Assembly (NCBI RefSeq): GCF_018141165.1
Contig: NZ_CP058557.1
Span: forward strand, 2,542,001-2,606,000
Length of the DNA: 64,000 nt
Direction: 5' to 3'
DNA from: Alkaliphilus sp. B6464
GTDB lineage: Bacteria; Bacillota; Clostridia; Peptostreptococcales; Natronincolaceae
Shown here: one piece after another, positions 1-64,000 of the stretch
Numbering within the stretch: position 1 is the stretch's first letter
Layout of the letters: every line of letters starts with the position of its first letter
Made by a program: the position numbers and the translations under genes
The notes under the pieces: model-generated
What the model was told of the DNA's origin: nothing
What the model saw: the letters and a program-made list of their open reading frames with translations, nothing else
The model's database searches: none

Positions 1-366
1 AAACTAGGATGTTTAGAGGAGATTCAAAAACAATACGAAGAAGTATTGCGTGTTGATGAGAATATTAAAATCCATGATTATATTATTTTATTGTCTCAAA
101 GGGATATGAATCATGAAAGGTTAAAATCAAAAAACATTTTACTAAATAAGCATGAGGAAGAACTACAGAGGGAAAAGAAGACAGAAATTCAATATTTAGA
201 TCAGGTAGATCAGCTAAAGAAAAAAGAAAGTGAGATTCGAAATAGTATATTAACTAACGATACATATCAGTTAATGAATAGTTTACAGCAAACTATCAAA
301 GACCTTGAGCTCATAAAACGAGAGTTATGTAATGAGGAAGACAAGTTTAATAAGGAATGCAGTTAG
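1..366 (+). CDS. C-terminal part of a coiled-coil protein, cut by the window edge
   Basis: The reading frame is open from base 1 to the TAG at 364-366, so the gene begins before the window. A TTG at 46 is only an internal codon. The visible 121 residues are very rich in Lys, Glu, Gln and Leu, with heptad-like spacing around LKKKESEIR and LMNSLQQTIKDLELIK, so they should form a long coiled coil. There is no membrane segment, cysteine or recognisable catalytic motif. I do not recognise the family. The bases after the stop up to 664 hold no credible gene. Confidence 0.5.
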   Translation, partial: KLGCLEEIQKQYEEVLRVDENIKIHDYIILLSQRDMNHERLKSKNILLNKHEEELQREKKTEIQYLDQVDQLKKKESEIRNSILTNDTYQLMNSLQQTIKDLELIKRELCNEEDKFNKECS

Positions 367-664
367 AACTTAACAAAATAAAAAAGCTTTACGATTTAGA
401 TATTGAACTAAAAGGACTGAAAGAATTTGTAGGGCTTAGTAATAGCCTACTGTACCTAATAATTGACTGATTAGCATGGAAGTGCTATATGATATTGATA
501 AATCTTATCGAATAAAATATTAATATGTAAATAATTATTTTATTATATTATGTCGAATTCTACCAAAATCATGGTAAAGCTGATAAAATAGGATTTGAAA
601 AGGTAGATGATAAAGTATAGTGCCTATTACTAATCAATAAAATTTATAAAGGAGCTGACGTAAT

Positions 665-1306
665 ATGAAGAAAATATTTATAGCATTAATAATGATTAGC
701 GTTTTGGTGAGTTTTTCAGCATGTAAAAATGCTAAAACATCTAATGAAATGCAGGGCAACGATACGAATGTAGAGAAAACCAATAAAAATGAGCAAAATA
801 TAGACAAGGATTCATTAAAGGATACCCATAAAGATGATAGTAATGATGTATCTAATCAAGATGATAAAAAAAGCCAGTTGTTAAAATCAGCATATGAGGG
901 GAAAATAGATGGTGTTGAATTTGGTATAGGAGATGTAGGTACTGATATAATAAAGAAATTGGGAGAACCAGATCAAGAAGACTATATTTTAGGAGGATTA
1001 TATTTTCAGTATGGAGAGATTACATTCCTTACTAATGGCTTTGATGAAAGTGGAGAAGTAGTAAGTATATTATTTTCTGATGGAACTACTGAAGTGTTTG
1101 GTATAAATCTAGGTATGACTGTAAAAGAAATTGAGGAAGTCCTAGGCATGCCAGATAGAACTTTATCATTAAAAGATAATGAAGAAAATGAACTTTATGA
1201 AGGTAATTGTGCGACTGTTTATGATTTAGGAAAATATAAGCTAGCATTTATTCATGAAGGTCAAGATATTCCGACCAAGTGGTTTGAATTATCATTAAAG
1301 AAATAG
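665..1306 (+). CDS. Lipoprotein with two related beta-rich modules (DUF4309/YjgB-like)
   Basis: The start is a type II signal peptide (MKKIFIALIMISVLVSFSAC) with a lipobox ending at Cys20, so the mature protein should be anchored to the outer face of the membrane. Residues 24-75 are a low-complexity Asn/Asp/Lys linker. The rest contains two similar segments of the type 'GIGDVGTDIIKKLGEPD' and 'GINLGMTVKEIEEVLGMPD', a pattern that recalls the DUF4309 domain of Bacillus YjgB. The role is unknown. An AAAGGAG-type site lies about 10 bases before the ATG, and a hairpin follows at 1384. The gene stands alone. Confidence 0.7.
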   Translation: MKKIFIALIMISVLVSFSACKNAKTSNEMQGNDTNVEKTNKNEQNIDKDSLKDTHKDDSNDVSNQDDKKSQLLKSAYEGKIDGVEFGIGDVGTDIIKKLGEPDQEDYILGGLYFQYGEITFLTNGFDESGEVVSILFSDGTTEVFGINLGMTVKEIEEVLGMPDRTLSLKDNEENELYEGNCATVYDLGKYKLAFIHEGQDIPTKWFELSLKK

Positions 1307-1383
1307 ACAGTATATATTATAACGTAGAGCACTAAACTTTTTCATAGTTTTAATATTCTTTGAATAAGCTTACATATTGTAAT

Positions 1384-1440
1384 AATAACTAGCTGATGTA
1401 TTAAAGATATATTCTAATGCATTAGCTAGTTATTTTATTT
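1384..1440 (+). terminator. Intrinsic terminator after the lipoprotein gene
   Basis: A 19-bp stem (AATAACTAGCTGATGTATT paired with the copy at 1416-1434, two G-U pairs) is followed by TTATTT. It lies 78 bases after the lipoprotein stop. Confidence 0.65.
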
Positions 1441-1677
1441 AACCCAAACACTCCCTAGATATTAGTAACTCCAAGATTAAGACATTAGACAACTTTGGGG
1501 AACCGAATACATGAGCTATAACATGAGGTTTCAATGTACAAAATGGTTTGAATTAATTTCAAATTATTTAATCAAATATCAATGTTTTGATAGCTATACA
1601 TTACAAGAATAAAGCGAACTTATACAAGCAAAAATCATACATTATTATTAAGAATAGTATGTTGGGGGGGAAGCAAC
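1441..1677. other. AT-rich gap without a recognisable gene
   Basis: No open frame with a ribosome binding site and no clear promoter were found on either strand. It presumably carries the promoter of the small Cys-rich gene at 1678, which is preceded by a run of eight Gs ending 6 bases before its ATG. Confidence 0.4.
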
Positions 1678-1884
1678 ATGACATGTAGAAATTGCGAGAA
1701 TATGATTTGTTCGCATGCACTGCGTGAAGGAAAATGCAAAATATGTGGTAAAACAATTCTAACACCACATTCTCCATGCTGGCAGTATTGTGAAGAGTGC
1801 GCTAATGAAAGACACTTATGCAAACAATGTGGATGTGAAGATCATAGCAATACAAAAAAATCTATAAAGTGTGAATATGTATAA
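1678..1884 (+). CDS. Small Cys-rich zinc-ribbon-like protein
   Basis: The 68-residue protein has ten cysteines, mostly in CxxC pairs (CRNCENMIC, CKIC, CEEC, CKQCGC). This predicts two small zinc-binding knuckles: CKIC with CEEC, and CRNC with CKQC. Similar short proteins occur in Firmicute phages and mobile regions, but I cannot name a function. The ATG is preceded by a G-rich stretch rather than a clean AGGAGG. A second very short frame overlaps its end. The reverse-strand frame over the same bases is a shadow. Confidence 0.5.
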   Translation: MTCRNCENMICSHALREGKCKICGKTILTPHSPCWQYCEECANERHLCKQCGCEDHSNTKKSIKCEYV

Positions 1885-1987
1885 TATAATGCAAGAAAAA
1901 TTAGATGAAATTACTAAGCAGGTTATTTTTATTAATAACCTGCAGAAAATTATAGGACAACCTAAGAAAAATACATGGGTGTTGTAG
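1877..1987 (+). CDS. Possible 36-residue peptide overlapping the Cys-rich gene
   Basis: ATG at 1877 overlaps the last codons of the preceding gene and runs to TAG at 1985-1987 (MYNIMQEKLDEITKQVIFIN...). The amino acid mix is protein-like and the overlap would allow translational coupling. An inverted repeat GCAGGTTAT/ATAACCTGC lies inside it. No function can be given, and it may be chance. Confidence 0.25.
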   Translation: MYNIMQEKLDEITKQVIFINNLQKIIGQPKKNTWVL

Positions 1988-2093
1988 AACGTAGAATGGG
2001 GTAAAATGGGAAGAAAATCAACAAGCCGTATTATAAAAGAAATGACCAGTTGGAATAAAAATTGAAATTAGAGCAAATGAAGAGGCATAGATG

Positions 2094-2126
2094 AAAAAAA
2101 GGAGCTTTATATAACTCCTTTAACTC
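2094..2126 (-). terminator. Terminator of the SASP gene
   Basis: Read on the minus strand, AAAGGAG and CTCCTTT form a stem around TTATATAAAG and are followed by a run of Ts. It begins just after the SASP stop codon. Confidence 0.75.
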
Positions 2127-2128
2127 TA

Positions 2129-2314
2129 TTAATTGTTTTTATTGTTATCTATTAGTTGCTGCTCACCCATTTCAACTAGTTTTCTTACGATATATCCAGT
2201 ATGATTTGAAGCTAGAGATCGGGGATCATCTACACCAAATTCTTGAGCAACTTCAATTTTAAATTGTTCTAAAGCTTGGCGTGCTTCAGGCATAACGAGT
2301 TTATTATTAGCCAA
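2129..2314 (-). CDS. Alpha/beta-type small acid-soluble spore protein
   Basis: The 61-residue protein has the two conserved blocks of the alpha/beta SASP family: EARQALEQFKIEVAQEFGV, which contains the GPR protease cleavage region, and GYIVRKLVEMGEQQL. Such proteins coat DNA in the dormant spore, protect it from UV and heat, and are degraded on germination. It starts with TTG, supported by AAAGGAG nine bases upstream. It is a single-gene unit with its own terminator. The family predicts forespore-specific (sigma-G type) expression, though no promoter was verified. Confidence 0.9.
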   Translation of the reverse strand: MANNKLVMPEARQALEQFKIEVAQEFGVDDPRSLASNHTGYIVRKLVEMGEQQLIDNNKNN

Positions 2315-2772
2315 TGTTCTCCACTCCTTTTAATAATTTAGTACAAGCTCTGTAGTAAATAGGATGTGTAAAAGATAAAATAAATATGCTAAGTATAAAT
2401 TACGGTTAGATACTGTTATTAAGAAATTATAAAGATCGAAATCATATAAAAGAGAAAGAAAATATTTTATAAATAATTCAGTAGTAGGGATAGATAAGAG
2501 AAAAATTACTATGATATTATGATGATGTAAATTATTTAGACTAGAGACAAAAGAAATGCCATATTGGTCGAAAATAAAAAAATATAGAAATAACTTAACA
2601 TGGTATAGATTTATATAAATAACAATTTGGAATGTGCAAGGAGGAGGCAATTGAAAAACTTAGATATGGCAAGTAAGTGAGTACTATTTAAAAAAAGAAG
2701 TGCAGATGGTAAATAAACAATATAAAGATCAGCGATATGTTTCGTCTTCAAGCTGTTAAGTAGGTGGGTCGG
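2315..2772. other. Intergenic region without a recognisable gene
   Basis: Frames on the minus strand here are long only because the DNA is AT-rich: they are Phe/Leu/Tyr-rich, lack ribosome binding sites and overlap each other. The left end must hold the SASP promoter. Nothing else was identified. Confidence 0.5.
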
Positions 2773-2985
2773 ATGCTTAGATGCAGAAAATGCAAAAGAA
2801 AAGTTAAGCATACAACACTGATAGTAATTGGAGATGGAACTTACTGCAGTAGATGCTTATTTAGAATAAAAAGCACTGGTGAAGTAGAAAGATATTACAC
2901 AAGTGTAAGAGGTCGGGTATTTGTAAGTTTCAAATATATTGAAGGACTTGAAGTTAGGAGTATTTACCATATGAAATCATCGTAG
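2773..2985 (+). CDS. Small protein with a CxxC...CxxC zinc ribbon
   Basis: About 70 residues. The N-terminal half has CRKC and CSRC, 22 residues apart, which is a plausible zinc ribbon; the C-terminal half is basic and beta-rich. A GTG at 2764 is possible, but the ATG at 2773 is better placed behind TAGGTGGG. I cannot assign a family beyond 'zinc-ribbon'. It lies directly before a broken AraC-type effector domain and is probably unrelated to it. Confidence 0.45.
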   Translation: MLRCRKCKRKVKHTTLIVIGDGTYCSRCLFRIKSTGEVERYYTSVRGRVFVSFKYIEGLEVRSIYHMKSS

Positions 2986-2991
2986 GAGTGA

Positions 2992-3438
2992 ATTTGCACA
3001 AATGATGCCTTCAATATTGTGCCGCAGATTTGGGATACTGCATGGAAAAATGGCACAATGGATTGTATGACAGAACTTTTTATGAAAGCGGACTATCGCC
3101 CAGCTGGATTTCTTGGAATAAGTGCTGGGGGTAGATGGGGAAATTCGGAGGAAATGGATTATTACCTTGCCGTGACAACATATGTTGATGTTCCTGAATG
3201 TAAAAGAGTTGAACCATTTGATGGTATGGACATGTTTGAGTTTCCACAGGCTACATGGGTAATATTTGAAGCAAATGGAGAATTACCAGATGCTGTTCAG
3301 CAGGTTTATAAAAAGTTTTATGCAGAATGGCTGCCTAATTCTGGTTATGAGCTGGATAATCTGCCTGTTATTGAAAGTTATATGCAAAATAACAGGCAGG
3401 AAGTATGGATTGCCATAGTTAAATCCAGTAACAGTTAA
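2992..3438 (+). pseudogene. Orphan effector-binding (GyrI/AraC_E-like) domain, N-terminus lost
   Basis: The frame is open from 2992, just after a TGA. It matches the C-terminal effector-binding domain of AraC/BltR-type regulators: 'VPQIWDTAW' at the start, then 'MDYYLAVTTY', 'FPQATWVIFEANGELPDAVQ' and 'YAEWLPNSGYEL'. Regulators of this kind carry a DNA-binding HTH of about 100 residues or more before this domain. None is present, and a stop sits just upstream. A GTG at 3019 could make a stand-alone GyrI-like protein of 139 residues, but there is no convincing ribosome binding site. I favour a truncated relic. Confidence 0.65.
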
Positions 3439-3978
3439 AATATAAAAATTATAGGTAAAAGGATTAAGGTATAGTTTTATTACTCAAGCAACAATCTGTG
3501 TTTATGGAATAAAGCATGCTGGGAGGATAATATATTTATCAAAAAATAACAATCAGCTTCCGAAACTATGTATTTTAGCTATGAAGTTTCCATATGAATC
3601 AATATACAGAAAATGAGTGTAATGTATAGTTTTATTTATTACAGATCATAAAGAATATTAGTAGTAAGAATAAGATTTCAAACTATTTATACTCTTCTAC
3701 TATAAACTATAAAATGCGAATATTTTATTCTAATACCGTATTATTCAGAAATGAATTTTACGGTATTTTTGCGTCGCAATACAAAAATTATGTAAAATAA
3801 AAAAGGGGACATAGACGAATATATAAAAAACATGTAATATAAACATTCCCATGCAATATTCGATATGTTGGAAGATGAGGACAAATATTGCAGGGGAATT
3901 GTTTTTGGTATGAAAGAATTGTAATAAGTTGCGCTACAAGGATATTGTCTACTACTGATATGGATGATGATCTTTTAT
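3439..3978. other. AT-rich intergenic region
   Basis: 540 bases with no supported gene on either strand. The only structure is the terminator-like hairpin at 3732-3768. The minus-strand frame at 3788-3985 lacks a ribosome binding site and is not protein-like. Confidence 0.5.
3732..3768 (+). terminator. Terminator-like hairpin without an adjacent gene
   Basis: AATACCGTA pairs with TACGGTATT and is followed by TTTT. The nearest plus-strand coding sequence ends 290 bases upstream, so it may be left over from a lost gene. Confidence 0.4.
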
Positions 3979-4224
3979 TTAGCATAATTGTCTTTTAAGC
4001 TTTTTAAGCTGTTGCTCCATATCTGCTATCTGATTTTTAAGTTCTTCTTTAGATTCTAAACTCGTTTGCTGGGCAGCCTTAGTAAGTAAACTAGCTCCAA
4101 TTTGTGTAAAAACATTTCCTAGTACATTAAGTTCATCAGTGCTCAAATTTTGTGACAATAAAACAGAAAGGAAAGAAACTATAAGTACTAATGTATCTGG
4201 ATTTATATTTGAAAAATCTGACAT
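3979..4224 (-). CDS. Small clostridial protein with hydrophobic N-half and C-terminal coiled coil
   Basis: Starting at the ATG at 4224, because GAGGTGG lies 6 bases before it and the GTG at 4233 falls inside that site, the protein has 81 residues. It begins MSDFSNINPDTLVLIVSFLSV, has a hydrophobic helix, a middle region with 'LGNVFTQIGASLLTKAAQQ', and ends in a charged coiled coil (ELKNQIADMEQQLKKLKRQL). I recall closely similar unnamed small proteins in Clostridia, but their function is unknown. It is a single-gene unit. Confidence 0.65.
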   Translation of the reverse strand: MSDFSNINPDTLVLIVSFLSVLLSQNLSTDELNVLGNVFTQIGASLLTKAAQQTSLESKEELKNQIADMEQQLKKLKRQLC

Positions 4225-4379
4225 GTATACCACCTCATAAGTATTATATGCATTTTAAGAGGAAATGGCACAACGCAATTGTTGGATGTATGCACAATAT
4301 TAGTGTATTTCGACATTGCAATAGACGCGTGCAAAAATTGAGTGGTAATACGTATCACAAGAATATTATAAAGAAGAAA

Positions 4380-4721
4380 TTAATTTCTATCTATAAATAA
4401 AGTACCATCACTTTGAACTTCGGCGTAAAAAACATCTTCTATATTAGCAATATTATTTTGTTTAAGTTTAGTTGTAGGCCATTCTTCATTTAAATTTAAT
4501 TCTTTTAAATTATGTTTTATTATTTTTCCATCAACAATTATCTCAAATGGAATGTAATTTAAAGTGTTAACAGGAATATTCATATCTTCCTAAGTTATTT
4601 GTTGTTGTTGAGGTTTTTTCATTACACTTAACTTACCATCTGGTTCTAATATTGCATATTCAACTTCTGTAATTGAAAATATGCTGTGTTCTCTAAGCAT
4701 CATTGATAAATCATCCACTTC
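4380..4721 (-). pseudogene. C-terminal remnant of a DUF421 (YetF-like) membrane protein, with an in-frame stop
   Basis: Reading minus from 4721, the sequence VDDLSMMLREHSIFSITEVE, then an ILEPDGKLSVMKKPQQQQIT stretch, is followed by an in-frame TAG. The same frame then continues EDMNIPVNTLNYIPFEIIVDG to a normal 'DVFYAEVQSDGTLFID' ending. This is the cytoplasmic C-terminal domain of the DUF421/YetF family. The transmembrane N-terminal part is missing, replaced by IS3 sequence, and the TAG splits the rest. The 67-residue frame starting at 4583 is therefore a fragment, not a gene. Confidence 0.75.
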
Positions 4722-4801
4722 AAAATAAAATCAAGTGAAAGAGAGATGTGGTCTTCTGTCAACAAAACGGACAATAAAAACTTGATATATTCTTGAATCG
4801 G

Positions 4802-5475
4802 CTAACCAATAGATCTATCCTCAAAATCATATGGTGAAGACATTTCACAATGACTGTGAATTCTCTGAGTATTGTAAAATGCTTCGATATATTCAAAAAT
4901 AAGTTCATGAGCATGACTAATATGCCTTATGACGAACCTGTTGAGCCACTCTCTCTTTATTAGAGCATGAAAAGACTCAATGACAGCATTGTCCCAAGGG
5001 GTTCCCTTTTGTGAATAGTTTCTAATAAATTTGCCTGCTGGTGTTGCCTCAATGTACGCTTTTGATACATATTGCACACCTCTGTCGCTGTGAATAATTA
5101 TCGGAGCATCTGTTTTTCTAGATGTTTTTGCCTTGTTGATGGCTCTTAGTACTCCTTCCGCCCCAAGAGTATCTGAAAGTGCCAACCTATGACTTTTCGT
5201 GAGAATAGATCCATTACTGTTGTTAAGTAAACGAATCCGCTTACTGTCCATACATAGGTAATATCTGTTTGAATTCATTGTAAATCTCTACAATTTCTTG
5301 TTTAACTTGTTTTTTTCTAATTTTTTGATTTGAATCTTTTCGTTTCAAATAATCATAGTATCCGGAGGATGAAACGACTAGTAGTTTAAGCACACTGCTA
5401 ACTGAAATTCGGCGCTTCTTAGATGACTTTTCTACTTCTGTGTAGATCGCTTCAGTTAATCTTTGTTCAGTATGC
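4802..5475 (-). pseudogene. IS3 transposase OrfB, broken by a deletion and a frameshift
   Basis: After orfA the frame reads 'KKRRISVSSVLKLLVVSSSGYYDYLKRKD' and reaches 'YNEFKQ'. It then jumps straight to 'DITYVWTVSGFVYLTTVMDL', so the middle of the HTH_21 region is deleted. Near 5195 one base is missing (CACTTTCAGATACT), shifting the frame. The remaining 158 residues contain the second rve Asp ('IIHSDRGVQY') and the catalytic Glu region ('NAVIESFHALIKREWLNR'). This transposase should be inactive. Confidence 0.8.
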
Positions 5476-5748
5476 CTATGGCCTTTTTAATATTTCAAGT
5501 GCATCTTCTTTATCTCTTAGTTCCTTTTTTAGCCTTGCAATTTCTTTTTCTGCATCTGATGAATAATTGCCAGAGCCTCTATGATTTACTACACCATCAT
5601 TTTTCTTGGCATTTTGAATCCAGTTATTAAGACCTGTAGTACTGATTTTCAGATCCTCTGCTGCTTCTTTTATTGATTTACCAGATGAATAATAATAATT
5701 AACTGCATCTTGTTTAAATTCTGCGCTGTATTGTTTTTTTGTTCCCAT
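5476..5748 (-). CDS. IS3 transposase OrfA (HTH protein)
   Basis: The 90-residue protein has the HTH_Tnp_1 pattern: 'KKQYSAEFKQDAVNYYYSSGKSIKEAAEDLKIS', then a C-terminal leucine-rich coil. It ends at a short A-run (TTAAAAAGG) where IS3 elements normally shift -1 into orfB. A GGAGAG site precedes the ATG. OrfA alone binds DNA but cannot catalyse transposition, and its partner here is broken. Confidence 0.8.
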   Translation of the reverse strand: MGTKKQYSAEFKQDAVNYYYSSGKSIKEAAEDLKISTTGLNNWIQNAKKNDGVVNHRGSGNYSSDAEKEIARLKKELRDKEDALEILKRP

Positions 5749-5827
5749 AAATAATCTCTCCTTGTCTGATAAATTTATTATATCAGATTCAAGGACATAC
5801 CACGTTTATGTTCTACGTTTTTTATTC

Positions 5828-5920
5828 TATCACCAATGGTTAAATGAATATAGGGGAAATTATGTTACTTATTCTATATCAAAAGATCTAGGACTAGGGG
5901 AAGGTATGGAGAGGCGATGA
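5828..5920 (+). pseudogene. Possible C-terminal coding remnant flanking the IS element
   Basis: A frame from just beyond the IS end to a TGA reads 'YHQWLNEYRGNYVTYSISKD' and ends 'EGMERR'. The composition is protein-like and there is no start codon, as expected for a gene truncated by the IS. I do not recognise it. The rest of 5749-6082 has no gene. Confidence 0.3.
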
Positions 5921-6082
5921 TAACTAATTATTAGAAATGAATATTGTTACTAATATATTTTGGAGTATTAGCAGTAGAAGAGAAAAAATATAAATATTAT
6001 AATTACGTACTGAATAAGTTCGTTAAGATAAAGTAAACGTATACGTTTAAAAAACGAATTAAATTTAGAATATAATGATATA

Positions 6083-6244
6083 TTAAAGTAAATAATAAAT
6101 CTCAATTAAAGAATCTAGCATAGTACCGATGCTTAAGACTTCAGGACTACTTAAACTAAAATTTGAATGGCTTATTAATTGAAATATACATTTCTTAAAA
6201 ATTTCTATTTGGTTAATTAATAATATTAAAAATTCTTTCTTCAC
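6083..6244 (-). CDS. Spo0E-like aspartyl-phosphate phosphatase
   Basis: A 53-codon frame on the minus strand starts with GTG at 6244, eight bases after AAAAGGAG, and ends at TAA 6083-6085. The second half, 'LSSPEVLSIGTMLDSLIEIY', follows the Spo0E family signature L-(S/T)-(D/S)-PEVL-x-x-S-x-x-LD-x-LI-x-x-Y, with S and D spaced as in the catalytic SQELD motif. Spo0E-type peptides dephosphorylate Spo0A~P and delay sporulation. The Gln-Glu of SQELD is replaced here by IGTM, so activity is uncertain. spo0A itself is at 58160. Confidence 0.7.
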   Translation of the reverse strand: MKKEFLILLINQIEIFKKCIFQLISHSNFSLSSPEVLSIGTMLDSLIEIYYLL

Positions 6245-6421
6245 AAAAACAACTCCTTTTAAATAAAGTCATAGAGAATATTATAGTATACTTGATATAA
6301 AAAATTTGTCGAAATTTGCGTATTTATTGCGGTAATTGAATTATTTTTATCAATCTTATAGAGGATATTAAGATTTCATGAAGAATTAAAAAATATATAA
6401 TTTTATTAGTGGAGGGGTATT

Positions 6422-6799
6422 ATGGGCTTATTAGGTGGAATAATGGGAAATGCATCTGAGGTAAATATTAAAGATGTAAACAAGGAATATGCTAATATTT
6501 TAGCTGAAAATGAGACTATAGAAAAGTCGTATAAGTTAATAAGAGATATGTTTATATTCACTAATAAGAGATTGATATTGGTGGATAAGCAAGGAGTGAC
6601 AGGTAAGAAAATCGAATATCATTCAATTCCATATAAGAGTATAACTCATTTTAGCATTGAAACAGCAGGACATTTTGATTTAGATGCTGAGTTGAAGATA
6701 TGGATTTCTGGAACATCGGCACCAATTGAGAAACAATTTAATAAGAGTCTTAACATATATGAGCTGCAGTCTGTATTAGCTACTTATATATTAAGATAG
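6422..6799 (+). CDS. Bacterial PH-domain protein (YvbH-like)
   Basis: 125 residues, all one domain. 'MFIFTNKRLILVDKQGVTGKKIEYHSIPYKSITHFSIETAG' is the typical beta-strand pattern of the bacterial PH domain (bPH_3 type), and a C-terminal amphipathic helix follows (LNIYELQSVLATYIL). These proteins are cytoplasmic and of unknown role. The ATG follows GGAGGGG at a good distance, and a strong terminator follows the gene, so it is monocistronic. Confidence 0.8.
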   Translation: MGLLGGIMGNASEVNIKDVNKEYANILAENETIEKSYKLIRDMFIFTNKRLILVDKQGVTGKKIEYHSIPYKSITHFSIETAGHFDLDAELKIWISGTSAPIEKQFNKSLNIYELQSVLATYILR

Positions 6800-6812
6800 T
6801 CAAATTAATTAT

Positions 6813-6833
6813 AGAGCCATCGGCTCTTTTTTC
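6813..6833 (+). terminator. Terminator of the PH-domain gene
   Basis: GAGCC-ATC-GGCTC followed by six Ts, 14 bases after the stop codon. Confidence 0.85.
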
Positions 6834-7101
6834 ATTCAATAAAACAAACAAATAGCAACCAAATATATTTTTAGACAACTAAAAAGCCATGGGGTTGGAG
6901 TAAAATATACCCCTGGACATTTTTTATTGTTAAAAAAATATAGTCAATAATGAACACAATGATAGATAAAGAAGTATAGTGACATTATAGGATATTATAA
7001 AGTAAGGTCAATGAATCCTGATAGGCATATTATACTATGTGTGTATGCTTCTACTTTAATTAATAAATTATAAATATTAGATTAGTAAAAGGGGGACTAC
7101 T

Positions 7102-7407
7102 ATGAAAACAACATTTTGTGATAGATGTACAAAGGAATTCATAATAGAGATTCAAGTACAGAAATTAGAGAACAATATCGAGAAATTTTATTTCACTTGT
7201 CCTCACTGTGACACACAATACACAAGCTATTATAGCAGTATACTAATTAAGAGAAAACAAGAGAAAATGAGGATACTACAAGATAAATATAACAATATAA
7301 GAAGCAGGGATATTAAACAAGCGCAGAAACTAATTAAACAGATAGAAAAGCTTAAAAAGGAAATAGATAAAGATATTAAAGCTTTAAAAAGAAAATTTGA
7401 TAATTAG
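7102..7407 (+). CDS. Zinc-ribbon plus coiled-coil protein (phage-type)
   Basis: 101 residues. The N-terminal 45 contain CDRC and CPHC and form a zinc ribbon. Residues 50-100 are a basic coiled coil (QKLIKQIEKLKKEIDKDIKAL). Proteins of this layout are common in Firmicute prophages without a proven role. AAAGGGGGACT precedes the ATG. A weak hairpin (AGCATCT/AGGTGCT) follows the stop. It sits before a small broken frame and an SLH protease gene. Confidence 0.6.
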   Translation: MKTTFCDRCTKEFIIEIQVQKLENNIEKFYFTCPHCDTQYTSYYSSILIKRKQEKMRILQDKYNNIRSRDIKQAQKLIKQIEKLKKEIDKDIKALKRKFDN

Positions 7408-7520
7408 CATCTAAATAGGTGCTTTTATTTCGCCATTTTTAGTATTGTTAGGGAATGAAGAAAGAATTCCTCAGTTGTAGCCGGCCAGCATAAGGGGCAA
7501 GTAAGAAATAAGAAAGGAGA

Positions 7521-7604
7521 ATAAAAAGTGAAAAGCCAGTAGTAGAAGAAAGCTATAGAACAGCAGTAGAGATATATCTAGCAACAGGTGAGATTTCAGT
7601 GTAA
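7521..7604 (+). pseudogene. Short coding-like stretch lacking a start codon
   Basis: Behind AAAGGAG at 7513-7519 a frame reads KSEKPVVEESYRTAVEIYLA, then TGEISV and a stop, which is protein-like. No ATG/GTG/TTG lies in this frame; the well-placed GTG at 7528 is in another frame and stops after four codons. It could be a small phage-type peptide gene with a one-base lesion. Confidence 0.25.
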
Positions 7605-7636
7605 AGTAATAATATACGAAAGGTGGGATTTTATAA

Positions 7637-8551
7637 GTGATTAAATATTTACAGAAGCAAAACAAGGAACGGTTAGATAAATTTAATTTACCTAGTTTTA
7701 CAGGCAAAACAAAGGTCATGGTTATGGAAAAAGATATACCATATGATTTAGGTTTCCTAGGTATTAAGGAAGTAGTTAAAGTAGGTAGCTATGCTATGCA
7801 TGCTTCATGGACAGCACAGGTGATTAAGCTTATTAATCCTGAAGCAGAGATATACGCATCAAAAATAGATTTCCCCCAAGTTGTAGACTACTGCATAAAA
7901 AATGATATAAAAATAATTAATGCTTCATTTACATGCATGAATAATTCTAGTAGACGAGAAGCCTTAAAAAAATTCTATGATTGGGGAGGTATTTTTGTAG
8001 CTGCAAGTGGAAACGAATCGAATAGAGATGTACAATTTCCAGCTAACTCAGAGCATACAATTGCAGTTGCAGGAACAAATGTAGAATCTTCCGTATCACA
8101 AGAGTTAGATGTATATACCGAAGGAAATATCTATGTTAGAAATAAAGATGAAGGATTTTTCCACTATTATAATGGTACATCAAGTTGTGCACCTGTAATT
8201 GCAGGATGTATCTCACTAATACTAAGTGAGTATCCTAGCTGGAATTGTGAGGATATTAGGAAGTTCTTAAAGCAGAATTCTAAGTCATATGACGAATTCG
8301 CTGGTGTTTTTAGTTTTCCAGATAGCTTTGAGATAGAAATAGATAATCCAAAGAATGAAGATGATAATATGTCAGAAGAAATAAAATTCAAAGATATCAA
8401 AGGACATTGGGCAGAAAAGGAAATAAAAGAAGGTACTGAAAAGGGAATCCTAAAAGGTTATCCAGACGGTACATTTAAACCAGACAAGCCCTTAACACGT
8501 GCAGAGTATATCGTAGCCGAACTTAGAAAGATTATAAAGAGAAAAGAGTAG
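7637..8551 (+). CDS. Subtilisin-like (S8) peptidase with a C-terminal SLH domain
   Basis: The 304-residue protein has recognisable S8 landmarks. These are the oxyanion Asn region 'FVAASGNESNRDVQFPA', the catalytic Ser in 'NGTSSCAPVIAGCISLIL' (about residue 182), and a probable catalytic His in 'YAMHASWTAQVI' (about 54). The Asp motif is not clear ('VMVMEKDIPYD'). Residues 250-295 are one SLH module ('FKDIKGHWAEKEIKEGTEKG...GYPDGTFKPDKPLTRAEY'), which in S-layer proteins binds cell-wall polymer. There is no signal peptide, odd for an SLH protein; phage-type S8 enzymes also lack one. GTG start behind AAGGTGGG. Confidence 0.75.
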   Translation: MIKYLQKQNKERLDKFNLPSFTGKTKVMVMEKDIPYDLGFLGIKEVVKVGSYAMHASWTAQVIKLINPEAEIYASKIDFPQVVDYCIKNDIKIINASFTCMNNSSRREALKKFYDWGGIFVAASGNESNRDVQFPANSEHTIAVAGTNVESSVSQELDVYTEGNIYVRNKDEGFFHYYNGTSSCAPVIAGCISLILSEYPSWNCEDIRKFLKQNSKSYDEFAGVFSFPDSFEIEIDNPKNEDDNMSEEIKFKDIKGHWAEKEIKEGTEKGILKGYPDGTFKPDKPLTRAEYIVAELRKIIKRKE

Positions 8552-8585
8552 TTTGTTCTGGCTGTAAGAAAAAGGGGGAAAACAA

Positions 8586-9003
8586 ATGAATATAGAGAAT
8601 ATAAAAAACAAACTAGAATCAAAAGAATATGATTTCTTAAGGAATAATGAACATCTTGGAGATAGGATTATATTACTAACAACGGGAGGTTCATATGCAT
8701 ATGGTACTAACATAGAAACAAGTGATTTAGATATTAGAGGAATTGCAATTGAAGGGGAAAAAGAAGTTTTAGGATTATCCAATTTTGAACAATTTGAGGA
8801 TGTTTCTACTGATACTACAATTTATGGACTTAAAAAAGTAATTGGATTATTATTAAATTGTAACCCCAATACTGTTGAAATGCTAGGTACAAAAGATGAA
8901 CATGTATTTATATTGTCAGAAGAAGGAAGGCTTATAAGGGAGAATATAGATTTATTTTTATCGAAAAGAGCAATACACAGCTTTGGTGGATATGCAACTG
9001 CTC
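8586..9003 (+). pseudogene. 5' exon of a split nucleotidyltransferase (RlaP/YcgL-like, PF10127 type)
   Basis: Residues 1-139 before the intron contain the polymerase-beta-type motif 'LTTGGSYAYGTNIETSDLDI' (GGS...SDxD) and a helical region. This identifies the predicted nucleotidyltransferase family that includes B. subtilis YcgL. The coding sequence runs into the group II intron boundary GTGCGAC at 9004 after the first base of a codon. Joined to 13990 it reads GGYATA|Q|LRRLQNAL, the expected continuation. The downstream exon is itself damaged, so the gene is probably dead even after splicing. Confidence 0.8.
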
Positions 9004-9607
9004 GTGCGACTTGTAAGTAACTACTTCCAATTCGTCAGTCCTTCCAAATAAGGAAGGTATCATAGTTATCATGATATTCCCACTCGAAACTGCTTACCGA
9101 GTAATTGGTATGTTGGGTTGCATGAGAGAAACGCCTAATTGTGTAGTAATTCCAATGAAACATGGGCAAGGGAAAGAATAATATGGTTAACGATAAGTGA
9201 ATATCTATAAGCATCATAAGCGTAGATAGAGGAAATGGAATTGATACCTCTAATGAGAGTTAAGAAAAAGAACATGGGCTGGTTCTTGTGTGATAACCAA
9301 TGTTGAGAAATCAACAAGCTCTCTGGTGTATTGGATAAACCTAACCTATTCGTATCTGACAGTAGTTAAACAAGGTAAGTCCTATAAGGTCATAAGAAAT
9401 TATGTAGGTCAACCGTAAGGAAGATACAATCCCTTAGAGGATAAAGGATTTCTAAAAAAGCTAACGCCAGTATGTCGAAAGACAAAGGGAATGGAAATAA
9501 CCTACTGGATAGTATCATTTGATACAACTCGAAAGAGTGCTGACTTTAGAATGGTTCACACCATTAATAAAACGGAAAGAAGATAATCTATAAAGGAGGA
9601 GTAAGTG

Positions 9608-10487
9608 ATGAATACTTCGGTGAAAAACTTAAATAAAATCAGCAGAAAGTCCACGACTTCTCTAATATCGGATATATCGCAAGTCGAATGGACTAAGATA
9701 GAAAGATATGTGGAGAAGCTTCAACAACGGATATTTAATGCTGAAAGTCAAAGAAATCATAGAAAAGTAAGGGAGCTACAAAGACTTCTTATGAGAAGTA
9801 AATCTGCTCTATTACTATCTATAAAACAGGTAACTCAAATTAATAAAGGCAAAAGAACAGCAGGAGTAGATGGATACAAAGCTTTAACACCAAAAGATAG
9901 AACTAATCTATATAATAAAATGGTAGTTCAAGACATAAATTTACACAATCCAAAACCTGCTAAACGTATCTATATTGAAAAGAAAAATGGTAAATTAAGA
10001 CCATTAGGTATTCCAGTAATTAAAGATAGAGTGTACCAAAACATTATCAAAATGGCATTAGAGCCACAATGGGAATGTAGATTTGAACCAACATCATATG
10101 GGTTCAGACCAAAAAGAAGTACACATGATGCCATTGAAGCAATCTTTAATAAATTAGCACCTAAAAAGAAGCAATGGATATTTGAAGGAGATTTCAAAGG
10201 TTGCTTTGACAACTTAAATCACGATTATATCATTGAACAATTAGGTAACTTCCCTGCAAAAGACTTAGTTATTAAATGGTTAAAAGCAGGTTATATAGAT
10301 AATAAAGTATTCAATACTACGGAACAAGGAACACCTCAAGGTGGTATAATATCTCCCTTACTTGCAAATATAGCTTTACATGGCTTAGAAAAAGCAGTAG
10401 GAGTAAAATACTATGAATATAAAAGAAAAGGTATTAAAGAAATAGAAAACAGAGGTAGTATTAGTGTAGTAAGATATGCAGATGACT
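9608..10487 (+). CDS. ltrA: Outer intron RT/maturase with HNH domain, first part (interrupted)
   Basis: The start is the ATG at 9608 behind TAAAGGAGGAG. This part holds RT blocks 0-5: 'GKRTAGVDGYKALTPKDR', 'KKNGKLRPLGIPVIKDRVYQ', 'YGFRPKRSTHDAI', 'GDFKGCFDNLNHDYI', 'GTPQGGIISPLLANIALHGLE' and the catalytic 'VVRYADD'. Coding stops being meaningful right after GAT GAC T, where the inner intron starts. It resumes at 12994 (TT GTT ATC = FVI). Joined, the protein would have about 592 residues and would mobilise and splice the outer intron. The symbol is the generic name for group II intron proteins. Confidence 0.85.
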
Positions 10488-11034
10488 GTGCGCCACGAAG
10501 GCGTGTCCAAGTAGCGTAGCTACTTGAAGACAGCTATGCTGTGCAGATGATGGCGGTAGGCCCGCCGAAATCGCCATACAGGTGGAGGTTTCAAACTACC
10601 TTAAGGTGCTGTGGTCAAAAGCCATGGTATTGAGCGTTAAGGAAAAGGCAGTATCTAAACTGTCAAGTGCGTATTAAGGAGATGAACGAGCAAGTGAACC
10701 ACTTACGAAAATGTCGAAAGCGTAGAGATTCCATCAAAACCAGGGGGTTGTCGTTAATCTGGGATAAGTCTAGGGGAAACCTGTTTACTGCCTAGATGGT
10801 GGGCGGCATAAAGGTGGCATGAACTTAATACAGGCGTCTGTACGGAACGTGGGAACCCACGGACTGATGTCAAGGGAGTATATCAAGCGGAAGAACCGCA
10901 AGATAAGAGTACCAATGCAGTCATGGGGGCAGATTGGGTTGTAGTAGTGAGGAAGTTTCTGTAATGGGAATGGAGTGAAGAACCCGAGTTATTCAGTTTC
11001 AAGAATAAGTCAACTTTGAAAGGAGGAGGAGCTT

Positions 11035-12279
11035 ATGCAAGAAACAAAGCCATATAATATTTCAAAATGGAAAGTGAAAGAAGCCTACGAAAAGGTGAAA
11101 GCAAACAAGGGAACATACGGAGTCGATGAACAATCAATTGAAGATTTTGAGAAGAATCTAAATAATAATCTATACAAAATCTGGAATAGGATGTCATCAG
11201 GGAGTTACTTCCCCAAACCTGTAAGGGCAGTAGCAATACCTAAGAAAAATGGAGGGACTCGTATCTTAGGAATACCAACAGTAGAAGATAGGGTTGCACA
11301 AATGGTGGCTAAAATGTACTTTGAACCCTGTGTAGAACCAATATTCTATGAGGATTCCTATGGATATAGACCGAATAAATCAGCGATACAAGCATTGGAG
11401 ATCACAAGAGAAAGATGTTGGAGAAAAGATTGGGTGTTAGAATTTGATATTAAAGGTCTTTTCGATAATATACGGCATGATTACCTAATAGAAATGGTAA
11501 GTCGGCATACAGAAGAAGCATGGATAATTATGTATATTAAACGCTGGCTGGTTGTACCATTTCAAATGGAGGATGGAACAGTCATCGAAAGAACTTCTGG
11601 TACACCACAAGGTGGGGTAATCAGTCCAGTACTCTCAAACTTGTTTCTACACTATGTATTTGATGACTTTATGACAAAACAGTTTCCAACAATACCTTGG
11701 GCAAGATACGCAGATGATGGAATAGCACATTGCGTATCTTTAAAGCAGGCGAAGTATCTTCAACGAAGATTAGAAGAGCGATTTCTGATGTTTGGACTTG
11801 GATTGAACTTAGAAAAGACAAGAACCGTGTATTGTAAAGATGAAGACCGAAAGGGGAATCATGAATATACATCTTTTGACTTTTTAGGGTATACATTCAG
11901 ACCAAGACATGCAAAGAATAAGTATGGAAAATTCTTTACAAACTTTCTTCCAGCTATTGGCGAGAAAGCAAAGAAATCTATACGGAAAGAAGTCCGAAGT
12001 TGGAAATTGCAACTGAAACCTGACAAAGATTTATGGGATATAGCAAATATGTTCAATAGTAAGATACAGGGTTGGATTAATTATTACACGCATTTCTACA
12101 AATCAGAGATATACGATGTATTAAGGTATATCAATGGATGTCTTGTTAACTGGGTTCGTAGAAAATATAAGAAGCGAGGGTCAAGGCGACGTGCTGAGTA
12201 TTGGCTTGGTATAATAGCAAGGCGTGATAAGAATCTGTTTGCACACTGGAGGTTTGGAATATTACCATCGGCTGGATAA
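11035..12279 (+). CDS. Inner intron reverse transcriptase/maturase (no endonuclease domain)
   Basis: 414 residues with all RT blocks: 'KGTYGVDEQSIEDF', 'KKNGGTRILGIPTVEDR', 'YGYRPNKSAIQALE', 'EFDIKGLFDNIRHDYL', 'TSGTPQGGVISPVLSNLFL', 'WARYADDGIAH' and 'FDFLGYTFRPR'. The maturase/X domain follows ('INYYTHFYKSEIYDVLRYINGCLVNWVRRKY'). It ends at 'HWRFGILPSAG' with no HNH, so it differs from the outer protein and would have to prime without second-strand cleavage. Its start lies behind AAAGGAGGAGG. It appears intact. The protein is clearly of another lineage than the outer one, so the nesting is not a duplication of the outer intron. Confidence 0.92.
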   Translation: MQETKPYNISKWKVKEAYEKVKANKGTYGVDEQSIEDFEKNLNNNLYKIWNRMSSGSYFPKPVRAVAIPKKNGGTRILGIPTVEDRVAQMVAKMYFEPCVEPIFYEDSYGYRPNKSAIQALEITRERCWRKDWVLEFDIKGLFDNIRHDYLIEMVSRHTEEAWIIMYIKRWLVVPFQMEDGTVIERTSGTPQGGVISPVLSNLFLHYVFDDFMTKQFPTIPWARYADDGIAHCVSLKQAKYLQRRLEERFLMFGLGLNLEKTRTVYCKDEDRKGNHEYTSFDFLGYTFRPRHAKNKYGKFFTNFLPAIGEKAKKSIRKEVRSWKLQLKPDKDLWDIANMFNSKIQGWINYYTHFYKSEIYDVLRYINGCLVNWVRRKYKKRGSRRRAEYWLGIIARRDKNLFAHWRFGILPSAG

Positions 12280-12356
12280 TGGGAGCCGTATGAGCTGAGA
12301 GGTTCACGTACGGTTCTGAGAGGGACTTAAGGGGAGGTTCCTTAGGTCTACTCACT
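11720..12356 (+). repeat. 637-bp tandem duplication, copy 1 (3' part of inner intron)
   Basis: It spans the RT codons just after YADD-G through domain V, domain VI and the 3' end of the intron. Copy 2 follows directly at 12357-12993. Wherever I compared them, including all coding residues from MFGLGLNLEKTR to the stop, the copies are identical. Confidence 0.95.
12283..12316 (+). other. Domain V of the inner group II intron
   Basis: GAGCCGTATGAGCTGAGAGG followed by TTCACGTACGGTTC forms the classic 34-nt catalytic hairpin. A second copy is at 12920-12953. Either could pair with the single upstream 5' domain, giving two possible 3' splice sites. Confidence 0.85.
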
Positions 12357-12993
12357 GAATAGCACATTGCGTATCTTTAAAGCAGGCGAAGTATCTTCAA
12401 CGAAGATTAGAAGAGCGATTTCTGATGTTTGGACTTGGATTGAACTTAGAAAAGACAAGAACCGTGTATTGTAAAGATGAAGACCGAAAGGGGAATCATG
12501 AATATACATCTTTTGACTTTTTAGGGTATACATTCAGACCAAGACATGCAAAGAATAAGTATGGAAAATTCTTTACAAACTTTCTTCCAGCTATTGGCGA
12601 GAAAGCAAAGAAATCTATACGGAAAGAAGTCCGAAGTTGGAAATTGCAACTGAAACCTGACAAAGATTTATGGGATATAGCAAATATGTTCAATAGTAAG
12701 ATACAGGGTTGGATTAATTATTACACGCATTTCTACAAATCAGAGATATACGATGTATTAAGGTATATCAATGGATGTCTTGTTAACTGGGTTCGTAGAA
12801 AATATAAGAAGCGAGGGTCAAGGCGACGTGCTGAGTATTGGCTTGGTATAATAGCAAGGCGTGATAAGAATCTGTTTGCACACTGGAGGTTTGGAATATT
12901 ACCATCGGCTGGATAATGGGAGCCGTATGAGCTGAGAGGTTCACGTACGGTTCTGAGAGGGACTTAAGGGGAGGTTCCTTAGGTCTACTCACT
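12357..12993 (+). repeat. 637-bp tandem duplication, copy 2
   Basis: It begins GAATAGCAC directly after the first ...CTCACT intron end, and finishes with the same ...CTCACT before outer RT coding resumes. It contains a second domain V (12920-12953). The left edge coincides with the YADD-proximal insertion phase in the inner RT gene. This suggests it is the 3' remainder of an intron copy that was itself invaded. Confidence 0.95.
12358..12916 (+). pseudogene. Duplicated C-terminal fragment of the inner RT
   Basis: The frame continues IAHCVSLKQAKYLQRRLEER and the rest of the inner RT to the same stop, with residues identical to the first copy. It has no start codon or upstream RT blocks. The 163-residue frame from 12425 is therefore not an independent gene. 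Confidence 0.9.
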
Positions 12994-13892
12994 TTGTTAT
13001 CATATGTGAAAAAGAAGAAGAAGCTAAGAGTATGTACGATAAATTAACGCCTTACTTAAATAAAAGAGGATTAGAATTAGCCGATGATAAAACAAGGATA
13101 GTTCATATCACAGAAGGTTTCGATTTCTTAGGATTTAATGTTAGAAGTTACAATGACCATAATAAAACAAAATTATTAATTAAACCATCTAAGGAGAGCA
13201 TAAAGAAATTCAAAGCTAAAATATATGATGTGTTTGAACATAATAAGGGTAAAAATGCTAACTATCTAATAAATAAGTTAAATCCACTAATAAGAGGTAC
13301 TGCTAACTACTGGAAATCTACTTGTTCAAGCGAGATTTTCTCTTCAATGGATAACTATATATTTGGAAAGATAGTGAAGTTTTTAAAAAGACTACACCCT
13401 ACAAAAAGTTGGAAATGGAAGTGTGAAAGATACTTTAAACCGGATAAAACTGGTCAAAGTAAAAATAAATGGATATTAACCGACCCAGATAAAGGTATAC
13501 AATTATACCAAATGGGATGGACTTCTATAATAAGACACACTTTAATAAAGATGAATAATTCGCCATATGATGCTAACCTCAAAGAATATTTCCATAAAAG
13601 GAATATTAAAGAGTTTAATAGACAAAATGTTGATATAAAACAGAAAATGGCAAAATTCCAGAACTATAAATGTTATCTATGTGGTAACTCATTAGTTGAC
13701 GATAAGGAAGGAACTGAAATTCATCATAAAAAGCCAATATCTAAGGGTGGAAAGAATACAATAAAGAATATGGTATTAACTCACATATCTTGCCATACTG
13801 AATTTCATAGAACGTATCCAATCAAAGGAGAAATCCCAGATACGAAAGAAATTCTAAAATATAAAAAAGCCTTGAATAATAAAAGAGTATAG
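12994..13892 (+). CDS. ltrA: Outer intron RT/maturase, second part with HNH endonuclease
   Basis: It continues from the YADD motif with 'FVIICEKEEEAKSMYDKL' and 'TEGFDFLGFNVRSYN' (RT block 7), then the maturase region ('LIRGTANYWKSTCSSEIF'). A C-terminal HNH endonuclease follows with 'YKCYLCGNSLVDD', 'EIHHKKPISKGGKNTIKN' and 'HISCHTEFHR', including its Cys-pair zinc site. An ATG at 13032 would give a 286-residue fragment without an RT active site, so this part is meaningful only after removal of all 2506 inner bases. Confidence 0.85.
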
Positions 13893-13914
13893 ACTTTTAG
13901 AAAAAAGTGGGCTT

Positions 13915-13948
13915 GAGCCGTATGTGGTGAAAGTCACAAGTACGGTTC
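13915..13948 (+). other. Domain V of the outer group II intron
   Basis: GAGCCGTATGTGGTGAAAGT continues to CACAAGTACGGTTC, the conserved catalytic hairpin with a GAAA loop, 41 bases before the 3' splice site. Confidence 0.85.
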
Positions 13949-13989
13949 TTAGGGGGGAAGGAAGTAGTAATACTTCTGCCCTACCCGAC

Positions 13990-14434
13990 AATTGAGAAGG
14001 CTCCAAAATGCTTTAGCAAGAGATAATTATCCACAATCTATCCACTACGAGATTTCAAAAATATCTATTCTGAGATGGGGAATGTAATTAAAGACTATAG
14101 TAAGCTTAACCATAGAAATAGAAAGAAAGATGATTTACATTTAAACAAACATGCAATGCATTTAGTAAGATTATTAGCTATGGGAACAGAATTGCTAGAA
14201 GGGAAAGGTATAAATACCTATAGGGAGAATGATCGTGAACTCTTATTAGAAATTAGGGATGGTAAGTATCAGAATGAAGATGGTTCGTTTAAAGAAGAAT
14301 TCTTTGAATTAGTAAATCAATATGAGGTAAAATTGAAGTATGCTGCTGATAATTCACCATTACCATTTAAGCCCAACTTTAATAAAGTCGAGGAATTATT
14401 GATTGAAATCAACAGAAGGAGACTTTTAAAATGA
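13990..14434 (+). pseudogene. 3' exon of the nucleotidyltransferase, with a frame-breaking lesion
   Basis: From the splice junction the frame reads Q-LRRLQNALARDNYPQS and then runs to a stop at 14085-14087. The correct family sequence resumes in a different frame at about 14039: YPLRDFKNIYSEMGNVIKDY, then 'DDLHLNKHAMHLVRLLAMGTELL' to the end. Between them lies TATCCACAATCTATCCACTA, two copies of TATCCAC. This points to a deletion by slippage between short repeats. The frame starting at ATG 14075 is therefore a fragment. Its TGA overlaps the cca start (ATGA), suggesting the two genes were once coupled. Confidence 0.7.
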
Positions 14435-15765
14435 AAATTCAAATGCCACAAGAAGTACATAGGATATTAGGTATATTAAGTTTTTATGGTTATGATGGAT
14501 ATATTGTTGGCGGATGTGTGAGGGACAGCATTCTAAATAAGATACCTAATGACTGGGATATATGCACTAACTGCACTCCAGAAAAAATGTTAGAGGTATT
14601 TAGTTGTTTTAAAGTCATACCTACTGGACTAAAGCATGGAACTCTCACTGTAGTTATTAATGAAGAAAATTACGAAGTAACCACATATAGGATTGATGGA
14701 GAATATACAGATGGTAGACATCCAGAAGAAGTTGAGTTTACAAATAACTTAAAAGAAGATCTAAAAAGAAGGGATTTTACAATTAATGCAATGGCCTACA
14801 ATAATAAAGAAGGATTAATTGATTACTATGGTGGAATTGCAGATATCTTTAACGAAAAAATAAGATGCGTAGGTGATCCTTCTGAAAGATTTAGTGAAGA
14901 TTATTTACGTATGCTAAGAGCAATAAGGTTTTCTGCACAGCTGGGGTATAGTTTAGATGTAGAGACATTAAAGGAAATAAAAAAGCTATCTAAAAATGTT
15001 ATAGATATTAGTGAAGAAAGAATTAGAGAAGAATTGAATAAAATCCTAATGACAGATATGCCAGCAAGAGGTTTAAAGCTGCTGAGTAGTGCTGATCTGT
15101 TGAAATATATCATACCAGAGTTAGAAATATGCGTTGGATTTCAGCAGCACAACCCAAACCATGACAAAGATGTTTTTAGTCATATTTTAAGTGTAGTTGA
15201 CAATACTGAGAAAGATCTAATATTAAGGTTGGCGGCATTATTTCACGATATAGGAAAGCCAGAAACATTCAGTCTAGGCGAAGATGGTGTAGGTCATTTC
15301 TATAAACATCATTTAAAAAGTTCAGACATTGCAGAGGAAGTAATGAAGAGACTAAAGTATGATAATAAATCCATTGAACAAGTTATAATTTTGGTTAGGG
15401 AGCACATGTCTAGATATAAGAACTTAAGAGTTAAGAACACTAAAAAATTTATTAATAGAGTGGGAATTGACAATATTGAAAGGCTATTTAAACTTCAGAT
15501 TGCAGACATAAATGGTTCAACTAAAAAGGACGGTGTAAGTAATATATTTGAGTTAAAGAATGAAGTTGAACGAATTTTAAATGAGAAACAACCATTATCT
15601 ATAAAAGATTTAGAAATTAATGGGCATGATTTAATTCAATTAGGGATACCACAGGGAAAGCAGGTTGGTACGGTTCTAAATGAGTTAATGGAAATAATAT
15701 TAGAGAACTCAGAACTAAATAGAAGAGATATTCTTACAGAAATCGTGATTCAGAAGTGGATTTAA
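14431..15765 (+). CDS. cca: CCA tRNA nucleotidyltransferase with HD domain
   Basis: 444 residues. The N-terminal class II head domain has 'YIVGGCVRDSILNKIPNDWDICT' (GG...RD and the catalytic DxD) and 'RRDFTINAMAY'. The middle binds the tRNA. An HD phosphohydrolase domain ('LAALFHDIGKPETF', 'HHLKSSDIAEEVM') is near residue 270. It adds or repairs the 3' CCA end of tRNAs. The ATG overlaps the stop of the broken nucleotidyltransferase. Residue lengths and motifs look intact, and it may be a second copy given the accessory setting. Confidence 0.9.
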   Translation: MKIQMPQEVHRILGILSFYGYDGYIVGGCVRDSILNKIPNDWDICTNCTPEKMLEVFSCFKVIPTGLKHGTLTVVINEENYEVTTYRIDGEYTDGRHPEEVEFTNNLKEDLKRRDFTINAMAYNNKEGLIDYYGGIADIFNEKIRCVGDPSERFSEDYLRMLRAIRFSAQLGYSLDVETLKEIKKLSKNVIDISEERIREELNKILMTDMPARGLKLLSSADLLKYIIPELEICVGFQQHNPNHDKDVFSHILSVVDNTEKDLILRLAALFHDIGKPETFSLGEDGVGHFYKHHLKSSDIAEEVMKRLKYDNKSIEQVIILVREHMSRYKNLRVKNTKKFINRVGIDNIERLFKLQIADINGSTKKDGVSNIFELKNEVERILNEKQPLSIKDLEINGHDLIQLGIPQGKQVGTVLNELMEIILENSELNRRDILTEIVIQKWI

Positions 15766-15950
15766 ATAACATAGAAATAGATGATTTTATAGAAAAATAT
15801 ATTGAATTGAATGTAAATATACAAAAAATTTAACAATTGATATTAAGAAGATTGGAACTTTGTTATGTCCTTTTCTTACTCCTATTAGTTACAGTTTAGA
15901 GGTTGTGTTAAAATAAGCTAAGGTGGTTTTATTAACAGGAGGAATTAGTA

Positions 15951-16232
15951 ATGAATAGTAGCGTAAAACCACTTAATTCCATAATTGATAGACATGCTAA
16001 AGCTTTAATATTAGGATCAGTGCCTGGAAAAGAATCATTAGAGAAACAACATTTAACTTCAAGCAGCCCGGCAAACACCATTTCAATTGAAAGAAAAACC
16101 ATGGAATGGAAGATCATTAAAGAATATTTAACAAGAGTTGAAATTGCAAATAGTTCTAGGGCAGATTATTTTGTGTCTATTCATATTAATAGCGCTAATA
16201 ATCCTAAAGCCACAAAGTCAAAAAGGGATTAG
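15951..16232 (+). pseudogene. Chimeric frame: start of a DNA-deoxyinosine glycosylase joined to an amidase fragment
   Basis: Residues 4-33 ('KPLNSIIDRHAKALILGSVPGKESLEKQ') match the N-terminus of the uracil-DNA-glycosylase-like DNA-deoxyinosine glycosylases, including the 'LGSVPG' loop. From about residue 62, 'RVEIANSSRADYFVSIHINSANNPKAT' is the core of an N-acetylmuramoyl-L-alanine amidase (Amidase_3, 'ADYFVSIHIN'). Neither domain is complete and no known enzyme joins them, so this is a deletion fusion of two genes. GGAGG precedes the ATG. A terminator follows. Confidence 0.7.
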
Positions 16233-16271
16233 ACTAGGTGAGAGACTCTCTCCTAGTCTTTGTCTTTTTTA
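16231..16271 (+). terminator. Terminator between convergent genes
   Basis: AGACTAGG pairs with CCTAGTCT around a short loop and is followed by TTGTCTTTTTT. The complementary strand also has an A/T-rich tail, so it may serve the minus-strand gene too. Confidence 0.75.
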
Positions 16272-16276
16272 TTCTA

Positions 16277-16657
16277 TTAGTGTTTTTCGTCAATTCCTAT
16301 TTCATGATTAAGGATTTCTTGGATTCTGATTACAATCTTATCTAAATCGAGGTTAGCTTCTTTTTTTATACTTTTTTTAAGCATTGGTCCAATTTGTTGA
16401 ATATCATCTAGTATATCTTGCAAAAGTTCTAATGCAGCTGTTGCTTCTATAATTTCTTTAGGAGTTTCAACTATGTTAGCTAAAATTGATGTTTCTGTAC
16501 GAGAAGCAATCAAAGGACTATCGATTTCTTCAATATAAACATAAGTTCTTTTCCCAGGACCTCGATCATTCTCAATAGGTTCAAGCGCAATAATCTTATC
16601 GGACCTAATAAACTTACCATACCCTAAGGGGACGATAATATTTTTCCTTACTTCCAT
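16277..16657 (-). CDS. RemA-like (DUF370) regulator with an added helical C-terminus
   Basis: Residues 8-65, 'VPLGYGKFIRSDKIIALEPI...RTYVYIEEIDSPLIASRTETSILANI', follow the DUF370/RemA pattern (IGFGN-VxAxRIIAI...TxxxxxDSGHxxLSAxQPETI). RemA is a DNA-binding activator of matrix genes in Bacillus. This protein is longer (126 residues) and its last 60 are helical and acidic/basic, absent from ordinary RemA. It may be a diverged paralogue with an extra oligomerisation segment. AAAGGATGA precedes the ATG. It is convergent with the chimeric frame. Confidence 0.6.
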   Translation of the reverse strand: MEVRKNIIVPLGYGKFIRSDKIIALEPIENDRGPGKRTYVYIEEIDSPLIASRTETSILANIVETPKEIIEATAALELLQDILDDIQQIGPMLKKSIKKEANLDLDKIVIRIQEILNHEIGIDEKH

Positions 16658-16926
16658 TAAACGTCATCCTTTCTATCTAAAGACATAAATATATTTTGTA
16701 CGTTATAACTGCTAATATACTAAGATGATGAATATGAATACTTGAAAGTTAATAAATGGATATATGGTAATATTGAGAATATAACTTTTTTATTTTTAAA
16801 GTAAAAATATAGAACAGTTTATATGTAATTTCATAGTATATATTACAACTACTAATAGTTTTGGAACGGAAAGAAAAAAAGTGTGTACTTTGCAGTACTT
16901 AAAATTAAAAAAGGTAGGTGTAATAT

Positions 16927-17229
16927 ATGAGCGAAATTATTGAAAATTGTGGAGAGTGTGGTGAAAGTTTAGTCCAAAATATTGAAAAAAGTGGAGTTTG
17001 CGATGAAAATTTAGTAGGAAATATTGAAAATAATAGGGGTTGCGATGGAGGTATTGGCGGTATTGGCGGTATTTTTGGAAAGAATAGAAATAGTTTGCTT
17101 TTCTTTTTCTTGCTATTAGTTATCATTTTCTGCAACTGTGGTATTTTTAGAGAATCAGGAGAAAGTATGCTGTTCTTCTTCTTATTACTTGTTGTACTAT
17201 TTTGCAGACGTGGACTTTTCGGATGTTAA
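16927..17229 (+). CDS. Small Cys/Gly-rich protein with two near-identical hydrophobic helices
   Basis: 100 residues. The soluble part has two related units ('NCGECGESLVQNIEKSGVCDENLVGNIE') and a 'GGIGGIGGIFG' hinge. Two hydrophobic segments follow, 'SLLFFFLLLVIIFCNCGIF' and 'SMLFFFLLLVVLFCRRGLF', clearly repeats of each other, giving a helical hairpin in the membrane. I recall similar short glycine-rich, hydrophobic proteins in spore-formers, but no role is known. AAGGTAGGTG lies before the ATG and a terminator follows. Confidence 0.6.
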   Translation: MSEIIENCGECGESLVQNIEKSGVCDENLVGNIENNRGCDGGIGGIGGIFGKNRNSLLFFFLLLVIIFCNCGIFRESGESMLFFFLLLVVLFCRRGLFGC

Positions 17230-17249
17230 AAAGATATATAAAACAGAGC

Positions 17250-17283
17250 AATGGGGTAGCTTAGGCTATCCTGCTTTTTATTC
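17250..17283 (+). terminator. Terminator after the small membrane protein
   Basis: The stem GGTAGC-TTAG-GCTATC, extended by GCA/TGC, is followed by TTTTTA. Confidence 0.7.
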
Positions 17284-17510
17284 TGCACAAATAAAAAAAT
17301 TGGTTGAGACTATATACATTGTGTGCTCTAGAAAAAAATTATATTAATAGTTTGATCTATACAAAGATTCTTAACATAGAGTCGAACTAGAGATATACCT
17401 TTTAAAAAAATTTTATAGTAACACTTTTGCCAGTACGCAATATACTTGTATTGGGAAAGAAGCAAAGCAGTGAGCGACTTTTCTAATATAAAAAAAGGAA
17501 GGCGAAAATA

Positions 17511-17870
17511 ATGGATTATAATCAAGAAATTAATACACAAAGGTGCAACAATCCTTGCAATGATCCAATTAGTGTAGGTGCAACATGTGTAGCTCAGATA
17601 GACGGAAGGTTCTTCTTGCTTATAGAAATTGAAATAGAAGTTATGGGTATCGAGAGGCAAGAAGTGATTATAATAGAGATAACAGCAGCTCAAGCAGCGG
17701 CGTTAATAGCGGCAGGAGTTATGCGTTGTCAAATAGTTACCACAATTCCTCCAAGAGGAAACCTTATTTGTGCATTTGTAGTAGGTCAAAATGTATTCTT
17801 AGTATTTAATGTTGAAAATGCAACTGATCGTCTAGTTCTAGTCAGAGTACCTTTATGCACAATTATTTAA
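17511..17870 (+). CDS. Hypothetical beta-rich protein with conserved cysteines
   Basis: 119 residues with no signal peptide. The N-terminus has three Cys (RCNNPCND, ATCVAQ). The middle is beta-strand-like and acidic ('FFLLIEIEIEVMGIERQEVIIIEI'), then comes an Ala-rich helix (AAQAAALIAAG), and the C-terminal half is beta-rich ('VVGQNVFLVFNVENATDRLVLVRVPLC'). It looks like a small self-assembling or coat-type protein, but that is only an impression. A good AAAAAAGGAAGG site is present. It is monocistronic with its own terminator. Confidence 0.55.
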   Translation: MDYNQEINTQRCNNPCNDPISVGATCVAQIDGRFFLLIEIEIEVMGIERQEVIIIEITAAQAAALIAAGVMRCQIVTTIPPRGNLICAFVVGQNVFLVFNVENATDRLVLVRVPLCTII

Positions 17871-17918
17871 TCAAAACTTATTAGATAATTATATGATTTG
17901 TAGAGTTTTAGAGTATTA

Positions 17919-17947
17919 GGGTAGAGCTTAGGCTGTACCCTCTTTTT
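17919..17947 (+). terminator. Terminator after the beta-rich protein gene
   Basis: GGGTA-GAGCTTAGGC-TGTACCC followed by TCTTTTTAT. Confidence 0.7.
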
Positions 17948-18039
17948 ATATCCATTTAACCTCATTTTACCTTTTACTCTTTACACCGAACATATATTCT
18001 GGTAATATAATATCAAGAACACATGTTTGGAGTGATAAT

Positions 18040-18285
18040 ATGGTAAATCAATCATTAAAATACTCTTTAGTTAATCACAAAGTAATAACCATTATGTATA
18101 TGAAGGGTTTAGAAATAACTCAAAGAAGAATTCAGGTATTAAAGATGGATAATGAAATTATAAAAACGCTAGATATAGATAAAGGGCAACTTAGAACCTT
18201 TAAGATAGAGAACATACTATCAGCAATGGATACAAAGTTGATTGATAGTAATGAAGAAATAAGGGGTAATTATCATGCTAACTAA
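18040..18285 (+). CDS. Small conserved clostridial protein upstream of a LexA-like remnant
   Basis: 81 residues with no cysteine or membrane segment. The core 'KVITIMYMKGLEITQRRIQVLKMDNEIIKTLDIDKGQLRTFKIENILSAM' resembles a short WYL-like beta barrel that ends in 'RTFKIDNILSA'. Such small proteins often sit next to lexA in Clostridia, and here a LexA-like N-terminus starts inside its last codons (18275). The ATG follows GGAGTGATAAT. Probably a regulatory accessory protein; function unknown. Confidence 0.55.
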   Translation: MVNQSLKYSLVNHKVITIMYMKGLEITQRRIQVLKMDNEIIKTLDIDKGQLRTFKIENILSAMDTKLIDSNEEIRGNYHAN

Positions 18286-18388
18286 AATAGATAAAGAAAT
18301 TCTAAAGGCAATAAATTCTTATGTGAATGCCAATGGCATAAGCCCTACGGTAAGGAATATCTGTGACCTGGTTGAATTGAAATCTTGA
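18275..18388 (+). pseudogene. LexA-type N-terminal winged-helix remnant
   Basis: The frame reads MLTKIDKEILKAINSYVNAN followed by GISPTVRNICDLVELKS and TGA. This is the first DNA-binding helix and turn of LexA ('SPTVREICDAVGLKS'). It stops exactly where LexA would continue 'STSTVHSHL'. The rest of LexA, including the autocleavage domain, is absent. Its overlap with the preceding gene suggests former coupling. Confidence 0.7.
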
Positions 18389-18528
18389 CGCTGTTTGGAA
18401 AGTGGGAAGTGATTTCTCTCGACTCTACTGACTGAGAGTCCGACTCAAAATTAAATTCTTTTTATTCAGGCTCTTGCGACGAGTCATGCGCCGGATGGCT
18501 GTATTGAGTTATTAAACTAATTAGTTGA

Positions 18529-18821
18529 CAACATATAGGTGATAACGAAATATCATTAATTGATATATTAGTAACTGATCCAGATGAAGTAGTAGATGAA
18601 CTAGAATTGAAAATGCAAATTAAAAAGCTATATTCTAAGATGGCCAGTGTATTGAAGTCAAGAGAGAGGATAGTGATAGAACTCAGATATGGAATATGCA
18701 ATGGTGGATCTAAAATACAACGTGAAATTGCTAAGATGTTAGGTATTTCAAGATCCTATGTTTCTAGAATTGAAAAAGAGCAATAAAAAAATTAAATAAA
18801 GCATTGAATGGAAATAATTAA
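18529..18821 (+). pseudogene. Sigma-K-type sigma factor, C-terminal remnant with a frameshift
   Basis: After a stop at 18526 the frame gives 'GDNEISLIDILVTDPDEVVD', then the region 4 sequence 'LYSKMASVLKSRERIVIELRYG' and 'QREIAKMLGISRSYVSRIEK'. This is the 3' half of a SigK/SpoIIIC-like sporulation sigma factor. In GAAAAAGAGC one A is missing compared with the expected run. Restoring it gives RIEKRAIKKLNKALNGNN, the usual ending, at 18821. The N-terminal half (regions 2-3) is not in the window. It may be a decayed paralogue or half of a skin-type split gene. Confidence 0.7.
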
Positions 18822-18850
18822 AGGTCAGAATAAAGGCCTTTAATTATTTT
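18815..18850 (+). terminator. Terminator after the sigma factor remnant
   Basis: AATTAAAGG pairs with CCTTTAATT, followed by ATTTTATT. It suggests that the remnant was once the last gene of its unit. Confidence 0.65.
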
Positions 18851-19089
18851 ATTATTATCATAATTAATGTTATCATAAATGATAAAGCTAACAACTATTA
18901 TATAAAATATAAAAGAATTCTTACGACAAAAGACGAACCTATACATATGGTAAGAAATAGGATATATTCTATTCGAAAGAAATAAAAATTATTAATATAT
19001 AACAATTTAAAAAATCAAATAGGGGGTATATATTGTATTAATATTTATATATAATAGACAACTCGAAAAGGAGGGAGAGGGATAGCAGC

Positions 19090-19182
19090 ATGAGTATTAA
19101 AGAAAGAACTATGTGGGTTGGAATGCTAATTATAATTGGTGAAAAAATTACTTGGAAGGTCATAGATTCTTATTTGTATTAA
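19090..19182 (+). CDS. Possible 30-residue membrane peptide
   Basis: ATG at 19090 behind a purine-rich AGGAGGGAGAGGG tract gives MSIKERTMWVGMLIIIGEKI then TWKVIDSYLY. It has one short hydrophobic segment. The ribosome binding site is the main support. No family is known to me. The gap 18851-19089 holds nothing else. Confidence 0.35.
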   Translation: MSIKERTMWVGMLIIIGEKITWKVIDSYLY

Positions 19183-19368
19183 GCAATAATCTATTTAATA
19201 GAATAATCCGATAATATATACATAGGATATGGTATAAATAATAGGTGAAACTATATTTTAAAATTAATGGGAGTTTATTACTATTTTATTCTGCCTGTTA
19301 TAATGATATCTTAATTATTATAGGGATATATTAGAAGTTTATAAATTTTTAAAGGAAGTGAAAATAAG

Positions 19369-19800
19369 ATGGGAAAATTAAGTAGAAGATTGAAGACATG
19401 TAAACGATGCAAGACACCTATTCATGAAAATTCACTTCGGGAGTATTGTTCTAGATGTTATGGAGTTGTAGAAGAGGTTTTCGATAAAATTAGAGAATAT
19501 TTAAGAGAATATCCGGGAGCTACTGCCTATGAAATGGAACAAAGATTGGGAATTCCTATCCATGTAATTAACAACTTTATTAAGGATGGGAGACTAGTTG
19601 AAATTCCTAATGAGCATTTAAATATTCAATGTTTGCGATGTAACTGCCTATTATTATCTGCATATCATAAGTATTGTCCTATTTGTGAAACAGAAATGAA
19701 GAATGGTATTCAAAAAGCTAAGGAAGAATTATCGGGTACACTTGCCAGTTCAAAAGAAACAGGAAAAATGCACTTGAATTATTATTTAAGAAAAAAATAG
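19369..19800 (+). CDS. YvyF-like protein: zinc ribbon, HTH, zinc ribbon
   Basis: 143 residues in three parts. They are an N-terminal CxxC pair ('CKRC...CSRC'), a winged-helix-like middle ('GATAYEMEQRLGIPIHVINNFIKDGRL'), and a second zinc ribbon ('CLRCNCLLLS...CPIC'). This is the layout of the flagellar-operon protein family TIGR03826/YvyF, whose role is unclear but may involve regulation of surface structures. AAAGGAAGTG lies before the ATG. It precedes yqeG, aroE and the pilus genes but has its own hairpin, so it is probably a separate unit. Confidence 0.7.
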   Translation: MGKLSRRLKTCKRCKTPIHENSLREYCSRCYGVVEEVFDKIREYLREYPGATAYEMEQRLGIPIHVINNFIKDGRLVEIPNEHLNIQCLRCNCLLLSAYHKYCPICETEMKNGIQKAKEELSGTLASSKETGKMHLNYYLRKK

Positions 19801-19806
19801 AAGTAT

Positions 19807-19864
19807 AAATTAAACTACAATTTAGATAGAGTAGAGATTATATCTAAGTTGTAGTTTAATTTAT
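19807..19864 (+). terminator. Long perfect hairpin after the yvyF-like gene
   Basis: AAATTAAACTACAATTTAGA pairs with the inverted copy ending at 19862, with one mismatch. The following T-run is broken (TTATTAATC), so termination may be partial. Confidence 0.5.
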
Positions 19865-19997
19865 TAATCAATTTTAGTTCTCATAACATATTAATTTATA
19901 TATATAGGATATAATACTTAATATAATAAATGCTTTGGTTTAGTGGGAATATATGCTAAACTAATATCTGAATATGTTAATGAGGTGATATACGGAC

Positions 19998-20507
19998 ATG
20001 GTAAATTTATTGACTCCTGATTTATATGTAGAATCGGTTTTAAAGTTAAATTTAGAAAAACTTAAGCAAAAAAATATTAAAGGGCTAATAATAGATATTG
20101 ATAATACATTAGTATCTTGGGAAATTAAATATGCTAGTGAAAAAACGAAAGAATGGTTATTAAACCTTGAAAAGGAAGGTTTTAAAGTGTGCTTAGTTTC
20201 TAACAACACAGAAGACCGGGTTGTTACTTTCAATGAAGAATTAAAGTTACCTGCAATACATAGGGCATCAAAACCAAGAGTAGGTGCTTTTAAAAGGGCT
20301 ATGGAGGTTATGGGTACAAAAATAGAAAATACTGCTGTAATTGGAGATCAAATTTTCACAGATGTATTAGGTGGAAATCGTATGAGATTATTTACAGTGT
20401 TAGTAGTACCTATAGAAGGTAAAGAATTTTGGTGGACAACCTTTGTAAGAAAGATTGAAAGACATGTATTGAGGGTGGTTTTAAAGGATCATAGGGGGGA
20501 TAAATAG
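19998..20507 (+). CDS. yqeG: YqeG-family HAD (IIIA) phosphatase
   Basis: 169 residues. HAD motif I is 'GLIIDIDNTLVSW' (nucleophile Asp and DxD), motif II 'CLVSNNTEDRV', the motif III Lys lies in 'ASKPRVGAFKRAM', and motif IV is 'AVIGDQIFTDVLGGNR'. YqeG is a cytoplasmic phosphatase that neighbours aroE in many Firmicutes. The TAG stop is immediately followed by the ATG of aroE, so they are co-transcribed. The ATG at 19998 follows GAGGTGATAT. Confidence 0.85.
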   Translation: MVNLLTPDLYVESVLKLNLEKLKQKNIKGLIIDIDNTLVSWEIKYASEKTKEWLLNLEKEGFKVCLVSNNTEDRVVTFNEELKLPAIHRASKPRVGAFKRAMEVMGTKIENTAVIGDQIFTDVLGGNRMRLFTVLVVPIEGKEFWWTTFVRKIERHVLRVVLKDHRGDK

Positions 20508-21362
20508 ATGATTACAATCAGCGGTAAAACAAAAACTGTTGCTCTTATTGGAGATCCTGTAGAGCACAGTTTTTCTCCATTTATACACAACTATGGATTT
20601 CAAACTCATAAATTAAATATGATATATGTTAATCATATAGTAAAAAAGCATTATTTAAAAGAGGCAATTGAGGGTATTAGAGCCTTAGAATATGTAGGTG
20701 TAAATGTAACATACCCTCATAAAATAGAAGTAATAAATTATTTAGATGAGGTATCTAAAGAAGCAAGGCTTATTGGAGCTGTAAATACAATAAAAAATGA
20801 AAATGGAAAATTGATTGGTTACAATACTGATGGGTCAGGATTTATTTATGGACTGGCTCAAGATGGAATAGAAATAAAAAATAAGACTATTTGTCTATTT
20901 GGTGCTGGTGGGTCGGCAAAAAGTATAGCTATTTCTCTTTGTTTAAAAGCCGATTGCGAGGTTATTATTTGTAATAGAAATATTGAGAAGGCAGAAGAGA
21001 TTCTTTATATAGTTAACAATAATAATAAAAATTTTTTAGGAAAAGTAACACAAGTTGTTACTCCTAATGATCTTAAATTAGAAAATGTAGATATATTGGT
21101 AAATTGTACACCTGTAGGAATGGGTAAGTTAAAAGGATTGGTTCCATTTGAAGATAAATTAAAACTTCATAAAAATATGATAGTATATGATTTAATATAT
21201 AATCCATATGAAACCCCACTTTTGAAAGTGGCCAGAAGCCAAGGCTTAACTACTTATAATGGATTAAATATGCTGGTCGGCCAAGCAATTCTAGCTTTTG
21301 AAATATGGACAGGAAAAATATTGAATTTTGATGAAATAAAAAGAATCATTCAAAAACTTTAA
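20508..21362 (+). CDS. aroE: Shikimate dehydrogenase
   Basis: 284 residues. Substrate and catalytic residues are visible: 'GDPVEHSFSPFIHN', 'VGVNVTYPHK' (catalytic Lys), 'NTDGSGF' (catalytic Asp). The NADP-binding 'LFGAGGSAKSIAISL' and 'ICNRN', then 'DLIYNPYETPLLKVA', follow. It reduces 3-dehydroshikimate to shikimate in the aromatic pathway. aroK, the next enzyme acting on its product, lies 15 kb away after the pilus genes. The pathway thus brackets the pilus cluster, a recurring arrangement in Clostridia. Confidence 0.93.
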   Translation: MITISGKTKTVALIGDPVEHSFSPFIHNYGFQTHKLNMIYVNHIVKKHYLKEAIEGIRALEYVGVNVTYPHKIEVINYLDEVSKEARLIGAVNTIKNENGKLIGYNTDGSGFIYGLAQDGIEIKNKTICLFGAGGSAKSIAISLCLKADCEVIICNRNIEKAEEILYIVNNNNKNFLGKVTQVVTPNDLKLENVDILVNCTPVGMGKLKGLVPFEDKLKLHKNMIVYDLIYNPYETPLLKVARSQGLTTYNGLNMLVGQAILAFEIWTGKILNFDEIKRIIQKL

Positions 21363-21389
21363 ATATAATATAATTCAAATATAATTATA

Positions 21390-21418
21390 TTGCAGGAATT
21401 TTTAAAATTAGATAGAAT
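21390..21418 (+). promoter_or_regulatory. Sigma-A-type promoter for the pilus operon
   Basis: TTGCAG (21390) and TAGAAT (21413) are separated by 17 bases. This would start RNA near 21425, leaving a leader of about 180 nt before pilB. Confidence 0.6.
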
Positions 21419-21424
21419 AAATAT

Positions 21425-21577
21425 AATTAGTGCAAAAGCCCTATTGCAATTATGAAATAACACAATCAAATAACATGAACAGAAGAAATACAGATATAGA
21501 TGGACGCTTATGCTGTATGGATGTAGTGGCGTAACCGGCTAACTTTATATTTATTTAATATATAGTTAGTTTTTTTA
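21425..21577 (+). ncRNA. Structured leader with terminator, riboswitch-like (possible c-di-GMP type)
   Basis: Between a promoter and pilB lies RNA with several pairings: TGCAA/TTGCA at 21430-21446, ATACAG/CTGTAT at 21488-21518, and ACGC/GCGT around 21504-21533. A terminator follows whose 5' arm (CTAACT) could instead pair with TTAGT near the RNA start. This is the usual logic of an attenuating riboswitch. The segment GTAGTGGCGTAACCGG resembles conserved parts of cyclic-di-GMP aptamers, and c-di-GMP-II riboswitches control pilus genes in C. difficile. I could not demonstrate the complete fold of either class, so the ligand is open. Confidence 0.4.
21539..21577 (+). terminator. Terminator in the pilus leader
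   Basis: CTAACTTTATAT pairs with ATATATAGTTAG and is followed by eight Ts. It lies 30 bases before the pilB start. It could end aroE transcripts and also act as the expression switch of the leader. Confidence 0.75.
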
Positions 21578-21606
21578 TACAATATTTTTCAAATGAGGGG
21601 TTCTAT

Positions 21607-23286
21607 ATGAGTGGGAAAACTAAACGTTTAGGGGATTTATTAATAGAAGCCGGACTAATTGAGCAGGAGCAGCTTGAAAAAGCATTAGAGCTCCAGAAGG
21701 TTACTTTTAAAAAACTTGGTGAGCTCCTAATTGATGAAGGTTTTGTTAAAGAAAGTCAAATTATTGAGGTGCTAGAATTTCAATTAGGGATTCCTCACTT
21801 AGATTTGGAGAAGTATTTTATTAATCCAGAGATGCCTAGACTAATTAGCGAAAAATTAGCAAGACGACATATGTTAATTCCTGTAAAAAAAGAGCGAGGT
21901 AATTTAATAGTAGCTATGTCAGACCCTTTAAATATTTTTGCTGTAGACGATATTAAAATAGCTACTGGATTAGAAGTTATACCTGCCATCTCAACAAGAC
22001 AAAACATTGAAAATGCTATTAATAGATATTATGGTAGCGAAAGTGCAGAAAATGCGATAGAGGAGTTTAAAAGAGAATATAAAATGCCAGATTTAGATGA
22101 TCTAGAAGCACAGGACACCCTAGATATTAGCAATGCACCAATGGTTAGGCTGGTTAACTCCTTTATTAAGCAAGCTGTTAGACTAAATGCTAGTGATATC
22201 CACTTAGAACCTTATGAGAAAACATTAAGACTTCGTTTTAGAATAGATGGAGACTTGCAAGAAATCATGTCTATTGCTAAATCAGCCCATCAGGCAATAA
22301 TATCAAGAATAAAAATACTTGGTAGGATGGATATTGCAGAAAAAAGGATTCCGCAAGATGGTAGAGTTGAAATGGTAATTGATGGTAGAGATATTGATAT
22401 GCGTATTTCGATATTGCCAACAGTGTACGGGGAGAAGGCTGTAATACGTCTATTAGATAGAAGCAGTGTTGTTATTTCTAAGGAGCAACTTGGATTTACA
22501 CAAGATAATTTTAAAATATTTGATGAAATTATTAAAAGTCCACATGGTATTATTTTGGTTACAGGCCCAACTGGTAGTGGGAAAACAACAACTTTATATG
22601 CTGCTTTAAAAGAATTAAATAATGTGGCTCGTAATATTATTACAATAGAAGATCCGGTTGAGTATAGGTTGGAAGGGGTTAATCAAGTGCAGGTCAGCAA
22701 TAAAGCAGGATTAACCTTTGCTAGTGGACTTAAGGCAATTTTAAGACAAGATCCTGATATTGTTATGGTCGGAGAAATTAGAGATGGAGAGACAGCTCAT
22801 ATTGCAGTGAGGGCTGCCATCACAGGTCATCTTGTACTAAGCACAATGCATACTAATGATACAGCCTCAACTGTGACAAGATTTACTGACATGGGTATTG
22901 AATCATACCTTGTTTCTTCCTCGGTTATTGGGGTCGTAGCGCAAAGATTAATAAAAAAAATATGTCCTTATTGTAGAGAATCTTATCATTCAACATCAGT
23001 GGATAAAAAAATACTAGATATAGAAGAAAATGTATTACTACATAGGGGAAAGGGATGTAATGTTTGTAATTACACAGGCTACAAAGGAAGACAGGCGGTT
23101 CAAGAAATTATGCGTGTCGATGAAGCAATACGAGCATTAATTGATGAAAGATCAAGTATAGATAAGATTAGAAAGAAGGCATTAGAAAATGGGATGACTT
23201 CTTTAAAAGAAAATTGCAAACAGCTTATATTCCAGGGTATAACAACTGTTGAAGAACTTGCTCGTATAGCCTATGGTTTAGAATAG
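21607..23286 (+). CDS. pilB: Type IV pilus assembly ATPase PilB with c-di-GMP-type MshEN domain
   Basis: 559 residues. The first 60 contain two tandem MshEN motifs, 'RLGDLLIEAGLIEQEQLEKALELQ' in two pieces of the known RLGxxL...LxxAL type and 'KLGELLIDEGFVKESQIIEVL', which bind cyclic di-GMP in MshE-like ATPases. The ATPase has Walker A 'GPTGSGKTTT' (about 319), an Asp box, Walker B 'PDIVMVGEIRD', a His box 'GHLVLSTMHTND' and the zinc tetracysteine 'CPYC...CNVC'. It powers pilus extension. Start ATG behind GAGGGG. Confidence 0.95.
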   Translation: MSGKTKRLGDLLIEAGLIEQEQLEKALELQKVTFKKLGELLIDEGFVKESQIIEVLEFQLGIPHLDLEKYFINPEMPRLISEKLARRHMLIPVKKERGNLIVAMSDPLNIFAVDDIKIATGLEVIPAISTRQNIENAINRYYGSESAENAIEEFKREYKMPDLDDLEAQDTLDISNAPMVRLVNSFIKQAVRLNASDIHLEPYEKTLRLRFRIDGDLQEIMSIAKSAHQAIISRIKILGRMDIAEKRIPQDGRVEMVIDGRDIDMRISILPTVYGEKAVIRLLDRSSVVISKEQLGFTQDNFKIFDEIIKSPHGIILVTGPTGSGKTTTLYAALKELNNVARNIITIEDPVEYRLEGVNQVQVSNKAGLTFASGLKAILRQDPDIVMVGEIRDGETAHIAVRAAITGHLVLSTMHTNDTASTVTRFTDMGIESYLVSSSVIGVVAQRLIKKICPYCRESYHSTSVDKKILDIEENVLLHRGKGCNVCNYTGYKGRQAVQEIMRVDEAIRALIDERSSIDKIRKKALENGMTSLKENCKQLIFQGITTVEELARIAYGLE

Positions 23287-23296
23287 GAGAAATACT

Positions 23297-24352
23297 ATGG
23301 ATATTATTAACCTACTAAAAATAGCAATTGATTTAAAGGCTTCAGACTTACACATTACTGTAGCTGTACCTCCGATAGTTAGAGTGAATGGGAAACTACA
23401 AAAGATAGATAATCAACCAATAACTCCTGAAATATCTGCTAAATTAATAAAGGATGTACTGACACAAGAGGAACTGAATAAATTAGATGCTAAGGGAGAG
23501 CTGGATCTATCCTTCGCCTATTCTGGGTTAGGTAGATTTAGAGTAAATGCTTTTAAACAAAGAGGGAGTTACAGTATGGCATTGAGGGTAGTGGCTCTTA
23601 ATATACCAACCATAGAAGAGTTAGGCTTACCTATAATAACTAAGGAGTTAGCAAGAAAGCAGAGGGGACTAATATTAGTTACAGGACCAACGGGTAGTGG
23701 AAAATCTACCACTTTAGCCGCTATGGTTGATCTTATCAATGATGAAAGAAACTGCCATATACTAACATTAGAAGATCCAATAGAATACTTACATAAACAT
23801 AAAAAAAGTATAGTTAATCAGAGGGAAATTGGAAATGATTCAATTAGTTTTGCTAATGCCCTGCGTTCAGCCTTAAGACAGGATCCGGACGTAATTTTAG
23901 TTGGGGAGATGCGGGACTTAGAAACAATCAGTACAGCTATTACGGCAGCTGAAACAGGACATCTAGTTTTGTCTACACTTCACACTTTAGGAGCTGCAAA
24001 AACTGTTGATAGAATTATAGATGTATTTCCACCTCATCAGCAACAACAGATTAAGATTCAGTTATCTTCTGTTTTAGAAGGGGTAATATCACAACAATTA
24101 ATTCCTAGAGCAGATGGAACAGGACGTATAGGAGCTTACGAAGTGATGGCAACTACACCAGCTATAAGGAATTTAATTCGTGAGGGTAAGAGTCATCAAA
24201 TCCAGACCTCAATACAAACTGGGGTTAAATTTGGTATGCGAGCTATGGATCAATCTATTACAGAGTTATATAAAAAAGGGTTAGTATCAAAAGAATGGGC
24301 ATTTGCTAGTGCAGTAGATCAAGATTTTATTACAAGATCCATAGGACTTTAA
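23297..24352 (+). CDS. pilT: Pilus retraction ATPase PilT
   Basis: 351 residues. The N-terminal PAS-like domain starts 'LKIAIDLKASDLHITVAVPPIVRVNG', typical of PilT. Walker A is 'GPTGSGKSTT', Walker B 'DPDVILVGEMRDLETI', the His box 'GHLVLSTLHT', and the diagnostic 'AIRNLIREGKSHQI' is present. It depolymerises pili and so allows twitching movement and DNA uptake. It lies 10 bases after pilB, in one operon. All key residues are present. Confidence 0.95.
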   Translation: MDIINLLKIAIDLKASDLHITVAVPPIVRVNGKLQKIDNQPITPEISAKLIKDVLTQEELNKLDAKGELDLSFAYSGLGRFRVNAFKQRGSYSMALRVVALNIPTIEELGLPIITKELARKQRGLILVTGPTGSGKSTTLAAMVDLINDERNCHILTLEDPIEYLHKHKKSIVNQREIGNDSISFANALRSALRQDPDVILVGEMRDLETISTAITAAETGHLVLSTLHTLGAAKTVDRIIDVFPPHQQQQIKIQLSSVLEGVISQQLIPRADGTGRIGAYEVMATTPAIRNLIREGKSHQIQTSIQTGVKFGMRAMDQSITELYKKGLVSKEWAFASAVDQDFITRSIGL

Positions 24353-24394
24353 GTGTACTATCAATATATAACTTTAATTTAAGGGAGTGGCAAT

Positions 24395-25600
24395 ATGCCC
24401 CTATATGAATACAAAGCAATAACGGATAAAGGTGAGAGTCTAAGTGGTACATATGAAGCCGTTAACGAAAATGAAGTAATAGCGATGCTAAGACAAAGTA
24501 GACATTATCCGGTAAAAGTTAAAGAAACTGTTGAGAAAAACAGTATATTAGATAGTTCTATATTTAAAAGTGTAAAGACTAAAGATTTAGCTATTCTTTG
24601 TAGACAGTTTTACACGATGCTAAATGCTGGTATACCTATAATAAACTGTCTAGAAGTTTTAAAAGTTCAAACAGAAAATAAAAAGCTAAAAAATACACTA
24701 GACGATGTATATGATGATATCCAAAAAGGTGCTGCCTTTTCTACTTCCTTAAAAAATCATAAAAAGGTTTTTCCAGATCTTCTTATAAATATGATTGAAG
24801 CTGGAGAGTTAAGTGGTAATTTAGATGCAATTTTAGAAAGAATGTCGATTCATTATGAGAAGGAAAATAAAATTACTAATAAAATTAAAGGTGCTATGGC
24901 ATACCCATTGATGCTATCTACAGTATCAATTTTAGTAGTAATATTTTTATTAGTATTTGTTATGCCAACTTTTTTAAGTATGTTTGAAAGAACAACACTA
25001 CCAGCTCCTACAAGGGCATTACTTTTTGTTAGTTACTCATTAACTAGCTATTGGTATGTGTATACTATTGCACTTATATTATTTATTTTAGGATTTAGCC
25101 AACTGTATGAGAGTGAAAGAGGAAAACTATTTTTTGACAGACTAAAGTTTAAAATACCAGTGGTTAAAGGCGCTACACAAAAAGTAGTAACGTCACGTTT
25201 TACTAGAACCCTATCAACTTTGTTATCCAGTGGTATCCCTTTAATTCAAGCCTTAGAAAGCACCGCTAAAGTATCCGGTAATAAGGTAGTGGAATTAGGA
25301 ATGAGGCAAGTGATTGATGAAATTTCTATGGGAGCTACATTGACTAATTCTATTGAAAAGATGGGTGTATTTCCACCAATGGTTATTTCTATGATTCAAA
25401 TCGGCGAGGACTCTGGACAATTAGATGACATATTGGATAAAACAGCTAACTTCTATGATGAAGAAACGGAAAGTGCATTGCGAAAAATGACAACGTTGAT
25501 TGAGCCTTTAATGATTATTGTTATGGCTATTATTATAGGCCTAATTGTAATAGCAATGATTTTACCTATGTTTGATATGATAAATACAATATCTTTCTAA
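24395..25600 (+). CDS. pilC: Pilus inner-membrane platform protein PilC
   Basis: 401 residues with two GspF/T2SSF repeats: 'LAILCRQFYTMLNAGIPIINCL' and 'TSRFTRTLSTLLSSGIPLIQAL'. Each is followed by 'FPDLLINMIEAGELSGNLD' and 'FPPMVISMIQIGEDSGQLD'. Three membrane segments are near residues 167-190, 215-237 and 370-395. It connects the PilB/PilT motor to the pilin pool. AGGGAGTGG precedes the ATG. Confidence 0.95.
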   Translation: MPLYEYKAITDKGESLSGTYEAVNENEVIAMLRQSRHYPVKVKETVEKNSILDSSIFKSVKTKDLAILCRQFYTMLNAGIPIINCLEVLKVQTENKKLKNTLDDVYDDIQKGAAFSTSLKNHKKVFPDLLINMIEAGELSGNLDAILERMSIHYEKENKITNKIKGAMAYPLMLSTVSILVVIFLLVFVMPTFLSMFERTTLPAPTRALLFVSYSLTSYWYVYTIALILFILGFSQLYESERGKLFFDRLKFKIPVVKGATQKVVTSRFTRTLSTLLSSGIPLIQALESTAKVSGNKVVELGMRQVIDEISMGATLTNSIEKMGVFPPMVISMIQIGEDSGQLDDILDKTANFYDEETESALRKMTTLIEPLMIIVMAIIIGLIVIAMILPMFDMINTISF

Positions 25601-25713
25601 GGATAAAATCATTATTAATAAGAGAAGACTTTTTAGGGAGTGATGCTAGAAAAGATATAGCGAATCTAATAATGAGAGATTTAAACCATAAAATTATAAA
25701 GGGGGAGAAAAGG

Positions 25714-26145
25714 ATGATTAGAATGTTTAGTAAAAGGATGAAAAATCAGAAAGGATTTACACTAGTTGAACTAATAGTTGTTATCGCCATTTTAGGTATT
25801 TTAGGGGCTATAGCGGTTCCGAAGTTTGGTGGATTTAAAGAAACAGCAGCAGAAAAAGCTGACGAGGCTACTATGGATGTAATTAGAAATGCTGTGATGA
25901 TTGCCCTTGCTAATGGAGATATAGAAGTAACAGGAGAAGCAGACGGCACTATTACTATAAATACTACAGAAGATCCGATAACATTTAAAGAAGTCAATAT
26001 TACCACTGCTAATGGTAATAAACTTGAAGATATTATGACAGATTTACTTGGTACTAAATTAAAAGCACAAGTAACTAGTAAAACTGGGTTTACTGTTACT
26101 ATCACGAAAATAGGGGATGTAGAAGTAGAGTCTAATCCTTTGTAA
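25714..26145 (+). CDS. pilA: Major pilin PilA
   Basis: From the ATG at 25714, which has the GGGGGAG site, the protein has 143 residues; the ATG at 25672 is too far upstream and lacks a site. The class III leader 'MKNQKG|FTLVELIVVIAILGILGAIAVPKF' has the G|F cleavage point and Glu5. The mature part is about 130 residues with a Thr-rich beta domain. Expression is likely higher than that of the following genes, since a hairpin lies between. Confidence 0.9.
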   Translation: MIRMFSKRMKNQKGFTLVELIVVIAILGILGAIAVPKFGGFKETAAEKADEATMDVIRNAVMIALANGDIEVTGEADGTITINTTEDPITFKEVNITTANGNKLEDIMTDLLGTKLKAQVTSKTGFTVTITKIGDVEVESNPL

Positions 26146-26245
26146 GTCAGATATTATATACTAATATATCAAGATATTAATGCATTTTTTAATGGTTAAA
26201 TTATCAGCTGTCAACCTATAAAGTTATTAAAACTATAATTAATAC

Positions 26246-26276
26246 AGGGCATTTTTCTAATGAAATTTGCCCTCTT
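26246..26276 (+). terminator. Hairpin between the major pilin and the minor pilin genes
   Basis: AGGGCA and TGCCCT form the base of a stem-loop, followed by the weak tract CTTGCTATATT. It could reduce read-through and so set the high pilA to minor pilin ratio. Confidence 0.45.
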
Positions 26277-26309
26277 GCTATATTAATTTAATCATCAAGG
26301 AGAATACCT

Positions 26310-26744
26310 ATGCATCTAAACAATCAAAATGGTTCCTCACTTTCTCTCATATTAGTTATAATGCTTGTTCTAACTATTTTAGGTTCAACGCTTTTATTTT
26401 TAAATACTTCTGAAGTCCGTCAAGTATCTAGGGAAGAAAAGAAAGTGCAAGCCTACTATATTGCAAAGTCAGGAGCAGAAGCTATTGCAGAATATATTAT
26501 TGATGGTTCAAATAACTTAGATGAAGATGAGTTTGAGAGTTTGGTTCTAGATTTAATTAGATCAGAAAAATCGAATCCTGTCAGCTTCGGAAATGGTATT
26601 GTAGAAATAGATATTTCTGGAGAAATATCAGAGCTCAATATTGTATCTATAGGAAAAATAGATAGTGTTACTAATGCTATAACAATAACATTAAAAAAAG
26701 TAGGAACAAATTATTATAAAATTTTTTCAGAGTATAAAAATTAG
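26310..26744 (+). CDS. PilX-like minor pilus protein
   Basis: 144 residues. 'NNQNGSSLSLILVIMLVLTILGSTLLFLN' and 'YYIAKSGAEAIAEYI' are the N-terminal helix and following motif of PilX/PulK-type minor pilins. These have G-S rather than G-F at the leader. The C-terminal domain is short and beta-rich. It is preceded by CAAGGAGAA. It starts the first minor-pilin set and probably belongs to a tip complex. Confidence 0.75.
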   Translation: MHLNNQNGSSLSLILVIMLVLTILGSTLLFLNTSEVRQVSREEKKVQAYYIAKSGAEAIAEYIIDGSNNLDEDEFESLVLDLIRSEKSNPVSFGNGIVEIDISGEISELNIVSIGKIDSVTNAITITLKKVGTNYYKIFSEYKN

Positions 26745-26758
26745 TGGAGAGATAAAAA

Positions 26759-27097
26759 ATGAAAGAATTAAGTAACCAAAAAGGATTTACATTAGTAGAA
26801 CTTATAATTACCCTAGCAGTTATAGGTTTAGTTATTGTTATATTGTCTGCTCTTTATGTGAATAGTTATAAACTAATTGTTTATTCAGGAGAAAAGGTTC
26901 AGGTTATATGTGATTTACAAAAACAAGTGGAAGACATCATAGGTGATCAAAGTTATGATGTGGGTGAAAGCAAAACACTACACATAAGCTTTCCAAATAT
27001 ATCAAGGACTATTTCAATTGATGGCAAAGAAGTAAAATTTGAAAAAGAATATGGGAATAAAAAAATTGCCTTATTTTATTTTATACCATATAAATGA
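26759..27097 (+). CDS. Minor type IV prepilin
   Basis: 112 residues with a standard leader 'LSNQKG|FTLVELIITLAVIGLVIVIL', with Glu5 retained, and a small C-terminal domain containing repeated Ile/Ser beta strands. One Cys (VICDLQ). It is processed by the PilD encoded downstream. It lies 14 bases after the PilX-like gene. Confidence 0.85.
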   Translation: MKELSNQKGFTLVELIITLAVIGLVIVILSALYVNSYKLIVYSGEKVQVICDLQKQVEDIIGDQSYDVGESKTLHISFPNISRTISIDGKEVKFEKEYGNKKIALFYFIPYK

Positions 27098-27133
27098 TAA
27101 CTATATTTTTATTTTTACAAAAGGGGATTTAGT

Positions 27134-28405
27134 ATGGCAAATAATAAAATGGAATATAGTAGGCTATATAATTTAAACTTAATAAAAAACAATAAAGGGT
27201 ACACATTTATTGAATTATTGCTGGTTTTAGCATTGCTAGGAATTTTTATGCTGATAATTAATTCTTTGAACATACTAGGGCTTAAAACTTTCAATTTTGC
27301 GTCATACCAAGGAAATCTACAACAAAATCTTCGACTAGCTACTAATTTTATAACAAAAGAAACTCGATTTGCTTCAGATGTTCAAATACTTAATTTAAGC
27401 TTACCAGCGCTTATAACTGAAATGGAAAAAACAGATAATGAATACCATTATATTTATTTAGAAAACAATGTCTTAAAATATAGATATAAGGATAAATCTA
27501 ATTATGTTGCAGATGAAATAAAAGAACTGTATTTTAACAAAAGTACTAAAAATATTTTGAAATTTGATATGCTAGGTGAGAATAGTGCTCCTAATTATAA
27601 ATTAGGAACGGAAGTTGTAATTTTGAATATGCCTCGAAATAAAGAAATTTTAAATTCAGATGGTGTTGCAATTCGATACAAAAAAGTGATTCCTGATTTT
27701 CCTATAGATGAGGACCCTAGTAAATGGGATCAATGTGTAATTTTTACAAATACTATTAAACTTACAAATGGTAGTGCAAGTGTTATCGGAGAGAATGCAT
27801 CTATTATTATTAATGGAGAAAATAACAACACTGTAAGCCTAGGAGGCAATACCAATATTTCTGTAAAGGAACTTTATATCAAAGGTAACTTAGTTATGGA
27901 AGGAAGTGCAAGTATTGGAAGTACTGCTATGGGAGGAACAACTTATATAGATGGAAACATAACACTGGATGGAAACCCTATAGTCTATGATCAGCTATAT
28001 TATACTAAAAATTTAAATACACAACACTGGATTGATATTCCAGCTATTAAAACAGATGAAATCAAATTTCCAGATGTAAGTATGCCAAAGTTTAAAGATA
28101 AAGAATGGTATATAGAAAAAGGTTACTCAAACAATACTACCCATCAAAATGGTATGAGATATTATGGTAGCACATATTTATTTCCTACTTGGAACAGTTA
28201 TTCTGATGTTGTTATAGTTAGTAGTGGAGACATAATTCTATCAGGAAATGTTTCGGTAAGTGGAATACTTTTTGCTCCAAATGGTAAGGTCATTACTGGA
28301 GGATCTGCCAATTTCTCAGGAATAATAATAGCTGAAGAAGTTGTTCTAGGAAGTTCAGCTCCCATAATTTTTAAATCTTTTAATACAGAAGATTTACCTT
28401 TTTAA
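27134..28405 (+). CDS. Large minor pilin with a repetitive beta-helix-like body
   Basis: 423 residues, about three times the usual pilin. The leader is 'IKNNKG|YTFIELLLVLALLGIFMLII'. Residues 35-195 look like an ordinary minor pilin. From about 205 there are repeated short turns ('GSASVIGENASIIING', 'GNTNISVKELYIKGNLVMEG', 'STAMGGTTYIDGNITLDGN') and later 'GNVSVSGILFAPNGKVITGG' and 'FSGIIIAEEVVLGSS'. These are the rungs of a right-handed beta-helix, as in DUF7305 or polymer-forming proteins. A tip-located adhesin is a fair inference. Confidence 0.75.
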   Translation: MANNKMEYSRLYNLNLIKNNKGYTFIELLLVLALLGIFMLIINSLNILGLKTFNFASYQGNLQQNLRLATNFITKETRFASDVQILNLSLPALITEMEKTDNEYHYIYLENNVLKYRYKDKSNYVADEIKELYFNKSTKNILKFDMLGENSAPNYKLGTEVVILNMPRNKEILNSDGVAIRYKKVIPDFPIDEDPSKWDQCVIFTNTIKLTNGSASVIGENASIIINGENNNTVSLGGNTNISVKELYIKGNLVMEGSASIGSTAMGGTTYIDGNITLDGNPIVYDQLYYTKNLNTQHWIDIPAIKTDEIKFPDVSMPKFKDKEWYIEKGYSNNTTHQNGMRYYGSTYLFPTWNSYSDVVIVSSGDIILSGNVSVSGILFAPNGKVITGGSANFSGIIIAEEVVLGSSAPIIFKSFNTEDLPF

Positions 28406-28516
28406 CTAGATACCAGTTTAAATTTAGATTTAAACTAAGTTTGTACTTATAGAGCATAATAAGTAGTGCTATAATATGAAGGTTTTAAAAATATAAATGG
28501 TATAGGGGGAGAGTAT

Positions 28517-29272
28517 ATGCTTATTGTAACTTTATTGTTAGGCACTATAATAGGATCCTTTCTAAATGTTTGTATTTATAGAATACCATTAAAAAAGTCT
28601 ATAGTATTTCCATCTTCTCATTGCTCGAAGTGTAATACTAGTTTAAGGGCCTTGGACCTAGTCCCTGTATTTAGTTTTTTATTTATAAAGGGCAAGTGTA
28701 GATACTGTGGTGAAAAAATATCTTATCAATATCCTTTAATTGAAATGCTTAACGGGTTACTTTATTTAGGCGTATATTTGAAATTTGGACTTACTCTAGA
28801 GTTTTTAGCATACTCAATTTTATGTAGCATATTGATTGTTGTAGGTATTATAGATTATTATCACCAAATTATTCCTGATACTATAAATATATTCGGATTC
28901 GTTTGTGGGTTTATTTTTCACGCTATTAATTTTAGTAGTTTTTTAAATTTCCTTCAATATTTGTTTGGATTTTTAGTTGGAGGAGGATTTTTGTTACTAA
29001 TCGCTGTTGCTACTAAAGGAGCAATGGGTGGAGGAGATATAAAACTTATGGCCATGCTAGGATTTTGGTTAGGATGGAAATTTACTCTGCTTAACTTATT
29101 TCTATCATTTATACTTGGAGGTTTTATTTCAATTATACTTATTTTACTTAAGTTTAAGGATATAAAGGATATGATTCCCTTTGGACCATTTATTGTATTG
29201 GCAACTATAATAACGCTATTTTATGGGAATGGTATAATCAGTTATTATATTATGACATTTGTTGCTCATTAA
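28517..29272 (+). CDS. pilD: Prepilin peptidase/methyltransferase PilD
   Basis: 251 residues with about seven membrane segments. The N-terminal cytoplasmic loop carries the zinc tetracysteine 'CSKC...CRYC'. The two catalytic Asp residues are in 'VGIIDYYHQIIPD' and 'AMGGGDIKLMAMLG'. It cuts the Gly|Phe bond of prepilins and methylates the new N-terminus. It serves all pilins of both minor sets. ATAGGGGGAGAG lies before the ATG. Confidence 0.95.
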   Translation: MLIVTLLLGTIIGSFLNVCIYRIPLKKSIVFPSSHCSKCNTSLRALDLVPVFSFLFIKGKCRYCGEKISYQYPLIEMLNGLLYLGVYLKFGLTLEFLAYSILCSILIVVGIIDYYHQIIPDTINIFGFVCGFIFHAINFSSFLNFLQYLFGFLVGGGFLLLIAVATKGAMGGGDIKLMAMLGFWLGWKFTLLNLFLSFILGGFISIILILLKFKDIKDMIPFGPFIVLATIITLFYGNGIISYYIMTFVAH

Positions 29273-29296
29273 AAGAAAATGAGGTGAGAAAGTGTA

Positions 29297-30355
29297 ATGT
29301 TTAATAAAAATGTAATATCAATCGATATTGGAGCATATACAACAAAATTAGTTGTAGGTAGTTACAGAGGTAACAAGGTGGATATCTTACATATAGACTC
29401 TTTAAATACTCCTTCAAATTCTATAAATGATGGACAAGTTATAGATTTAAATAAAGTAAAATCTGCGATTAAGGAATGTATCAATAATATGAAGATAAAA
29501 CCTAAAAAAGTAATATTTACTTTAGATAGCACTGCTATTATAACTAGAGAATTATCTCTGCCATGTGTTAAAAATGAAGAATTAGAACAAATATTGCTCT
29601 TTGAAGTACAACAACACTTTCCTACCGATCTAAGTGAGTATGTAATACAGTCTAAAAAGCTAGAAGACTTTGAGGAAGATGGAGTTAAAAAATCTAAGAT
29701 TGTGGTTGCTGCACTTCCTAAAGTAATTGTTAAAACCTATTTAGAATTAGCGAATGCTTTAGAATTAGAACCAATTGCTTTAGATGTACACTTTAATGGG
29801 ATAGCAAAGCTTTTTGAAAATAATTTTAATATCAACAGTCAACCCAAAAATCAAGATCAGACTATTGCAATAATTGATCTAGGTTATGATAATATTAATG
29901 TTAATATTATTGATAAAAATATTTCAAGATTTAATAGGCTACTAACAATAGGTGGAAAAGAAATTGATTTAAATATAGCCAATAACTTTAATTTTTCTTT
30001 AGAAGAAGCACAAAGAATAAAATTAGAGCAGAGCACATTTAAAGATGATAGTACTTCATCTTTATACATTGCAATAGAAGAAGTTATCAGTGGCTGCATA
30101 GATAATTGGTTAGATGAAATACAAAGAATTTTCAAGTTTTATACTAGTAGAAGTCCAGAAAACAAAATTAGTAAAATATACCTATATGGTGGGCATGCTA
30201 ATTTAAAAAATATTACTAAATACTTTGAGTTATTTTTTGATATTCCTACAGAAAGCATAGATGATATAAGCTATATATATATTAAAAATAATGATATCAA
30301 AAATATTTCAATAACTACATTTCTTAATGCAATAGGTGCAATAATTAGAAAGTAA
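29297..30355 (+). CDS. pilM: Pilus assembly protein PilM (actin-like ATPase)
   Basis: 352 residues. The actin-like fold shows in 'NVISIDIGAYTTKLVVG' (phosphate 1), 'AIIDLGYDNINVNIID' (phosphate 2) and 'IYLYGGHANLKNITKYF' (adenosine). 'FEVQQHFPTDLSEYV' is a typical PilM motif. It binds the PilN N-terminus on the cytoplasmic face and links the motor to the PilNO frame. It is followed by pilN after 12 bases. Confidence 0.92.
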   Translation: MFNKNVISIDIGAYTTKLVVGSYRGNKVDILHIDSLNTPSNSINDGQVIDLNKVKSAIKECINNMKIKPKKVIFTLDSTAIITRELSLPCVKNEELEQILLFEVQQHFPTDLSEYVIQSKKLEDFEEDGVKKSKIVVAALPKVIVKTYLELANALELEPIALDVHFNGIAKLFENNFNINSQPKNQDQTIAIIDLGYDNINVNIIDKNISRFNRLLTIGGKEIDLNIANNFNFSLEEAQRIKLEQSTFKDDSTSSLYIAIEEVISGCIDNWLDEIQRIFKFYTSRSPENKISKIYLYGGHANLKNITKYFELFFDIPTESIDDISYIYIKNNDIKNISITTFLNAIGAIIRK

Positions 30356-30367
30356 GCAGGTGTAAAT

Positions 30368-30931
30368 ATGAGAGATTTCAACTTTTTTGAGCCATATTTA
30401 ACAAAACAAAATCGGCTGTTAAAGAGTCAATTAGTTATATATATTCCTATTTTTATTGTTATTCTTGCTTTGGTTATTACACCAATAGTTAACCAATTAA
30501 TTATAAAAAGAATGAAAGATCAAACTATGCTTATAAGTGCTATAGTAAATTCTGAAGAGCTCCAAGAAGAAATGAAAAAAATTAGCAATGAGAAAAAACA
30601 AATACAAGAACTCGAGGATTACTATAAAACTTTAGAGTCTATAGATAGTGAAATGGTAAAAATTGATATAATAAATGATCTATTTTTACAAACAATTACC
30701 GATAGAGTACCTGAAGAGATGTTTTTTCAAAATATTAATATTAGTCAAAGCTCCATACAAATTACTGGCATTGCAAAAAACAATGCGTCTATAGCAGAGT
30801 TTGAACATAATCTAAGAGAACTTACTTATTTTGAGAATATATTTGTTTCTAATATTTCTACAAATACTGGAGGTTATGTATTTACAATCTCTTTTCAAAT
30901 AAAAGGTGGGATTGACGATGAAACTAACTAA
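30368..30931 (+). CDS. pilN: Pilus assembly protein PilN
   Basis: 187 residues. The first 12, 'MRDFNFFEPYLTK', correspond to the PilM-binding 'INLLP' region but are diverged. Then a membrane helix (residues 20-42), a coiled coil (SEELQEEMKKISNEKKQIQELE) and a ferredoxin-like C-terminal domain (VPEEMFFQNINISQSSIQITG). pilO starts inside its last codons. Confidence 0.85.
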   Translation: MRDFNFFEPYLTKQNRLLKSQLVIYIPIFIVILALVITPIVNQLIIKRMKDQTMLISAIVNSEELQEEMKKISNEKKQIQELEDYYKTLESIDSEMVKIDIINDLFLQTITDRVPEEMFFQNINISQSSIQITGIAKNNASIAEFEHNLRELTYFENIFVSNISTNTGGYVFTISFQIKGGIDDETN

Positions 30932-32177
30932 AAGAGAAAAAAATATGCTCGTAGTTCTAGTAGGTGTACTATTGATTTATGGGTATATAAATTTCATTAT
31001 TAATCCTCAAATTTTTAAAATCAAGGATCTGAAAAGTAGAATTAAAGACTATGAATCGATAATTGCTGAAGACAATCACGCTACAGATGCATTAAGCGAT
31101 TTGAAGAACATATATGAAAAACATTTAAAAAATGTAGAAGGTTATTCTAAAGGTTACTTTACATCTTTGGAACAATCTACTCTTATACTTTTATTAGATA
31201 GTTTTATCAATAATACGGAATTAGAAATAGCAGGTGTTGGATTTTCAGATTACAGGATTGAGCAATTAGGAAGTACTGAATTAAATGCAATATCTGCGTC
31301 AATACCATTTAGTGGGTACTATGAGTCTTTATTAGATTTTTTAAGGCAGATAAGAAAAAATAATAAAAAGATATTGATTAAAGATATTAATATTTTAAAT
31401 AATGGTGGAGGCCAAGTATCAGGAAATGTAGTACTAGACTTTTACAGTATTCCTTCTTTAGGTGTAAAAAAATTAAGCAGTAGTATAATTGAGAAAAACT
31501 CATATTCAAAGCAAAATCCATTTGATCCTTTTGAAGGTTATATTAATGAATTATTTGATTACTTAGGCAATGATGAGATTAATGCTCAACTAAATTATAA
31601 TCAAGATCAAGATATGTTTAACCATCAAGATAATATAGCTATAGAAGATATTAAGAAAACTCTTTTAGAAGGTTTCGAAAGTTTGGATATGTTCTTTGTA
31701 GGTAATCCAAGGGAAATTGAAGGAAATATTAGTAGAGATACCAATAAAAAACAGGGCAATTATTCTATTAAGCTGGAATATGATTTTTTAATGCAAAGAG
31801 GAAATAATATTGCAAATGTTGTTTTTGATAATATAAAACCATCAATATCTATACAGCCAGAGTATATTTCTATTTCAGTTTATTCTTACGAAAAAAATGA
31901 CCATAAAATGGGTTTTGTTCTAAAGGATGCATTAGGAAAGGAATATAATATTTTATTAGCAGATAAAATTGATTGGATATATTGGAGTACTTTAGAAGCT
32001 AAGCTGCCGGAAGAAGTAACTTATCCTGCTCAAATACAACGTATATATGTACAAAGTAATAATCCTGAAAGTAAGATCAATGGAGTATTCTTATTAGATA
32101 ATATGGAAGTTGCTTATAGAAATACATTGCATCACAGTTATGAAAATGATAATTATATTAATTCTAATTCTAATTAA
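30918..32177 (+). CDS. pilO: PilO-like alignment protein fused to a C-terminal jelly-roll domain
   Basis: The ATG at 30918 is preferred to the GTG at 30906 because AGGTGGG lies six bases before it; this gives 419 residues. Residues 1-190 are PilO-like: a membrane helix, a coiled coil and a ferredoxin-like domain ('YYESLLDFLRQIRKNNKKILIKDINIL'). Normal PilO ends here, at around 200 residues. Residues 245-410 add a beta-sandwich: 'GNYSIKLEYDF', 'SISIQPEYISISVYS', 'GFVLKDALGKEYNILLADKIDWIYWSTLEAKLP', 'YPAQIQRIYVQ' and 'GVFLLDNMEV'. This pattern resembles carbohydrate-binding-like modules of secreted glycosidases. Confidence 0.75.
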   Translation: MKLTKREKNMLVVLVGVLLIYGYINFIINPQIFKIKDLKSRIKDYESIIAEDNHATDALSDLKNIYEKHLKNVEGYSKGYFTSLEQSTLILLLDSFINNTELEIAGVGFSDYRIEQLGSTELNAISASIPFSGYYESLLDFLRQIRKNNKKILIKDINILNNGGGQVSGNVVLDFYSIPSLGVKKLSSSIIEKNSYSKQNPFDPFEGYINELFDYLGNDEINAQLNYNQDQDMFNHQDNIAIEDIKKTLLEGFESLDMFFVGNPREIEGNISRDTNKKQGNYSIKLEYDFLMQRGNNIANVVFDNIKPSISIQPEYISISVYSYEKNDHKMGFVLKDALGKEYNILLADKIDWIYWSTLEAKLPEEVTYPAQIQRIYVQSNNPESKINGVFLLDNMEVAYRNTLHHSYENDNYINSNSN

Positions 32178-32201
32178 TACATTGAATATTACGTAAAAAG
32201 G

Positions 32202-32336
32202 ATGATACAACTTTTAAAAAATATAAGTAAAGGTTTTTATGATGATTATAGTAAAGGATTTATTATGAAGCATAACGACATTAAGAATCCTAATCAAATT
32301 AAAATTGGGCAAAAGTTACTAGTATCTAAAATTTAA
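32202..32336 (+). pseudogene. Small LysM-domain remnant
   Basis: A 44-codon frame reads 'LLKNISKGFYDDYSKGFIMK' followed by 'HNDIKNPNQIKIGQKLLVSKI', the second half of a LysM peptidoglycan-binding module. The first half ('VKKDDTT') is visible just upstream in another frame (32194-32214), so a frameshift separates them. It probably once formed a LysM tail of the pilus cluster, perhaps of the protein upstream. Confidence 0.6.
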
Positions 32337-32384
32337 TGTTAATAGAAGACTGACTACTTATGATAAGTATAAAGGGGGATTCCT

Positions 32385-34139
32385 TTGAAAAAAACTAAAG
32401 TGATATTAATTGTTTTAGTTATGATTTTAATTCAATCCATAACTACTTCAATAGATGTCCAAGCTATAACTTTAGAAGATAGGGCGTACAATGAAGGGAA
32501 AGTTGTTGGAAGATCCAGTGGGCAGATATATGGACAGAAGGACTATATTAATGGAAAAAAGAATAATTGGCAAAAAGCACATGCTGAAGAAGAAAAAATA
32601 GTTATAGATGATTATAATTTAAAGCAAGAAACTGCAATATACCGATTTAATTTTCTTAGGGGATTTAGGGAAGAATTTAAATTGGGTTATGAAAATGGTT
32701 ATAAAAATTTTAATGGTAATGCAAAGAAAGCTACATATGATATAGGATTAGAACATGGTAGGATATTTGGAATTATAGATGGTGAAATTTATGGTAAGAA
32801 GGATTATTATGAAGGCAAAATTAATGATTGGCGAAATCAAATACCATCAGAAGCATCTATTAGAAGAGAACACTCATTAAATAATGATGCAGATAAATAT
32901 GCAGAAGGTTTCTTATTAGGCTATAAAATTGCCTTTGAAGAATCCTACACTAATACCTATAGAGAAACAAATATAGATAATAGTAAAGCTCCAAAGGAAA
33001 ATGGAATTTTACACGGAACAGAAATGGGGTTTAAGCTTGGTAGTACACTTGGCCAAATAGATTTTGCAGATAAAAAAAGTAACAATTGGGAAAAGGCACT
33101 ACCATCTAACTTAGATATTATGATTAAATATAATCTTAATAGAGAAGTTCAGGAATATAGGGAGGGTTTTTTAGTAGGATTTAAAGATGGATTTCGTGAT
33201 GGATATATAGAATATTTTCAGCAACAAAACATAAACCTAGGAAAAGAAAATATTAATTACAAATCTATATCAATGCTTGGAGGAGATCTTACTAGTACTG
33301 ATGGAATTATGAAACTGAAAATAGAACCAGGTACAATTTATGAAGAAAAATACCTATCTATACAGAAAGGCGATTTTCCAATCTTATATAATACTAATTC
33401 ATATATTCCTGTTACAAATACTTACTTCATTAGAATAGAAAATCAATTCAAAACTATTGGTTTACATAATCCTATTATGTTAACCTTTAAATATTATGGA
33501 TCCGAACGAGGTGGAATATATCAATTAGTTGACGATAAATGGAGATACTTATATAGTAATATAAAAGATGGAGAAATTTCTACAAAGCTAGATTCTAGGT
33601 TCTACATTGGAGGAGTATATGCAGTAATTATAGATGACAGCTATACCGAGTTAAAAGATGTTCATAGTAATTGGGCTGGTCAGGAAATATATACATTTAT
33701 AAGAAGAGATTATATAACTGGGTATAGTGATAAAACATTTAGGCCTGAGGCGAGTATAACTAGGGCAGAATTTATTACTTTATTAGGTAGAGTAATGGAA
33801 TGGGATAATGATGTGAATCATGATCAGATAAAGAAGTTTAGCGATTATAATACATTTGGATATTATGGAGATGTTATAGCTAAGGCAACATCTTTGAAGC
33901 TAATCAATGGTTATGCTGATAACACATTCAAACCAACTAAACCAATTAATTACAAAGAAATTGAATTCATTTTACAGAGGATACCAAATAATAATAAATT
34001 TAAATGGAGTGAAATTGAAGATAAGATGATGTACGAAAGGTATACTCGTTCAAAGAGTATATTGAGTAAAGAAAATAACATTACAAAGGCAGAGGTAGTA
34101 TATATGCTATATCATCTGCAAAATGAAGGTAAAATATAA
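32385..34139 (+). CDS. Exported SLH-domain protein with three glycine-patterned repeats
   Basis: 584 residues. TTG start behind AAAGGGGG. Signal peptide (residues 1-27, cleavage after VQA). Three repeats near 31, 118 and 204 share the form G-x3-G-x3-G-x-I-Y-G-x-K-D-Y-x-x-G-K-x-N-x-W ('GQIYGQKDYINGKKNNW', 'GEIYGKKDYYEGKINDW', 'GSTLGQIDFADKKSNNW'). The middle (270-415) is a beta-rich domain. Two SLH modules ('VHSNWAGQEIYTFIRRDYITGYSDKTFRPEASITRAEF' type) lie near 423 and 484, with a third, weaker one after. It should bind wall polymer and may form the pilus exit collar or anchor, an inference from its place in the cluster. Confidence 0.75.
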   Translation: MKKTKVILIVLVMILIQSITTSIDVQAITLEDRAYNEGKVVGRSSGQIYGQKDYINGKKNNWQKAHAEEEKIVIDDYNLKQETAIYRFNFLRGFREEFKLGYENGYKNFNGNAKKATYDIGLEHGRIFGIIDGEIYGKKDYYEGKINDWRNQIPSEASIRREHSLNNDADKYAEGFLLGYKIAFEESYTNTYRETNIDNSKAPKENGILHGTEMGFKLGSTLGQIDFADKKSNNWEKALPSNLDIMIKYNLNREVQEYREGFLVGFKDGFRDGYIEYFQQQNINLGKENINYKSISMLGGDLTSTDGIMKLKIEPGTIYEEKYLSIQKGDFPILYNTNSYIPVTNTYFIRIENQFKTIGLHNPIMLTFKYYGSERGGIYQLVDDKWRYLYSNIKDGEISTKLDSRFYIGGVYAVIIDDSYTELKDVHSNWAGQEIYTFIRRDYITGYSDKTFRPEASITRAEFITLLGRVMEWDNDVNHDQIKKFSDYNTFGYYGDVIAKATSLKLINGYADNTFKPTKPINYKEIEFILQRIPNNNKFKWSEIEDKMMYERYTRSKSILSKENNITKAEVVYMLYHLQNEGKI

Positions 34140-34156
34140 TAGTATTAATTTCTATG

Positions 34157-34194
34157 AAACAACTAGACTATAGTAATTGCTCTAGTTGTTTTTA
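34157..34194 (+). terminator. Terminator at the end of the first pilus operon
   Basis: AAACAACTAGA pairs with TCTAGTTGTTT, followed by TTTAT. It separates the SLH gene from the second minor pilin set. The 230 bases after it presumably hold a new promoter, but I saw none that is convincing. Confidence 0.75.
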
Positions 34195-34425
34195 TAATAT
34201 GTAGAAAAGTATATACTTATAAAATTTTAGGTAAGTCATAATTTTTGTAGTGTGTTTCAATAAAATCAGCCATTAAATCTTATAAAGGAAAATTTTGTTT
34301 TCTTTTTCATATTTTTTAAAAAATTAAGAAGGAAAGGTAAATTTTGTATAGAATACATATGAATATTAAGAAAATTCTGCACTAAATTACATTTATTGAT
34401 CTAAGTTTACAAGAGAGGTGAAAAA

Positions 34426-34863
34426 ATGACAGATAATGAAAAAGGATTCACATTATTAGAAGTATTAGTTGGTTTATCATTATTTGGCATATTAGGCTTA
34501 ATTACTATCAGTATACCTAATAGATTATATGATAGAACAGTATTAACATCTGCTGCTATGGAGGTGAAAAGCGCACTCCATTTATCTCAACAACTAAGTC
34601 TAGATGAATCAAGAGAATATTGTGTAGAATTTATAGGAGATACATTTAGGGTAAGGGAGTATGTAGTTAGAGGAAGAGTTGTACTTTCAAGAAAGTTTGA
34701 CAAAAATATTTCTGTATATAAGGCATCACAAAGTAGAATTTCATATAATAGACATGGTGAAACCCAATATGGAAAATTTATATTAGTAAATAAGAAAGGG
34801 AAAAAAATTGATATTGATACCTTAATCGGCACTGGGAAAATACGAATATCGGATATATATTAA
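34426..34863 (+). CDS. Minor prepilin, GspH/FimT-like
   Basis: 145 residues. Leader 'MTDNEKG|FTLLEVLVGLSLFGILGLITI'. It then follows the GspH/FimT pattern ('LTSAAMEVKSALHLSQQLSLDESREYCVEF') and ends with 'ISYNRHGETQYGKFILVNKKGKKIDIDTLIGTGKIRI'. GspH-type pilins belong to the tip-priming complex. It is the first gene of the second minor set. GAGAGGTG precedes the ATG. Confidence 0.85.
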   Translation: MTDNEKGFTLLEVLVGLSLFGILGLITISIPNRLYDRTVLTSAAMEVKSALHLSQQLSLDESREYCVEFIGDTFRVREYVVRGRVVLSRKFDKNISVYKASQSRISYNRHGETQYGKFILVNKKGKKIDIDTLIGTGKIRISDIY

Positions 34864-34879
34864 TAGGAGATGATAGTAT

Positions 34880-35318
34880 GTGAAAAAATAAAGGACTAAC
34901 CCTTGTTGAAGTCTTATTAGCATTATTCATTCTATCAATAGTAATATTAGTATTTAATTCATTCTACTATTTGATTCATAGGTTAATATTTATAGATACA
35001 GTAAATCAACAAATGGGCGAAATAGCTAAGACTAAGATGGAAGAACTTAAATCCAATCGTATCTATATAGAAGGGGAAGAATATTCTATTTTAGAATTGC
35101 AGAATGAACTTATTAGCTTTAAAGAAAAAGGTTATAAAATTGATATTTCTATTATATCTTTACATGATAATGCAAATATTTGCTATATAAATTTGAAGAT
35201 AGCTAATGAAACAGGCGATGCTTTCTATAACTTGATTCGATATATTAATTTCTATAAAAGTACTTTCCAAAATATTTATGAAGAGCTTACTATAGATTCA
35301 AGTCAATTTAGTTATTAG
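34880..35318 (+). pseudogene. Minor prepilin (PilV/GspI-like) with a one-base lesion at its start
   Basis: The pilin sequence 'KNKG|LTLVEVLLALFILSIVILVF' is clear and continues to a full-length C-terminus. In frame upstream, however, the only ATG (34878) is followed at once by TGA. The GTG at 34880, correctly spaced from GGAG, is out of frame by one: GTG followed by six As, where five would give GTG-AAA-AAT-AAA-GGA. So it is a frameshifted gene, a sequencing error in a homopolymer, or a slippage switch. The TTG at 34971 used by a naive frame lies after the leader helix. Confidence 0.65.
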
Positions 35319-35372
35319 AATTACAACTGAATTCAATGTTTATTGCAAGTTCAATAGAGAGGGTGAATCATA

Positions 35373-35888
35373 ATTCATACTAATGCTAAAAAACAAGAAA
35401 ATGGGTATATTTTAATTGAATTAATAGTATCTATTTCGCTTATTTCTATAATTTTAATCAGCATTTCTATGTTATTTTATTTCACTTTTAATACCTATAA
35501 AACCCATACTGAATTTTTAGAGGCGAAAAATGATGCACAAATTGTTTTGAAATATATAGAAAAAAGGTTGATGGAATGTAATCAAAAATCTATTATATAT
35601 TATGGAGAAGAAAAGATATTTCAAGGTAGGGACTATAATAATAAAATAGCCTGGATAGATCTGAGTGGTAAAGTATCAAGAAAACAGAATACATTAATAA
35701 ATTTTTATAAGGATAAAAATGAAATCCGAGTAAATAAAAATAATGAAAACAATGTGTTGAGTAATAATATAAAAAATGTTATTGTAAATGAACTAGTAGA
35801 GGGGAAATTAGTAGAAATTGAAGTTATAACAAGTAAATCTAAATACTCTAGTAAAATAAAATTTAAATTAGAGTACACTAAAATTTAG
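35373..35888 (+). CDS. Minor prepilin (GspJ/PilW-like) lacking a standard start codon
   Basis: The frame reads 'HTNAKKQENG|YILIELIVSISLISIILISISMLFYFTFN', a normal prepilin leader and helix, and continues to 'IKFKLEYTKI'. No ATG/GTG/TTG exists in frame before the leader: a TGA is at 35364 and only ATC, ATA and ATT follow. GAGGGTGA is well placed for ATT (35373). Alternatively the GTG at 35363 is right and one T of AATTCAT is extra, which would give GTG-AAT-CAT-AAT-CAT-ACT-AAT. The ATG at 35469 is inside the membrane helix. Confidence 0.6.
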   Translation: MHTNAKKQENGYILIELIVSISLISIILISISMLFYFTFNTYKTHTEFLEAKNDAQIVLKYIEKRLMECNQKSIIYYGEEKIFQGRDYNNKIAWIDLSGKVSRKQNTLINFYKDKNEIRVNKNNENNVLSNNIKNVIVNELVEGKLVEIEVITSKSKYSSKIKFKLEYTKI

Positions 35889-35889
35889 T

Positions 35890-36498
35890 ATGAGGTCTTT
35901 GTTAAATAATCAAAATGGTATAATATATGTAAGCATTATTTTTATTGCTTTGATTATTTTTGTAATTTTAACCTCACTCGTATATATAATGAGCACTAAT
36001 ATTGAAGTTATTAATTCTAATAATGATAGTTACAGAGCTAATTATATTTCAGAATCCATCTTAGAATTAAAGATAATGCAAATAATGGAATTATCAGATA
36101 GAGTTATAATAGAGTATTTATTAGATTTGCAGAAATATAAGAAAGAATACATCAAAGATATAAATAACAATCCATCTGTTAAATATGATCCTCCAAAGTT
36201 TTCTATTTATGTTGAGCAAAAAATTATTCCCAACATAAAAAAATTAGGTAGTAATGAAAATAATCCCTTCGAGGAATATGAAGATGATCATTACTACAAA
36301 ATAGATATTGAGTATGACTCTGGAGAAAAAGTTATTAATATTACATCTACAGGAATATACAATAGAGCTAGAAGGTTCATTAAAGCTAAATTAGAATTAC
36401 CTAAGATTATTGAAAATGGGTTTGATGAATATAATCTTCCGAAAGTTAGTATTTTGCCTGTGAGTATAGTAGAATATTATCAAACTATTGGTTTATAG
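35890..36498 (+). CDS. PilX/GspK-like minor pilus protein
   Basis: 202 residues. 'LLNNQNGIIYVSIIFIALIIFVILTSLVYIM' is a PilX-like N-terminal helix with G-I at the cleavage site and no Glu5, which is characteristic of the tip pilin GspK/PilX. 'YRANYISESILELKIMQIM' follows. The C-terminal part is charged. It starts one base after the previous stop. With the preceding three genes it makes an H-I-J-K-like set. Confidence 0.7.
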   Translation: MRSLLNNQNGIIYVSIIFIALIIFVILTSLVYIMSTNIEVINSNNDSYRANYISESILELKIMQIMELSDRVIIEYLLDLQKYKKEYIKDINNNPSVKYDPPKFSIYVEQKIIPNIKKLGSNENNPFEEYEDDHYYKIDIEYDSGEKVINITSTGIYNRARRFIKAKLELPKIIENGFDEYNLPKVSILPVSIVEYYQTIGL

Positions 36499-36524
36499 AA
36501 TGGAATTTTTAGATTTAGAGGGGG

Positions 36525-36812
36525 ATGAAATTGAAAGTACACAACTATATGGAGGACGTTGTAGACCTAGTGTTTCAACGTATATTAATGGAGGATAAAT
36601 ACAGAAGTCAATGTGTTTGCGAGCAGTGTATAAATGATATTAAAGCCATTGCATTAAATAATCTTAAACCTAGGTATATAGCCACAGAAAAAGGCTCTGT
36701 TTTATCTAAGGCTAATATGTTTACAGTGCAATCAGAGATTGATGTTACTAAAGCGTTAGTAGAGGCTATGAAGAAAGTAAGCAAACTACCTAAGCATAGG
36801 GTGATAGAGTAG
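36525..36812 (+). CDS. ComFB-family protein (late competence, c-di-GMP-linked family)
   Basis: 95 residues. 'VHNYMEDVVDLVFQRILMED', 'CVCEQCINDIKAIALNNLKPRY' with its CxxC zinc pair, and 'EIDVTKALVEAMKKV' are the ComFB domain. The family lies in the competence operon of B. subtilis, and members elsewhere have been reported to bind cyclic di-GMP. Here it follows the pilus genes and overlaps the start of aroK. A role in pilus control by the second messenger would fit. AGGGGG lies before the ATG. Confidence 0.8.
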   Translation: MKLKVHNYMEDVVDLVFQRILMEDKYRSQCVCEQCINDIKAIALNNLKPRYIATEKGSVLSKANMFTVQSEIDVTKALVEAMKKVSKLPKHRVIE

Positions 36813-37333
36813 TGGGAAATAATAATATTGTTCTAGTAGGATTTATGGCTACAGGTAAAACTACGATAGGTAAGATGTTAGCACAGACATTAGATCTTGA
36901 TTTTATTGACATGGATCAATTAATAGAAGAAATAGAAGGGGCAACTGTTAACAATATCTTCACTTTAAATGGAGAGGCTTATTTTAGAGAAAAAGAACAT
37001 GAAGCATTGGACTTATTTAAAAAATTAGAAAACAAAGTAATATCTACTGGAGGAGGTATTATAATTTCAGCAGATAATCGTAGAAAGTTAAGGGATATCG
37101 GTAAGGTTGTTTACTTAGAATCTAGTCCTCAATGGATTTTAACTAATTTAAATAGAAGTGAGACTATTAGACCTTTATTAAATGAAACAAATCCTATTGA
37201 CAAAATAGTAGAACTCCTTGACGAAAGAAGAAAGTACTATGAAGAGGTAGCTGAGTTTAAAGTGGTAGTAGATGGAAAATCACTTAGTGAAATAGTTAAT
37301 AATATTATTTCTATAATTCCGCCTGCTCAGTAA
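36812..37333 (+). CDS. aroK: Shikimate kinase
   Basis: 173 residues. Walker A 'GFMATGKTTIGKMLA', 'FIDMDQLIEE' (shikimate-binding Asp), 'YFREKEHEAL', 'STGGGIII' and the lid 'NRSETIRPLL' are all present. It phosphorylates shikimate. GTG start at 36812 overlaps the last base of the ComFB-type stop codon, so translation is coupled. It belongs to the same pathway as aroE upstream of the pilus cluster. Confidence 0.93.
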   Translation: MGNNNIVLVGFMATGKTTIGKMLAQTLDLDFIDMDQLIEEIEGATVNNIFTLNGEAYFREKEHEALDLFKKLENKVISTGGGIIISADNRRKLRDIGKVVYLESSPQWILTNLNRSETIRPLLNETNPIDKIVELLDERRKYYEEVAEFKVVVDGKSLSEIVNNIISIIPPAQ

Positions 37334-37459
37334 CATAAAATCTATTCAAAGATAAAAAAGTATGATATTATAATATAGGAATTTATTAGTAAGGAAGTGT
37401 ATTACAAAGCTGGGAAAGTAATTTAAAATAAAAGTTTGCTTTGATAGGGGGAATTCTTT

Positions 37460-38527
37460 ATGAGTAAAAGAATTAATAATCTAAGGACACTTCTAAAAGA
37501 CAAAGGGCTAGATGGGATATTATTATATAAACCTGAAAATAGAAGATATGCATCAGGTTTTACAGGTAGTACTGGCTATGCATTAATTACTAAAAATGAT
37601 GCTAAATTTATTACAGACTTTAGATATTTGGATCAGGCTTCTACTCAATGTAATGGATATGAGATAGTAGAAATTAATAATCAAAAAACAATTACAGATG
37701 TTTTAAATAGACTTGATCTAGGAAAGCTTGGAATTGAAGAGGACTTTATGACCTATGGACAATATAGTGATTTTTCAAACAGACTAGTCAAAACTGAATT
37801 AATTCCTTTAGAGGGTGCTCTTGTAGATTTAAGATCTGTAAAAACCTTAGATGAAGTTGAATACATAGAAAAAGCTGCTTCTATAGCAGATGAAGCTTTT
37901 AATCATATACTAAACTTTGTAAAACTAGGAATGACTGAATTAGATATTGCTTTAGAATTAGAATTTTTTATGAAAAAAAGAGGAGCTAATAAACTGAGTT
38001 TTGAATCTATTGTTGCATCAGGCAAAAGATCTTCTCTACCTCATGGTGTTGCTACTAGTAAAATCCTTGAAGCTGGAGACCTGATTACATTGGATTTTGG
38101 TTGTGTATATAATGGATATTGTTCTGACATGACTAGAACTTTTGTTTTAGGAAAAGCTAATAATAAACAAAAAGAAATTTATAATATCGTATTAGAAGCA
38201 CAAAGAACATCATTAGAGGCAGTAAAGCCAGGTATAACTGGTGAGGAATTAGATGGTATTGCAAGAAAAATAATTAGTGACAAAGGGTATGGTCAGTATT
38301 TTGGACATGGCTTAGGCCATGGAGTTGGACTTGAAGTCCATGAACTACCTCATATAAATGTACGGGGTAAAGTACCAATGGAGCCAGGTATGATAATAAC
38401 TATTGAACCGGGCATATATATTTCTGACTTTGGTGGTGTAAGAATTGAAGATTTAGTTTTAGTTACAGGTGATGGTTATAAAGTTCTATCAAAATCTACA
38501 AAAGACCTTATAGAACTTGAAATATAA
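37460..38527 (+). CDS. Xaa-Pro aminopeptidase (M24B)
   Basis: 355 residues. The N-terminal creatinase-like domain is followed by the pita-bread metallopeptidase domain with its five metal ligands: 'ITLDFGCVYNGYCSDMTRTF' (two Asp), 'GHGLGHGVGLEVHE' (His), 'IITIEPGIYI' (Glu) and 'GVRIEDLVLV' (Glu). It removes N-terminal residues before proline. It precedes efp, a common pairing in Firmicutes (yqhT-efp). GGGGGAATTC precedes the ATG. Confidence 0.92.
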   Translation: MSKRINNLRTLLKDKGLDGILLYKPENRRYASGFTGSTGYALITKNDAKFITDFRYLDQASTQCNGYEIVEINNQKTITDVLNRLDLGKLGIEEDFMTYGQYSDFSNRLVKTELIPLEGALVDLRSVKTLDEVEYIEKAASIADEAFNHILNFVKLGMTELDIALELEFFMKKRGANKLSFESIVASGKRSSLPHGVATSKILEAGDLITLDFGCVYNGYCSDMTRTFVLGKANNKQKEIYNIVLEAQRTSLEAVKPGITGEELDGIARKIISDKGYGQYFGHGLGHGVGLEVHELPHINVRGKVPMEPGMIITIEPGIYISDFGGVRIEDLVLVTGDGYKVLSKSTKDLIELEI

Positions 38528-38560
38528 TATACAATTGACAAATTAATATGGAGGGATACT

Positions 38561-39118
38561 ATGATTTCAGCAAGTGATTTTAGAAAAGGCGTAACTTTTG
38601 AGATGAATGGGGAACCTTATGTGGTTTTAGATTTTCAACACGTAAAGCCAGGTAAAGGAGCTGCCTTTGTTAGAACAAAATATAAAAATTTAAAAAATGG
38701 TGGTACTAGAGAAGAAGCATTTAACCCAAGTGATAAATTCCCAAGGGCTCATATAGAAACAAAAGAAATGCAATACTTATATAATGATGGTGAATTATAT
38801 TACTTTATGGATAATGAAACTTTTGAGCAAAGCCCATTAACATATGAAGAAGTTGAAGATGCAATTAAATTTTTAAAAGAAAATGCAAATGCTACTATTA
38901 AGTTTTACCATGGAAAGCCATTCCAAGTAGATCCTCCAAACTTTGTTGAGCTACAAATAGTTGAAACAGAACCTGGAGTAAAGGGAGATACTGCAAGTAA
39001 CGTAACAAAATCTGCCACAGTTGAAACTGGAGCTGTAATCCATGTGCCTTTATTTGTTAATGAAGGAGATACTGTTAGAATCGATACTCGAACTGGAGAG
39101 TATATGTCAAGAATATAG
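38561..39118 (+). CDS. efp: Elongation factor P
   Basis: 185 residues, three beta-barrel domains. '[27 protein letters not shown]' holds the loop whose Lys tip (KPGKGAAF) contacts the tRNA. The C-terminal signature is '[23 protein letters not shown]'. It relieves ribosome stalling at polyproline. It is 33 bases after the aminopeptidase stop; GGAGGG site. Confidence 0.97.
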
Positions 39119-39160
39119 GGAAATAATACAAATGTTAAAATAAAAAAGGAGGTAACAAAT

Positions 39161-39589
39161 ATGGAATTTTTATACGAAAAAGTAGCTTATTTAAAAGGAT
39201 TAGCTGATGGTCTTAACATCGAAGAAACAACTAAGGAAGGAAGACTTTTAGTTAGTATTATTGATGTTTTAGAAGATTTTGCTGATTCAATTGTAGAATT
39301 AAACGAGGATGCAGATGAAATGGCTGAATATATAGAAGCTATGGATGAAGACTTAACAAATATTGAAGAGGATTTATATGAAGATGATGAGGACGAAGAC
39401 GATGATGACATCGATTTTGTTGAAGTAGAATGCCCTAATTGTCATGAAGAAGTATATATAGATGAGGACCTATTATATGAAGATGATATTGATGTGGTAT
39501 GTCCAAGATGCAATGAAAAAGTAGAATTCGAAGAGGTAGACGGTTGCTGCTGTAACCATGATTTTGATGATTTTGACGATGAAGAATAG
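39161..39589 (+). CDS. Acidic protein with CD1247-type N-terminus and C-terminal zinc ribbon
   Basis: 142 residues. The N-terminal half is a helical domain ('YEKVAYLKGLADGLNIEETTKEGRLL'), followed by a run of Asp/Glu (about 75-95). A zinc ribbon with 'CPNC...CPRC' comes next, then a Cys/Asp tail ('CCCNHDFDDFDD'). The same layout is annotated in Clostridia as 'CD1247 N-terminal domain' protein, function unknown. It has a perfect AAAGGAGG site and a strong terminator, so it is likely well expressed. Confidence 0.75.
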   Translation: MEFLYEKVAYLKGLADGLNIEETTKEGRLLVSIIDVLEDFADSIVELNEDADEMAEYIEAMDEDLTNIEEDLYEDDEDEDDDDIDFVEVECPNCHEEVYIDEDLLYEDDIDVVCPRCNEKVEFEEVDGCCCNHDFDDFDDEE

Positions 39590-39607
39590 AAAATAATACT
39601 AAGTACT

Positions 39608-39646
39608 ATAAAATCCAAGGATTAATCCTTGGATTTTATTTTTTTG
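39608..39646 (+). terminator. Strong terminator before the spoIIIA operon
   Basis: AAAATCCAAGG-ATTAAT-CCTTGGATTTT is a perfect 11-bp stem, followed by ATTTTTTT. Confidence 0.92.
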
Positions 39647-39709
39647 TAAAATAAGCATAATTAGTCAAGTATGCAAATATTAATTATATATAAAAAGGAG
39701 GGACATGTT

Positions 39710-40741
39710 GTGGAAAAACGTATGAACTTAATAAACCAAAGTAAAGGTGAAGCATCTGTTGTTTCAAATCTAGAGTTTTATCTATGCCCAGATGTTAGAA
39801 AAATTATAAAAAAAATACCTGATGATTTTAAATTAATTTTAGAAGAAATACGATTAAGGGTTAACAAGCCTTTAATGGTATTTGGAGGACAGAAAGACTA
39901 TTTTGTTGATTTGAATGGAAATCTTACATTAACTCCTAATAATAGTTATTACATAAATAGAGAAAACATTGAAAAAACATTACAGTTTGCCTCTGATTAC
40001 TCTATATATTCAGTTGAAGATGAGCTGAAGAACGGATATATAACTATACAGGGTGGACATAGAATTGGAATAGTAGGGAAAGTATTAATGGATAGTAAAG
40101 GCATAAGAACGCTGAAAAATTTTAGTGGTTTAAATATTAGAATATCTAGAGAGAAGTTAGGTGTGGCAGCTACTGTATTGCCTCATATCATTACTTCTAA
40201 TGGAGAATTTTTAAATACATTAATTGTTTCGCCACCGCAATGTGGAAAGACGACATTACTAAGAGATATTATCCGCATGATAAGTCAAGGGGTACCACAT
40301 ATGAATTTTAGAGGTATAAAGGTTGGTGTAGTTGATGAAAGATCAGAAATAGGGGCTTGCTTTCAAGGCGTCCCACAAAATGATTTAGGACCTAGAACAG
40401 ATATACTAGACTCTTGTCCAAAGGCTGAAGGGATGATGATGTTAATTAGAGCTATGTCCCCACAAGTAATTGCTACAGACGAAATTGGTAGGGAAGAGGA
40501 TAGTATATCTATAGAAGAGGCTATGATGGCGGGAATAAAGTTAATTACTACAGTACACGGAAGATCATTGGAAAATATATTAAATAAAAAGATTGTTGGT
40601 AAATTAGTTAAGGATGGAGTATTTGAAAGGATAGTATTTTTATCAAATAGCAATGGAGTAGGTACTGTAGATAGTATTGTTGACGGATTTAATCTAACCT
40701 ATCTATACCAAAATACAAAGCAGAATAGGTTGTGTATTTAG
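39710..40741 (+). CDS. spoIIIAA: SpoIIIAA ATPase of the feeding-tube complex
   Basis: The GTG at 39710 is taken as start because AAAAAGGAGGG lies eight bases before it, giving 343 residues; the ATG at 39671 has no site. The ATPase has Walker A 'SPPQCGKTTLLRDI', 'VVDERSEIGA', Walker B-like 'AMSPQVIATDEIGREED' and 'LITTVHG'. It resembles secretion ATPases and drives the SpoIIIA-SpoIIQ channel between mother cell and forespore. It heads the eight-gene operon, which is mother-cell (sigma-E) expressed in known spore-formers. Confidence 0.95.
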   Translation: MEKRMNLINQSKGEASVVSNLEFYLCPDVRKIIKKIPDDFKLILEEIRLRVNKPLMVFGGQKDYFVDLNGNLTLTPNNSYYINRENIEKTLQFASDYSIYSVEDELKNGYITIQGGHRIGIVGKVLMDSKGIRTLKNFSGLNIRISREKLGVAATVLPHIITSNGEFLNTLIVSPPQCGKTTLLRDIIRMISQGVPHMNFRGIKVGVVDERSEIGACFQGVPQNDLGPRTDILDSCPKAEGMMMLIRAMSPQVIATDEIGREEDSISIEEAMMAGIKLITTVHGRSLENILNKKIVGKLVKDGVFERIVFLSNSNGVGTVDSIVDGFNLTYLYQNTKQNRLCI

Positions 40742-40742
40742 C

Positions 40743-41264
40743 ATGTTACTAAAGGTGGTATATTCTATTGTTATTGTCTGCTGTAGTTCATTACTAGGCT
40801 TTATTTTTGCCAATACATATATAGAAAGAACAAAGCTTCTTAATAGTCTTTTATCTACAATACAAATGCTAGAAACAGAAATAGTATATGGTGCAACACC
40901 AATACCTATTCTTTTAGAAAAGGTAGGAAATAAAAGCAGAAAAGAAATAGGGAGTATTTTTTTTACCGCCGCTGATTTATTAAGTAAAAAGCAAGGGCAA
41001 ACATTTGAAGAAATCTGGCATATCTCAGTAAGTAAGGAGACGGAAGGTACTTGCTTTAATAAGGATGATATAGAAATATTATTATCTCTTGGTAAAAATC
41101 TAGGAATATCTAATTGTGAGGATCAGACGAAGCATATTCGCCTAGTACAAGAAGATTTAAAAAGGCACTATGAGCTTTCGATATTGGAGCAAGGTAGAAA
41201 TGTTAAATTATTTAAAAATTTAGGGTTCTTATTAGGATTATCAATAATAATAATACTATATTAA
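40743..41264 (+). CDS. spoIIIAB: SpoIIIAB
   Basis: 173 residues. N-terminal membrane helix ('VVYSIVIVCCSSLLGFIFANTY'), a helical domain ('LLSTIQMLETEIVYGATPIPILLEKVG'), and a C-terminal hydrophobic segment ('GFLLGLSIIIILY'). It is similar to GspF-like platform proteins. It begins one base after the spoIIIAA stop. Needed for engulfed forespore development. Confidence 0.9.
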   Translation: MLLKVVYSIVIVCCSSLLGFIFANTYIERTKLLNSLLSTIQMLETEIVYGATPIPILLEKVGNKSRKEIGSIFFTAADLLSKKQGQTFEEIWHISVSKETEGTCFNKDDIEILLSLGKNLGISNCEDQTKHIRLVQEDLKRHYELSILEQGRNVKLFKNLGFLLGLSIIIILY

Positions 41265-41291
41265 AACAGCTCAAAGCTAGGGGGTTAAATT

Positions 41292-41495
41292 ATGATTATG
41301 AATGTTGACGTCATATTTAAAATAGCTGCAATTGGAATAGTAATTACTGTACTTAATCAAGTATTAATTAAAGCTGGTAGAGAAGAACAGGCTACTTTTA
41401 TAACTTTAGTTGGTGTTGTTGTAGTGCTTACTATGGTTATTAACTTAGTAACAAATCTATTTGATACAGTTAGAACAATGTTTCAGTTATATTAA
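41292..41495 (+). CDS. spoIIIAC: SpoIIIAC
   Basis: 67 residues, two membrane helices: 'VDVIFKIAAIGIVITVLNQVLIKAGREEQATFITLVGVVVVL'. The length and the 'IKAGREEQA' loop are typical. It is paired with SpoIIIAD. AGCTAGGGGG lies before the ATG. Confidence 0.93.
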   Translation: MIMNVDVIFKIAAIGIVITVLNQVLIKAGREEQATFITLVGVVVVLTMVINLVTNLFDTVRTMFQLY

Positions 41496-41507
41496 GGATG
41501 TGATGAA

Positions 41508-41894
41508 ATGGAGATCTTTCAAATAGTTGCTATTGGTTTGGTCGCTACTATATTATCTGTATTAATAAAAAATGAAAAGCCAGAAATTGGATTGTATATT
41601 AGCCTCGTAGCAGGTGTAATTATATTTTTATTTATAGCGACTAGGCTTCAATCGGTTATTGAAATACTTAGTCAGTTAGCAAATAAAATAAATATTGATT
41701 CTATTTATTTATCTACAATTTTAAAAATAGTTGGTATAGCATACATAGCAGAGTTTGGGGCCCAAATTTGCAAGGATGCAGGTGAAGGAGTAATGGCATC
41801 TAAAATTGAATTTGCAGGAAAGATTCTTATTATGGTAATGGCAGTACCGATTCTAGTCTCTTTAATGGATTTGATTATCAATATGGTACCTTAG
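41508..41894 (+). CDS. spoIIIAD: SpoIIIAD
   Basis: 128 residues, about four membrane helices. 'LKIVGIAYIAEFGAQICKDAGEGVMASKIEFAGKILIMVMAVPIL' is the SpoIIIAD signature. It shares its helical layout with SpoIIIAC. AAGGATGTG overlaps the region before the ATG. Confidence 0.93.
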   Translation: MEIFQIVAIGLVATILSVLIKNEKPEIGLYISLVAGVIIFLFIATRLQSVIEILSQLANKINIDSIYLSTILKIVGIAYIAEFGAQICKDAGEGVMASKIEFAGKILIMVMAVPILVSLMDLIINMVP

Positions 41895-41905
41895 GATGTG
41901 AAAAA

Positions 41906-43087
41906 ATGAAAAAAATTAAAAATATCTTAGTTTTAACTATGATATTACTTATTGCTTTTGCTGGGGTGTCTTGGGCTAATGAAGATGCTGTTACCCCGGA
42001 AAGTATAATTGCCGATCAACTAGACAAGCTTAACATTAATGATTTACAGCAAATAATTGATTCTATGAATGATGATTTAGAAGAATATATCCCTAAAATT
42101 GAAATAAAGCCTGTTATAACTAAAATACTTAAGGGAGAAGGTATTATATCGTTGCAAGATATAATAAATGGAACTATAAAATATTTTTTTAAGGAGGTTG
42201 TAGCTAACTGGAAAATATTAGGACAGATAATAGTTTTATCCGCTATATATGCTATATTAAGTAATCTGCAGAGTGCATTTGAAAATGATGCTGTAGGGAA
42301 ATTAGCATATACTGTATGTTATTTAGTTATTATTACGATTACTATTAAAAGTTTTATGATAGCTATCAACTTAGGTAAAGAAACTATCGATACAATGGTT
42401 ACGTTTATGCAGGCACTACTACCAATTTTACTTGCAATATTAATTGCAATGGGAGGACTAAAAACTTCGGCTTTTTTTCATCCAGTTTTACTAGGATCAA
42501 TTGGTTTTATAGGAACAATAATAAAATCTGTAGTATTACCATTAATACTATTTTCTGCAGTTTTAGCGATAGTCAACAATCTTTCGTCTAAAGTGCAAGT
42601 AACAAAACTGGCTAGCTTATTAAAGCAATCGGCAGTAGTTATATTAGGTTTTGTTTTAACCGCGTTTATTGGAATAATATCTATACAGGGAATAACGGCA
42701 TCAACTGTAGATGGTATTACAATAAGGACGGCTAAATTTGCAGTAGATAAGTTTATACCTATTGTAGGAGGATTTTTATCTGATGCTATGGACACAGTAA
42801 TTGGATATTCACTGCTACTTAAAAATAGTATTGGTGTAATAGGTTTGATTGCGATTTTTATTATTTGCTTAATCCCTATGGTTAAAATCATTGCATTGAT
42901 AACTATATATAAAATATGCTCTGCTATTGTAGAGCCAATTTCACAAAGCCAGCTGGCAGATTGTTTAAATCATATGAGTAACTCATTAGTCCTAATATTT
43001 GCAACAGTATCTTCAGTAGCAATTATGTTTTTTATCACGATAACTATTATAGTTGGCGCAGGTAATATTACAGTAATGATGAGGTAG
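41906..43087 (+). CDS. spoIIIAE: SpoIIIAE
   Basis: 393 residues. Signal peptide (to 'SWANEDAV') then seven or so membrane segments. Conserved 'GGLKTSAFFHPVLLGSIGFIGTIIKSVVLPLI', 'LKQSAVVILGFVLTAFIGIISIQGITAS' and 'KFIPIVGGFLSDAMDTVIG' are visible. It is the largest membrane component of the channel. It follows spoIIIAD by 11 bases. Confidence 0.95.
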   Translation: MKKIKNILVLTMILLIAFAGVSWANEDAVTPESIIADQLDKLNINDLQQIIDSMNDDLEEYIPKIEIKPVITKILKGEGIISLQDIINGTIKYFFKEVVANWKILGQIIVLSAIYAILSNLQSAFENDAVGKLAYTVCYLVIITITIKSFMIAINLGKETIDTMVTFMQALLPILLAILIAMGGLKTSAFFHPVLLGSIGFIGTIIKSVVLPLILFSAVLAIVNNLSSKVQVTKLASLLKQSAVVILGFVLTAFIGIISIQGITASTVDGITIRTAKFAVDKFIPIVGGFLSDAMDTVIGYSLLLKNSIGVIGLIAIFIICLIPMVKIIALITIYKICSAIVEPISQSQLADCLNHMSNSLVLIFATVSSVAIMFFITITIIVGAGNITVMMR

Positions 43088-43095
43088 GTGATATA

Positions 43096-43725
43096 GTGGA
43101 ACTTCTGAGAGAGTGGATTATTACAATAATATCAGTCATTATATTTGTAGCATTTGTAGAAATATTGATACCTAATTCAAATCATAAAAGGTATATAAAT
43201 GTGGTGGTTGGATTCTTGCTTATGATAGTTATATTAAATCCAATAACAAATCTTATAGGTGGTGAAATTGATTTTCAGGAGGGAGTTATTAAGACATCTA
43301 ATCAATTAGAGTTAGCAACAGCTAAAAATCGAATAAATAACATTCAAACTAGTAATAACGAAGCTGTTGTTAAATTATACAAAAATGAAATTAGCAAGCA
43401 ACTCAAAAGTCGTATTGAAGAAAACACAGAATATATTGTTAAAGAGATACTAGTCGAAATCGAAGATGACAGTAAAAGTTCCAACTTTGGTTTAATTGAT
43501 AGTTTTAGCATTACATTAAAGGAAACTAATAAATACAAAGAGCCTCCAAAGACGAAAATTGAGCCAGTACAAATAAATGTATCTTTAGGAAGAAAAAATA
43601 ATAATACTGTAGAGGCTCATAGCATATTGATTAATAATGAGAGTGATCTACTAAAGGACGATATTAGTAATTTTTACAATGTATCAAAGGATAACATAAA
43701 TATTTATGTACTTAAGAGTAATTAA
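43096..43725 (+). CDS. spoIIIAF: SpoIIIAF
   Basis: 209 residues. GTG start behind AGGTGATATA. Two N-terminal membrane helices ('WIITIISVIIFVAFVEILIPNSNHKRYINVVVGFLLMIVILNPI') are the family signature. A ring-forming soluble domain follows ('IVKEILVEIEDDSKSS'). It resembles the ring-building motif of secretion systems. Confidence 0.92.
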   Translation: MELLREWIITIISVIIFVAFVEILIPNSNHKRYINVVVGFLLMIVILNPITNLIGGEIDFQEGVIKTSNQLELATAKNRINNIQTSNNEAVVKLYKNEISKQLKSRIEENTEYIVKEILVEIEDDSKSSNFGLIDSFSITLKETNKYKEPPKTKIEPVQINVSLGRKNNNTVEAHSILINNESDLLKDDISNFYNVSKDNINIYVLKSN

Positions 43726-43745
43726 CTAAGTTAGGGGGAAGGACT

Positions 43746-44336
43746 ATGAGGATAAAGGAAATTAAGGATCTATTAAAGGAATTAATATCAAAGAAACATG
43801 TAGCTAATATTATTGTAATTCTTGCAGTAGCCATAATTGCTTTAATATTTTCAAGTGATTTTCTAGTTAAAGATTCAAGTGCGAAAAACAATATTAAAGA
43901 AACTGTAGGAGACACATTTGTTAAACAAGAAGAAGTATTTAAAACAGAGGAAGAAATAGTAGAGGTGAGATTAAAGAAGATACTTGAGAGGATAAAAGGT
44001 TCTGGTGAGGTAGAGGTTATGGTTACATTTGAAATGGGTTCAGAAATTATTCCAGCATCTAATACTGTTGAAACTAAAGATACTACAGAAGAGAAGGATT
44101 CTAATGGTGGCATTAGGACCGTTACATCTCAAAATCTTACAGAAAATATTGTTACTACAAATGATAACACTGGGAATAAACCTCTAGTAATAAAAGAAAT
44201 TAAACCTCGGGTAAAGGGTGTAATTGTTGTAGCCGAAGGAGCTGACGATATAGAAGTAAAAATGCAGTTATATGATGCGGTAAAAACTGTGCTGCAAGTC
44301 TCGGGGGATCGAGTTCAGGTTTATACTAGAAACTAA
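43746..44336 (+). CDS. spoIIIAG: SpoIIIAG
   Basis: 196 residues. N-terminal membrane helix ('IIVILAVAIIALIFSSDF'), then a ring-building domain split by an insertion: 'LKKILERIKGSGEVEVMVTFEMGS', a Thr/Glu-rich insertion (about 105-140), and 'VIKEIKPRVKGVIVVAEGADDIEVKMQLYDAVKTVL'. In B. subtilis SpoIIIAG forms a large 30-subunit ring in the intermembrane space. AGGGGGAAGG precedes the ATG. Confidence 0.95.
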   Translation: MRIKEIKDLLKELISKKHVANIIVILAVAIIALIFSSDFLVKDSSAKNNIKETVGDTFVKQEEVFKTEEEIVEVRLKKILERIKGSGEVEVMVTFEMGSEIIPASNTVETKDTTEEKDSNGGIRTVTSQNLTENIVTTNDNTGNKPLVIKEIKPRVKGVIVVAEGADDIEVKMQLYDAVKTVLQVSGDRVQVYTRN

Positions 44337-44401
44337 ATAATAGTAATAAACATTGATTATAAATAAATTAATTCATAAAATATTTTTAGGGGGTAATTTA
44401 T

Positions 44402-45163
44402 ATGAAATTTTCAGTTAAAGCAAGAAAAAACTTTGTTATCTTCTCATTAGTGCTAATGTTAGGTGTCATAAGTTATGTTAATTATAGCTTAAATCAGCAA
44501 GCGCTTCTTGAAACTTCTAGCGAACTTGAGAAATATGAATTAGCAATGATGGAAGAACATGGTATATTAGATGACTTGTTAGATGAAGAAGCTGTGTTTA
44601 AAGAAAATGAAGAAGTGGAAGTTGCAGAGGAAGCTCCTCCTGTTGGAGATGAATTAGCAGTGGAAGATAAAGAAGAAATAGAGAAGATAGAGAAGAAAGA
44701 AATTACAAATGCAGTAATTGTTGACAGTGCAGATACTAATGAGCTAACAGAATTAGCGCAAGCTACCGATATCGAAATCTCTGAAACAGTGACAAGTAAA
44801 AAATTGATGAAAAGTAACACTTATTTTATTGAGAGTAAATTAGAAAGAGATAAGAAAAGAAGTGAAATGATTAGTAATCTAAATGATATTATAAATGGAC
44901 AAAATACTAGTGAGGAGATAAGAGATCAAGCTGTAAGTATGAAGCTAAGTACAATTACAAGTACCGAGAAAGAAGTATTTATAGAAAATATGATTATGGC
45001 AAAGGGCTTTAATGATGTGATTGTATATTTAAGTGATCAGTCAATTAATATTGTTGTAAGTAGTGACAACTTAACAGAAAAGGATGTTGCCAAAATAGTT
45101 GATATAGTAAACAGAGAAACCGACATTGCAATGGATAATATTATTATTATGAGTAAGAAATAG
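44402..45163 (+). CDS. spoIIIAH: SpoIIIAH
   Basis: 253 residues. N-terminal helix ('FVIFSLVLMLGVISYVNYSLNQ'), an acidic linker (residues 50-100), then the YscJ/FliF-like domain ('SKLERDKKRSEMISNLNDIINGQNTSEEIRDQA...FIENMIMAKGFNDVIVYLSDQSINIVV'). It pairs with SpoIIQ of the forespore across the septal space. Last gene of the operon. A sigma-A-type promoter starts right after it. Confidence 0.94.
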   Translation: MKFSVKARKNFVIFSLVLMLGVISYVNYSLNQQALLETSSELEKYELAMMEEHGILDDLLDEEAVFKENEEVEVAEEAPPVGDELAVEDKEEIEKIEKKEITNAVIVDSADTNELTELAQATDIEISETVTSKKLMKSNTYFIESKLERDKKRSEMISNLNDIINGQNTSEEIRDQAVSMKLSTITSTEKEVFIENMIMAKGFNDVIVYLSDQSINIVVSSDNLTEKDVAKIVDIVNRETDIAMDNIIIMSKK

Positions 45164-45169
45164 AACTGT

Positions 45170-45198
45170 TTGTCAATGAAGGCTAGATTTGGTATAAT
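45170..45198 (+). promoter_or_regulatory. Sigma-A-type promoter for the Asp23 gene
   Basis: TTGTCA (45170) and TATAAT (45193) with a 17-base spacer. A structured leader of about 120 nt follows (GCTC...GAGC and CCGATG-TTAC-GGCATCGG hairpins) before the gene at 45329. The promoter uncouples this housekeeping gene from the sporulation operon. Confidence 0.75.
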
Positions 45199-45328
45199 GA
45201 ATTTATCTTTGATGTATTGCTAATGCTCCTCTTTCAATCAACTGGAGGGCGAGCACTACATCCTCGAAATAACAATCGTCCGATGTTACGGCATCGGTTT
45301 ATAAAATTGACATTCAGGGGGTGAAAGA

Positions 45329-45721
45329 ATGGATACAATTGAAAATCTAGAGTATGGCGAAGTTAAGATTGTAGATGATGTTGTAGCAACAATTGCTGGA
45401 TTGGCCGCTACTGAAGTTAAAGGAGTAGCTGGAATGAGTGGAGGATTTGTAGGAGATATTGCAGAAATTCTAGGAAAGAAAAGTCTTTCTAAAGGTGTAA
45501 AAGTAGAGGTAAAAGAGAAGGTCGCTAACATTGATCTATATATTATTGTTGAATATGGAACAAAAATTCCTGATGTAGCTTGGGAAATTCAAGAAAATGT
45601 AAAAAAAACTATAGAAACAATGACTGGCATAGAAGTTAATGAAGTAAATATACACGTACAAGGAGTAAATTTTACTAATGAAAGTGTAGAGCAAGAAGGA
45701 CAATTACAACAGTCAAAATAA
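45329..45721 (+). CDS. Asp23/Gls24-family protein (YqhY-like)
   Basis: 130 residues. 'GEVKIVDDVVATIAGLAATEVKGVAGMSGG', 'KGVKVEVKEKVANIDLYIIVEYGTKIPDVAWEIQENVKKTIETMTGIEVNEVNIHVQGV' is the full Asp23 domain in its usual order. In Bacillus, YqhY in the same place (between spoIIIAH and nusB) is tied to acetyl-CoA carboxylase control. It is cytoplasmic, possibly membrane-associated. CAGGGGGTG precedes the ATG. Confidence 0.92.
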   Translation: MDTIENLEYGEVKIVDDVVATIAGLAATEVKGVAGMSGGFVGDIAEILGKKSLSKGVKVEVKEKVANIDLYIIVEYGTKIPDVAWEIQENVKKTIETMTGIEVNEVNIHVQGVNFTNESVEQEGQLQQSK

Positions 45722-45724
45722 CTA

Positions 45725-45768
45725 TAAGCTAAACTAACCCTCTAAAAATAGAGGGTTAGTTTAGCTTA
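45725..45768. repeat. Long perfect inverted repeat after the Asp23 gene
   Basis: TAAGCTAAACTAACCCTCT and its exact inverse (45750-45768) flank AAAAAT. Neither strand has a proper T-run directly after the stem on the plus side (ACAATAG), so it may act as an mRNA-stabilising or weak terminating hairpin. Confidence 0.7.
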
Positions 45769-45904
45769 CAATAGTGTTACTATACGGTAAAATGAAAATT
45801 AAAATTTAATTTTGTCTCCAAGGAGTTTAAAATTGCTAGTTACATAGAACAATATATAATATATAATAATGCCATATACTACGTAATATAATAGGAGGAA
45901 AAAA

Positions 45905-46321
45905 ATGAGCAGAAAATTAGCTAGAGAACTTAGCATGAAAGTATTATTTGAGATGCATATAAATAATGACTTTGACTTGAAAAAGGCAGAGCATCATATT
46001 TTTGAGGGGAGTATTGAGGAAAAACAAAAGGATTATATATACGATGTATTAAATGAAGTTATTGTTAATCTAACTGATATAGATAGAGTTATAGAGGAGT
46101 ATTCTAAGGGGTGGAAACTGAATCGTATTGCTAACGTTGATTTAGCAATCTTAAGATTAGCTTTTGCGGAAATCCTCTATATAGAGGATATTCCATACAG
46201 AGTATCTATTAATGAAGCTGTCGAATTAGCAAAATTATATGGTTCTGATGAAACACCATCTTTTATTAATGGTATTTTAGGTAAATATGTAGAAAAAGCA
46301 GGACTAAAAGAAGATGAGTAA
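45905..46321 (+). CDS. nusB: Transcription antitermination factor NusB
   Basis: 138 residues, all helical. 'SRKLARELSMKVLFEMHIN' is the Arg-rich N-terminus that binds boxA RNA. 'NRIANVDLAILRLAFAEILYIEDIPYRVSINEAVELAKLYGSDETPSFINGILGK' is the family signature. It acts with NusE in rRNA antitermination. TAGGAGG before the ATG. Its stop overlaps the start of the next gene. Confidence 0.96.
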   Translation: MSRKLARELSMKVLFEMHINNDFDLKKAEHHIFEGSIEEKQKDYIYDVLNEVIVNLTDIDRVIEEYSKGWKLNRIANVDLAILRLAFAEILYIEDIPYRVSINEAVELAKLYGSDETPSFINGILGKYVEKAGLKEDE

Positions 46322-47285
46322 TGAAGCTATATTAGGCTTAGATACTTCTAATTATACTACTTCGATGACATTAATGACATTAGATGGTCAGGTAATATAT
46401 GATGCTAGAAAATTACTACCTGTGGATAAAGGTAAAAAGGGTTTAAGACAATCGGATGCACTTTTTCATCATATTAAACATATACCTATTTTAGCTGATG
46501 AGATAACAAAAAGTAGCAAGACTTTTAGCATCGTTGCAATTAGTGCATCAACAAGACCTAGGCCGGTTGAGGATTCGTACATGCCAGTCTTTTTAGCATC
46601 AAAATCTTATGGTGAAACTATGAGCAAGCTATGGCATATTCCTTTTTTTGAATTTAGTCATCAAGAGGGACACATTGCGGCTGGATTATGGTCCGAACAA
46701 TTAGATTTTAAGGAGGATTTTATAGCTCTTCATATATCAGGAGGTACCACAGAAATATTAAAGGTTAAACCACTTGATGTAGGGTATGAAATTAAAATAA
46801 TTGGTGGAAGTAGCGATATAAGTGCAGGGCAGTTAATAGATCGGATTGGAACTAAGATGGGACTACCTTTTCCATCAGGATCTCACCTAGAAAAGATAAG
46901 TAAAAATATTAAAAGTGTAGATTTTAATGCGCCTTTTTCTGTAGCAAATAATACAGTTAGCTTTTCTGGTCCTGAAACGTATTTTTCAAGACTTATAAAT
47001 GATGGTACTATAAAATATGATGAAATTTCCTATGCTACATTTGACTGTATAGCTAAGTCTCTTGTTTTATTAATTAAAGGGGTAATAAAACAATATAACC
47101 TTAAAAAAGTATTAATCGTAGGCGGCGTAGCCTCTAATGGTCAAATTCGTTCACATTTATCGGACAAACTTTCAAAGGAAAATATTAATATTTATTTTGC
47201 TAATTCTAAATATTGTACAGATAATGCTGTAGGAGTAGCGGCTCTTGGATTATTTCAATATTTAAAGCAAAATTATACAATTTAG
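46314..47285 (+). CDS. TsaD/Kae1-like protein (O-sialoglycoprotein endopeptidase family paralogue)
   Basis: 323 residues of the ASKHA fold. 'AILGLDTSNYTTSMTLMTLDG', a metal-site-like 'FFEFSHQEGHIAAGLW' (HxxxH), 'LHISGGTTEILKV' and 'VLIVGGVASNGQIRSHL' are visible. Clostridia carry this divergent paralogue next to nusB in addition to true TsaD. Whether it acts in t6A synthesis is unknown. It overlaps nusB by 8 bases. Confidence 0.85.
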   Translation: MSNEAILGLDTSNYTTSMTLMTLDGQVIYDARKLLPVDKGKKGLRQSDALFHHIKHIPILADEITKSSKTFSIVAISASTRPRPVEDSYMPVFLASKSYGETMSKLWHIPFFEFSHQEGHIAAGLWSEQLDFKEDFIALHISGGTTEILKVKPLDVGYEIKIIGGSSDISAGQLIDRIGTKMGLPFPSGSHLEKISKNIKSVDFNAPFSVANNTVSFSGPETYFSRLINDGTIKYDEISYATFDCIAKSLVLLIKGVIKQYNLKKVLIVGGVASNGQIRSHLSDKLSKENINIYFANSKYCTDNAVGVAALGLFQYLKQNYTI

Positions 47286-47303
47286 AGGAGGTATATTTAT
47301 AAG

Positions 47304-48530
47304 ATGCAAATTAAAGCCCTCTCTATCTCTGAAGTTAATCAATATATTAAAAGAATTTTAGTTAGCGATCCGATTTTAGGTCATATTCATGTAAAAGGTG
47401 AAGTTTCAAACTATAAATTTCATAGTAGCGGCCATATGTATTTTACTTTAAAAGACCAAAATAGCAGAATTAATTGTGTTATGTTTAAATCTAATTGTGA
47501 AAAATTGAAGTTTCTTCCAAATGAGGGAATGAGCCTAATTTGCAAGGGATATGTATCTATATATGAAAGAGATGGACAGTATCAATTATATGTTACTGAT
47601 ATGGAACCTCTAGGTCTTGGTTCACTTCACCTGGCCTATCAACAATTGAAAGACAGATTAGATAAGGAAGGTATTTTTGATATTAAATATAAAAAACAAC
47701 TTCCTTATATCCCTAGAAAAATTGCAATTATTACATCCCCCACTGGGGCGGCTATTAGAGATATTATTTCAGTCATATTCCGAAGATTCCCAAAGGTAGA
47801 GCTATATGTTTTTCCTGTTTTAGTACAGGGAGAAGCAGCATCAACATCTATTGCTAATGCTATAGACTTATGTAATAGATTTTCAGACATTGATATTGCT
47901 ATTATTGGACGTGGTGGCGGTTCTATGGAAGAACTATGGGCATTTAATGAAGAAAAGGTAGCTAGAGCTATATTTAATAGTCATGTTCCTATAGTGTCAG
48001 CTGTTGGTCATGAAACAGATTTTACAATTGCAGATTTTGTTGCTGATTTAAGAGCACCTACTCCGTCTGCAGCTGCAGAGCTAGTTGTACCAGATATACT
48101 TAATATAAAAGACTATATGAACTCAGCTAAAAAAAGATTACTTTATTTTATGAACATTAAAATTAAGGAGTTAGAACAAAGATTATATTTAATTGAAAAT
48201 AACTATTTCTTTAAGTATCCTTTAAATCAAATATATGATAAGCAACAATATATAGATGAATTATTACAGAGGCTCAATAAATATTTAAGGACTAAAATAG
48301 AATTTAATGAGAGACATTTAATGTACTTAGGTGAACGACTAAATGGACTAAGTCCTCTATCAGTATTTTCAAGGGGGTACTCAATAGTAAGGGATGAAAA
48401 AAATCAAATAATTAAATCTGTAGATCAAGTTAGAATGGATAGAATATTAAGTATTGATTTAATAGATGGTGAAATTAGCTGTAGAGTCATTAAATGTATA
48501 AAGGAGGAAAAGGCCTTTGTCAAATCTTAA
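47304..48530 (+). CDS. xseA: Exodeoxyribonuclease VII large subunit
   Basis: 408 residues. N-terminal OB fold ('HVKGEVSNYKFHSSGHMYFTLKD'), then the catalytic domain ('IAIITSPTGAAIRDIISVIFRRFP', 'AIIGRGGGSMEELWAFNEEKVARAIF', 'VSAVGHETDFTIADFVADLRAPTPSAAAEL') and a coiled coil. It degrades single-stranded DNA with XseB. Its end overlaps xseB. Confidence 0.96.
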   Translation: MQIKALSISEVNQYIKRILVSDPILGHIHVKGEVSNYKFHSSGHMYFTLKDQNSRINCVMFKSNCEKLKFLPNEGMSLICKGYVSIYERDGQYQLYVTDMEPLGLGSLHLAYQQLKDRLDKEGIFDIKYKKQLPYIPRKIAIITSPTGAAIRDIISVIFRRFPKVELYVFPVLVQGEAASTSIANAIDLCNRFSDIDIAIIGRGGGSMEELWAFNEEKVARAIFNSHVPIVSAVGHETDFTIADFVADLRAPTPSAAAELVVPDILNIKDYMNSAKKRLLYFMNIKIKELEQRLYLIENNYFFKYPLNQIYDKQQYIDELLQRLNKYLRTKIEFNERHLMYLGERLNGLSPLSVFSRGYSIVRDEKNQIIKSVDQVRMDRILSIDLIDGEISCRVIKCIKEEKAFVKS

Positions 48531-48747
48531 TTTTGAAGAAGCGCTAACTAAATTAGAGGAAGCTGTTAATAAGTTAGAGAAAGAGCAATTATCTTTAGAT
48601 GATTCCTTAAAAATATTTGAGGAAGGAATAAATTTATATCGTTTATGTAGCAAAGAGCTTAATGAAGTTGAGAAAAAGATAAATACAATCGTAGAAGAAA
48701 ATGGTGAGTTTAAAGAAGTGCCATTTGAATACGAGGAGGGTGAGTAA
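48517..48747 (+). CDS. xseB: Exodeoxyribonuclease VII small subunit
   Basis: 76 residues: 'NFEEALTKLEEAVNKLEKEQLSLDDSLKIFEEGINLYRLCSKELNEVEKKI' is the XseB helical hairpin. TTG start at 48517, nine bases after AAAGGAGG, lying inside the xseA end. Translationally coupled. Confidence 0.94.
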   Translation: MSNLNFEEALTKLEEAVNKLEKEQLSLDDSLKIFEEGINLYRLCSKELNEVEKKINTIVEENGEFKEVPFEYEEGE

Positions 48748-49635
48748 ATGATTTTCAAGGATCAATTAAATAACTATATTGAGTTAATTAATGCCCAACT
48801 TTCTAGTTATCTTGACTATGAAAAGGGACATAACAATAAATTAATAGAATCTATGAAGTATAGTTTATTGGCAGGCGGTAAAAGATTAAGACCAATTCTT
48901 GCATTAGCTTCCTATGATTTGTTTGGAGAGGATATTCAAGAGGTTATGCCGTATGCATGTGCATTAGAAATGATACATACCTATTCTTTAATTCATGATG
49001 ATTTGCCAGCTATGGATAATGATGACTATAGAAGGGGTAAATTAACTAATCATAAAATATATGGAGAAGGAATTGCAATCCTTGCTGGTGATGGTTTGCT
49101 AAACTACTCTTTTGAGATTATGTTAGATAATGCTCTAAAGCATAAAGATATGTATTCACATATTAGAAGTATTAAAGAAATTGCTAATAGTGCTGGAATT
49201 AATGGAATGATTGGTGGACAAATAGTTGACCTCGAAAGTGAAAATAAAGCTGTAAAACAAGAAACTCTTAACTACATACATATGAATAAAACTGCTGCAC
49301 TGATTATTGCTCCTTTAAAAGTAGGAGCTATTATTGGCGGTGCTAGAGAGGAAGATATTAAATGTATGGAAGAAATAGGCTCAAATTTGGGACTAGCATT
49401 TCAAATCACGGATGACATACTAGATGTTATAGGCGATGAAAGCAAGCTAGGAAAAAGTATTGGGAGTGATATGGAAAAACACAAGTCTACATACGCATCT
49501 TTGTTTGGTATAGAATCTTCTATTGAGCGTGTAAAAGAGCTAACTGATAATGTAAACTCTCTACTTAAACCATATAGTGACAAGTCGAATTTTCTTTTAG
49601 AGCTGAGTAATTATCTAATGAAAAGAGAGTTCTAA
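48748..49635 (+). CDS. ispA: Farnesyl/geranyl diphosphate synthase
   Basis: 295 residues. The first Asp-rich motif is 'LIHDDLPAMDNDDYRRG' (chain-length pattern of farnesyl synthases), the second 'FQITDDILDVIGD', plus 'GGKRLRPILALAS' and 'GLLNYSFEIML'. It condenses IPP with allylic diphosphates, and Dxs, which starts the upstream pathway, is encoded 1.8 kb downstream. It starts directly after the xseB TAA. Confidence 0.95.
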   Translation: MIFKDQLNNYIELINAQLSSYLDYEKGHNNKLIESMKYSLLAGGKRLRPILALASYDLFGEDIQEVMPYACALEMIHTYSLIHDDLPAMDNDDYRRGKLTNHKIYGEGIAILAGDGLLNYSFEIMLDNALKHKDMYSHIRSIKEIANSAGINGMIGGQIVDLESENKAVKQETLNYIHMNKTAALIIAPLKVGAIIGGAREEDIKCMEEIGSNLGLAFQITDDILDVIGDESKLGKSIGSDMEKHKSTYASLFGIESSIERVKELTDNVNSLLKPYSDKSNFLLELSNYLMKREF

Positions 49636-49652
49636 TTTAAGGAGGAACATCA

Positions 49653-50102
49653 GTGAATTTTGTTAAATTAATTGGTGAAAATAAGATTTTGTGGGTGGCG
49701 TTTTTATCTTGGTTTATAGCGCAGGCAATAAAGGTAGTTCATACATTTATTAAAAGCAGACGAATCGATTTTACCAGGTTTGTGGGTTCTGGAGGGATGC
49801 CAAGTTCTCATGCTTCATTCGTAATGGGACTTACAACAGCTGTAGGACTGACACATGGATGGGATTCCGCCTATTTTGCTATTTGCTTATGTTTTTCACT
49901 TGTAATTATGTATGATGCCGCAGGTGTAAGAAGAGCAGTAGGCAAACAGGCAATTATATTAAATAAAATGATTGAAGATATGCATCATAAAAAGGAGAAA
50001 AGATTGACTGAAAAGAGACTAAAGGAGTTAATTGGTCATACACCAGTAGAAGTGTTTGCAGGTGCTATTTTAGGTATATTATTGGCTAATTTAATGATTT
50101 GA
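49653..50102 (+). CDS. Divergent PAP2-family (DUF212, YuiD-like) membrane protein
   Basis: 149 residues. 'WFIAQAIKVVHTFIKSRRIDFTRFVGSGGMPSSHASFVMGLTTAVGL' holds the GGMPSSHS/A-type phosphatase motif, 'MYDAAGVRRAVGKQA' the second, and 'LIGHTPVEVFAGAILGILLA' the third. It is an integral membrane protein probably acting on lipid phosphates such as prenyl phosphates, fitting its place after ispA. GTG start behind AAGGAGG. Confidence 0.9.
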   Translation: MNFVKLIGENKILWVAFLSWFIAQAIKVVHTFIKSRRIDFTRFVGSGGMPSSHASFVMGLTTAVGLTHGWDSAYFAICLCFSLVIMYDAAGVRRAVGKQAIILNKMIEDMHHKKEKRLTEKRLKELIGHTPVEVFAGAILGILLANLMI

Positions 50103-50127
50103 TTACAATAAGTTTCTATGCTATAAT
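50099..50127 (+). promoter_or_regulatory. Sigma-A-type promoter of OLE RNA
   Basis: TTGATT (50099) and TATAAT (50122) with a 17-base spacer, overlapping the stop codon of the preceding gene. It would start RNA near 50134. Confidence 0.7.
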
Positions 50128-50134
50128 GTTCTAT

Positions 50135-50740
50135 GATTAATTTGTAGTGATGCAGTATTCTAGTCAATTAAATTAACCTCGAAGGCGGGGCTAAAAATCC
50201 GTTGAAGGGCATATCGATGAAGTTCCTAGTTTCGGCCGCTGACGCCCAGTTGGGGGTCGGTTCTGGGAGTAAGAGGTGGGGGCGATCCGCAATGGCATGC
50301 GGGCGTTGACCCTTGCCTCGTGGAGACCGACTTCAGTTATGTGAAGAGGGGGAACCTGCAATTTTGTATGAAAGTGCGATTGAGCAGTGTAGCCTGCCTT
50401 GAGTGATATAGGCAGATAAGTAGATCAGTTTCCAGAAGCCAGGGCCCGGTGAAAGGATCCATCGCTACTTGAAACCTATGTTGCAAAAGAGGCTAAGGGT
50501 TAATTTAATTGTTGAGGAAAACTCCTAGACTGTTCATATTGAGGTATATTAAGGATTACAGTGCGGACTAAGTGGCAATCCAGTCTTACTATTGGTGACA
50601 AAGTAGATATCGGTTTAAAGGGAAACCGCTGCAATGGTGACAGGCAGTACTGATTTGGGAAATCCAACTGGACCTAAGCCGTAAAATTTACTTACTATAC
50701 TATCACTGCTTATGGAGCTGGTAGCATATGCTATCAGCTT
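50135..50740 (+). ncRNA. ole: OLE RNA (ornate, large, extremophilic)
   Basis: About 600 bases of GC-richer, strongly structured, non-coding DNA between the isoprenoid genes and dxs. This is the conserved place of OLE RNA in Bacillus halodurans and anaerobic extremophiles. Visible structures include the CTCGAAGGCGGGGCTAAAAA start, the GGTGGGGGCGATCCGC...GCGGGCGTTGACCC region and GGCCCGGTGAAAGGATCC. A final hairpin, AGCTGGTAGC-ATAT-GCTATCAGCT, lies at 50716-50738. The OLE partner gene follows directly. OLE forms a membrane ribonucleoprotein needed for stress tolerance in known hosts. The exact ends are estimated. Confidence 0.88.
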
Positions 50741-50746
50741 TATATT
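50716..50746 (+). terminator. 3' hairpin of OLE RNA
   Basis: AGCTGGTAGC pairs with GCTATCAGCT and is followed by TTATATTTAT. It may give partial termination and let some transcripts reach oapA. Confidence 0.55.
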
Positions 50747-50787
50747 TATATAATGTAATGTTATATATAAAACATGGAGGGATAATT

Positions 50788-51414
50788 TTGTTCAAATGGA
50801 ATAAAAACGCCAAAGTATCTAGTGGTGAATTAACAAATCTATGGAAAAAATATAATTTTAGATGGGTTATTACGATTACTATTTGGACATTTTTTCTAGC
50901 AATGGGAATTAGTGTTTTCTCTGAAGCAGTTTTAAGTAATGCTGAAGTTTATTTTGCTTTTATTATACTTTTAATTATTATTTCTATTGGAGTATTTACC
51001 GATATTATAGGAATTTCGGTAACATCTGCATCTGAAAAACCTTTTCATGCTATGGCAGCAAATAAGGTAGAAGGAGCAAAGTTTGCTATTAAGCTTTTAA
51101 AGAATGCAGGTCCAGTATCAAATTTTTGCAATGATGTTATTGGGGATATTTGTGGTATTTTAAGTGGTGTAGCAGGAGCAAGTATCATTATAAACTTGAA
51201 AACTCTACCTTTATCTATGTCTCGACCTTTATTAACTACTATTTTAAGTGGTCTAGTCGCAGCCCTCACTGTTGGTGGTAAGGCTATTGGAAAAGGTATT
51301 GCTATAAATAATGCTCATATTATTGTTTTTAATACAGCTCGATTTTTAAATTTTATACACAAAAAAACCGGAATAGATATAATTCCTTCACCAAAAATAA
51401 AAGATAAAAGATAG
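50788..51414 (+). CDS. oapA: OLE-associated protein OapA
   Basis: From the TTG at 50788 (GGAGGG six bases before) the protein has 208 residues; an upstream ATG at 50728 falls in the OLE hairpin. It has several membrane segments: 'WVITITIWTFFLAMGISVFSEAVL', 'VYFAFIILLIIISIGVFTDIIGISVTSASEKPFHAMAANK' and 'DICGILSGVAGASIIINL', then a basic C-terminus. In B. halodurans OapA binds OLE and holds it at the membrane. It keeps the order ispA-OLE-oapA-dxs. Confidence 0.88.
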   Translation: MFKWNKNAKVSSGELTNLWKKYNFRWVITITIWTFFLAMGISVFSEAVLSNAEVYFAFIILLIIISIGVFTDIIGISVTSASEKPFHAMAANKVEGAKFAIKLLKNAGPVSNFCNDVIGDICGILSGVAGASIIINLKTLPLSMSRPLLTTILSGLVAALTVGGKAIGKGIAINNAHIIVFNTARFLNFIHKKTGIDIIPSPKIKDKR

Positions 51415-51431
51415 GAAGGAGAGATTATAGA

Positions 51432-53333
51432 ATGTATCAATATTTGTCTAAGGTTGATTCTACTGATGATTTAAAAAGACTAAATAGTAGAGAGATACAA
51501 ATACTGGCCGATGAAATTAGAAGTTTTTTGATAGATTCGGTTTCTAAAACAGGGGGACATTTAGCGTCTAACTTAGGTGTAGTAGAATTAACCTTGGCTT
51601 TACACACTGTATTTAATAGTCCCGATGATAAGATTATATGGGATGTTGGACATCAAGCATATGTTCATAAAATATTGACTGGAAGAAGAGAACAATTTTC
51701 TACCCTAAGACAATATAAAGGGTTGAGTGGTTTCCCAAAGCGATATGAAAGTGAACACGATCATTTTGATACAGGTCATAGTAGTACATCTATATCTGCG
51801 GCTATGGGGCTGGCTACTGCACGGGACTTAAATAACGATAATCATCATGTTATAGCAGTTATTGGTGATGGAGCAATGACAGGTGGTTTGGCTTTTGAGG
51901 CATTAAATCATATAGGTCAGAGTGAAAAAGATATTATCGTTGTTTTAAATGACAACGAGATGTCTATATCTCCAAATGTAGGTGGACTATCTAATTATTT
52001 AAATAAAATAAGAACTGCACCGATTTATTCCAGAGTTAAGGATGATGTAGAAAACATAATTAGTAATATTCCAGCAATAGGCAAAACAGTTATGAAAACT
52101 GCAGAAAAGGCAAAGGATAGTATAAAATACTTTTTTGTACCTGGAGTACTATTTGAGGAGTTAGGTTTCACCTATATAGGCCCTATTGATGGACATAATT
52201 ATAATGCACTATATGAAGTAATGAATCGTACTAAAAACATTAAAGGACCAGTTTTATTGCATGTAATAACTAAAAAAGGTAAAGGATATTCTTTAGCTGA
52301 GAAGTCACCAGATAAATTCCATGGAGTAAATCCTTTTAAAGTAGAAACAGGAAAACCAGTTTACAATAAATCCACTTTATCTTATTCTGAGATTGCAGGG
52401 AAAACTTTGGTAGAATGTGCAGACAAGGATGAGAAAATCGTTGCTATTACTGCCGCTATGCCATCGGGAACTGGACTTAGTGATTTTGCTAATAAATATC
52501 CAAATAGGTTTTTTGATGTTGGAATTGCCGAGCAACATGCAGCTACGTTTGCGGCTGGAATGGCTGCTGGAGGATATAAGCCAGTTTTTGCTGTTTATTC
52601 GACTTTCCTTCAAAGAGCGTATGATCAAGTGATTCATGATGCTTGTATTCAAAACTTGCCTGTTACTTATTTGATTGATCGTGCTGGTTTAGTAGGGAAT
52701 GATGGAGAAACACATCATGGGTCTTTGGATGTATCCTTCTTATCTTGTATTCCAAACTTAACTTTTTTAGCACCTAAAGATGGTCTGGAGTTGAGAGAGA
52801 TGGTTAAATTTGCCATGGATCATAATGGGCCTATAGCGATTCGCTATCCTAGGGGAGCGGTTGAATTAGAAAATGAAGAATTGCTTAATCCTATACAAGT
52901 TGGTAAGGGAGAAGTTATTTATGAGAAAGGCTACGATGCTTTAATAATCGCCTTAGGAACTGTTAATCAAATGGCATTAGATATATGTAGAGAACTAGAA
53001 GCAAATAATATTTTTGCTACTTTAGTTAATCCTAGATTTATTAAGCCAATTGATAAGGAACTTATTACTAACCTAGCGAAAAAACATAAGCGAATTTATA
53101 CTATTGAGGATAATGCAAAGATCGGAGGATTTGGAAGTCAAGTTCAAGCCTTGCTAAATGACTATAAAATATTAAAAGAGGTCAAAGTATTTGCCTTGCC
53201 TGATGAATTTATTGAACATGGTGATGTTGATATTTTATATAATAAATTGGGATTAAACTGTAATAGTATAATTAAGGAAATTAAAAGTGACTTTAACTAT
53301 GATGCTCTTAGTAATGTTGCAATAACAAAATAA
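51432..53333 (+). CDS. dxs: 1-deoxy-D-xylulose-5-phosphate synthase
   Basis: 633 residues. TPP-binding 'AVIGDGAMTGGLAFEALN...VLNDNEMSISPNVGGLS', 'GHQAYVHKILTGR', 'YIGPIDGHN', the transketolase half 'FDVGIAEQHAATFAAGMAAGGYKPVFAVYSTFLQRAYDQVIHD' and 'RAGLVGNDGETHHGSLDVSFL' are all intact. It makes DXP from pyruvate and glyceraldehyde-3-phosphate, the first step to isoprenoids. GGAAGGAGAG precedes the ATG. Confidence 0.97.
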   Translation: MYQYLSKVDSTDDLKRLNSREIQILADEIRSFLIDSVSKTGGHLASNLGVVELTLALHTVFNSPDDKIIWDVGHQAYVHKILTGRREQFSTLRQYKGLSGFPKRYESEHDHFDTGHSSTSISAAMGLATARDLNNDNHHVIAVIGDGAMTGGLAFEALNHIGQSEKDIIVVLNDNEMSISPNVGGLSNYLNKIRTAPIYSRVKDDVENIISNIPAIGKTVMKTAEKAKDSIKYFFVPGVLFEELGFTYIGPIDGHNYNALYEVMNRTKNIKGPVLLHVITKKGKGYSLAEKSPDKFHGVNPFKVETGKPVYNKSTLSYSEIAGKTLVECADKDEKIVAITAAMPSGTGLSDFANKYPNRFFDVGIAEQHAATFAAGMAAGGYKPVFAVYSTFLQRAYDQVIHDACIQNLPVTYLIDRAGLVGNDGETHHGSLDVSFLSCIPNLTFLAPKDGLELREMVKFAMDHNGPIAIRYPRGAVELENEELLNPIQVGKGEVIYEKGYDALIIALGTVNQMALDICRELEANNIFATLVNPRFIKPIDKELITNLAKKHKRIYTIEDNAKIGGFGSQVQALLNDYKILKEVKVFALPDEFIEHGDVDILYNKLGLNCNSIIKEIKSDFNYDALSNVAITK

Positions 53334-53347
53334 TTAGGAGAAATGCT

Positions 53348-54154
53348 ATGGATGATAAAGAAAGATTAGATGTTCTATTAGTTGAAAGAGGTTTTTTTGA
53401 AAGTAGAGAAAAAGCAAAAGGAGCTATAATGGCCGGGCTTGTTTTTATTGATAATCAGAAAGTTGATAAACCAGGTACAAAGGTTAGTAAAAGTGGAGAT
53501 GTATTACTAAAAGGAAGCTCAATTCCTTATGTTAGTAGAGGTGGGCTGAAGTTAGAAAAAGCAATGAAGGAATTTAATATAGACTTAAACAACAAGACTT
53601 GTTTAGATATTGGTGCTTCAACAGGTGGATTTACTGATTGTATGCTTCAAAATGGGGCTTTAAAGGTATATTCTATTGATGTAGGTTATGGTCAACTAGA
53701 CTGGAAATTAAGACAGGATCCACGGGTTGTTCCTATGGAAAGAACAAATATTAGGTATGTTACTTTGGATAATTTGGGGGATATGGCAGATTTTGCATCT
53801 ATAGATGTTTCTTTTATTTCTTTAAGATTAGTATTACCTGTACTAAAACAACTTCTTAAAATAGATGGTGAAATAGTTGCTCTTGTTAAACCACAATTTG
53901 AGGCAGGTAGAGAAAATGTTGGTAAAAAAGGAGTGGTAAGAGATATATCGGTTCATAAGAGTGTAGCATTGAATGTTATTAAATTTGCTATGGAACTTGG
54001 ACTTCAAATAATTGATTTTGCATATTCTCCTATTAAAGGTCCAGAAGGAAACATAGAATACTTATTATATATGAAAAATGTAGAATCTTGCAATATGTCT
54101 ATAGATATGGATTATATAGAAAATATAATAGACCAATCACATCAGTGTTTATAA
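53348..54154 (+). CDS. tlyA: TlyA-family rRNA 2'-O-methyltransferase
   Basis: 268 residues. N-terminal S4 RNA-binding domain ('RLDVLLVERGFFESREKAKGAIMAGLVFIDN'), then an FtsJ-type methyltransferase ('CLDIGASTGGFTDCMLQNGALKVYSIDVGYGQLDWKLRQDPRV', 'LVKPQFEAGRENVGKKGVVRD'). It modifies 16S/23S rRNA; older labels call it hemolysin A. The dxs-tlyA-argR-recN order is typical of Firmicutes. Confidence 0.94.
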   Translation: MDDKERLDVLLVERGFFESREKAKGAIMAGLVFIDNQKVDKPGTKVSKSGDVLLKGSSIPYVSRGGLKLEKAMKEFNIDLNNKTCLDIGASTGGFTDCMLQNGALKVYSIDVGYGQLDWKLRQDPRVVPMERTNIRYVTLDNLGDMADFASIDVSFISLRLVLPVLKQLLKIDGEIVALVKPQFEAGRENVGKKGVVRDISVHKSVALNVIKFAMELGLQIIDFAYSPIKGPEGNIEYLLYMKNVESCNMSIDMDYIENIIDQSHQCL

Positions 54155-54342
54155 TAAATGAATACATATAGAATAAAACTTGTTCATATTAGAGTATGCA
54201 CTAATACTAAATGTTTTTTATTTAATTATTTATATTATTGAAGGATTGTTTCGTTTTACAGAGAATATTAAATATACAAATTATTAATTCGTTTTAAATT
54301 AATAATTTAGTGATATTAGTACTTATTTTAAGGAGGAATCCT

Positions 54343-54792
54343 ATGAAGTATACAAGACATGCAAAGATGTTAGAGATAATAGAAAGTAAGGAAATTGAAA
54401 CACAAGAAGAGTTATCAGAGGAGTTAAGAAAACTGGGCTTAAATGTAACTCAAGCCACGGTGTCTAGGGATATTAAAGAGCTTAGGTTAATTAAAGTTTT
54501 AACAAAAAACGGAAAATACAAATATGCAACATTGCAAAGTCAAGAAAATGTTTTATCAGATCGTCTAGTAAAGATATTTAAAAATTCTATTGTATCGATT
54601 GATTATGCTGGTAATATTATAGTAATGAAAACTTTAACTGGATCTGCACAAGCTGCAGCTGCAGCTATAGATGCAGTTAACTTAGATGATGCTGTGGGGA
54701 CAATTGCGGGGGATGATACTATCTTTATAGTAATTAGAGATGCAAGCAAGATGGAAGAAAATATAGAGCATTTTAGAAAACTGATGAAATAG
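54343..54792 (+). CDS. argR: Arginine repressor ArgR/AhrC
   Basis: 149 residues from the ATG at 54343 (AAGGAGGAATCCT just before it); the frame's earlier start at 54310 has no site. Winged-helix DNA-binding part '[45 protein letters not shown]'. C-terminal arginine-binding trimer domain '[19 protein letters not shown]' type ('[36 protein letters not shown]'). It represses arginine synthesis. The 188-base gap before it holds its promoter. Confidence 0.95.
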
Positions 54793-54806
54793 GGTGGGGG
54801 TTCTGT

Positions 54807-56516
54807 ATGCTTCTAGAGTTAGAGATTAGGAATTTTGCATTAATAGATGAGTTGAATATTGCTTTTCATAAAGGACTTAATATTTTAACAGGAGAGACAG
54901 GCGCTGGAAAGTCAATTATAATTGATGCTGTTAATATGGCAATTGGAGAAAGAGCTGATAGAAGCTTTGTTCGTTCTGGATCAGATAAATGTATGGTGCA
55001 AGCAATATTTTCAGCAAATGACTTAGATGATTTTGATGATATATTAGAGCAATATGGTATTGAGATTGATAGTGAAAATATATTAGTTGTTACTAGAGAT
55101 ATACATTCAAACGGAAGAAGCACTTGTAGAATAAATGGAATCATTGTAACTCAAGCAGTTTTAAAAATGATTACTCAAAGATTAATCGATATTCATGGGC
55201 AACATGAGCATCAATCACTTTTAAATTCAAGTTTTCATATAGATATGTTAGATTCATATGGTGGTAAAGAAATTTTAGACCTAGTTGATTCTGTATCAAA
55301 GAAATATAATGAACTTCAGACTTTAGAAAGAGAACTAAGTTCTATTTGCTTTGATGAAATGGAAAGAGAGAGAAAAATTGATTTGATGAAATTTCAAATA
55401 GAGGAAATTGAATCAGCCAACTTAATAACTGATGAAGAAGAAGAATTAGGAAAACAAAGAAATATTCTATCAAATAGTGAAAAAATTTATCAGACTCTTT
55501 CAAATGCCTATGAAACTATTTGTGGTGAGAATTTAGATACATCAGTTTTAGATAAGCTATCTAATATCGTACATTCTATGTACGGCATTGTTTCATTGGA
55601 GGAAAAATTTTTAGATTTTAACAATATTTTAGAAGAAGCAAAATATAAATTAGAAGATGTAGCAAGAGATATAAGAGATTATAAAGATCAAATTGACTTT
55701 GAACCTAAGGTTCTTGAACATATTGAAATGAGGTTAGATTTGATTAATAGTTTAAAACGGAAATATGGAAGTTCTATACAGGAAATGTTACAATATAAAG
55801 CAAGGCTTGAAGCTGATTTGTGGGAATTTGAAAATAATGAAGAAGAAATTAGAAGAATAAAAAAAGAAATAGATTCTAAATCTAAAGAACTGAAAAATTT
55901 ATCTATAGAATTAAGTTTACTCCGGAGAGCTATTGCTTCTGATTTTGAAAAAAAGATAACGGGTATATTACTTACATTAAATATGGGTAAAGTCCAATTT
56001 AAGGTATCTTTTGATAATAAAGAAAATGATTATTCAGACATTAAGTTTACTTCTAAGGGAATTGATCAAATAGAATTTACAATATCTACAAATTTAGGTG
56101 AGCCATTAAAACCACTTTCTAAAATTGCATCTGGCGGAGAAATGTCAAGAATTATGTTAGCCTTTAAAACTATATTAGCCGATGTTGATAATATACCTAC
56201 ATTAATATTTGATGAAATTGATACTGGTATAAGTGGACGTACGTCTCAAATTATTGGCGAAAGGCTCTATGATATATCTAATCATCATCAAATTATTTGT
56301 ATAACTCATTTACCACAAATAGCTTCCATGGCTAATCATCATTATTTAATCGAAAAAGTAGAAAAAGAGAATAATATGAAGACAATGGTAAAAAAATTAA
56401 ACAGAGAAAAACAAATTAAAGAATTGGGACGATTATTAGGCGGAGAACTAACAGATATTACAATTAAACATGCAGAAGAAATGATTGATCAAGCTCATTT
56501 AAGAAAAAGCAATTAA
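54807..56516 (+). CDS. recN: DNA repair protein RecN
   Basis: 569 residues of the SMC type. Walker A 'ILTGETGAGKSIIIDAVNMAIGERADRSFVRSG', 'IDIHGQHEHQSLL', a coiled-coil middle, the ABC signature 'PLSKIASGGEMSRIMLAFKTILA' and Walker B 'PTLIFDEIDTGISGRTSQIIGERL', then 'ICITHLPQIASMANHHYLIEK'. It acts early at double-strand breaks. 14 bases after argR. Confidence 0.96.
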   Translation: MLLELEIRNFALIDELNIAFHKGLNILTGETGAGKSIIIDAVNMAIGERADRSFVRSGSDKCMVQAIFSANDLDDFDDILEQYGIEIDSENILVVTRDIHSNGRSTCRINGIIVTQAVLKMITQRLIDIHGQHEHQSLLNSSFHIDMLDSYGGKEILDLVDSVSKKYNELQTLERELSSICFDEMERERKIDLMKFQIEEIESANLITDEEEELGKQRNILSNSEKIYQTLSNAYETICGENLDTSVLDKLSNIVHSMYGIVSLEEKFLDFNNILEEAKYKLEDVARDIRDYKDQIDFEPKVLEHIEMRLDLINSLKRKYGSSIQEMLQYKARLEADLWEFENNEEEIRRIKKEIDSKSKELKNLSIELSLLRRAIASDFEKKITGILLTLNMGKVQFKVSFDNKENDYSDIKFTSKGIDQIEFTISTNLGEPLKPLSKIASGGEMSRIMLAFKTILADVDNIPTLIFDEIDTGISGRTSQIIGERLYDISNHHQIICITHLPQIASMANHHYLIEKVEKENNMKTMVKKLNREKQIKELGRLLGGELTDITIKHAEEMIDQAHLRKSN

Positions 56517-56676
56517 GCTTTTCTAAAATGAGTTTTTTGATTATATAACCATAAAAGGATTATAATTACAACTTTAATATATTTTATATATTATAAAGCT
56601 GCCTCCAAAAAGCCAATCTAATCATAGTAGACAAAATTATGTTTTGCTAGATTAAGATGGCGGGAGAGTGACACAA

Positions 56677-57984
56677 ATGAAGAACTATAGAAAACTTAAA
56701 CCAATTTCGGCAATAAGTTTATCTATTTTTTTTATATTTTTTGTATGCACATTGGCATTTGGAATTGTTAGGAGTATACCTTCAGAGTATAATATACCAG
56801 TAGGTGATGAATATTCATTACAAACTCGGTTTCCTTTAAGTTTTTCCATGAATTCTGATGACATAAACAGTATATTAGAAATAAATCAGGCAAAGGATAT
56901 TAGCAGTACATTATTAACTAAGAAAAGTATTTTTCAGCTTAAAACTCTTAAAAAAGGTACTGCTGATCTTCAGTTAAAGATACTGGGACTAATACCATAT
57001 AAAACAGTAAAAGTTAATGTTGTATCTAAAATCCAAGTTGTTCCTGGAGGGGAATCTGTAGGTGTTAAATTAAATACAGATGGTGTATTGGTTGTTGGAG
57101 TAAGTGAGATTACAGATGATAATGGTAGAAGCTATAACTTAGCGTCTAATTCGGGAATAAAAATAGGAGATACATTAGTTGCAATTAATGATATAAAGAT
57201 AAATAATGCATCACATGTTAGTGAAATTGTAAAAGCAAGTAAAGGAAAAGAACTTAATCTTACAATGAAAAGAGATAAAAGAGAGTTTAAGGCTAATATT
57301 TCTCCTGTCAAGGCAGAGCAGGATGGACAATATAAACTTGGATTATGGGTAAGAGATAAGACAGCTGGTGTTGGAACATTAAGTTTTTTTCATCCTATTA
57401 GTGGAAAATTTGGAGCATTGGGACATGCGATTACAGACGTAGACACAGGAGCATTGTTGTCGGTAAAAGATGGAGAGATTATAAAATCTAGGGTTGTATC
57501 TATTGAACAAGGTAAGAGAGGAAAACCTGGAGAAATAAGGGGAGTATTTTATGAGACTAGTAATCCAGTAGGAAAAATAGAAAAGAATACCCAGTTAGGT
57601 GTATATGGAGAACTGTTTGCAGATATAGCAGGGATTAATAATAAAAATACAATGCCTATTGCATATCAACATGAAATACAAGAGGGACCTGCATATATAT
57701 TAACTACATTAGATAATAATAAAATAGAAAAATTTGATATAGAGATAACAAAAATAAATTTTCAAACAAAGCCAGAGGGGAAAAGTATGGTGATTAAAGT
57801 AACTGACAAAACATTATTAGAAAAAACAGGGGGAATTGTTCAAGGCATGAGTGGAAGTCCAATTATTCAAAATGGAAAAGTGATAGGAGCTGTTACTCAT
57901 GTTTTGGTTAATGACCCCGCAAAAGGATATGGAATATTTATAGAATGGATGATTTCGGAATCGGGAATAAACGATAAAAATTGA
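56677..57984 (+). CDS. spoIVB: SpoIVB serine peptidase
   Basis: 435 residues from the ATG at 56677; the GTG at 56668 is too close to GGGAG. Membrane anchor (residues 12-32), PDZ domain ('GIKIGDTLVAINDIKINNASHVSEIVKASKGKELNLTMKRD'), and an S55 peptidase domain with 'FGALGHAITDVDTGALLSV' (catalytic His) and 'GIVQGMSGSPIIQNGKVIGAVTHVLVND' (catalytic Ser). It is secreted by the forespore and triggers pro-sigma-K processing. It precedes spo0A as in Bacillus. Confidence 0.95.
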   Translation: MKNYRKLKPISAISLSIFFIFFVCTLAFGIVRSIPSEYNIPVGDEYSLQTRFPLSFSMNSDDINSILEINQAKDISSTLLTKKSIFQLKTLKKGTADLQLKILGLIPYKTVKVNVVSKIQVVPGGESVGVKLNTDGVLVVGVSEITDDNGRSYNLASNSGIKIGDTLVAINDIKINNASHVSEIVKASKGKELNLTMKRDKREFKANISPVKAEQDGQYKLGLWVRDKTAGVGTLSFFHPISGKFGALGHAITDVDTGALLSVKDGEIIKSRVVSIEQGKRGKPGEIRGVFYETSNPVGKIEKNTQLGVYGELFADIAGINNKNTMPIAYQHEIQEGPAYILTTLDNNKIEKFDIEITKINFQTKPEGKSMVIKVTDKTLLEKTGGIVQGMSGSPIIQNGKVIGAVTHVLVNDPAKGYGIFIEWMISESGINDKN

Positions 57985-58067
57985 TAAAATAATTTAAAAA
58001 AAGTATAAATTTAAAGAAAAACTTAGAAAAATGTATTAATATTTTTAAAAAGAATTAGTTCATACTA

Positions 58068-58096
58068 GAAGGAAATAAACTCCATATGTCGAATAT
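58068..58096 (+). promoter_or_regulatory. Sigma-H promoter of spo0A overlapped by a 0A box
   Basis: GAAGGAAAT (58068-58076) and GTCGAATAT (58088-58096), 11 bases apart, match the sigma-H consensus RNAGGAWWW-N11/12-RNNGAATWW at every position. TGTCGAA at 58087-58093 is a perfect 0A box lying on the -10 element, so Spo0A~P could regulate its own gene. Confidence 0.8.
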
Positions 58097-58159
58097 GTTA
58101 AAAGTCGCATATTTATAGATAAAATATATGTAGATTAAGGTTCAAGGGGGAGAATTTTG

Positions 58160-58969
58160 ATGAATAATAAAAAGGTTAGAGTTTTAATTGCTGATGATAA
58201 TAAAGATTTTTGTGATATTTTAAGTGAGTATTTGGAAAAGGAGGATGATATTGAAATAGTAGGGGTTGCTAATAATGGTAAGGAAGCTATAGAACTAATA
58301 CCACAAAAACTACCTGATTTAGTTATACTAGATATTATAATGCCACATCTAGATGGATTAGGCGTACTTGAGAAAGTTAATGTAATGAATTTAAGTAAGT
58401 TTCCTAAGTTTATAATATTGTCAGCAGTTGGACAAGATAAAATTACACAAAGAGCAATTAACTTAGGAGCAGATTACTATGTTATTAAACCTTTTGATTT
58501 TGAAATATTTATTGAAAGAATTAGACAAATGACGGGAGAAGTTAATCCTTCTAAAAATAATTTGGAACAGAAACGGCAAAATGTACAAAATCGCCCATCC
58601 TTAGTTACAAATAATCGTAGTTTAGAGGCAGAAATTACTAATATAATTCACGAGATTGGAGTTCCTGCACATATTAAAGGATATCTTTATTTGAGAGAAG
58701 CTATTACAATGGTAGTTGAAAATATAGAACTATTAAGTGCTGTTACAAAGGAACTGTATCCATCGATAGCCAAGAAGTTCAATACAACATCAAGTAGAGT
58801 TGAAAGAGCAATAAGACATGCTATAGAAGTAGCATGGAGTCGTGGAAAGGTAGATACAATAAACAATCTGTTCGGATATACTGTTCATAATGATAAAGGG
58901 AAACCAACTAACTCAGAGTTTATCGCCATGGTTGCAGATAAATTAAGATTAGAACAACAAGTAGGTTAA
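58160..58969 (+). CDS. spo0A: Sporulation master regulator Spo0A
   Basis: 269 residues from the ATG at 58160 (the TTG just before is in frame but less likely). Receiver domain with '[19 protein letters not shown]' (acidic pocket), phosphorylated Asp in '[17 protein letters not shown]', 'ILSAVGQD' and Lys in '[10 protein letters not shown]'. After a linker (about 125-150) comes the sigma-A-contacting, 0A-box-binding domain '[15 protein letters not shown]...[28 protein letters not shown]'. Clostridial Spo0A is usually phosphorylated directly by orphan kinases. GGGGGAG before the start. Confidence 0.97.
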
Positions 58970-59040
58970 AGGAAGTGATTTTAAGGATTGCATTGCTTGG
59001 TAATTAATTACAATCACTTTCTAAAAACCTATAAATTCTC

Positions 59041-59132
59041 TTTTAGACCTATAAACATTCAAATAACAAACCTATAAACACCTCATATTTATTGGATTAC
59101 GAAACCAATACTAATGGAGGTGTTTATTTTTA
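59041..59132. repeat. Left copy of a repeat flanking the AraC island
   Basis: It begins TTTTAGACCTATAAAC, with ACCTATAAA present again at 59025 and 59070, and includes AACACCTCATATTTATTGGA and the inverse CCAATACTAATGGAGGTGTTTA. The two arms can form a long hairpin, ending ATTTTTAT. A diverged copy lies at 60445-60545. The 70 bases before it (58970-59040) hold nothing else. Confidence 0.6.
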
Positions 59133-59141
59133 TGAGAATAA

Positions 59142-59261
59142 CAGATTGATGGGAAATCTCTAGTAAAGTTAATTGATACAGCTTTAGGAGAAGATAAATT
59201 TTCCCATATAAACAAGGAAACTAATCCTATTTTAATGATTGAAAACTTTTTGAATAAGTAG
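59142..59261 (+). pseudogene. Short unidentified coding remnant
   Basis: A frame 'QIDGKSLVKLIDTALGEDKF' followed by 'SHINKETNPILMIENFLNK' ends at TAG 59259-59261. The composition is protein-like, but there is no start in frame: the nearby ATG at 59132 is out of frame and stops after five codons. It is probably the tail of a gene destroyed when the neighbouring sequences were rearranged. Confidence 0.3.
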
Positions 59262-59287
59262 ACTTATTGAAAGTTATAAATAACTAA

Positions 59288-59334
59288 ATCTATAAAAGAG
59301 TAGCTTTCTTATGAAATGCTACTCTTTTATAGAT
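59288..59334. terminator. Perfect 17-bp terminator hairpin
   Basis: ATCTATAAAAGAGTAGC and its exact inverse (59318-59334) flank TTTCTTATGAAAT. AT-rich tails on both sides would allow use from either direction, by the remnant on the left or the AraC gene on the right. Confidence 0.7.
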
Positions 59335-59490
59335 AAAATTAAATTAAAAAATTTATAAAAATAGGTAATTACTATAACTTTCAACAACTAACTTCTCACC
59401 AGAATTGGTAATTCTAAACCTTTTTTAGTATTATGGTTAACATACTTTTTGGTTTGCTGAATTAACTGCTTAGAGGTTAGTTTATCTAGA

Positions 59491-60300
59491 TTATTTAAAT
59501 CCTTGAAAGAATGAACAAACAGATCCATTGAACTTTTTGAAGAAGTTGGAAAAGTGGCTCTGGTCGGTAAAGCCTGTCTGTAAAGCCACATCTATTGGCA
59601 AAACACCTTGTTCCAGCATTTTCTTTGATTTGTAAATTCGTATCGTTTCCAAGTAGCTATAAGGAGAAATTCCCTTTTGCTTGGTAAAAGAGCGAAGCAG
59701 ATAGTATTTGCTTAATCCCGTCAGTTTGCATAGGTCATCTAGTGCAATGTTTTCCATGTAGTGATTTTCTAAAAATTCACAGATTACTCTTGCTTCCGTG
59801 CTTTGTTCCGCATTCCCAGTAGGTACTGTCTGTTCCGTATATTCTTCAATCAACTGTTCCAAAAGGAAAAAGAAGATTTCTTCTTTTCTAAAATCTGTTT
59901 CCTCATCCATAATTATCTGATGTAATTCCCGCAGTACAGCAGCCAATTCACTACGAAAAACTACTTGGGGCGTAAAATAGGGTAGATACTCTTTCCCTGT
60001 TATTTCAAAGATTGCTTTGCTCATAGTTTCTGGTTGTATATTGATACAACGATAATCCAGAGTTTTACCGTCGATTTGTTCGCAAGCATGATTATCACGC
60101 GGATTAAATAGTAATAAATCTCCCAGCTCTATGGTATATTCCTTGTTCTTGCAAGATAAAAGCCGCTGTCCTTTTTCAATAAAACCAATTACATAATACT
60201 CGTGAAAATGATTGGGGAACTTCTGCATAATTCCCTGAAAATGATAGGCTTCCACTTTCAATTCGGTATCATATTTTACTGTTCGTATCTCTCGTTTCAT
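59491..60300 (-). CDS. AraC-family transcriptional regulator, probably acquired
   Basis: 269 residues. The N-terminal cupin ('HFHEYYVIGFIEKGQRLLSCKNKEYTIELGDLLLFNPRDNHACE') binds an unknown ligand. The C-terminal double HTH is 'NIALDDLCKLTGLSKYYLLRSFTKQKGISPYSYLETIRIYKSKKML' and 'PIDVALQTGFTDQSHFSNFFKKF'. The last residues 'NGSVCSFFQGFK' replace the usual 'GxTPxxYR', so the end is frameshifted or worn. The DNA is visibly richer in G+C and uses other codons than its neighbours, suggesting transfer. GAAAGGAGG precedes the ATG. No target gene is adjacent. Confidence 0.85.
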   Translation of the reverse strand: MKREIRTVKYDTELKVEAYHFQGIMQKFPNHFHEYYVIGFIEKGQRLLSCKNKEYTIELGDLLLFNPRDNHACEQIDGKTLDYRCINIQPETMSKAIFEITGKEYLPYFTPQVVFRSELAAVLRELHQIIMDEETDFRKEEIFFFLLEQLIEEYTEQTVPTGNAEQSTEARVICEFLENHYMENIALDDLCKLTGLSKYYLLRSFTKQKGISPYSYLETIRIYKSKKMLEQGVLPIDVALQTGFTDQSHFSNFFKKFNGSVCSFFQGFK

Positions 60301-60444
60301 AAACTTGTCCTCCTTTCTTGATTATCTGATATTTAGTGTACCATAAAAGGCAATAGCATTCTTGTATGATATTGCCCTATTGATTTGTTAATCAAATATA
60401 TATAGAAAGTATCTCTAAAGCGCTAATCTGCAAGCATGGCAAGT

Positions 60445-60545
60445 TTTTAGACCTATAAACTTTATAATAATAAACTTTTATGAACACCTCATATTTATTA
60501 GATTATATAGCCAATATTAATATTATAGAGATGTTTAGTTTATTC
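60445..60545. repeat. Right copy of the repeat flanking the AraC island
   Basis: TTTTAGACCTATAAAC...GAACACCTCATATTTATTAG...CCAATATTAATATTATAGAG-ATGTTTA repeats the left copy at 59041 in the same direction with many substitutions. The right arm of the hairpin is worn here. The pair brackets about 1.3 kb including the AraC gene. Confidence 0.6.
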
Positions 60546-60569
60546 TTATAAAAATATTATAAGAAAGCT

Positions 60570-60611
60570 CCTTATTAAAATTTCTATTTAGATTTTTAAT
60601 AAGGTTTTTTT
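60570..60611 (+). terminator. Terminator-like hairpin
   Basis: CCTTATTAAAA pairs with TTTTTAATAAGG and is followed by seven Ts. No gene on the plus strand ends close by. Confidence 0.6.
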
Positions 60612-60915
60612 GTTGGCTTGCATATTTCGATTGTAAGCGTTTTTTTGCTGTGGTAAGGGGATAGGTATACCCTATTAATTTATGCTTATAGGATAGTCGT
60701 AATATATAGGATTTTATTTTAAACAAAGTTTAGATTTTCTTATTGATAGTTAATGTAACAAAATAGTTATTGTGTTACATTTAGCAAATAACTCAAAGTA
60801 TTGGAATTTACACTTCTAAAAAAGAATCGACTTTATTAAGTAACATATCGTATTGGAATATAACTTTAAATGTAATATAATATTTATTAGTATATTTGAG
60901 ATAAGGAGGACAAAA

Positions 60916-61461
60916 ATGAATACAGTACAGCCCATTCGTGATAAGAATAAAATAGAAGATATGAAAAATGAATTGTTAAAGTTAGGGTACAAGAATTATA
61001 TACTATTTATTGTAGGGATTAATACAGGGCTAAGAATAAGTGATATATTAAATCTTAAGGTATATGATGTAAGAGATAGGTCTCATATCGCTATAAAAGA
61101 AAAAAAGACTGGAAAAGAGAAACGATTTTTAATTAATAGCCAGTTAAGGAAGGATATAGAGAAATTTATCTCTGGTATGAATAATGAAGAATATATATTT
61201 CAAAGTAGGAAGGGAAAGAATAGACCTATTTCTCGAGTGCAGGCTTATAGGATTCTTAATCAAGCAGCTGTTAAGGTAGGTATTAAGGAGGTTGGAACTC
61301 ATACTTTGAGAAAGACATTTGGATATTGGCATTATCACATATATAAAGATGTAGCAATTCTTCAAGATATTTTTAATCACTCGGCTCCAAGTATAACTTT
61401 ACGATACATAGGTATTAACCAAGATATTAAAGATAAAACAATAGAAGATTTTTATTTATAA
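60916..61461 (+). CDS. Small tyrosine recombinase (phage-integrase family)
   Basis: The start is ATG 60916 behind TAAGGAGGAC (181 residues); the longer frame from 60853 lacks a site. It is a catalytic domain only: 'GINTGLRISDILNLKVYDV' (Arg I), a Lys in the beta hairpin, 'VGTHTLRKTFGYWHY' (HxxR), 'ILQDIFNHSAPSITLRYIGI' (His and Tyr nucleophile). There is no N-terminal core-binding domain. Such minimal recombinases are common in Firmicutes, and some act as inversion switches. It lies beside the repeat-flanked island, but no link is proven. Confidence 0.85.
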   Translation: MNTVQPIRDKNKIEDMKNELLKLGYKNYILFIVGINTGLRISDILNLKVYDVRDRSHIAIKEKKTGKEKRFLINSQLRKDIEKFISGMNNEEYIFQSRKGKNRPISRVQAYRILNQAAVKVGIKEVGTHTLRKTFGYWHYHIYKDVAILQDIFNHSAPSITLRYIGINQDIKDKTIEDFYL

Positions 61462-61631
61462 ATAGATATACCATAATTATATTATGTATACTTGTAGGTA
61501 AAATAATATAGTATAGGCTATTGAATAATTTTAAAATAATAAGATAAGTGCAACTTATTATCCAGGTCATAAGTAAAAACTCTATTTGCAATGTTTATAT
61601 ATAAATTAGGATTAGAGCGGTATGTAGTATA

Positions 61632-61680
61632 AAAAGTAATAGATAGCAAAATTAATCTTTGCTATCTATTACTTTTTACA
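61632..61680 (-). terminator. Terminator of recX overlapping its stop codon
   Basis: On the minus strand AAAAAGTAATAGATAGCAAA and its inverse form a nearly perfect 20-bp stem, followed by TTTTTATAC. The 5' arm contains the last codons and the TAG of recX. Confidence 0.8.
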
Positions 61681-62492
61681 CTTTCAAATGCAACATCTAT
61701 TATATCTATACCATAACCTTTTTGATACAATGTATGTTTAACTTTTTTCTCTAGTAAATAAGAGTTACTTTCTTTTTTGCTATACTTATCAAAGTATTTT
61801 TTAGCTAATTTGATGGCCTGTAATTGGTATTGTTCCTTATTAGAATCTATAGTGGATTGAACTTCGCTATTTTGATCTAAGTCATTCAAGCACGCATCTA
61901 TAACTTCCCAAGTAAAGCCTTTGCGCACCAATAGTTGGGATAATTTGATTTTCAATTGTTTTAACGGTAAATTTGATTTTTGATAAAAATATTTGTTGCT
62001 AATTTCTTTGGCAATTTTTATATTAACATCAGAGGAAAATAACTTTATACAGTCTTCGATTATTTCCAGAGGGATTCCTTTACTTATTAATTTTGATTTG
62101 ACAGTATTTGAACTTTTCTTTCCTTCTGCTATAGCACTAGAAATATAATTTAGTGCATATTGCTTATCATCTATATATCCATAGTAAATTAATTTCTCTA
62201 ATACTTTATTTATAATCTTATCTTCATAATCTTTTTTAGACAAATACATAGTAATTTCATAATGAGTGCGTGGCTTAAAGGATAGATAGTGTAGTGCAAT
62301 TTGAAAAGCGCGTTTTTCATTACTTTCTTCAATTAACTCTACTAAATCCTTTTCATCTACATTTAGACCTTCCTTTAATTTATATTTTAATATAATTTCT
62401 GCATCACAAGAAAAAGAATAAACATCATCAATGTACACATTAGCTCTACTTTTATTTTTGCTTTGCAATTGAATCTTAGATATTTTATGCAT
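61662..62492 (-). CDS. recX: Regulatory protein RecX
   Basis: 276 residues, longer than most RecX. A beta-rich N-terminal segment ('ISKIQLQSKNKSRANVYIDDVYSFSCDAEIILKYKLKEGL') is followed by the three-helix repeats: 'ALHYLSFKPRTHYEITMYLSKKDYEDKIINKVLEKLIYYGYIDDKQYALNYISS', 'NTVKSKLISKGIPLEIIEDCI' and 'LLEKKVKHTLYQKGYGIDIIDVAFESV'. It binds and inhibits RecA filaments. recA is not in the window. GAGGTGAAATA precedes the ATG. Confidence 0.9.
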   Translation of the reverse strand: MHKISKIQLQSKNKSRANVYIDDVYSFSCDAEIILKYKLKEGLNVDEKDLVELIEESNEKRAFQIALHYLSFKPRTHYEITMYLSKKDYEDKIINKVLEKLIYYGYIDDKQYALNYISSAIAEGKKSSNTVKSKLISKGIPLEIIEDCIKLFSSDVNIKIAKEISNKYFYQKSNLPLKQLKIKLSQLLVRKGFTWEVIDACLNDLDQNSEVQSTIDSNKEQYQLQAIKLAKKYFDKYSKKESNSYLLEKKVKHTLYQKGYGIDIIDVAFESVKSNR

Positions 62493-62734
62493 TATTTCAC
62501 CTCACTTAAAGCTACTTACGACATTATATTATATATCATAATTTTAAGTATTTAAAGCATTTGTATTTTTATAAGATTTGAAATTGTGCAAAATTACTAT
62601 TATGGCAGTTTTTATGATATAATCATGTGTAATTTATAATTAAAGTTATAGATTCAAGTGGATTTATACACATAACAAGAATGTTTATATTAAATATACA
62701 AATACTATATGTAGAAACTATTGGAGGGAAGTCT

Positions 62735-63856
62735 ATGCAAATTAAAGCTCCCGTAAGATTGGATAAAAAAACAAAAAGTTTAGTTAATAGATTAGAAGCA
62801 GGAGATATAGCGATAATTGACCATGATGATTTAGATGAGGTTGCTGCAAATTCTCTTGTGAGCAAAAAAATTTCAGCTATTATTAACTGTGGAAAGTCAA
62901 TTAGCGGTAGATATCCTAATTTAGGCCCGGGTATAATATGTAAAGCTAACATACCTATTTTTGATGTAATTACGGGTGATTTATTCAGTGTTTTGGAAGA
63001 AGGAAATATTATTGAAATAATAGATAATGAAATTTTTTTTGAAGGAAGACTAATTAGTAAGATTGAATTTTTATCTGAAGATAAAATTAATGCATCACTT
63101 ATGCTAGCAGAAGAAAATATAGAGATAGAATTAGAAAAGTTTATTGAAAATACTCTAGTGTATGCAGATAAAGAAAAGGACTTTATTTTAGGTAATTTGA
63201 AAATTCCAAGGATTAAGACTGAAATTAGAGGAAGACATGTCTTAGTAGTTGTTAGAGGGCAAAATTATAGAGAAGACTTAAGTGCTATATTATCCTATAT
63301 AAATGAAGTTAATCCTATTTTGATAGGTGTGGATGGTGGTGGAGATGCATTATTGGAATTTGGTTTAACTCCTCATATAATAGTTGGAGATATGGATAGT
63401 GTTAGTGACGAATGTTTAAAAAAATGCAATGAAATAATTGTACATGCTTATCCTAACGGAAAAGCACCAGGTATGGACAGAGTAAAAAGCCTAGGATTAG
63501 AGGCAGTATCTTTTCCGGCTCCTGGTACTAGTGAGGATATAGCTATGTTACTATCTTATGATAAGGGAGCAGATTTGATTGTAGCTGTAGGTACACATTC
63601 GAACATGATTGACTTTCTTGAAAAGGGAAGAAAGGGTATGGCTAGTACTTTTTTAGTTAGAATGAAAGTAGGGTCTAAGTTAGTTGATGCTCGAGGGGTT
63701 AACAAGTTATATAAAAGCAGTATTAAGCCTAAGTATATTATTTGGCTTGTTATTGCTGCATTTATTCCAATAATTATGATAATGCTTATATCTAACCCAA
63801 TTCAAAATTTATTTAAGTTAATGATTATAAGATTAAGAATGATATTCGGACTGTAG
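62735..63856 (+). CDS. steA: SteA-like cytokinetic-ring protein
   Basis: 373 residues from the ATG at 62735 (TTGGAGGGAAG before it). Thiamin-pyrophosphokinase-like core: 'AGDIAIIDHDDLDEVAANSLV', 'GRYPNLGPGIICKANIPIFDV', 'PILIGVDGGGDALLEFGLTPHIIVGDMDSVSDECLKK' and 'ADLIVAVGTHSNMIDFLEKGRKGMASTFLVRMKVGSKLVDA'. It ends with a C-terminal membrane helix and a basic tail. SteA works with SteB at the division septum in Corynebacterium. The next gene is SteB-like, which supports the call. Confidence 0.85.
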   Translation: MQIKAPVRLDKKTKSLVNRLEAGDIAIIDHDDLDEVAANSLVSKKISAIINCGKSISGRYPNLGPGIICKANIPIFDVITGDLFSVLEEGNIIEIIDNEIFFEGRLISKIEFLSEDKINASLMLAEENIEIELEKFIENTLVYADKEKDFILGNLKIPRIKTEIRGRHVLVVVRGQNYREDLSAILSYINEVNPILIGVDGGGDALLEFGLTPHIIVGDMDSVSDECLKKCNEIIVHAYPNGKAPGMDRVKSLGLEAVSFPAPGTSEDIAMLLSYDKGADLIVAVGTHSNMIDFLEKGRKGMASTFLVRMKVGSKLVDARGVNKLYKSSIKPKYIIWLVIAAFIPIIMIMLISNPIQNLFKLMIIRLRMIFGL

Positions 63857-63866
63857 GGGGGATTTC

Positions 63867-64000
63867 ATGGGTATTAATATTAAATATTATATTATCTCTA
63901 TTGCAGCTATATTTATTTCATTAGGAATAGGTATATTTATAGGATTTAATATGAATGGACAAGAGTTATACTTAAAACAGCAACAAATTTTGGTTGATAG
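63867..64000 (+). CDS. SteB-like/MctB-family (DUF3186) membrane protein, 5' part
   Basis: 45 codons are visible before the window ends. 'MGINIKYYIISIAAIFISLGIGIFIGF' is the typical N-terminal helix of this family (YHxISxxAxFLALGIGIxIG), followed by a coiled coil ('LYLKQQQILVD'). The family is often annotated as copper transporter, but next to steA it corresponds to SteB. AGGGGGG precedes the ATG, 10 bases after steA. Confidence 0.75.
   Translation, partial: MGINIKYYIISIAAIFISLGIGIFIGFNMNGQELYLKQQQILVD

Follow-up and report, generated by a model that had tools for sequence, protein, structure and literature searches.

Does a group II intron that lies inside the reverse transcriptase (RT) gene of another group II intron sit there by chance, or is it aimed at the codons that it interrupts? 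The question is raised by a nested pair of introns on the forward strand of a 64,000-nt stretch of Alkaliphilus sp. B6464 (the window). We consider it highly probable that the inner intron is one of a widespread lineage that specialises in RT YADD codons through a guide that pairs with GAYGAY, and that the nest in the window was scarred by self-insertion.

An intron within an intron within a gene

The outer intron interrupts an RlaP-type nucleotidyltransferase gene (Pfam RlaP), the 5′ part of which lies at 8586–9003 and the 3′ part at 13990–14434. An empty-site homologue with 96% identity in a genome of the same genus (G001) reads GCAACTGCTC|AATTG and sets the outer boundaries exactly at 9004 and 13989, where the first-pass annotation had placed them. 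The 5′ segment (9004–10487) carries the N-terminal part of the outer RT (9605–10487), ending in its YADD codons plus one base, TATGCAGATGACT (10475–10487), which is the target of the inner intron. The 3′ segment (12994–13989), supported by Rfam and Pfam matches, the rejoined frame and the empty site, carries the C-terminal part of the RT with maturase and HNH domains (12994–13892), followed by the outer domains V–VI (13913–13989). The host gene lacks 160 nt that G001 has, at 14038/14039, and is thus broken independently of the outer intron.

The inner DNA begins at 10487/10488 with TATGCAGATGACT|GTGCGCC, which fits the group II 5′ end GUGYG, and ends at 12993/12994 with CTCACT|TTGTT; the rejoined RT frame and the empty site place it within the outer intron with exact boundaries. 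Once it is removed the outer RT reads …RYADD|FVIICEKEEEAKSMY… and continues to the C-terminal HNH domain. An intron in the outer RT at GAT GAC T|TT GTT, and a frame restored by removal of 10488–12993, had both been read at first pass, and the two junctions, the Rfam and domain matches and the joined translation agree with this. That whole span is not one complete intron, however, as had been supposed: the complete intron occupies 10488–12356 (1869 nt, identical to three other copies in the genome), whilst 12357–12993 is a 637-nt repeat. The duplicated 3′ end had been missed.

Rfam recognises D1-D4-2 (RF01999, 115 bits) at 10552–10668 of the inner intron, and domain V (RF00029, 60.5 bits) is matched twice in the inner region, within a proximal (12281–12356) and a distal (12918–12993) copy of domains V–VI, each with its own possible 3′ splice site. 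The proximal domain V/VI folds at −35.7 kcal/mol (z −4.6), and the distal copy folds alike. A pairing scan and the alignment of relatives place EBS1, TGTCGTT, at 10749–10755, where GTCGTT pairs with GAYGAY, and the pairing scan of the window copy gives a candidate EBS2, TGCGTAT (complement of ATAYGCA), at 10668–10674. The EBS1 region folded alone gave no convincing hairpin with the guide in its loop, so the loop position is claimed from the alignment. The inner RT/maturase (IEP) of 414 aa (11035–12279) is intact, with RVT_1 and GIIM (maturase) domains and 402 bits to NCBIfam TIGR04416 against a cutoff of 300; its own YADD codons plus one base, TACGCAGATGATG (11707–11719), form a putative self-insertion site.

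By consensus, group II introns end in AY. The inner intron departs from this, ending in CTCACT (an end fixed by the self-insertion junction), and its relatives end in CACT, TACT, CACC, TGCC or CGAC; as AY is a loose consensus and no strict criterion, group II membership stands. Domain searches found HNH in the outer IEP and none in the inner, a trait of class D (IIB3). A relative on pSymA of S. meliloti 1021 (L154, about 50% identical), which we take to be RmInt1, falls inside the IEP tree, a quick tree of 95 rows that has no labelled class references and from which duplicates, short IEPs and, by hand, some further rows were left out. As part of the best explanation, the inner element is very probably a mobile group II intron without an endonuclease domain, class D-like.

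Target sites and their guide

Four identical 1869-nt copies are present in this genome, their 100% identity marking them as recent. Three interrupt RT YADD codons, and the frames rejoin, whilst the fourth (L015) lies in an acetyltransferase-like gene, named by reading its translation, that by coincidence encodes YADD. The genome also has at least three unoccupied YADD sites (L019, L021 and L022). One of these, L019, is an empty-site paralogue: over 1910 bp it is 99.27% identical to the flanks of L017 once these are joined, and its junction is exact. The identical copies and the empty-site paralogue offer indirect support for self-splicing and retrohoming.

In a wider survey, 80 relatives were picked by protein similarity alone. 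With duplicates included, 46 of these loci lie in YADD codons of an RT, four in YADD codons outside a recognised RT, three in near-YADD codons of an RT and 18 at other sites, with nine lacking a located 5′ boundary; YADD codons are occupied at 50 of 80 in all, in a tally where boundaries were found by the YADD pattern or the 5′ consensus of the intron, somewhat easier for YADD sites. A pattern scan of 398 genomes, free of protein similarity, returned nine matches in six genomes, four of them in this genome, with none in the backward control, and all five matches elsewhere follow RT coding. These counts, together with three of the four own copies and the conserved guide described below, give good support to the first-pass proposal that the inner intron is aimed at YADD codons that recur across unrelated RT genes; insertions do not lie mainly outside RTs. 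Two corrections are called for. A generalist intron nested in an RT by chance, its YADD position incidental, would fit the own copy outside an RT and the 18 relatives at other sites, but is exceedingly improbable given the 46 relatives at the same RT codons, the pattern scan, and the GTCGTT guide with its permutation test; as a general account it is ruled out by the 80-locus survey.

The corrections concern what is hit. Many targets are other introns, as had been thought, yet the intron's own RT (in the scar) and a retron-like RT on a viral contig are also among them, and insertions also lie in the acetyltransferase-like gene, a terminase-like gene and the antisense of a transporter-like gene, whose DNA reads YADD (names from translations). 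The invaded RTs comprise 47 distinct proteins among 55 at 95% identity, or 12 clusters at 50%, and the lineage is found across several bacterial phyla and some archaea. Of 13 stretches returned by a scan of viral contigs for YADD plus GTGYGCC, only two (L141 and L143) belong to the same lineage.

Invaded RT frames rejoin at 45 of 47 assessable loci (L043 and L146 fail; ten are not assessable; duplicates included), in a test that takes the 3′ end by consensus and then the longest open frame, and that favours rejoining. Such frames across many genomes, although recency could explain part of them, count against the twintron being a dead composite, its outer element no longer spliced and its frames kept only through recency. 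We regard that reading as rather unlikely, with the 160-nt deletion near the intron in the host nucleotidyltransferase, owing to which outer splicing would yield the cell no intact gene, and the identical, hence recent, inner copies speaking for it.

Of the strict-YADD introns, 62 of 63 have GTCGTT in the loop of EBS1 with duplicates counted, and 54 of 55 once seven duplicates (L055, L080, L107, L109, L110, L125 and L032) are taken out. The exception, L094, occupies a YADD site without GTCGTT; L040, L047 and L064 have GTCGTT without a GAYGAY site. Through this motif each degenerate third base of GAYGAY meets a G, and all four spellings of GAYGAY are in use (23, 14, 9 and 9; n = 55). Relatives at other sites have an EBS1 altered to match: EBS1–site pairing over 24 unique retargeted introns totals 322 against a permuted mean of 135 (sd 17), a value reached by 0 of 20,000 permutations, and several branches switched EBS1 and site together, a natural retargeting. 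Facing the −1 T, the EBS1 of the window copy reads T where A is usual, which leaves pairing over six, not seven, positions in most sites.

Most targets being RT genes (46/80), it might be an RT protein or RNA, in cis or RNP-driven, that guides the intron to them, leaving YADD as a by-product; this is very improbable, as insertions occur in YADD DNA outside recognised RTs too and site changes follow EBS1 changes. Occupation of the acetyltransferase-like, terminase-like and antisense transporter-like DNA suggests, at the level of sequence, that the intron recognises nucleotides and not RT genes as such.

In the mechanism that we propose, the intron RNA would recognise DNA by pairing EBS1 GTCGTT with the two aspartate codons GAYGAY, the G at each degenerate position pairing with C or U like a wobble anticodon, so that all four synonymous spellings would be accepted. 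As expected from the family, reverse splicing into the target and copying by its own RT would follow. Because YADD is hard for RTs to lose, the target would recur in many kinds of intron, in the retron-like RT and in the RT that the intron itself encodes. A single odd twintron would thereby become a testable rule, that a selfish RNA attacks those codons whose change would cost its victims most, with tolerance of synonymous codons built in through G-C/G·U pairing, and would offer a clean case both for hyperparasitism between retroelements and for guide RNA evolution tracking protein motifs.

The 637-nt repeat and two possible 3′ splice sites

Positions 12357–12993 repeat 11720–12356, the 3′ third of the intron, at 637 of 637 positions. 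The repeat starts one base past the intron's own YADD-plus-one site, and the base preceding it is the intron's 3′ end; that both breakpoints meet intron landmarks is far beyond chance. With the 3′ end repeated there are two domain V/VI copies, identical in sequence, and two possible 3′ splice sites. Joining to the proximal end would stop the outer RT at once with a TGA, whilst the distal end rejoins its frame.

A dedicated scan found the repeat at one of 106 loci, the window; in the same scan L043 has a second, different relative downstream and no scar. Long tblastn matches at other loci, considered as further scars, were the 3′ halves of invaded RTs (12 stretches inspected). This single occurrence, and the commonness of tandem copies, would suit an ordinary tandem duplication by replication slippage or an assembly artefact, but such an origin is improbable: the repeat has the self-target point (YADD+1) and the intron 3′ end as its exact limits, the bases before the copies (GATGATG versus CTCACT) do not suggest microhomology, and an own-RT target with the same guide pairing predicts exactly such a junction.

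Self-insertion, which we infer from this one case, would have proceeded in three steps: one copy would enter the RT of the outer intron, a second would insert at the YADD codons of the first, and recombination between repeats, or some comparable event, would then remove one 5′ half, so that one full intron remained along with a 3′ remnant bearing a second domain V/VI. The scar would match the copy loss by recombination expected of Methanosarcina-type introns, as one case in 106. Distal splicing should restore the outer RT, and proximal splicing should free a normal mobile lariat and leave a stop codon, which makes the scarred copy a natural test of two identical 3′ splice sites in competition. 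With slightly less than even confidence we suggest a broader picture, in which a wobble-anticodon-like guide reads the codons of catalytic residues, any RT gene (of introns, retron-like or its own) can be invaded with no escape by silent mutation, self-invasion sets the limit, and the 3′ splice site chosen in the scarred copy determines whether the parasite is released or the RT of its host element is rescued.

Related nested introns

Dai and Zimmerly reportedly described nested group II introns of Methanosarcina in 2003 (RNA 9:14). According to extracts of later papers, introns of M. acetivorans and M. mazei home repeatedly into the RT ORFs of other group II introns, which serve as a perpetual homing site, and copies are lost via homologous recombination (PMC4424553, PMC1712230). 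Nested homing into RT ORFs is thus already known from Methanosarcina, and insertion at a fixed site in such ORFs is likewise found here; as far as those extracts go, the present case differs in spanning several bacterial phyla, in its codon-reading guide, in its own and retron-like RT targets, and in an outer intron that sits inside a host gene. On the same footing Methanosarcina is a closer precedent than Thermosynechococcus elongatus, to which the first-pass annotation had pointed. In the extracts on TeI3/TeI4, members of one family do occupy a constant position in the RT ORF region of another, and the inner copies are identical, but these lack ORFs and lie between the first two ATGs, near the start codons, rather than in YADD codons (PMC2882425).

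Copies of c-Ha.de.I1 occur at a specific position within other copies of itself, whilst its remaining copies lie in IS elements and at varied sites, with no YADD specificity stated in the portion of the paper available (PMC3522654). In C.te.I1 of Clostridium tetani, alternative 3′ splice sites and alternative fusion proteins arise from several repeats of domain V/VI (PMC4424553), whereas the second copy here probably came from self-insertion. RmInt1 and RmInt2 of Sinorhizobium meliloti (class D) resemble the inner intron, the extracted text describing an IEP without an endonuclease domain and recognition mainly by EBS/IBS pairing; the target of RmInt1 is an insertion sequence, ISRm2011-2, unlike the YADD codons here (PMC5894124). 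In these partial sources, which cover the Methanosarcina case through later papers, we found no counterpart of the codon-reading guide, its breadth, the retron-like target or the scar. Among the archaeal members of the lineage is one in a 4.1-Mb genome from a Methanosarcinaceae sample; it interrupts RT YADD codons, and its loop likewise carries GTCGTT.

A twintron with a probable self-insertion scar

The window contains a group II intron (the outer intron, 9004-13989) hosted by an RlaP-type nucleotidyltransferase gene, an intron-free version of which is found in a same-genus genome with 96% identity over the exact junction. Relative to that genome the gene lacks 160 nt at 14038/14039, just 3' of the outer intron, and is therefore broken whether the outer intron is spliced or not. 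The outer reverse transcriptase (RT) is split at the codons of its YADD active-site motif (GAT GAC T|TT GTT), where the first-pass annotation had placed the inner insertion, and removal of 10488-12993 returns it to frame, again as that annotation had it, through the maturase and HNH domains. Its reading of 10488-12993 as one complete intron does not stand as a whole: the complete inner intron is 10488-12356 (1869 nt), which has three further identical copies in the same genome.

The other 637 nt, 12357-12993, match 11720-12356 base for base. Position 11720 immediately follows the YADD codons plus one base of the inner RT itself, a point equivalent to the insertion position in the outer RT; the inner intron ends with 12356. 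Self-insertion followed by loss of a 5' part is the simplest history of this segment: a second intron copy would have entered the YADD codons of the copy already sitting in the outer RT, and of the two 5' parts, identical in sequence, one would then have been lost, leaving 12357-12993 as a remnant. A tandem duplication of the segment is possible but unlikely, as both ends of the repeat fall on intron landmarks (YADD plus one base, and the intron 3' end). The twintron is real and exact, and carries a probable self-insertion scar, a feature found at 1 of the 106 loci tested, that of the window. Two identical domain V/VI units follow from the scar; with splicing to the proximal unit the outer RT is predicted to run into a stop (GAT GAC TGA), and with splicing to the distal unit it is predicted to be restored. 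In Clostridium tetani, repeated domain V/VI units serve as alternative 3' splice sites (PMC4424553). The window also encodes an OLE RNA (Ornate Large Extremophilic RNA, Rfam RF01071) at 50131-50722 (+), scoring 481.8 bits.

Insertion sites of copies and relatives

The first-pass annotation had tied the inner intron to RT YADD codons in general, which is largely borne out by the sites of further copies in this and other genomes. Three of the four own-genome copies (the window, L016 and L017) lie at YADD codons of RT genes; the fourth (L015) lies near the 3' end of a gene that reads as acetyltransferase-like, where the local sequence happens to encode GKEYADDILMAILEDEW. An uninterrupted paralogue of the outer intron invaded at L017 (L019; 99.27% identity over 1910 bp) provides an exact empty site. 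YADD sites are likewise unoccupied in L021 and L022, two 637-aa RT open-reading frames which are identical around YADD (TATGCCGATGAC TGG) and have no intron there. Elsewhere in this genome, a cobalamin riboswitch lies near the L016 nested intron region (L016 1442-1636, minus strand), and at L020 (about 3690-5440, minus strand; C1, near 318 kb) a gene we read as DNA polymerase III alpha-like is apparently split by a group II intron, the RT open-reading frame of which stops before the YADD motif.

Relatives were surveyed by alignment of the intron-encoded RT/maturase (IEP) in one genome per species, with site information unused, and invaded RTs were recognised by comparing the exon upstream of each intron, with tblastn, to a set of ten N-terminal RT segments. 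Of the best 80 loci, 46 sit on the YADD codons of a recognised RT and 3 on near-YADD codons of an RT; in 4 the DNA encodes YADD outside any recognised RT, 18 occupy other sites, and 9 lack a located boundary. A search of plasmid DNA yielded eight relatives whose 5' boundary could be read, every one of them at YADD codons. A pattern scan of 398 genomes using no protein information returned nine exact matches in six genomes, four being the own-genome copies, and its backward control returned none. All five matches outside the own genome come after RT coding sequence, and a related IEP was seen in three of these within the short stretch of locus examined. At L160, YADD-plus-GTGCGCCACGA was matched after RT coding; neither a related IEP nor GTCGTT was found in its short downstream stretch, and it is possibly an ORF-less or different intron.

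The 50 non-duplicate YADD-in-RT relatives comprise Bacillota (28), Planctomycetota (4), Acidobacteriota (3), Pseudomonadota (2), one each from Verrucomicrobiota, Ignavibacteriota and an archaeal Methanosarcinaceae record, and ten from plasmids, viral contigs or unplaced records. Invaded RTs of at least 120 aa (n = 55) include 47 distinct at 95% identity and form 12 clusters at 50%, and with the intron removed the invaded reading frame is continuous at 45 of 47 assessable loci (duplicates included; 10 not assessable). One of the invaded RTs, found in a viral contig (L122/L125), resembles retron RTs: it matches the NCBIfam retron St85 RT at 185 bits, below the family cutoff of 235, and PADLOC RT_II-A at 178 bits. 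The inner intron's lineage is widespread and aimed at RT active-site codons. In an Enterococcus faecalis plasmid (L030 5814-6842), a relative at YADD-equivalent RT codons is itself interrupted by a transposase gene, IS30-like by our reading, and in Pelosinus (L043) more related IEPs are stacked downstream of a YADD-inserted copy, possibly as a nested array.

Guide pairing and retargeting

When the inner intron was scanned for stretches complementary to its five targets, it yielded GTCGTT (10750-10755), which pairs at six of six positions with both GATGAC and GATGAT, and a partner for ATAYGCA, TGCGTAT (10668-10674). In an alignment of 96 introns, the EBS1 loop, the guide pairing with the aspartate codons, is GTCGTT in 62 of 63 strict-YADD introns (54 of 55 with duplicates removed, the four aspartate-codon spellings being used 23, 14, 9 and 9 times). 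Each degenerate third position of the two codons faces a G, able to pair with either C or U; the guide thereby accommodates RT genes that differ synonymously.

Introns of the lineage that sit elsewhere carry another EBS1, matched to the site they occupy; across 24 unique retargeted introns, summed EBS1-site pairing was 322 vs. 135 (sd 17) with sites permuted, and 0 of 20,000 permutations scored as high. Two relatives with a changed EBS1 (L148 and L150) are inserted at YADH codons, which we take to be a motif of the IS66 transposase, in genes that read as such; an annotated IS66 transposase directly downstream supports the assignment at L150. The YADD/non-YADD label needs nine changes on a quick tree, and retargeting has therefore occurred several times, in one or both directions. 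Exceptions are L094, with a YADD site and a guide without GTCGTT; L040, L047 and L064, with GTCGTT and a site other than GAYGAY; and the window's own EBS1, with T opposite -1.

Mobility and known nested introns

In introns of this type, EBS/IBS pairing does most of the recognition of the DNA into which they reverse-splice, and an endonuclease for the second-strand cut is absent (PMC5894124). The inner intron would take the same route, reverse splicing at EBS/IBS-paired DNA with no second-strand endonuclease; its pairing, sites, exact junctions and guide/site covariation are observed, and its splicing and mobility are predicted from the family.

Introns homing into RT genes of other introns are already known. 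In the Thermosynechococcus twintrons cited in the first-pass annotation, the first and second start codons of the outer open-reading frame flank the inner intron (PMC2882425). In the portions of the sources available, searches returned no account in which YADD codons are the target (a 2003 Methanosarcina paper, outside the search, may place the site), a guide suits degenerate codons or the victim of an intron is a retron-like RT. Three copies of the bacterial intron c-Ha.de.I1 lie inside other c-Ha.de.I1 copies at a specific position (PMC3522654). Group II introns of Methanosarcina tend to land within other group II introns, in the RT gene (PMC1712230), with repeated homing and loss of copies through recombination (PMC4424553). 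A 4.1-Mb genome from a Methanosarcinaceae sample has a relative at RT YADD codons, also with the guide GTCGTT, and the Methanosarcina introns therefore probably belong to the same lineage as the inner intron.

Follow-up and report, generated by a model that had tools for sequence, protein, structure and literature searches.

A group II intron homing to reverse transcriptase active-site codons, with a partial tandem that points to insertion into its own gene

A group II intron nested in the reverse transcriptase (RT) gene of another group II intron is followed directly, in the 64,000-nucleotide stretch of DNA analysed here (the window), by a second copy of its own 3' part. In this arrangement, written A-B-B, the DNA shows the intron 3' end joined to the 3' half of the same intron at its own homing site. 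The best explanation overall is that the inner intron reverse-spliced at the YADD codons of its own RT gene, which we consider very probable. Self-targeting at these codons is well supported by the exact boundaries of the tandem, the site preference of the intron family, covariation of the EBS1 guide with its targets, the position of the own site as the best-pairing one in the window and the restriction of the tandem to this locus; reverse splicing there, the step that we infer, would be the simplest cause of the B|B junction.

The window holds a three-level nest: an outer group II intron interrupts an RlaP-like nucleotidyltransferase gene and is itself interrupted by the inner intron. The outer intron and its RT are as follows:

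9004-13989, + strand: outer group II intron (Rfam RF00029, 65.9 bits; 5' end GTGCGACTTG; D5-D6 at 13913-13989)
9605-10487, + strand: outer RT, 5' part (TIGR04416, RVT_1 and RVT_N; ends at the YADD codons plus base 1 of the next codon)
12994-13892, + strand: outer RT, 3' part, maturase domain and HNH endonuclease (GIIM and HNH Pfam matches; joined frame open)

The nucleotidyltransferase gene was recognised as host of the outer intron by an RlaP Pfam match in the 5' exon, and the flanks of the outer intron form an in-frame joint at GGYATA|QLRRLQNALARD. Joining exons 8586-9003 and 13990-14434 gives about 30 codons in frame and then a stop, and the likely continuation is the ORF from 14075 in a different frame; the gene therefore looks frameshifted or mis-sequenced. 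A full-length OLE RNA lies elsewhere in the window, at 50131-50722 (RF01071, 481.8 bits).

Precise excision of 10488-12993 restores the outer RT as a single 593-amino-acid open frame with the motif RYADDFVIIC; the locus is thus a twintron, a precise intron-in-intron insertion upon whose removal the outer RT frame returns. The insertion point lies at GCAGATGACT|TTGTTATC (GAT GAC T|TT), codon phase 1 after YADD. The inner intron, A-B, is complete at 10488-12356 (1869 nt; A = 1232 nt, B = 637 nt):

10488-11719, + strand: A, inner intron 5' part (5' end GTGCGCC; RF01999, 115 bits at 10552-10668)
11720-12356, + strand: B, inner intron 3' part (RF00029, 60.5 bits, ending at 12356; continuous with A in 4/4 copies)
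11035-12279, + strand: inner RT/maturase, intact, 414 amino acids (TIGR04416, 402 bits against a cut-off of 300; Pfam RVT_1 and GIIM only)

A carries the ribozyme from D1 onward and the N-terminal part of the inner RT, as far as the YADD codons of that RT (motif YADDG); B carries the remainder of the RT, D5-D6 and the first 3' splice site. The inner intron thus has D1 and D5-D6 in order behind a GUGYG-type 5' end (GTGCGCC), and an open, intact RT/maturase in D4. No HNH or other endonuclease domain was found in the inner RT by Pfam search, whereas the outer RT does have HNH; lack of an endonuclease is common to IEP classes C, D, E, F and others. A constitutes positions 1-1232 of a 1869-nt unit that is present four times at 100% identity in the genome (two contigs, 3.86 Mb), and these identical, dispersed copies imply, as far as sequence can tell, that the inner intron was recently mobile.

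The tandem comprises B together with the following features:

12357-12993, + strand: B', second 3' part (637/637 identical to B; RF00029 ends at 12993)
12281-12356, + strand: first D5-D6 (RF00029)
12918-12993, + strand: second D5-D6, identical to the first (RF00029)

The first-pass annotation had placed the start of a 637-bp duplication at 11720, after base 1 of the codon following Asp-Asp, and the two segments 11720-12356 and 12357-12993 are indeed identical at 637/637 positions. Its further observations were borne out on recomputation: the codon phase is equal at the self and outer sites (GAT GAT G|GA versus GAT GAC T|TT), the 19 nucleotides preceding them agree at 15 positions, and the second copy begins right after an intron 3' end, since the RF00029 match ends at 12356. 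Agreement with the outer exon of at least 15/19 occurs at only 2 of the 6981 positions in the 8.5-15.5 kb interval, the outer site itself being counted. The left breakpoint, GCAGATGATG|GAATAGC (GAT GAT G|GA), falls in codon phase 1 after the inner RT's own YADD and shares this phase with all four insertion sites of A-B in this genome; the right breakpoint coincides with the RF00029-defined 3' end of the intron (12356 and 12993). No microhomology was found at either end of the tandem. B' spans from the intron 3' end to the outer exon and brings a second 3' splice site, so that a single 5' intron body is now followed by two identical D5-D6 ends. Joining of the outer exon after the first 3' end (12356) would read GAT GAC TGA and is predicted to stop the outer RT at YADD; the second 3' end (12993) is the only one whose joining is predicted to restore it.

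The tandem is absent from the other three A-B copies of the genome, which are 100% identical over 1869 nt. Such tandems elsewhere had been named beforehand as the finding that would speak for a duplication preceding transposition; as three of three sibling copies have none, the tandem did not exist before transposition. All four copies follow the consensus GCWGATGAYN. Three of them lie inside group II RT genes, and the fourth is in an acetyltransferase-like gene (identity read from its sequence) that encodes EYADDI. Among 29 family-carrying genomes, searched with up to three mismatches, the B|B junction occurred only at this locus, and it was absent from viral contigs. The A|A junction (GATGATG|GTGCGCC) was not found at the locus, in the 29 genomes or in viral contigs; with B|B present and A|A absent, the locus as assembled is not a self-nested twintron (A-A-B-B). 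A class-wide search with B gave so few matches in each genome that tandems would have gone unseen.

A scan of species genomes yielded 49 relatives of the inner intron. Nearly all full-length relatives start where the homology of the host RT arrives at its YADD, and the 36 distinct family sites (the outer site of the window plus 35 others) are in phase 1 after a YADD or YADD-like motif, with recognisable RT homology in the 5' exon at 28. Self-insertion is rare: of about 40 full-length copies, only this one shows it. The few 5'-truncated copies seen (L060, and contig-edge fragments such as L053, L062 and L067) start at varied points. Pelosinus fermentans (L022, 1-9242) has a cluster of three related group II introns, of which one occupies the YADD of a host RT; they are probably a nested array. 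A 134-nt exact tandem in that locus was set aside, as it belongs to an unrelated insertion with a REP-type transposase-like ORF. In two further genomes (L054, 4500-4700; L055, 960-1040) the host RT runs up to PQGG and into TTATGYCGAG / CTCGKCATAA inverted repeats, after which the RT of the inner-intron type resumes from GGVISP on. A different element has apparently settled at the PQGG codons there, with the sequence between two of its copies deleted. We rejected these chimeras as a precedent for recombinational 5' loss because their junctions cross that inverted-repeat element.

Guide pairing was analysed for the outer and self sites, an alignment that the first-pass annotation had proposed, with the following elements:

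10749-10755, + strand: EBS1 (UGUCGUU; terminal loop; first base opposite exon position -1; covaries with IBS1)
10668-10674, + strand: candidate EBS2 (UGCGUAU; 7/7 Watson-Crick pairs with the intron's own AUACGCA)
10474-10487, + strand: IBS2-IBS1 at the outer site (ATATGCAGATGACT; 13/14 pairs, rank 2 in the 64-kb window)
11706-11719, + strand: IBS2-IBS1 at the self site (ATACGCAGATGATG; 14/14 pairs, rank 1 in the 64-kb window, both strands)

With EBS1 and the candidate EBS2, the alignment thus gives the self site 14/14 pairs and the outer site 13/14. Exon recognition by EBS1 is indicated by covariation: over 29 sites, EBS1 and IBS1 form 194 of 203 possible pairs against a shuffled mean of 185 (p = 0.0011 from 20000 shuffles of sites, a value that ignores relatedness of the copies). 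The clearest cases are the divergent pair of L047, in which AUGCGUU faces GATGCAT with 7/7 pairs, then L063, L065 and L044, where the first base of EBS1 is U with A at -1, and L064, where it is G with C at -1. EBS1 by itself does not single out one site. EBS2 is plausible; it was picked partly for its match to these sites, which makes the first rank of the self site partly circular, and its pairing is weaker in some relatives. AGUCAU at 10919-10924 was rejected as EBS1, as it lies in a conserved region outside an EBS1-type loop and does not covary with targets. The second-best guide match inside the intron (13/14) is CTGTGCAGATGATGG in the ribozyme 5' domain, at window positions 10539-10553; AGATGATGG is conserved across most of the family. 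This match may be due to chance, or be a structural strand or an internal EBS1 decoy.

Exon position -1 is T at 26 of the 36 family sites, A at seven, C at two and G at one. Other group II RTs in the sampled loci mostly have T there. In the family's own YADD the next residue is almost always Gly, so that the own site has G at -1; set against G at only 1/36 used targets, this counts against self-targeting. The sole family insertion with G at -1 (5' exon GACGACG) is in Petralouisia muris (L160), on a contig that ends before EBS1. Most family members have A in EBS1 opposite -1, suiting the T of most targets, as do the nearest relative of the window intron (91%) and the sister clade. The window intron has U, which makes a U.G wobble with the own-site G possible. 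We considered the idea that the family avoids its own gene via this one guide base, and that an A-to-U change in the window intron lost the discrimination between self and non-self and was followed by self-insertion. We regard this as rather unlikely. The base is not decisive, since three of the four actual insertions of the window intron have T at -1, and predicted duplex energies at the self site differ little (-3.6 kcal/mol with U versus -3.3 kcal/mol with A), so the argument rests on pairing and site counts and not on stability. If true, the self-insertion would have yielded an intron with two ends, from which alternative 3' splicing could arise.

We propose that the inner lineage is a mobile, endonuclease-less group II intron homing to the conserved YADD codons of other RTs, and that it would first have inserted into those of the outer intron's RT. 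As its own RT gene holds the same codons, and its guides pair there at least as well, the intron RNA may then have reverse-spliced at the self site, thereby linking an intron 3' end and the 3' half of the same intron. In the resulting A-B-B one intron would be complete (A-B), and the former 3' half (B) would supply an additional D5-D6 and 3' splice site. As to the second A, it may have been inserted and afterwards removed when the adjacent identical repeats of 1232 nt recombined; alternatively, the cDNA would have been resolved on the upstream A and no second A ever inserted. Self-insertion had already been suggested by the first-pass annotation, and its core, targeting of the own YADD, holds up; the sequence does not establish its version of a full A-A-B-B that subsequently lost one A, as only B|B of the two new junctions is present. 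Because A|A was not found, a second step or an atypical route must be assumed.

The former route, in which full self-insertion gives E5-A-A-B-B-E3 and homologous recombination of the adjacent A repeats then deletes one A, has in our judgement close to an even chance of being correct. Lariat introns in bacteria usually retrohome by full reverse splicing (PMC3280974), insertions among the nested introns of Methanosarcina are balanced by deletions through homologous recombination (PMC4424553), and adjacent exact repeats of 1232 nt should recombine readily. It requires two events, however, and no A-A intermediate or 5' self-junction was found in the 29 genomes or in viral contigs. A single event is a serious possibility, if not the favoured one: the 3' end would be joined to the intron's own 3' half and the cDNA resolved on the identical upstream A, or the junction would arise by attack at the RNA level or by an end-to-end template switch on RNA cut at the self site. 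B|B is the only junction present; linear group II intron RNAs retrohome by the first step alone, their cDNA end being joined to the upstream exon later (PMC3280974); and the inner RT has no endonuclease, so resolution would have to lean on host replication or repair. That precedent, however, comes from Drosophila, with a different intron and end-joining rather than homology-driven junctions, and the sequence offers nothing that distinguishes a single event from the two-event route. Since both predict the identical sequence, they are inseparable here.

Collapse of an intact chromosomal A-A-B-B, with its two A copies merged in the assembly, is improbable. Tandem repeats exceeding the read length do collapse, and mate-pair data could place dispersed copies yet still merge a tandem; against this, the two-contig assembly set four dispersed identical copies of 1869 nt in unique flanks, so longer repeats were resolved. 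Two insertions at the outer site, of a 5'-truncated B and then of a full A-B ahead of it, are very unlikely. The 5' exon (IBS) stays intact after insertion and could be reused, and truncated family copies do exist (L060, and those at contig edges), but truncation would need to hit the self homing site by chance (about 1 in 1869) and the known truncated copies begin at varied points. Tandem duplications are common in bacteria, but an ordinary one, produced by slippage or unequal exchange independently of intron activity, can hardly be credited here, with no microhomology and with ends at both the intron 3' end and the best-pairing homing site, a coincidence that we estimate at about 1e-7 from the 2.5-kb length.

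The reading that we prefer, reverse splicing of the inner intron at its own YADD, describes a bacterial retroelement that aims at the active-site codons of the enzyme by which its competitors are copied. As that target consists of active-site codons of RTs, the intron carries it in its own gene, which raises, and makes testable, the question of how a site-specific element avoids itself.

Twintrons are already known, as are homing of introns into introns, nested homing accompanied by loss through recombination, and an intron that invades itself. In the papers searched, in which the Methanosarcina and Phlegmariurus cases are covered by secondary accounts, we found no bacterial YADD-directed family and no A-B-B self-footprint. 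Up to five nested group II introns without coding flanks have been described in Methanosarcina acetivorans (Dai and Zimmerly, 2003, as cited in PMC4424553 and PMC2882425), with insertions balanced by recombinational loss according to the former source. Judged by this secondary description, that archaeal case differs from the present one in lineage (bacterial here), in the YADD target and in the partial copy of an intron within itself. The hypermobile intron cox1i1149g2 of Phlegmariurus mitochondria invades itself (Zumkeller et al., 2020, as cited in PMC8393795 and PMC10012718), and it too is a group II intron inserted in its own sequence; as described in those citing papers it belongs to a plant mitochondrion and its internal copy is reported as a twintron, whereas here a bacterial intron with an intact RT shows a partial A-B-B at RT active-site codons. 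The TeI3/TeI4 twintrons of Thermosynechococcus elongatus likewise have identical inner introns, recently inserted at a single conserved position of diverged outer introns, but there the inner introns have no ORFs and the position is flanked by two start codons of the outer ORF, in contrast to the YADD site and encoded RT of the inner intron described here (PMC2882425). In C.te.I1 of Clostridium tetani, too, a single 5' intron body is followed by several D5-D6 and 3' splice sites; that intron has four D5-D6 repeats and its alternative splicing was tested, while the two identical D5-D6 in our window are known from sequence alone (PMC3919590). Our locus suggests self-hits, each adding one 3' end, as a simple origin of group II introns with several D5-D6, for which C.te.I1 is the studied case.
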